24,838 nucleotides of DNA, from the NCBI GenBank assembly GCA_943704525.1, contig CALSCQ010002576.1, forward strand, positions 1 to 24,838, in the 5' to 3' direction. Both the position numbers and the translations under genes were made by a program. Within the stretch, counting starts at the first letter, position 1. Each line of letters begins with the position of its first letter. Source of the stretch: Pigoraptor vietnamica (taxonomy: Eukaryota; Opisthokonta; Filasterea). Below, piece after piece: positions 1 through 24,838 of the stretch. Under the pieces are notes generated by a model. It made no database searches. It was not told the DNA's origin and saw only the letters and a list, made by a program, of their open reading frames with translations.

Positions 1-43
1 GGGGGGGGGCTCATCTGTGACTGACCTGCGCTCGAATGTGCAG

Positions 44-722
44 GGGCGCGCTCTACAAGCCGTGGATCTTCACCGAGATCAAGGAGCGTCGCCACTGGGA
101 CATCTCCGCGAACGAGCGCTTCGATCTTCTGCGCGAGTTTGTCAACTTTGGCCTTGAGCACTGGGGCTCTGACGACCAGGTAGGCCCCGTCACGTGATTG
201 GGCGTGGCACGTATGTCTTGATCTCATTCTGTATTCCATGTGTGCGTTGCGCTCACGCTGTCGCGGCGCTTGACGCAGGGCATCGCGAACACGCGCCGCT
301 TCTTGCTCGAGTGGCTTTCGTTCACGTACAGGCATGTCGCCGTGGCGTCGTTCTCTATGCCGTCCCGATATATGCGTCCACCTCTGACAATTTACGCGCA
401 GGTACATCCCCGTCGGACTCCTCGAGCGCCTTCCGCAGAAGATCAACGAGCCCGCCCACCCCTTCTTCGGCCGCAACGACCTCGAGACGCTCATGGCATC
501 GCCCGCCGCGAGCGATTGGGTCAAACTGAGGTGCGCGTTTGTGGTTGTCCGTAATGCGTTGCGTTCGCTGGGTTTGTGCGCGCCGTGCATCGAGTGCCAA
601 CGTTCGCATCCTCTCACGTGTCGCCGCCTTCGTTCCGCAGCGAGATGCTTCTCGGGCCCGTCCCCGACGACTTTGTGTTCATACCCAAACACAAGGCCAA
701 CTCGACAAACGCCGAGGGCTGA
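44..722 (+). CDS. DUS3: tRNA-dihydrouridine(47) synthase 3-like, C-terminal exons (5' partial)
   Basis: These are the last four exons of a DUS3/DUS3L homologue: 44-179, 279-331, 402-530 and 641-722, with the stop codon TGA at 720-722. They give 132 residues. The family reduces uridine 47 to dihydrouridine in the variable loop of cytosolic tRNAs, using FMN and NAD(P)H. The joined protein contains stretches I recognise as DUS3-specific: [49 protein letters not shown] and [12 protein letters not shown], ending near PKHKAN. This is the helical C-terminal part; the flavin barrel and zinc-finger region lie left of the window. The first 43 bases are the end of an intron (CAG at 41-43). The intron at 332-401 appears to be GC-AG. 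The gene ends 54 bp from the stop of the convergent TRAIP-like gene. Family assignment rests on remembered conservation and is strong. Confidence 0.93.
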
Positions 723-776
723 GTCCGACGCTCGCGGCCATCTTTCGTGTCGTAGTGTGACGGTTGACGCCCGTCT

Positions 777-3664
777 TCATACGAGCTGAAGCAATGAAAG
801 TTGCTTGGGCATAGTCTTTGGCTTCGTTTGTTGTTGCGGCTCACGCTGCGGTTGCAGTGGGACTCAATTGGCTTGTTCGTCGCACGGAACGGGCTTCTGT
901 GCGTGTGCTTGTGCGTGTACAGCGCACTCACCTTTGCTGCTGATGTCGTGACAAGCTGTCGCGACTGTCCTCCGAGCCCATCGAACCCCTTGACTACGTG
1001 CACGCCCTGCGTGGATATTTTGCGGCCGCTCGTTAGCTCTGTTTGGTGCGCCGGCGAACGGCAACTGCCGCACAATTGACAGATGTTTGTACCGTCTTGC
1101 TGGCGACACTTGTGGCGGCCGCACTCGTGCGCACGATGGGCTTGGGAAACAATTTGAAACCGAGAACGTCCTCCGCCTGTTGCTGCGCACGACTTTGCTG
1201 CTTTCGCGCGTCTTGCACACTGTGTGCCACTTCGCCCTGTGGAGCATCCGAAGGGGCGTTGTGACTGTGAAACTGACCCTCGCGCTGCGACACAGAGAAA
1301 TTGTAGCACGGCCATCTGCGTACCTCCTTGTCGAAGAGAGACGCCGGCGCTACCGCGGGCGGTCTACGATGGGCAGTAGGGGGGGTATAAGAAAGCGTTC
1401 ATCAGTCGGCGTGATATGCGCAATCGAGCACTCACTTCACGGTAGTCGCGGGAGGCGACTGGGTGAACGTGTCGTCGTCGAGCTCAATCACATTCTTCGC
1501 ATTGGGCTGCGACAGCGACGGCCTTTCATGGAAAGAAAGATTCGATCGTAAGGGACGAATGAGGCATGGGTGCATTAAGAGAGTGTGGCGGCGCGAAGAA
1601 GAGCAAGGCACGGGACGCCGCGATGGCAACACGCTCAGACACTCACACAACCGAGAGGCGCCGTCGCTTGGATGCACGCTCTTGCTGCAATGCGCGCACA
1701 CACCCAGTGAAAGAAGTTGTTAGTACACGATGGGAACGTTCGCGTCATGTATCAAACAAGCTCACACGCTGTGCACATGCGAATGGGCACGGGTGCGACA
1801 GACCTCCAGCTCGTCCTCGGCAAGCTTGCAATCGCGCTCAAGGGCCTCCATCTTCGCCTTCGTTCGCTTGATCTCTTCGTTCTTCAGTCGCACCTGCGGA
1901 ACACAATAACATTACTCAATGTGATACGCTTGCGGCATACTTTCGTCGCTACTAATAATGTGGTCTCACCTCTTCGAGGAGACGATCGCGCTCCTGGCGA
2001 GCGCGCGTCGCATCGCGGGCCATTCCTTTACTGTCCTCCTTCATCTTACGAAGCTCACTGAAAAGCGCGAACGATACGAACAAACTCAGAATTACACGGG
2101 CGTGTAGCCATTGACTTGACGACACACAACGAGTGCGGGAAAAACTTCGTACAATGGGGAAGACGACAAAAGAACATGCGGGGTGAGTTGTGTGGCGTTG
2201 ACGCTGCGCTGACGGCCTCCACCCACTTTCCGAGAAAAGAGTTTGCCTTGTGCAGCTCCGCGACGGCCTTCTCCGGGCACTTCATGAGCTTGCGCACGAG
2301 CTCAGCCGTCTCCTCAACTTTGCCTTCGCGCATGGTGGTGATGCTGCGCAGCAGACGCGACCACACATTACACGTACTGGCAATCGCACGTGCCGACCAG
2401 CCAACAGAGGCACGTGAAGGGCATTGGGGCAGGACAGGGGACGCGAGGCAAGACCCACTACATGTTGGAACTCGCGAGGGGCTCGAGCCGTTCCTTCTCC
2501 TTCGACAGGATTTGAATGGTTTTCAGGCGCTCCGTCGCGTCGTAGTTTGCGGATTCGTACTGCGCCTTGTAGTGGGCCATCCGCGTGCGCGTGAGTGCGA
2601 GGTCGTTCTGCACGTACGCCATGTTCTGCAGGAGCTCGGCATACTGGTGCTCCTTGACGTCCATCATTTGAGCTGCGCACATGGCACAGGGGTACCAAAT
2701 CAGAGAAGATGGGAGGTGCGGAGACTCTCGAACTCACTATTGCCCGTGCAGCCGATGCACAGACGCGTTCCATTTCCGCGTGATATGTAATACGCACGCA
2801 TGAGTACAGAACAGGGTTGCACGTGACCCACATTGCGCCGTCAGCACTCCCTTCAGTTGGACCAGTTCGGCCTCTCTCGCAAATAGTGTGCGGCGCACTG
2901 CGCGGAGCTGCATTCAGAGGTCGGGAGGGTCAGTCCATTGGCACAACAACTCACCGATAGCGCAATAATCATGAACCGTGAAGGACCATTTGACGAAAGT
3001 GCGCCGCGAAGGTTTCGAACACAACGGCACCGACGAAAAAGACGCAGATGGGGCCGTGACGATGGTGAATGCGCGCGCACCTCTGCCTCAACGTCCTCTG
3101 GGGGACGAGGAGCTTGCGAAGCGGCGTTGGGTTCGTCGTCGAGTGCAATGAAAAGACGGATCAGATTTCGACTGATGCCTTCGCGGCGGCAATTGGGGCA
3201 CATGTCTTGCATGGCGAAGGAACCTCGTAAACTGCGTGCGAAAACACATTTGGATTTAGAGTTGCTAAGACTCACTCTCTGCTGTGCTACGCATCGTTTG
3301 TGCAGGGAGGGGCTGTCGTGTGCGTGCGGAGTGGGCGAGTTGTCACAGCCACATAGCATTGAGTTTGCACACTCCGACAATAATCGCCATGTCGTACAGT
3401 AGTACGTTGTTGTTGAGAGAATGACAACTCACCACGTTGTGTGAAAGACATGGCCGCCTTTTAAACACGCGTGAAAAAAAATGTGCGCTATTCGTCAAGG
3501 CAAACAGGGCACATGATCAACCCCACGACGTCACGTGTGACTCATGCGCGCAACAGACGAACGCAGACGAACAACGAGCAGATACATGGTGTGGCCGATG
3601 TTTCTTCCTGCTGTTCCCCATCGAAGAGGGGCATGAGGCAAATCGAACACGACACCCCGGGCAT
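777..3664 (-). CDS. TRAIP: TRAIP-like RING-H2 E3 ubiquitin ligase, 14 exons
   Basis: Exons in coding order are 3586-3664, 3433-3457, 3081-3231, 2832-2907, 2462-2672, 2227-2343, 1970-2057, 1766-1893, 1649-1684, 1436-1522, 1324-1363, 1093-1284, 932-1006 and 777-845. Together they make 1374 nt, or 457 residues, close to the roughly 470 of animal TRAIP. TRAIP is a replisome-associated ubiquitin ligase that triggers CMG unloading and crosslink repair. The start MPGVSC places the RING at the extreme N-terminus, as in TRAIP. All eight ligands are present: C6, C9, C27, H29, H32, C35, C46 and C49. A long coiled coil follows (about residues 86-270). Near the end, GFDGLGG (417-423) matches a motif at the same place in animal TRAIP. 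The family's terminal PCNA-binding box is not evident. Phases agree at every junction. The weakest points are the 3' end of exon 3, which could read on to about 2950, and the 1523-1648 intron. Confidence 0.85.
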
Positions 3665-4214
3665 TCTCGGCTGCGATGTGCCACGACCCACTGGGAAAGT
3701 CCCCTCTAACTGTGCCTTTGCTGTCGACACTCGAATAAACTGTTGTGCCTTTGCTGTCGACACGCGAATAAACTCCACAATGGAGTACGTCCTTACGAAG
3801 AACGTCTGGCGATGCAACTGCCTCGTTTTCTGAATGTGGAGCAATTGAAATTTTGACAGTCGTTGGCGGGCGCGCCAAAATTGGATCTGTCGTCACACGT
3901 GCGTCATTTGTTGTCATCATGTGTTCGGTCCAGTACGGGCGCCAAAACGCACAATCTTTCAAGCATATCCCATGGAAGGCCGCAGCAGTGCTCCACTGTC
4001 ACACGTGCTTCTTTAGTAGCCCTGTGTGCGCTGAAGAGCAGTGCAACTTGTGGTTACACTTGACGTCAGTTCCCCCTTGCGTGGGCGGCCCTGGCCGGGC
4101 ATCTCGCTAAGATGGTGAGTTACTTCGCTCGTGATTTTCCTGATGATCGCATGACGGCACCATTGGCGTTGTTTGTTCATGCGATTGGCGCTTTGTGCGA
4201 AGGCCAACGTTCAG
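3665..4214. promoter_or_regulatory. Bidirectional promoter region between TRAIP-like gene and SEH1
   Basis: This 550-bp stretch separates the start codons of two divergent genes and must hold both promoters. It contains an almost perfect 31-bp direct repeat (3711-3741 and 3744-3774). It also contains an ATG at 4112-4114 that is immediately followed by GTGAGT, which may be a separate first exon of SEH1. I see no convincing TATA box and no conserved protein-coding segment; the open frames here overlap each other and lack family features. Confidence 0.55.
3711..3774. repeat. Two-copy 31-bp direct repeat upstream of TRAIP-like gene
   Basis: The unit begins TGTGCCTTTGCTGTCGACAC and ends CGAATAAACT. 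Copies lie at 3711-3741 and 3744-3774 with a 33-bp period and a single mismatch (T versus G) between them. It starts 47 bp upstream of the TRAIP-like start codon on the minus strand, so it lies in its promoter or 5' UTR. Each copy includes AATAAA on the plus strand and a SalI-like GTCGAC palindrome. Confidence 0.9.
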
Positions 4215-4572
4215 ATGCGCGTCGTGTCGACCGTGCCGACGGAGCACGAGGACATCATTCACGACACTGCGTACGATTTTTATGGAAAGCGAATGGCGAC
4301 GTGTTCTAGTGACCAAAGGATCAAGGTACGGACGTGGCGTGCGTGTGTGTATGTGTGTGCGTGTGTGGGTGTGTGGGTTGGAGGGGGGGTCGTGTTGGCT
4401 TAAATGTGCTTCCGATAGCGGCATCCGTTTGTTGAATTGCGGTCGTACGTGCAGGTGTGGGACTCGGATGAGAATGGCAACTGGTCTCTCTCGTCTCACT
4501 GGAAGGTGGGCTGACGGTGGCTTATCAGCAGGGACCACGTACTTGTCTCTTTGTTGTTGTGGCTAGTGTGTG

Positions 4573-4648
<76 letters not shown>

Positions 4649-6535
4649 CTGTGTGTGTGTGTGTGCCTGTGTGTGTGTGCGCGGGTGCGGGTGCGGGTGC
4701 GTGTGCGTGCGTGTGCGTGCGTGTGCGTGTGCGTGTGCGCGCGCGCGCGTGTGTGTGTGTGTGTGTGTTGATAGTGCGGGCACGAATAACGGCGTGCCGG
4801 CAGGGTCGCTTGTAGTTTTGTCTCTTGCCAGCGTTTGTGTCAATCGTGCTGCATGAGTGGCCCCTGATGGCGCCAGTGGTCTGCAGGCACACACGGGGTC
4901 GGTGTGGAAGGTGGCGTGGGCACATCCGGAGTTCGGACAGGTCATTGCATCGTGTTCCTTCGATCGCGCCGTGTTTATCTGGGAGGAGCCGCCGTCCTCC
5001 GAGCACAAATCGAAGGTGGGCGTCCATCCAGCGCGACAACAATTGTAGACGGTTTAGCAAACTCTGAAATACGAACATGTGCTGTGTCGTGCAGACGACG
5101 ACAGAGTGGGTGCGCAAGGCGAGCCTCGTCGACAGCAAGGACTCTGTGCGCGACATTGAGTTTGCGCCGAAGCACTTGGGCCTGAAGCTGGTGGGTCCAT
5201 TGGTTCTACTTCGTGGAAATTCTGTTGCGTGCATACGCTCACTCCTCACGCGAATGCGGGACTTGCACGCATGCGCATTTACATTTTCTCCTCCCCATGT
5301 GTGTGCTTATCGTGGTCTTTCGATCCGGTGCGCGTCAGGCGACGTGTTCTGCCGACGGCTTCATCCGGATATACGAGGCGAACGACGTGATGAACCTTGC
5401 GCTGTGGCCGCTGATGGAGGAATTTGAGTCGCGCAAGGGCGGCTGCAACTGCATCTCGTGGAACCCCTCGCGATTCCACCCGCAGATGATCGCCGTGGGC
5501 AGCGACGACCCCGAAGTGAAGGTGCGTGGGCGTGGTCGCCGTTCGTCACGTGGCCGACCGGTGGCAGCGCAGAGACTCGCTTTTCATTATTCTTACTGCG
5601 CCGCCTGTCTCAGTCCCGTTGACTTCTTGTAGCCACGTCCCTAGCGCCCGGTGTCACCATTTTCTTTTCTCATCTCGGCGCTCGTAACGCAAGCATGCCT
5701 TTTCGTCCTCTTATGTTTCTCTGTCGTAACCCAGTCTCATTTTTCCCTTTTCTCTGATGCCTGTTAGATTTGGGAGTACAACGACGCGAGCAGGAAATGG
5801 CTCAAAATCGAGTCCCTTAATGGCCACACGGACGCCGTCCACGACGTTGCCTTCGCCCCGAACGTTGGCCGGTGCGTGTGCGTGTGTGTGTGCGTCCATT
5901 TGCGTGCATGTTCTGTCCAGGTGTGCCTGACGTGTTCAACCTTCGTTTACAGAACATACCATCTTCTCGCCACGTGCTCGAAGGACCGCACCGTGCGCAT
6001 ATGGACCCTCAAGCCGCGACAGGCGCCGGAGTCTGCTCAGGGCCAGGCGCCGACGGGGTCGCTTCTCGACGTGCACCTGGTCGCCGTGTTTGACGACCAT
6101 GAGGCAGAGGTGGGCGTTGAAGCGGTCGTAGAGAATGCTTTCCCCGGTTGCGCACTGCAGGCTCACAGCGATGCGACCCACACTCCGCTTACACCAGTTG
6201 CACACATGCGCACGCACCTAATCGTTTCTCACCTATTGCGAATGGTCGCAGGTGTGGCGGGTGGAGTGGAACATCACGGGCACTATTCTCGCGTCATCGG
6301 GCGATGATGGAATGGTCCGGCTCTGGAAGTGTGAGTCAAACGTTTGTTTGTCTGTGCGTGTGAGTGTGTGCAGGTCGTCTGTGTTTGTGCTCAGGGTGCT
6401 CTGCACTCTGTGTGTGGGTGTGTGTGACTCACTTTCTTGGTGACGCCTGCTCTCGTGTCCGGCGCAGCGACCTATTTGGACACGTGGAAGTGCATCGCTG
6501 CCATTCGCGGGGACGGCGAAGAGCAAGCCGAGTAG
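4215..6535 (+). CDS. SEH1: Nucleoporin SEH1 (WD40 beta-propeller), 9 exons
   Basis: Exons are 4215-4325, 4455-4505, 4887-5015, 5095-5190, 5339-5521, 5768-5871, 5953-6109, 6252-6330 and 6468-6535, giving 325 residues. SEH1 is a SEC13-like open propeller that docks on NUP85 in the Y-complex of the nuclear pore and on the SEA/GATOR2 complex that controls TORC1. Blade signatures run in order: [99 protein letters not shown] and [26 protein letters not shown] and WNITGT favour SEH1 over SEC13. The ATG at 4215 gives the same spacing to HEDIIHD as the animal protein. An upstream ATG at 4112 followed by a splice donor could add a one-codon exon. The animal C-terminal tail is lacking. All exon phases agree. 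Confidence 0.93.
4574..4769. repeat. (TG)37 microsatellite grading into (TG)/(CG) alternating tract, intronic
   Basis: This tract lies inside the 381-bp SEH1 intron 4506-4886, the longest intron of that gene in this model. A pure (TG)n run covers 4574-4647, about 37 units. Interrupted GT runs follow, then a GTGCGG/GTGCGT segment, and finally a GTGTGCGCGCGCGCGCG block around 4733-4750 that returns to GT. Most of it is alternating purine-pyrimidine, which favours Z-DNA. It is expected to be length-polymorphic. The HTHT/CVCV open frames it creates on both strands are artefacts. Confidence 0.95.
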
Positions 6536-6922
6536 CGGGCGCTCGCCAGGAGCCCATAGATGCCCGTCAATACATTCGTCTTTTAGCCCTCCGTTTCTTC
6601 CTAATTCGCCTCTCTGAACGGTGTGCGGATGAGCGGGCCTCCGGTGAGAATCGTGTACAGGCTCCATGGGAATACGCACACAGGTTCAAAGTTGAACAAA
6701 CTAGACTCTGCGAAACTCCTTTCCAAACAAAAGGCCATTATACCACGTTCATGGAGGCACCGAGCCACTCATCCGCACCAGGAGGACAAGTGCTGCGTCG
6801 CACCGTTGTCATACAACCCCAATCGCCAACGCGCACACGCTTGCGCAAACGCCGCCGCTTAGCACATCTAAAGCGCAATTCGCGCTCCATACAGAACCAC
6901 AGAGAGCATCGATCTCCGCATT
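6536..6922. other. Convergent 3' intergenic region between SEH1 and bL35m
   Basis: This 387-bp gap between two stop codons of opposing genes should hold both 3' UTRs and polyadenylation sites. I found no clear AATAAA in the expected position, no repeat and no supported coding region. Confidence 0.5.
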
Positions 6923-7465
6923 CTACAGGTAGGGACACAGGCGCTTGTACCGTTTCGTCTGCGTCTTGGTGAGATACACGGCCTTGCGAAGGCGGTTCTT
7001 CCTCTTGCGACGCTTGGACGAGAGGAGATGCTGCCGGCCGACCTGCCACCGCTTGAAGAGGCCCGAACTGGTGCGGCGGATGCGCTTGTAGGCGGCCTTG
7101 TTCGTCTTAATCTTGATCTTCTTGAACTTGTACTTGTGAAAGCGGTGCGTCTTCCACTTGGGCAGCTTGACGGTGCGCACCTGGCACAGCGTCAACGGGA
7201 GCGCGAAGGATGAAGGCCCATGCGCGCGGAGCGTCGGCTGTCGGAGGAGGCCCGCTACTGGAAATGCCGATTGCGCAGCAGAGCCAAAGCGACGGGTGGG
7301 CCCCGCAGCGACATGACAGAGCAACGCTGCAAAACGAACACGGGATATTATTTTCAACGGCCATTAGGGTCACGGCATGCAAAGGGTACATGAAACAGAG
7401 AACGCACCCGCACTGCGGCGCGCAAGGGGCGCCCCCAAGGTGCGTAATGCACCGAGAGGAAACAT
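6923..7465 (-). CDS. mrpl35: Mitochondrial ribosomal protein bL35m, 2 exons
   Basis: Exon 1 is 7408-7465 and exon 2 is 6923-7326, giving 153 residues. The protein is a component of the mitochondrial large ribosomal subunit. The C-terminal 60 residues are a clear bacterial-type L35 domain: a lysine/arginine-rich start KTNKAAYKR, then GLFKRWQVGRQHLLSSK, RKRKNRLRKA and the terminal RLCPYL. The exon 2 frame has no ATG of its own. Exon 1 supplies ATG followed by a basic, hydroxylated presequence (MFPLGALRTLGAPLARRSA), and the G|CG phase-1 junction fits. Acceptor TTTTGCAG lies at 7327-7334. About 70 residues of low-complexity targeting or linker sequence precede the L35 core. It is divergently transcribed from XPA. 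Confidence 0.88.
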
Positions 7466-7714
7466 GGCTGCGGCTGCGAGGCGTCCCGCGTGCGATGCGT
7501 AGAATCGTTTTGAAGTACAAACTCGCACGGGTCAGAGAGCGCTGTCGTCACAAGTACGTCAATACGGTAATGACCGCATAATTTACTTACGACAACGTGA
7601 CGGCACTATTGCACTTTGATGACGCAAGCACCGTGTGCGCCCCAGCTACCTGCACGGTTGAAGGAGAAGGACGGGCCGTCAAGCACACAGAGCACATTTA
7701 TTATTTTCTTTGCT
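7466..7714. promoter_or_regulatory. Bidirectional promoter region bL35m/XPA
   Basis: About 250 bp separate the divergent start codons of bL35m (7465) and XPA (7715). An in-frame ATG at 7616 could extend XPA upstream by 33 residues. I see no obvious core promoter motif. The segment is somewhat richer in A/T near 7680-7715 than its surroundings. Confidence 0.45.
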
Positions 7715-9020
7715 ATGGAGAAGCCATTGCAAAGTTTGCATGCTGATGGGGCGGCTATTGACGCCGGTGGCAGCGGTGATGGCGCCGTGCGGAGTGAATC
7801 GGCGCCGTCTCCTGGCCCTAGTGCGGCGCCGCGTGTCACGGCACGACAATTAGAGCGCATGGAGAGAAACAGGGTCAAGGCAATGCAACTGCGTGAATCG
7901 GTGGGCGTTTGTGCGCTTGCGGCTTTTCAGTTTGTGTGTTGTGATGGCTTTGTAATTGCCGTGCTGAGAACTTGGGTGCGCTTGTTCCGCCCGCAGCGAA
8001 TTGTCAACGCAACGCACTTAGCCGGAGGCAGCGGAGGGACTACAGCGCCTGCCAGTGTGCCTGTACCTCCGCGGCCCTCCATGCCCATGGACACGCGGGC
8101 GGGCTTTATTCCGCCCGAGTATGATGCAGACTATGACGCGCAAGACCCAGCGAACAAGCCGCCCGTGTTCGTCGAGGAGGAGAGTGAGTGTTCCGTAATG
8201 TTCGCTCCACATTTTTGCGTTATCTCAGCGCGCAATTTAACCGCCGTCGAATCACGCGCAGTTCCTGAATTAGGGCGCGAGCACTTTTGTTGCAGAGATT
8301 GCGAGCAGAAATTCTACGACTCGATCCTGCATGCAAAGTACGGGTTGGCGGTGTGCAGCAACTGTTACGACAAGGGGAGGGAGGCGCAGTATTCGTTTGT
8401 GACGAAGAGCGAGGCCAAGTCGGACTACTTGCTCAACGACGACGATCTCGACGGGGGCGAAAACAGCCTGCCGTTCATTCTGAGGAAGAACCCGAGAAAT
8501 CCGAAGTGGAACGAGATGCGCCTCTACTTGCGCTGTCAGGTAAGTAGTCGCAACTGTTGGCGTTGACAAAAGGGAAAGAGCGGCGCGTTTGTCATGTGCT
8601 GATCGAGCTCTGCTTCAGATTGAGGGACGGGCGTTTGAACGGTGGGGCGGCGAAGACGGGCTCGACAAGGAAATTGATCGCCGCGAGGCTGAGAGGGCGG
8701 CGCAGCGCAAGAGAAAACAGGAATCGAACATTAAGCTACTCCGACGAAATGTGCGCACGAGCACTTGGATGAAGGAGAAGAAGACGCACGAGCACGTCTT
8801 CACGAGTGAGGTGTGTGGGTTGTCCGCATCAGTTTCGTCACGGCGGTGGCAGCCATAACTATGATTGGTGCCCTCGTGTTTGCACTCCTCGCTTTCTTAC
8901 CTCTCCTCTTTTCCGACCCGTCTCTCCTCTCTCCTCAACAATTAGTCGTTTGATGCCACTACCGGCAAGGGCGTACGAATGTGCGAATGTGGCTACGAGC
9001 TCGAGTTTGAACGGATCTGA
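7715..9020 (+). CDS. XPA: DNA repair protein XPA, 5 exons
   Basis: Exons are 7715-7900, 7997-8183, 8262-8539, 8619-8810 and 8946-9020, giving 305 residues against about 273 in humans. XPA is the damage-verifying scaffold of nucleotide excision repair; it binds DNA, RPA and TFIIH. The zinc finger has the family spacing C135-x2-C138-x17-C156-x2-C159. It is followed by the DNA-binding core with TKSEAKSDYLLNDDDL, FILRKNP and MRLYLRCQ. Next come a long basic helix (about 220-270) and a terminal segment with MCECGYELEFERI, equivalent to the C-terminal CxxC TFIIH-contact region. The N-terminal RQLERMERNRVKAMQLRES matches the conserved basic helix near the family's start. An upstream in-frame ATG at 7616 is possible but adds no recognisable sequence. 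All splice phases agree. Confidence 0.93.
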
Positions 9021-9225
9021 AATGAAGCTGGGGGGTCTGGAGAATCGCGTGGAACACGGAATACCCCGGATGCGTCCCGCAATTGCGTGATGCAACCCCG
9101 TGACCCTCTCCTTTCAAAATACCATGCGCAAATTTGATCTTTCTCACCAAGAAAAACTGAGAAAAGAGCTCAAAGAAACACAACACGCATGCGTGTGACC
9201 CTGTGAACGCTCAAGAGAAGACAAG
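9021..9225. promoter_or_regulatory. XPA 3' flank and copper-ATPase promoter
   Basis: This is a 205-bp gap between two genes on the same strand. It contains ATCCGGGG in reverse orientation at 9064-9071, about 155 bp upstream of the ATPase start. The same octamer recurs upstream of paralogue A and of the RING gene. The last 80 bp are purine-rich, leading into the ATG at 9226. Confidence 0.4.
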
Positions 9226-12200
9226 ATGGTCGTCTGCGGCTGCAACGAGCGCCGCTGGTGTGCGTGCACCGTCGTCGACCTCGTCGAGGACCCGACGGGC
9301 CTCCGCCCTTGCGCGTGCTCCTGCGGAAAGTGCAAGTGCAACGATGCCATTCGCCTCGTCAATGTCGGCACGAGCCATGTCGTGTTTGTGCGCATGGAGG
9401 GCCTGCGCGGGGGCATTGTCCCTAAGGAAGTGCGCAAGGCGCTGCTCGCGTTCCCCGAGGTCCGCCACGTGCGCTCGTCCGCCGTGGAGGGACAGCTGCA
9501 CATTTACGTCGGCAGCAAGACGCCCGTGTCCCTCAATCAGCAGTTTGTGGACAGCATCGTGAAGATTGGCTGCAAGGCGACGTTGATCGACCCCGAGGCG
9601 CGCCCTGCACGCGACGTGCACATTGACATCCATTTGGACGACGGGGACAAGCGCGCCGACTGCTGCAAGGGTTCGCCGAAGCCTGTGACGAAGAGTGACG
9701 ATGTCAAGCCCGCCACGGGCACGGTGACGACAACCCTCAGCGTGACAGGCATGACGTGCGCTTCGTGCGTGGCGACGATCGAGCGCCAGCTGGGACAGCA
9801 GAAGGGCATCTTTTCGGTGACGGTCTCCCTGCTCACGGAGCGCTGCATCGTTTCTCACGACCTTGCCCTCATCAGCGCCGATGGAGTGCGCGAGCTCATT
9901 TACGACCTCGGATTTGACGCCGTCGTGGTGGACCTACCCCCGCCTTCGCTCTCTGACGCCGTGTTTGCGATCGACGGCATGACGTGCGCCTCGTGCTCGT
10001 CCGCGATCGAAAGCAAGCTCTCGGCGCACCCGGGCGTCGTTTCGGCGGCCGTGAACCTCGTCGCGGCCAAGTGCAGCGTGCGCTACGACCCCGCCGTTGT
10101 GGGGCCGCGCGATCTCATCGAAGTCGTGGAGGATCTGGGCTACGGCGCGGAGCTGGACGCGGGGGAGGCGTCTGCGGGCGATTCGACGCGCCAGGACGCG
10201 GAAATTGCGGGCATTCGTCGCCTGCTGCTGATCAGCGTCGCGCTGGTGATCCCCATCTTCGCCATCTCGATGGTCTTTCCTTACATTCCGCCCATTGCGG
10301 GTGCATTCCACACGGAGATTACGCAGGGCCTCACGGTCGCCTCGCTGTGCCTGTTTGTTCTCACGACGCCCATTCAGTTTGGCGTCGGCGGCCGCTTCTA
10401 TGTCGGCGCGTACAAGTCGCTGCGCCACGGCACGGCGAACATGGACGTTCTCGTCGCGGGCGGCACTTCGGCGGCTTACATCTACTCGATCGTCACGATC
10501 GCGATCGCCATGACGAACCCGAACTACGAGGCGATGGAGGCGTTTGAGATCAGCGCGCTTCTGATCACGTTCATTGTCTTTGGAAAGTTCCTGGAGCTGC
10601 TCGCGAAGCGCAAGACGTCGGCGGCCATCCGCAAACTGATGGACCTTCAGCCGAGCTCCGCCATCCTCCTCTCGCTCGACCCCAAGACGGGCGCGGTCCT
10701 GTCGGAGCGCGAAATCCTCTCGAAGCTCGTCCAGCGCGGCGACATCCTCAAGGTGCTCCCGGGTGCAAAGGTGCCCACGGACGGCCTTGTCGTTTTTGGC
10801 GAGTCGCACGTGGACGAGAGCATGGTGACGGGCGAGTCTCTTCCCGTTGGCAAGTCGACGGGCTCGGAGGTTACGGGTGGCACTGTCAACCGCGAGGGTG
10901 TGCTTCACGTGCGCGCGGAGCGGGTGGGCGCCGACACAGTCCTATCGCAGATTGCACGCCTCGTCGAGGACGCGCAGGGCTCGAAGGCCCCCATCCAGGC
11001 CGTCGCCGACCGCGTCTCGCGCATCTTTGTGCCGGCAGTCGTGGCGATCGCCGTGGGCGTGTTTGTGATTTGGATTGCTGTGAACTACACGGTTGTCTCG
11101 GACGGCTTCCTCCCGCACGAGACGGGCCGCTTCCTCTTCGCGTTTCTGATATTCATCTCGGTGCTCGTGGTCGCGTGCCCGTGCGCGCTCGGCCTCGCAA
11201 CGCCCACGGCAGTGATGGTGGGGACGGGCGTGGGTGCGCGCAACGGCGTCCTGATCAAGGGCGGCGAACCCCTCCAGACGGCACACAGCGTCACGGCGAT
11301 CATATTCGATAAGACGGGCACGCTCACGCACGGCAAGCCGGTTATGACGGACGTCGTCCTCGCGCCGGCGGGGCCCCTTTCGCGCGCGGAGTTCATGGCG
11401 TATCTGGCGGCTGCCGAGGCGAACAGCGAGCATCCTCTCGGCAAGGCCATCCACGTGCGTGCGACGGAGGAAGCGTCGGAGTCCGGGCTGGCGACTCTTC
11501 CCCCTGCGACTGCGTTCGAAGCGATCCCCGGCCGCGGCCTGCGCTGCGTCGTCGGCGAGAAGGAGGTCCTTGTGGGGAACCGCGCCCTCATGACCGAGAA
11601 TGGCCTTGCGATTGACGCGGGCCTCGACGCCGAGATGCAGCGCATGGAGAAGGACGGCAAGACGGCCATGCTGGCGGCTGTGGGCGGCGCGGTTGCGGGT
11701 GTTGTCTCCGTGTCCGACATGCTCAAGCCCGAGTCGTCCGCTGTCGTGCGGGCCCTCCGCGCGATGGGCATCACGGTGTGGATGGTCACGGGCGACAACT
11801 CGCGCACGGCGCACGCCATCGCGGCGCAGGCGGGCATCGACGACGTGTTCGCGGAGGTCCTTCCCGGCGACAAGGCCGCCAAGGTGCGCGAGCTGCAGGC
11901 GCAGGGACGCGTCGTGGCCATGGTAGGAGACGGCATCAACGACTCGCCGGCGCTGGCTGCAGCGGACTGCGGCATTGCTGTCGGGAGCGGCACGGAAATT
12001 GCGATCGAGGCTGCGGACATTGTTCTCATGCGCAGCGACCTTCGCGACGTCGTCACGGCGATCGACGTATCGCGCAAGACGTTCCGTCGCATTCTGCTGA
12101 ACTTTGCGTGGGCCTTTGGCTACAACCTCCTCGCGATCCCGATTGCCTCGGGCGTGTTCTACTACTGGTGGCGCGCGCTCATGCCCCCGTGGGTCGCCGG

Positions 12201-12366
12201 GATCGCCATGGCTTTCTCGTCGGTGTCCGTTGTTGCGTCGTCGCTTCTGCTCAACTTTTACTCGAAGCCCGTCATTGGGATTGACGGCGAGAACAAGATG
12301 CCTTCCGCGCCGCGTCCGTCGCTTGTGGATGCGCCCGTTGGAACTGTGGACGTGAAGCCCGAGTGA
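9226..12366 (+). CDS. P1B-1-type Cu(+)-transporting ATPase, intronless
   Basis: This single 3141-bp frame encodes 1046 residues. The family (CopA/ATP7/CCC2) exports Cu(I) across membranes using ATP, typically loading secretory cuproenzymes or detoxifying copper. Visible elements are two metal-binding HMA domains with GMTCASC (175-181 and 251-257); actuator TGE (535-537); the membrane metal site CPC (651-653); the phosphorylation site DKTGT with D695; SEHP with H736-P737 in the nucleotide domain; TGDN (855-858); and GDGIND (901-906). GYN in the seventh helix and MAFSSVSVVASS in the eighth are the Cu(I)-specific P1B-1 signature. The N-terminus is unusual: nine cysteines in the first 38 residues, then an HMA-like fold (about 41-121) without the CxxC. 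Unlike the neighbouring housekeeping genes it has no introns. The ATG at 9226 precedes the Cys cluster and there is no competing upstream start. Confidence 0.95.
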   Translation: MVVCGCNERRWCACTVVDLVEDPTGLRPCACSCGKCKCNDAIRLVNVGTSHVVFVRMEGLRGGIVPKEVRKALLAFPEVRHVRSSAVEGQLHIYVGSKTPVSLNQQFVDSIVKIGCKATLIDPEARPARDVHIDIHLDDGDKRADCCKGSPKPVTKSDDVKPATGTVTTTLSVTGMTCASCVATIERQLGQQKGIFSVTVSLLTERCIVSHDLALISADGVRELIYDLGFDAVVVDLPPPSLSDAVFAIDGMTCASCSSAIESKLSAHPGVVSAAVNLVAAKCSVRYDPAVVGPRDLIEVVEDLGYGAELDAGEASAGDSTRQDAEIAGIRRLLLISVALVIPIFAISMVFPYIPPIAGAFHTEITQGLTVASLCLFVLTTPIQFGVGGRFYVGAYKSLRHGTANMDVLVAGGTSAAYIYSIVTIAIAMTNPNYEAMEAFEISALLITFIVFGKFLELLAKRKTSAAIRKLMDLQPSSAILLSLDPKTGAVLSEREILSKLVQRGDILKVLPGAKVPTDGLVVFGESHVDESMVTGESLPVGKSTGSEVTGGTVNREGVLHVRAERVGADTVLSQIARLVEDAQGSKAPIQAVADRVSRIFVPAVVAIAVGVFVIWIAVNYTVVSDGFLPHETGRFLFAFLIFISVLVVACPCALGLATPTAVMVGTGVGARNGVLIKGGEPLQTAHSVTAIIFDKTGTLTHGKPVMTDVVLAPAGPLSRAEFMAYLAAAEANSEHPLGKAIHVRATEEASESGLATLPPATAFEAIPGRGLRCVVGEKEVLVGNRALMTENGLAIDAGLDAEMQRMEKDGKTAMLAAVGGAVAGVVSVSDMLKPESSAVVRALRAMGITVWMVTGDNSRTAHAIAAQAGIDDVFAEVLPGDKAAKVRELQAQGRVVAMVGDGINDSPALAAADCGIAVGSGTEIAIEAADIVLMRSDLRDVVTAIDVSRKTFRRILLNFAWAFGYNLLAIPIASGVFYYWWRALMPPWVAGIAMAFSSVSVVASSLLLNFYSKPVIGIDGENKMPSAPRPSLVDAPVGTVDVKPE

Positions 12367-12772
12367 ATATGCGCGCGTGTTGTGTGAAACAATGTTCTGC
12401 CTGTACTTGTGTGTGTCCGTGGCGTGCGCTTGTGTGTCAGTGAGAATATACGATCCTTTGTGTGGTAGCGGAATTATGACGGCATGTGCCACGCTCTTTA
12501 CCAGCGCTTCTGCTGCTGCGCTCTTGCCCACAGCTACAGGACTAACTGTTCTGGTGCTTTCAGGGACTGCCAACGCGCAACATCCGGGGTGGATGGCTGG
12601 CATGTCACGTGATGCACGCACGTTGTGTCGTCGCTCGCTCAAACTTTTTTTCTTTTCTTTTCAGCGCCGGGGCGCGCATCGTATCGACGTTGCGCGAACG
12701 CGGTGCCGTCCACGTCACCAGCCATTCTCGACTGCGGGGCCGACGCCGGCCGCCCTACCACCCCGCGTGACC
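12367..12772. promoter_or_regulatory. Upstream region of paralogue A
   Basis: This 406-bp stretch follows the ATPase stop. It carries ATCCGGGGTGG at 12582-12592 and the palindrome TCACGTGA at 12605-12612, 161 bp before the proposed ATG. The part from about 12482 is duplicated upstream of paralogue B. A strong T-rich tract ending in CAG (about 12647-12664) looks like a splice acceptor, so a 5' UTR or coding exon may lie upstream. The frame of gene A is open back to 12377, but that extension shows no conservation with copy B beyond the MGDLF start. Confidence 0.5.
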
Positions 12773-15469
12773 ATGGGTGACTTGTTTGCGCAAATTTCCC
12801 ACCGCATTATTGGCTTGGAGACTTACGTCGCACGCACCAACGACGCCCTCTTGGAGCAAATCGGCGCTGTGGATGGGGCGGCGAAAGTGACTGGCCAGGA
12901 GGCGCTGAGGCGAATCGGCCTTGTTGAGAACGCCTTGGGAAAGCTCAAGCCTGACGTCTCCGTGTTGCTCGAACGCGTCGATAATGTGCAGCGCACAATC
13001 GAAGAGGTCGTGAGCGAGGTTGCGAGCAACGTCGTCGCTGAAATAGTGCGGGACCAGAAGCTCGTCACCGCCGGCGCGCTCCAGGAGTGCGTCAATTCGG
13101 TCGTTGGCAGGTCGGCGAGTCTCGAGAGGCAGTTGGCGACGCTCGACGAGCGGATTACCGGCCATGTCGGACAAGTGCGCAACGACGTAACTGCGCTGCA
13201 GCAGCGCAGCGACAACCTCGAAGGCGGCGTTCGCGACTGCAAAACGGCGCTGGAGGACGCCCAGGGACTGGCAATACGGCTCGATGCCTCTAAGAACTTT
13301 TTAGAGCGCGGTGTTCAAACGGTGTTGGAGAAGCACAACAAGCTCGTCGAGTTGCAGGACGCCGGGCAGTGCGGAAGCGTCGTGCGAGAGCACGTCGCGG
13401 CTGAACTCGCACAAGAGAGGACGGCGATTGAAGGGCGCTTGCAAGACCACGTCGCGGCCAAACTCGCTGAGGAGAGGACGGCGATTGAAGAGCGCATGGG
13501 GAGGGCCATGCGAAATCACGTCGCCGCCAAACTTGAGGAGGAAAGGACGGCGATCGAAGAGCGCGCGTGGACGAACGTCGAGAAGCGCGCTGCGCAGTTG
13601 GTGACGGACGCGCTCAGCACCTTCCGCGCCGAGCACGACAAGGTATCGGCCGACGACGTGGCAGCGCTCAAGGCACTCGTGACAAAGCAGCAGTCCGAAA
13701 TCGAGGCTCTCCGTAGCGAACTCCGTCGGCGCCGTGGCGAAGTGGAGCCTCGCGAACGTGAGTATCAGCAAGCCGTGTGGGCGCCGCGCGAGCTCCTTCG
13801 CGAGGACAATGACGCTGGCGTTCCGGCACTGCGTCTGGACGGAGGAGTCAGCCACGCGGCGCAGGGAGCTCTCGTTTTGGAGGGGGCTGAGCCGGGTGGA
13901 GATGGGCACGGGGACGATGCCGCGGCGAGCCACGAAACGCCCGGCGCGGGTCCGGATGCTTCCGACGACGCGAGCGCTCACGAGTTGCCGCAATGGGCCT
14001 CTGAAGTCGTGGCAGAGAATGCGGCGGACGTCCCCGTGGCGCCGGCGAGCAGGGAGCGTCGGAAACGGACTCAGACCGAGCTGGTGAGGCGCTTCTTTGA
14101 AGAAGCCACCAGGAAGGGCATTCCCCGCAAGACGGCGCACGGTGCTTCCGTCCAGGACGTCACGATGACGGCGGCGGGCGGGTCGCCTTCCGCGCCGTCC
14201 GCGTCCGGGTCGTCCGGGACGGCGCAGGAGCACGCCACCTCGTATGGGCGGAAGCGCGCGCTCCCTGCTGACGGCGCGAGGGAAGAGCGGCCTGCAAAGA
14301 GGCGTGCGGCGCGTCGGGAGCTCGCAAATGTGGGCGGGCCGGACTCCAGCATCGGGACGTCGGCATCGGAAATCGAGATGGTGCCCACGCGGCCGTCTGA
14401 CGACACGCCGATATCACAGTGGGACATCAGGTATTTGGCGTACGCGAGTCTCAACGACCTGCGCCGACTGCGAGACCATCTCAAGACACTGCCGAAGCCT
14501 TCGGTGAAGCGGGCGTGCGACGAGGACTTGCAGCAATGGACGGGCGACCCGAGCGAAATCGTCGTGGATGCGAGGAAACGTCTCCCCTTTCCAAAGGGGT
14601 CGTTGATCGTGAACGGCGCCATTTGGAGCGAGCGCTACGCGAGGGCGTACGAGGTGCTCGCATGGCGGTTGAGGGACGTCGAGAAGATATGGGACGGATT
14701 GTGTCACTCCGCGATCCTGTGCCGAGACGTCTTGGACGTCGAGGCACCCCGAGCGATGCCGTGGGGGGACTGGTGCATGGCGTTGGCCCGGTGGATCGCG
14801 TCGCAAGAGGGAGACGCGGTCGTCGCTCCTACTGAGGACGAGGCGGCGACGCTGGGCCTCACTGCGGATGCGTTCGTGTCGCTCTTGGGCTTCTGGAGCA
14901 GGCCGCTCGAACCCCTCGCGATGGCTCGGATCGAGCACGATTTTGTGCACAAAGCGGGCCTTGCGGTAAAAATTCAAACGGTCGCGAGCTACAGCCGCGT
15001 GGCAGACATCGACGTTGCTCTGGGCGCCACCGTTGTGGTCGGTGCGACGTACGCAAACTGGCGGCGGTGGTGTGTGTTGGAGTGCCGAGCGGTGGGTGGG
15101 CGCGGGGGACATTGTACTCGCACCGCGCTCGTCCCGGTCGTAACGGGAAAGGCCGAGGGCCTCCAGCAAGCACTCGAGGAGTGCGGCTACGGCGTCACCA
15201 TGCTGGGCGGGGACACGTTCAAGTCGTCGTCCAAGACGACCAAGATAATGGAGTGCGACGAGGGACTGTTTCACTGCCTCGAGCTGGTGCTCAAGAGAGC
15301 CAAGGGGAGCGGCGTCGCGACGCAGCTGGAGTCTGCCACGCGGGAGGCTTTTCGGAGGATGTACTATGCGTGCGCGTGGCGCGCGTTTCAGTCGCGCGGG
15401 GAACCCGACCAGTCCGTGGTCGCTGGGGCTGCGCCGCGTACGACCGTCAGAAGCGCAGTTACGGCTTGA
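12773..15469 (+). CDS. Unrecognised coiled-coil protein, paralogue A
   Basis: The frame encodes 898 residues from the ATG at 12773, chosen because copy B starts with the same MGDLF in the same ACCATGG context. I do not recognise the family. The N-terminal half (about 20-340) is a long charged coiled coil containing three copies of an HVAAKLxEERTAIEER unit. A disordered acidic/serine-rich linker follows. A basic cluster around 507 (PAKRRAARR) resembles a nuclear localisation signal. The C-terminal 340 residues form a compact, cysteine- and tryptophan-containing domain: YASLNDLRRLRDHL, DLQQWTGDP, DAFVSLLGFW, ANWRRWCVLECRA and GLFHCLELVLKRA. The last part loosely recalls the layout of Ulp1/C48 proteases but lacks an obvious His-Asp pair. 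It is intronless over this span. Relative to copy B, residues 639-673 are a non-homologous-looking patch. Protein-level conservation with B indicates it is a real gene. Confidence 0.75.
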   Translation: MGDLFAQISHRIIGLETYVARTNDALLEQIGAVDGAAKVTGQEALRRIGLVENALGKLKPDVSVLLERVDNVQRTIEEVVSEVASNVVAEIVRDQKLVTAGALQECVNSVVGRSASLERQLATLDERITGHVGQVRNDVTALQQRSDNLEGGVRDCKTALEDAQGLAIRLDASKNFLERGVQTVLEKHNKLVELQDAGQCGSVVREHVAAELAQERTAIEGRLQDHVAAKLAEERTAIEERMGRAMRNHVAAKLEEERTAIEERAWTNVEKRAAQLVTDALSTFRAEHDKVSADDVAALKALVTKQQSEIEALRSELRRRRGEVEPREREYQQAVWAPRELLREDNDAGVPALRLDGGVSHAAQGALVLEGAEPGGDGHGDDAAASHETPGAGPDASDDASAHELPQWASEVVAENAADVPVAPASRERRKRTQTELVRRFFEEATRKGIPRKTAHGASVQDVTMTAAGGSPSAPSASGSSGTAQEHATSYGRKRALPADGAREERPAKRRAARRELANVGGPDSSIGTSASEIEMVPTRPSDDTPISQWDIRYLAYASLNDLRRLRDHLKTLPKPSVKRACDEDLQQWTGDPSEIVVDARKRLPFPKGSLIVNGAIWSERYARAYEVLAWRLRDVEKIWDGLCHSAILCRDVLDVEAPRAMPWGDWCMALARWIASQEGDAVVAPTEDEAATLGLTADAFVSLLGFWSRPLEPLAMARIEHDFVHKAGLAVKIQTVASYSRVADIDVALGATVVVGATYANWRRWCVLECRAVGGRGGHCTRTALVPVVTGKAEGLQQALEECGYGVTMLGGDTFKSSSKTTKIMECDEGLFHCLELVLKRAKGSGVATQLESATREAFRRMYYACAWRAFQSRGEPDQSVVAGAAPRTTVRSAVTA
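13385..13585 (+). repeat. Coiled-coil repeat array in paralogue A (3 units)
   Basis: Three in-frame copies of the unit containing CACGTCGC (13391, 13448, 13517) are spaced 57 and 69 bp apart. They are the counterpart of the longer 69-bp array in paralogue B and encode HVAAKLAEERTAIEER-type segments. Confidence 0.8.
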
Positions 15470-16016
15470 TGGCATAGATCGAATGCGAACGTTCACCATG
15501 TGGGTGCGCCCGTGCCTGTCGTGCGTGCAAGTGCGTGGCCGTGTCGTGCGTGGTCCACGCCCGTCGTCGCTCGCGTGGCGTCGTCGTGCTTGTCCGCCCG
15601 TCGTGCTTGCGGTCCGCCGTGGCTGTGGTCATTTCGCCGTGCGTGGAGAATGAACTATGAGACTTGTTTTCGGCTCCTTTTGGGGCTAGCAGCATAACAT
15701 GCCTTGACTTTGGCTGTGGGGTCTGCGAGAACGGTCAGTGGAAGACTATCACCGAAGTCCGTTCGTGCGCTCATCTCTTAGCGATAATATGCCATTGTTG
15801 GCGTGCCAGCGGAGTGAGAAGCATGTGCCGTCCTTCGCGAGCGCTTCTGCTGCGTTCTGCCTCGACAGACAGACGCGCAACACCCGCCGCGATTGGTGGG
15901 TCACGTGATGCATAAGTGCGCTGCCCACTTCTTTCCTGCATCATATTTTGACGCCGCGTCCCCGCACACAATTTCGGACCGCGCCGACGCCGCCCGTCGA
16001 ACCACCCGATGCGACC
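15470..16016. promoter_or_regulatory. Spacer between paralogues A and B
   Basis: This 547-bp stretch combines the duplicated 3' flank of A (to about 15742), a short unique spacer and the duplicated promoter of B (from about 15821). TCACGTGA lies at 15901-15908, 109 bp upstream of the ATG of B. The ATCCGGGG element of copy A is not preserved here. I see no supported coding sequence. Confidence 0.5.
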
Positions 16017-19000
16017 ATGGGCGATTTGTTTGTGCACCAGATTTCGCAGCGCGTTTTTGCCTTAGAAACGTACGTGTCAGACACCAACGACGCCCTCTTG
16101 GAGCAAATCGGCGCTGTGGATGGGGCGGCGAAAGCGACTGGCCAAGAGGCGCTGAGGCGAATCGGCCTTGCTGAGAACGCCTTGGGAAAGCTCAAGCCGG
16201 ACGTCTCCGAGTTGCTCACGCGCGTCGGTAATGTGGAGCGCACAAACGCAAGGTTCGAAGAGGTCGTGAGCGAGGTTGCGAGCAACGTCGTCGCTGAAAT
16301 AGTGCGGGACCAGAAGCTCGTCACCGCCGGCGCGCTCCAGGAGTGCGTCAATTCGGTCGTTGGCAGGTCGGCGAGTCTCGAGAGGCAGTTGGCGACGCTC
16401 GACGAGCGGATTACCGGCCATGTCGGACAAGTGCGCAACGACGTAACCGCGCTGCAGCAGCGCAGCGACAGCCTCGAAAGCGGCATTCGCGACTGCAAAA
16501 CGGCGCTGGAGGACGCGCAACGGCAGCATGCTGGGCGCATCGTCGCGGTTGAGAACGACGTTGCGAGTCTGCGCGGTGACCTGAACGAGTTATCGCAGGA
16601 GGTTGGCAAGGACCTCGAGTTGGGCATGCAAGAGCACGTCGCTGCCAAACTCGCAGAGGAGAGGGCGGCGATCGAAAAGCGCGCGCGGAAAGATATGCAA
16701 GAGCACGTCGCTGACATGCAAGAGCACGTTGCTGCCAAACTCGCAGAGGAGAGGGCGGCGATCGAAGAGCGCGCGCGGAAGGGCATGCAAGAGCACGTCG
16801 CTACCAAGCTCGCGGAGGAGAGGGCGGCGATCGAAGAGCGCGCGCGGAGGGGCATGCACGAGCACATCGCTGCCAAGCTCGCAGAGGAGAGGGCGGCGAT
16901 TGAAGAGCGCGCGCGGAGGGGCATGCACGAGCACGTCGCTACCAAACTCGCAGAGGAGAGGGTGGCGATCGAAGAGCGCGCGCGGAGGGGCATGCACGAG
17001 CACGTCGCTGCCAAACTCGCAGAGGAAAGGACGGCGAACGAAGAGCGCGCGTGGACGAACGTCGAGAAGCGTGTTGCGCAGTTGGTGGGAAAGTCTGTGA
17101 CGGACGCGCTCAGCACCTTCCGCGCCGAGCACGAGAGGAGAGCAGCGGCCGATCTGACCGCGCTCAAGGCACTCGTGAGGGAGCAGCAGTCAGAACTCGA
17201 GGCTCACCGCTTATCGGCTGACGACGTGGCAGCGCTCAAGGCACTCGTGACAAAGCAGCGGTCCGAAATCGAGGCTCTCCGCGGCGAACTCGGTCGGCGC
17301 CGTGGCGAAGTGGAGCCTCGCGAACGTGAATACCCGCAAACAGTGTGGACGCCCCACGAGAGCCTTCGCGAGGACAATGACGCTGGCGTGCCGTCACAGC
17401 GTCTGGACGGAGGAGTCAACCACGCGGCGCAGGGAGCTCTCGCTTTGGAGGGGGCTGAGCCGGGTGAAGATGGGCACGGGGACGATACCGCGGCGAGCCA
17501 CGGAACGCCCGGTGCGGGTCCGGATGCTTCCGACGTCGCAAGCGCTCACGAGTTGCCGCAAGGGGCCTCCGACTTTGTGGCGGAGAACGCGGCGGACGTC
17601 TCCGTGGCGCTGGCGGGCTGGGAGCGTCGGACACGGTCACAGACAGAGCATTTGAGGCGCTTCTTTGAAGAAGCCGCCGCGAACGGGAAGGAAAGTCCCC
17701 GCAAGACAGCGCACAGTGCTTCCGTCCAAGACGTCACGATGACGGCGGCGGACGGGTCGCCTTCCGCGCCGTCCGCGTCCGGGTCGCTGGGGATGGTGCG
17801 TAGGCGCGTCAACTCGTTTATGCGAAAGCGCGCGCTCCCTGCTGACGGCTCGAGGGAAGAGCGGCCTGCAAAGAGGCGGGAGGAGCGTCGCGAGCTCGCG
17901 GATGTGGGCGGGTCAGAGTCCGGCAACGGGACGTCGGCATCGGAAATCGAGATGGTGCCCGCGCGGCCGTCTGACGACACGCCGATTTCACAGTTGGACA
18001 TCAAGTATTTGGGTTACGCGAGTCTCAACGACCTGCGTCGACTGCGAGACCATCTCAAGACACTGCCGAAGGCGTCGGTGAAGCGGGCGTGCGACGAGGA
18101 CTTGCAGCAATGGACGGGCGACCCGAGCGAAGTCGTCGTGGATGCGAGGAAACGTCTCCCCTTTCCAAAGGGGCCGTTGATCGTGAACGGCGCCATTTGG
18201 AGCGATCGCTACGCGAGGGCGTACGAGTCACTCGCATTGCGGTTGAGGGACGTCGAGAAGGTACGCCAGAGACTGGACGAATTCGCGGCGGAGTACCACA
18301 AGGACTGGGACGTCGGGCAGGCTGCCTGCGGCGAAGGGCAGGGGGACTTAGGCGTGGTGTTGGGCGAATGGATCGCGTCGCAAGAGGGAGACGCGGTCGT
18401 CGCGCCCTCCGAAGACTCGGTGGCAACGCTGGGACTCACTGCGGACGCGTTCGTGTCGCTCTTGGGCTTCTGGACTAGGCCGTTGGAGTCCCTCGCGATG
18501 GCGCGGATCGAGCACGATTTTGTGCGCAAAGCGGGCCTTGCGGTGAAAATTCAAACGGTCGCGAGCTACAACCGCGTTGCCGACGTCGACGTTGCTCTGG
18601 GCGCCACCGTTGTGGTCGGTGCGACGTACGCAAACTGGCGGCGGTGGTGTGTGTTGGAGTGCCGAGCGGTGGGTGGGCGCGGGGGACATTGTACTCGCAC
18701 CGCGCTCGTCCCGGTCGTAACGGGAAAGGCCGAGGGCCTCCAGCAAGCACTCGAGGAGTGCGGTTACGGCGTCACCATGGTGGGCGGGGACAAGTTCAAG
18801 TCGTCGTCCAAGACGACCAAGATGGTGTGCGACGAGGGACTGTTTCACTGCCTCGAGCTAGTGCTCAAGAGAGCCAAGGGGAGCGGCGTCGCGACGCAGC
18901 TGGAGTCTGCCACGCGGAAGGCTTTTCTCAGGATGTACTATGCGTGCGCGTGGCGCGCGTTTCAGTCGCGCGGGGAACCCGACCAGCCCGTGGACGCGCC

Positions 19001-19034
19001 GTATGCGACCGTCAGTAGTCCAATTCTGGATTGA
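16017..19034 (+). CDS. Unrecognised coiled-coil protein, paralogue B
   Basis: The frame encodes 1005 residues from the ATG at 16017 (MGDLF). It is collinear with paralogue A: shared N-terminal coiled coil (DALLEQIGAVDGAAK, ALQECVNSVVGR), a repeat-rich middle, an acidic disordered linker, a basic cluster PAKRREERR, and the same C-terminal domain. It is longer because it carries seven rather than three starts of the 23-residue repeat MxEHVAAKLAEERAAIEERAR, and an extra coiled-coil stretch RRAAADLTALKALVREQQSEL. Residues 749-784 replace the patch at 639-673 of A with unrelated, more charged sequence. Near the end it has KMVCDEGLFHC where A has IMECDEGLFHC, a net one-residue difference. There are no introns and no stop codons, so it appears intact. 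Function is unknown; self-association through the coiled coil is likely. Confidence 0.77.
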   Translation: MGDLFVHQISQRVFALETYVSDTNDALLEQIGAVDGAAKATGQEALRRIGLAENALGKLKPDVSELLTRVGNVERTNARFEEVVSEVASNVVAEIVRDQKLVTAGALQECVNSVVGRSASLERQLATLDERITGHVGQVRNDVTALQQRSDSLESGIRDCKTALEDAQRQHAGRIVAVENDVASLRGDLNELSQEVGKDLELGMQEHVAAKLAEERAAIEKRARKDMQEHVADMQEHVAAKLAEERAAIEERARKGMQEHVATKLAEERAAIEERARRGMHEHIAAKLAEERAAIEERARRGMHEHVATKLAEERVAIEERARRGMHEHVAAKLAEERTANEERAWTNVEKRVAQLVGKSVTDALSTFRAEHERRAAADLTALKALVREQQSELEAHRLSADDVAALKALVTKQRSEIEALRGELGRRRGEVEPREREYPQTVWTPHESLREDNDAGVPSQRLDGGVNHAAQGALALEGAEPGEDGHGDDTAASHGTPGAGPDASDVASAHELPQGASDFVAENAADVSVALAGWERRTRSQTEHLRRFFEEAAANGKESPRKTAHSASVQDVTMTAADGSPSAPSASGSLGMVRRRVNSFMRKRALPADGSREERPAKRREERRELADVGGSESGNGTSASEIEMVPARPSDDTPISQLDIKYLGYASLNDLRRLRDHLKTLPKASVKRACDEDLQQWTGDPSEVVVDARKRLPFPKGPLIVNGAIWSDRYARAYESLALRLRDVEKVRQRLDEFAAEYHKDWDVGQAACGEGQGDLGVVLGEWIASQEGDAVVAPSEDSVATLGLTADAFVSLLGFWTRPLESLAMARIEHDFVRKAGLAVKIQTVASYNRVADVDVALGATVVVGATYANWRRWCVLECRAVGGRGGHCTRTALVPVVTGKAEGLQQALEECGYGVTMVGGDKFKSSSKTTKMVCDEGLFHCLELVLKRAKGSGVATQLESATRKAFLRMYYACAWRAFQSRGEPDQPVDAPYATVSSPILD
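16626..17060 (+). repeat. 69-bp in-frame tandem repeat array in paralogue B
   Basis: Unit starts (ATGCAAGAGCAC or ATGCACGAGCAC) lie at 16626, 16695, 16716, 16785, 16854, 16923 and 16992. All steps are 69 bp except one 21-bp partial unit (16695-16715). Each full unit encodes 23 residues. A long antisense open frame through this array is a by-product of its codon structure. Confidence 0.92.
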
Positions 19035-19607
19035 CGGCGTAGAATTGAACGGACGTCCCCTGTTGGTGCGCCCGCTCCCATCGTCGTGCGTGTCTTGGTC
19101 ACGTGCTTGCGTTGTCGTCCTCGTGCTTGCGGTCGTCTGCCGTGCCTGCAGAATGAACTATATAACTTATTTCCAGCTGCCTTTTGTGCGAGCTAGCAGA
19201 ACATGCGTTCGCGTTGGATGTGGGTCTGCGAGGACGATCGGTCGAAAGACAGGCGGAAATTTGCAGCACATCCTCTCTCATGTTTTGGGCGATCCGCGAT
19301 CCCTTCGCACAATCGCTCGACTTGCGTCAGGTTCAAGCGTACGGTCGCCGCAGCGTTCAGCAAATGGCGCGTGATGCTGTGCCATGGACGCGTGCGCCAT
19401 AAAAATGCCTCTCGCAAAGCGAAGAAGACTGACCTTTTGCATCCGCCGATCGCAGCCGCCATGACATTGAATCTCCACTAGGCAAGTCAAGGTCTCACAG
19501 TCTGTCCCAACGACAAAACCAATTGCACAGATATTGGAACAAACGCGTCTTCATGTGCTCCAGTCACAATGCGGAAGCAAATTAGAGCGACGCACGTAAC
19601 GCAGCGC
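19035..19607. other. Convergent intergenic region between paralogue B and MIC60
   Basis: The first 210 bp are the duplicated 3' flank of unit B, including GAATGAACTATATAAC at about 19151. The remainder up to the MIC60 stop is unique sequence of lower G+C with no supported gene. It should contain both polyadenylation sites, but I cannot point to a definite signal. Confidence 0.5.
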
Positions 19608-22214
19608 TCACGACATAGAGGTGGCCTTCAGGGTCACCTCGGCGTCCACCATGCGCACAGCCTGCACGAGCTCCAGCCGCGTGCGCGCGTCCTTGAGCCA
19701 GTCGTACGCCAGCTTGCGCGGCCACCCGCGCAGCTGATTCACGTGCCGCGTCGCAGTCTCCAGGTCGCCGTGCGACAGGGCATCCTCCGCACGGGCGAGG
19801 ATCGCGTCGACGTCGTCGCCTTCCACGGGGCCCTTCGGCGTGAACAAGAGCGCCGAGAACACAGCAGACAGCGCGTGCGACACCATACCGCCGTCCTCCG
19901 GCATGAGCGAGGCGCGGTGGGCGTGCTTCTTGACAGCCGCAAACCGCCTTCGGAGGTCGTCGTCGGTGGGAATGGGACGCACGAGCGCTTCCGCGGGGAA
20001 GTTCGACAGCGCCACGACGACAGCCTCATCGTCTTGACCCGCCACCGAGAGCGCGCGAACGGCGGCCGAGATGCGCTCGGGGTCGCCCGCGTTCGCGGCG
20101 TGTGACAAGGCGCGCGCGGCGAGCCACAGCTGGTGCGCCCTTCCCCGAATTGCTCCCTCGCTCACCTCCTCCGAGAGCACGAGCTCGAGCGCACGCAGGC
20201 GGCCAAAAAGCGTCTCCAGCTGCTGCATGCGCACCGCCCTCTCCTGCGCAATGCGATCCTGGAGCTCAGAGGCCATCCGCGACGTGAGGTCCTTCTCCTG
20301 AGCGGCAAGACGCTCGCGCATGTGCGAATCTTGCAGGGCCGCCTGCCGCCGCAGCACCTTGTGGAGCTCGTTCGCGTGCTGCGTCTCCGCCGCCGCGCGG
20401 TCCCGGAGCACAGCCGCAGCAAACTCCTCGCGCACCTTGTCGAGTTCGGCCTCGAACGTCGCGCGGACACTCGAGCGCTGCTGGTCAAGCATGGCCTTGA
20501 AGCGCTTTCCGTCCTCCTCCTGCTGTTCCAACACGGCGCGCGCGAGGCGCTCCTCGTCGCGACGCCGCCACTGCTCCAGCGCATACTCGAGCACCGCGAT
20601 GCGTTCCTTGGCGTCCTCGAGCGTCTCCGGGAACTCCGCCCGCAGCGCGTCGCCGAGCACGGCATGGGCGTCGTTCGCGACGACGGCGTGCGCGATCCGC
20701 TGCGAGAGGCTGGCATCGACAGGCAGGGAGAGATTGTCGATGGGCTTCATGGCCTCCTCCGCCACGCGCTCCGTTCCTTCCACGAGAACGCGCACGGCTT
20801 CTGCGGGCGCGTCGGTGCCCGGCGTCGCGTCCTCCGCGCGGAAGTATATGTCGTCGTCGCTGTCGCCGGCATCCTCGCTGCGCTGGGCGCCCTTCTCCTT
20901 CTCAATCTCGGCAACGACTTCAGGTCCCTCCATGGCCGTGCCAATTTCGACGGCGGACTCCTGCCGTGCGAGAGGGAACAACGTGTCAGTGCACACGCAC
21001 CAACGTACCCTCAGGGAATTCTCTGATTTCCTGATTACATAAGCCGAAGCGTACAGCACAATACTTGCACCCTCACCGATGCACACATGCGTTGACACAG
21101 GCCTTTCAAAATGCACGCAAAGCAAACACAAAAACAAACACACAACAGACCTGGACGGCGACATCCGGGGCGCCCTCCGCCGACTCGGCATGCCAGCGCG
21201 GACCCGTATCGTTGCGCAGCGCATCGATGTCCTCCGGCACGACAGCGGCTGTCTGCGCAGACTGGACGTCCTCGGCGTCGACGTCAGACGGCTGTGTGTG
21301 TGCCTGGGCAAAGGACTCTTCCTCGGCGGCGGGCGAGGGCGGTGGCGGTGGCGGCGTCTCCTTCACCGGCGTGGCCTTCGATGCCGACAGAGGGCGCGCG
21401 CCACCGGCCGGCGCAATCGACTCGAGGCGAGGGGGTGCTTCGTAAGCGATGGCCGTCGCCTTCTTGTCCTTCCTCGGCACGTGCACCGAGTGCGCGATGG
21501 ACTTGCCGATGAGCGGGACGTTCTTGGCGAACCACTCGTTAAAGTCGTCGTTGTGCAGCTTGTAGTACAAATAGCCTCCCGTTGCAAGCAGGGTCAGACC
21601 GCCCGCAATCAGCGCCGTCGACAGCGCACCGCCGCCGGACGATGAAGAGCCGGTGTTCGCCTGCTCGTGCCGGTACACGACACTGGCATCCCACAACAGA
21701 GTACAAAATCAGATTCACGTGAACGATGAAGGGTACATTCCAAAAAGCGACCACAGCAAAGCAAGCACCATTGCTCAACGAAGCATCCACACACCGCATC
21801 GGGCGCTCTTCGCCGGTCTTGGCCGCATCTGCGCCCTCGGGCTTCTTTGGTGTGGGTCCTGTGCTCGGCTGCTGCGGCTTTGCCTCTGACGCAGGCGGCG
21901 CTTCCGGTTGCCGCTTGATCTCGGTCGCACCCTGCACCTTCCCCTTTGGCACATCCCCAGCGGGGGACTCCTTCGGCTTCAGCGGCCCTGTCGGCGGCGC
22001 GGTGGGCTTGCTGCCCTTGACATCCACATAACCCCTCTGCGAAATCCGATGCAAATTGAGCGGATGCACACTCGAGAAATCCAAGTTGTGACATTGAGAG
22101 TCAGGGGCTCAGTCCTAGATTCCGCCGTTGACTCACCGTCGAACGCGGCGCGGCCAATCGCTGCCCGCCACAGTGGGCGAGCAAGGCGCGCATGCGGGGT
22201 GCCGCGCGCAGCAT
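19608..22214 (-). CDS. MIC60: MICOS subunit MIC60/mitofilin, 4 exons
   Basis: Exons in coding order are 22137-22214, 21795-22036, 21151-21682 and 19608-20960, giving 734 residues against about 758 in humans. MIC60 is the core inner-membrane protein of the MICOS complex that shapes crista junctions. Exon 1 encodes an arginine-rich presequence (MLRAAPRMRALLAHCGGQR). A proline-rich linker and one membrane helix (about 126-147, ALIAGGLTLLATGGYLYY) come next, followed by KLHNDDFNEWFAKNVP. A large coiled coil spans about 390-560. The C-terminal mitofilin signature domain contains DDDLRRRFAAVKKHAHRAS, HGDLETATRHVNQLRGW and DWLKDARTRLE. All splice phases agree, with donors GTGAGTC, GTGTGTG and GTCTGTT. 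The gene is head-to-head with the RING gene at 22727. Confidence 0.92.
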
Positions 22215-22426
22215 TTGCTTTGCGACGATGAGCCCACTGCCAAATGTCAGTCGCACACCGGTTTTCCCTCAGAAGGCGACAAGACCTCTCAGAGGCCCAC
22301 AGCGAGCCACGTGCGAGGAGATATTGCTAAATAATAAGTGCTGAAAGTGAAATGCGTCCGCCTTTTACGGATGAGCAAACGCTACGGCTGGCACCGAAAC
22401 GGAAAATAGTCAGCTGATGTCCAAAG

Positions 22427-22463
22427 ATCCGGGGTGGAATTGTGCCAATGTACCACCCCGGAT
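22427..22463. promoter_or_regulatory. Perfect inverted repeat ATCCGGGGTGG ... CCACCCCGGAT
   Basis: The 11-bp arms lie at 22427-22437 and 22453-22463 and are exact reverse complements around a 15-bp spacer. The arm sequence ATCCGGGGTGG also occurs upstream of paralogue A at 12582-12592, where TCACGTGA likewise follows. This suggests a binding site for a dimeric factor rather than an RNA hairpin, but that is inference. Confidence 0.75.
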
Positions 22464-22467
22464 TAAA

Positions 22468-22475
22468 TCACGTGA
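22468..22475. promoter_or_regulatory. TCACGTGA palindrome (E-box-like)
   Basis: This palindromic octamer lies 5 bp from the inverted repeat and midway between the two divergent starts. Other copies in the window lie at 12605-12612 and 15901-15908 (upstream of paralogues A and B) and at 190-197 (inside a DUS3 intron). CACGTG cores are typical bHLH/bZIP targets in eukaryotes. Confidence 0.5.
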
Positions 22476-22726
22476 CAGGCGGTTTTGGCGTCATCGTTTC
22501 TGCGTTCACCCCGACCTGAAGTGCTTGCCTCTTAGTCCTGAGTCTCTCACGCGTGTGGCGCTGTCGGCGCACTTGCCACTGGTGCGTAACTGTATGCATT
22601 CGTGGTGTGTGGCTGCTGCGTTTGTGCGAATTTTCTGTCTAATTGGCTTTGTGGGGATCTGCAGGTCCTGAGGTGCTGCACTTGCGCTGGTGACAAGTCA
22701 CTCGTCAAGGAGGCCGCTCCGCCGCG

Positions 22727-23919
22727 ATGGCCTCCCGGTCGTTCTTCTCGCGGCTGCGGTTCCGGCTGCCCTCTCGGCCGAGTGAGTCTCCATTGCGATA
22801 CTAACCCTAATGATCGTATTCGAGAAGCGTAATGAAATGTGGCTGTTCTGTGCTTGTCCAATTCGACCTCTGACGGGCCAATAATGCAGTTCCGCCGGGT
22901 CTGGGACATGGACCTCCGCCGCCGCCACAGCTGTGGCAACCGGTGCACAGAGCACCGACCCTCTCGAGCTTCCAATACCGTCCGTTCAACGCGCCGCAGC
23001 CGTTCCAAGTCGTGACCGCTGCCGGGCGCCGCACCATGGCAACGCTCATCGAGTCGCCCTTGACGGCGTCAGTGACTCGCGTGGCGCCGTTCCTCCAAAA
23101 TTACAGCCGGCTCGTTGCGCGCGCGTTTGGGAGTCGCATGGTTGCTGGGACGGCCGCCGTTGGACTTGCCGTGTGTCTGAGTGGGTGGCCGCGGGCAGTG
23201 GCCGTTGTCTGTGCTTGGCGTGAGTAGTTTGTTTGTCAGAGAACACTCAACTCCCGTTTAAATGCGTGCAGCCAACCTGCGTTATTCGGGCATCTACGCG
23301 CGCGAGTGTGAGGAGCCTACGGTCATGCAGAGGACCCACGAGAATGACGAGCGCGTGCTGTCGGATCCCACGCTTATCGTGGGCCGCACGCCCATTGCGC
23401 GCGTTCTCCTGGCACCTCGCAGCGCCGCCGACGAACTCGCGGCCGTGCGCGTCGAGCGTCGCATCCTTTGCGACCGCGTGAACGACCTCCGTCTCTCCGA
23501 GGAGCGGAGCCGTGCGAACGCAGCCGCCGCCAACGCATCGGTGCAGGAATTGCAAGCCGAGGTGCGCCATACTTTCTGTTTTCTGCGGCAACGTTCGTGA
23601 GTTCACAATAGTTTCGACGTCCACAACTCGCATGGATGATATTGACAACGCGCTGCTGCACTCTCCTCGTCAGGTCGAGGCGCTTCGTGCGCAGTTGTGC
23701 GCCGAGCGCAAGCGATTCCGCGACAAGGAAAAGTTGTTAGAGGACGCACTGCACGAGGCGAGCGTGACGGCTACGTGCGTCGTGTGCCTCGACACCCCTC
23801 GCAACGTCGTGTTTGGCTGCGGGCATCACGTGGCCTGTCAGGGATGTGCCGAGCGGCTGTCGCGTTGCCCGATGTGCCGCGCCGACGTGGACGAGCTCAT
23901 TGTTCACTTTGTTTCGTGA
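22727..23919 (+). CDS. C-terminal RING-finger protein, predicted mitochondrial/membrane E3 ligase, 4 exons
   Basis: Exons are 22727-22781, 22890-23219, 23272-23561 and 23674-23919, giving 306 residues. The C-terminal RING is IAP/MULAN-like, with ligands C260, C263, C274, H276, C280, C283, C290 and C293 (CVVCLD, CGHHVAC, CPMC), so it is probably a ubiquitin ligase. It is preceded by a coiled coil (about 185-255). The N-terminus MASRSFFSRLRFRLPSRP is basic, serine-rich and acid-free, like a mitochondrial presequence. A proline-rich stretch follows, then a hydrophobic segment at about 102-128 (GTAAVGLAVCLSGW) that may span a membrane. This layout (targeting peptide, membrane segment, coiled coil, terminal RING) recalls mitochondrial RING ligases, but I cannot name an orthologue. 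It shares a divergent promoter region with MIC60. Splice phases all agree. Confidence 0.82.
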
Positions 23920-24255
23920 GCGTTTGTTCTCGGGCGTTTATTGGGGGGGAGTTATTTGCGGTCGGTTGAAGAAGAGGGGAGACTGCACGTGCGGGTGCAG
24001 GGTGGGCTGAAGGATGCATGCTGTGTACATAAAAAATGAGCGTCAAAGAGCGCGGTGCTGCGCGTGGCATTCGGGTGATAGTGTTTTATCGATATACAAC
24101 GTGTGAACACACTCATTCATACGACAGACACAAACGAACGCGCGTGCGCAACGCTTGCTGCAAACGCTGCTTCTCAAAGTGAAATGGTTTCAGAGTACGC
24201 GCAAACGCAAAGGCAGACGCATATGCAAACGCTGCGCCGCCCCCTTTCACGTTGT
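23920..24255. other. Convergent 3' intergenic region, RING gene and right-edge coiled-coil gene
   Basis: This 336-bp gap lies between opposing stop codons. It contains A-rich ACATAAAAAATGAG at about 24027-24040 and a short A/T-rich stretch TTTTATCGATATAC at about 24083. These are plausible 3'-end regions, but I see no definite signal and no gene. Confidence 0.45.
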
Positions 24256-24838
24256 CTAGACAATGTGGCTGGGCGGGTGTCGGCCAAACGACGGGAAGGT
24301 ACGCATGCGCAAACGCTCGACCTCCTCGCGCAACACTGCAATTTCGTCGCCGCGCGTCTTTGCCAGGTCGACGAGCCGCCGCCGCGCCGCAATGTCCTTG
24401 AGGCGCTTGCTGGGCCCGCGGGTGGTCGACCGCGCAGCTGAATGGGGAGGGAGGCACGCATGTTAGAAATTGAATGTTACAATCATCGTTGTCATGCCGT
24501 CCACCGCGCCAGTCAACCGCCGACAACGGAAGCAGGCGGTGTGATTTGAAACGGAATGTGCTTCTCACCTTGCACCTGGTGAAGGGCCTTGCGTTCGTCG
24601 ACGGCCGTTTCGAGTTCGCGGACGTCCGAGATGAGCTGCTCGTTCTCGTCGCGCTTCTTTGCGATCATGCGGCGAATCTTCGCGAGGGCGCGGTGCTTCT
24701 CCGCCATCTTGTGCTCGTGCGCCTGCAACGAACACGAGGGCGCTTTTGGTTAGGGAGAAAATTCGGTACGAGAGGCAAGTGTCACATGTGTGTGTGCGTG
24801 CACACACCTGCTTCGTGAACTCGAGCTGCTTCTCCCGC
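24256..24838 (-). CDS. Coiled-coil protein, C-terminal exons (5' partial)
   Basis: Three exons in coding order are 24808-24838 (truncated by the window edge), 24569-24722 and 24256-24437. They give about 120 residues ending at TAG 24256-24258. The sequence is almost wholly charged and helical: KQLEFTKQ, AHEHKMAEKHRALAKIRRMIAKK, LISDVRELETAVDER, RLKDIAARRRLVDLAK and EEVERLRMRTFPSFGR. Donor GTGAGAAG and acceptor CCCATTCAG fit a phase-1 junction. The RLR-RTFPSF ending after a heptad helix reminds me of coiled-coil cilia- and flagella-associated proteins (for example the CFAP43/44 group), but I am not certain and do not assign a name. Confidence 0.7.

Follow-up and report, generated by a model that had tools for sequence, protein, structure and literature searches.

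The window analysed here, 24,838 nucleotides in length, is the entire contig C1073 of an assembly of 32,526,649 bases in 1,395 contigs. Two genes, A and B, lie in head-to-tail, direct units of 3.34 kb (A) and 3.49 kb (B), between a heavy-metal P-type ATPase gene and a mitofilin gene (Table 1). The neighbours of the pair are ordinary eukaryotic genes. Because the ATPase neighbour is likewise one uninterrupted frame, the intronless state of A and B is not special at this locus. A second heavy-metal ATPase-like gene is found on another contig (C1047:21672-23231, minus strand), with 67-77% DNA identity to the ATPase gene of the window in three pieces. A long (TG)n tract, interrupted by TGCC and CG, also lies in the window at about 4574-4770.

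Table 1. Positions of the genes and sequence features in the window.
Feature	Position	Strand	Remarks
WD40 exons	5213-5629 and 5876-6304		
Mitochondrial-type L35	6923-7357	-	
XPA	7616-8563		
Heavy-metal P-type ATPase	9226-12366		Pfam; single reading frame, 1046 codons; adjoins pair on 5′ side
Duplicated unit A	12415-15756	+	5′ flank, gene A and 3′ flank; from local flank alignments to unit B, limits approximate
TCACGTGATGCA, E-box-like	12605-12616	+	168 nt before gene A ATG
Gene A	12773-15469	+	898 aa; intact, intronless; start context ACCATGG
N-terminal amphipathic segment, gene A	12773-13276	+	residues 1-168; probably coiled-coil, judged from helical periodicity
Short repeat array, gene A	13383-13495	+	2.0 copies of a 57-nt (19 aa) unit
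Bipartite NLS-like cluster RKRALPADGAREERPAKRR, gene A	14249-14305	+	residues 493-511
Conserved C-terminal region, gene A	14387-15466	+	83% identical to B
Divergent block C2, gene A	14687-14800	+	
Duplicated unit B	15757-19250	+	from local flank alignments, limits approximate
TCACGTGATGCA, E-box-like	15901-15912	+	116 nt before gene B ATG
Gene B	16017-19034	+	1005 aa; intact, intronless; start context ACCATGG
N-terminal amphipathic segment, gene B	16017-16616	+	residues 1-200; probably coiled-coil, judged from helical periodicity
Repeat array, gene B	16625-17055	+	69-nt (23 aa) units, 4.9 copies at 16715-17055; 90-nt units, 2.0 copies at 16625-16802
Bipartite NLS-like cluster RKRALPADGSREERPAKRR, gene B	17823-17879	+	residues 603-621
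Conserved C-terminal region, gene B	17961-19031	+	
Divergent block C2, gene B	18261-18374	+	
Mitofilin	19608-21311	-	Pfam; adjoins pair on 3′ side
RING finger	23512-23916		

The encoded proteins are 80% identical and differ in length by 107 residues. Both frames are uninterrupted and far longer than the ATG-initiated frames in 300 dinucleotide shuffles of positions 12367-19620 (longest 505 aa, median 244), in agreement with the first-pass annotation, which had reported them as intact. With codon log-odds trained on the neighbouring ATPase gene, frame 0 scored -0.02 in A and -0.03 in B, against -0.20 to -1.01 for the five other frames. The open stretch upstream of each ATG, in the same frame, scored poorly (-0.44 in A and -0.67 in B). 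Based on the frame lengths beyond those of the shuffles and the codon scores favouring frame 0, with poor scores upstream, A and B are almost certainly protein-coding genes. Intact frames, host-like codon usage and, in the surely aligned parts, frame-keeping indels were found for both.

The duplication extends beyond the genes. The 5′ flanks align with 73 of 97 bases identical and the 3′ flanks with 130 of 162, each with a score above those of all 200 base shuffles. The earlier description of two direct copies including their 5′ and 3′ flanks is borne out; the block itself, placed at 12482-19245, is slightly wider (about 12415-19250). The E-box-like word TCACGTGATGCA occurs before both genes. 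These are the 2 exact sites in the window, and 3 of 100 shuffles held as many at one mismatch or fewer. In the whole genome, the word has 32 sites (15 forward and 17 reverse), compared with 1 for the reversed control word and a uniform expectation of about 4. An ORF of at least 80 aa starts between -20 and +700 nt from the word at 24 of the 32 sites in the forward direction and at 26 of the 32 in the reverse, and hence the word has no orientation preference. A second CACGTG is present near several of the genomic sites. The word is possibly a frequent E-box-like element.

The two proteins share one order of parts, in which a helical N-terminal half with a repeat array is followed by a linker rich in proline, glycine and acidic residues, a basic cluster and a C-terminal region of 357-360 residues. 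The parts named in the first-pass annotation are thus present, from the array of repeats and the acidic linker to the NLS-like cluster and the conserved C-terminus. In B, the non-repetitive residues 1-200 show hydrophobic periodicity with maxima at 3.6 and 3.5 residues. The array of 23-residue units in B peaks at 3.82, with almost no 3.5-residue signal, and is composed of 43% charged residues and 23% alanine. Of the N-terminal repeat coiled coil described before, the amphipathic signal therefore stands mainly in the non-repetitive N-terminus, and a coiled coil in the repeat array itself is doubtful because of the 3.82 period. The arrays differ in content: A carries two 19-residue units, and B carries 4.9 units of 23 residues and two of 30. 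The basic cluster, RKRALPADG(S/A)REERPAKRR, is conserved in both copies, and by the usual NLS rule we take it to be bipartite NLS-like. An AlphaFold model of the C-terminus, computed from a two-row alignment, was unusable (mean pLDDT of 34.4 and pTM of 0.24), and the structural check proposed for this region gave no usable fold.

We compared the pair with sequence libraries and with its own genome. In Pfam, the full proteins returned 9 and 4 families up to an E value of 1, none above the curated cut-off. The best of these (Sey1_3HB, LPP, TolA_bind_tri, Lectin_N and Fib_alpha, E = 0.014 to 0.12) all lie in the helical N-terminal half, below the curated cut-off, and are typical coiled-coil noise. 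The C-terminal pieces gave no Pfam match above the cut-off up to E = 10 (best 0.24). PHROGs, for which there is no curated cut-off, returned two matches for A (E = 0.015 and 0.017) and none for B, and NCBIfam returned none for either protein. Among the PDB sequences, the C-terminus gave best E values of 0.3 and 1.2, and the N-terminus had no match at 0.01 or below. The weak matches to HEPN (E = 1.2), beta-mannosidase (E = 0.3), and defensin and thionin (E = 0.24 to 1.4) were dismissed as noise. A tblastn search of phages with the C-terminus found no relative. Five scans of IMG/VR with different segments and two of GTDB found 0 relatives; these sought a few exact peptides and would recover close relatives only. 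Within the libraries searched, none of them a eukaryotic sequence collection, the pair is an orphan, and to that extent the earlier statement that no family is recognised agrees with our result.

In its own genome, only A and B were recovered with 601 bases of B at the DNA level, with the C-terminus of B (E ≤ 10) and with the whole B protein (E ≤ 1). The N-terminus of B (E ≤ 10) found A, B and one match on another contig (C1306; E = 0.52, 20% identity), which we take as probable coiled-coil noise. No third, degenerate copy was matched in the rest of the window by tblastn or blastn with either copy. The copy count thus speaks against the expanding lineage-specific family proposed in the first-pass annotation. 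These counts are lower bounds, given that a 6.5 kb DNA query returned the ATPase relative yet missed the window itself, and that the assembly is broken at near-identical repeats. Two contigs begin with the same actin C-terminus, matched with equal scores (C1015:3-227 and C868:3-227), which indicates that near-identical repeats break the assembly. An actin C-terminus of 75 residues appears similar to those known from amoebae or animals.

The selective constraint on the pair was estimated from A and B over 894 codons by the Nei-Gojobori method, using our own script with bootstrap ranges. The overall dN/dS is 0.67 (0.54-0.82). It is 0.42 in the N-terminus (first 168 columns), 0.59 in the repeats, 0.78 in the linker (0.50-1.28, a range that would fit neutrality of the linker) and 0.70 in the C-terminus (0.47-0.99), with 0.44 in the last 220 columns of the latter. 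Conserved genes usually show dN/dS values well below 0.67. The values suggest that purifying constraint is present, though modest. The argument that protein identity persists where codons differ, and thus implies selection, is weakly upheld by the overall value; it is weakened by two long conserved stretches that are identical in DNA as well and by a dN/dS above 1 in block C2.

Block C2, a stretch of 38 codons in the C-terminal region, shows a dN/dS of 1.24 (dN = 0.65, dS = 0.52). The DNA alignment of A and B contains 29 gaps in total. All 5 gaps in well-aligned stretches and all 4 across positions 13434-13644 of A are divisible by three. The corresponding counts are 3 of 13 in the ambiguous, poorly aligned repeat zone at 13264-13374 and 3 of 7 in C2, with the net frame kept in both. 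In A, the codon score of C2 is the lowest or near-lowest in the gene (-0.05; the median over windows of 25 codons is 0.26), and that of C2 in B is 0.30. An unrelated replacement of the block was ruled out because the two versions align better than most shuffles (score of -4; shuffle mean of -23.2, sd of 7.6 and maximum of 7). A clear frameshift was also ruled out, since frame 0 scores best in both copies.

Identity between the copies is unevenly distributed. Differences affect 176 of the 2184 sites that lie outside the repeats and C2, where there are nevertheless identical DNA runs of 193 and 178 nt; none of 2000 shuffles reached 193. Synonymous changes are clustered (dispersion of 2.06, as high in 16 of 5000 shuffles), and the two longest synonymous-identical runs taken together were matched by 33 of 5000 shuffles. 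The longest such run taken singly is unexceptional (332 of 5000), so the case for conversion rests on the remaining tests. Both elements of a gene-conversion signature were found, since synonymous identity is clustered and the copies share identical runs of DNA. At fourfold sites, 33 of 366 differ outside the repeats and C2 (91% identical) and 9 of 36 differ within the repeats. The aligned flanks are 75-80% identical (20-25% diverged). Because the flanks are less similar than the fourfold sites and long identical runs are present, the pair seems to be of greater age than the identity of its coding sequences would indicate. The simplest reading, supported by moderate statistics, is an older duplication whose coding part later underwent gene conversion in patches; the pattern could also owe something to codon bias or unequal mutation. 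A recent duplication, as first suggested, is doubtful, since divergence is greater in the flanks and the repeats than in most of the coding sequence.

The chief rival to a functional pair is relaxed constraint, with A drifting toward a pseudogene while its frame is still open. The dN/dS values of 0.67 overall and 1.24 in C2 would agree with such a drift, as would the contrast in C2 codon scores between A (-0.05, below the median of 0.26) and B (0.30). We consider it unlikely in view of the 898 codons of A that carry neither a stop nor a net frameshift, and of the long identical stretches common to A and B. A foreign origin, from a giant virus or elsewhere, is very unlikely. The general pattern of large orphan genes that lack introns in a eukaryote of high GC content could suggest it; against this, no relative appeared in the phage tblastn search or, within the few exact peptides sought, in IMG/VR and GTDB. 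Furthermore, the codon usage fits the host ATPase, and the neighbours are ordinary host genes, among which the ATPase is also one uninterrupted frame.

The intronless, tandem arrangement and the lack of a host family might also be expected of the ORF of a mobile element. The genome yielded two copies only and none dispersed, the stretches 12301-12490 and 19141-19340 share no 12-base terminal repeat in inverted orientation (one mismatch or fewer), and no Pfam transposase, integrase or polymerase was matched, which leaves this explanation extremely unlikely. The match to a known transposon that the first-pass annotation named as a possible refutation was accordingly not seen. Its other possible refutation, two alleles placed in tandem by the assembly, hardly deserves credence. 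The assembly consists of short contigs, and the actin fragments at contig starts illustrate breakage at repeats; nevertheless, 80% protein identity, a 107-residue difference and flanks diverged by 20-25% are far past the usual allelic divergence, and the ATPase and mitofilin genes flanking the pair are single.

Our preferred but tentative reading, with a probability of about 0.35, is that A and B are functional, lineage-restricted paralogues. They would encode a helical scaffold that is nuclear and oligomeric and carries a C-terminal module for binding, sharing most of their sequence through conversion and differing in rod length and C2. What is observed, and what this explanation builds on, is that the unit is duplicated, that both frames are intact and coding in character, that the repeats differ in length and that one block diverges. 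A and B would have arisen when a 3.4 kb unit was duplicated in tandem in one unequal event, and later gene conversion, to which the moderate statistics point, would have partly homogenised them. As read from sequence features, both proteins may enter the nucleus by means of the bipartite basic cluster. The N-terminal helical segment, as a putative coiled coil, would mediate oligomerisation into pairs or higher oligomers (A-A, B-B or A-B), and the helical repeat rod may serve as a spacer whose length differs between A and B. In this scaffold or adaptor role, the C-terminal module, predicted to be mainly helical, would be presented to bind a partner, and the divergent C2 block may direct A and B to different partners. 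Several points stand against this explanation: no homologue appeared in the libraries searched, the dN/dS is nearer 1 than in most conserved genes, with a linker range that would fit neutrality, the longest synonymous-identical run is unexceptional, the repeat zone and C2 contain non-triplet gaps, and the C-terminal pLDDT is 34. A bolder version is rather improbable, in which A and B would be the founders of an undescribed nuclear family with a new C-terminal fold, and conversion would keep the copies alike except for one fast-changing surface block that sets partner specificity.

The pair is real, intact and unrecognised within the searched libraries. It is not a demonstrated system, and a system extending beyond the two genes is without support. 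As it stands, the pair has no bearing on any long-standing open question. Large orphan genes that are intact but lack any recognised domain indicate regions of protein space still unexplored in eukaryotes that have received little study. A pair shaped by gene conversion, save for a single divergent block, also makes a tidy natural experiment, pointing to the part of the protein that is free to change.

A and B resemble two general kinds of system. With tandem paralogues homogenised by conversion, they have in common the head-to-tail units, the patchy identity and the identical runs inside diverged sequence. They differ in that only two copies are present here, for which conversion tracts cannot be polarised without an outgroup. 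With long coiled-coil scaffolds that bear a C-terminal globular module, A and B share an N-terminal helical rod, a disordered acidic linker, an NLS-like cluster and a conserved C-terminus. In contrast to such scaffolds, they have no significant match to a solved coiled-coil protein, and the period of the array is 3.82 instead of 3.5.
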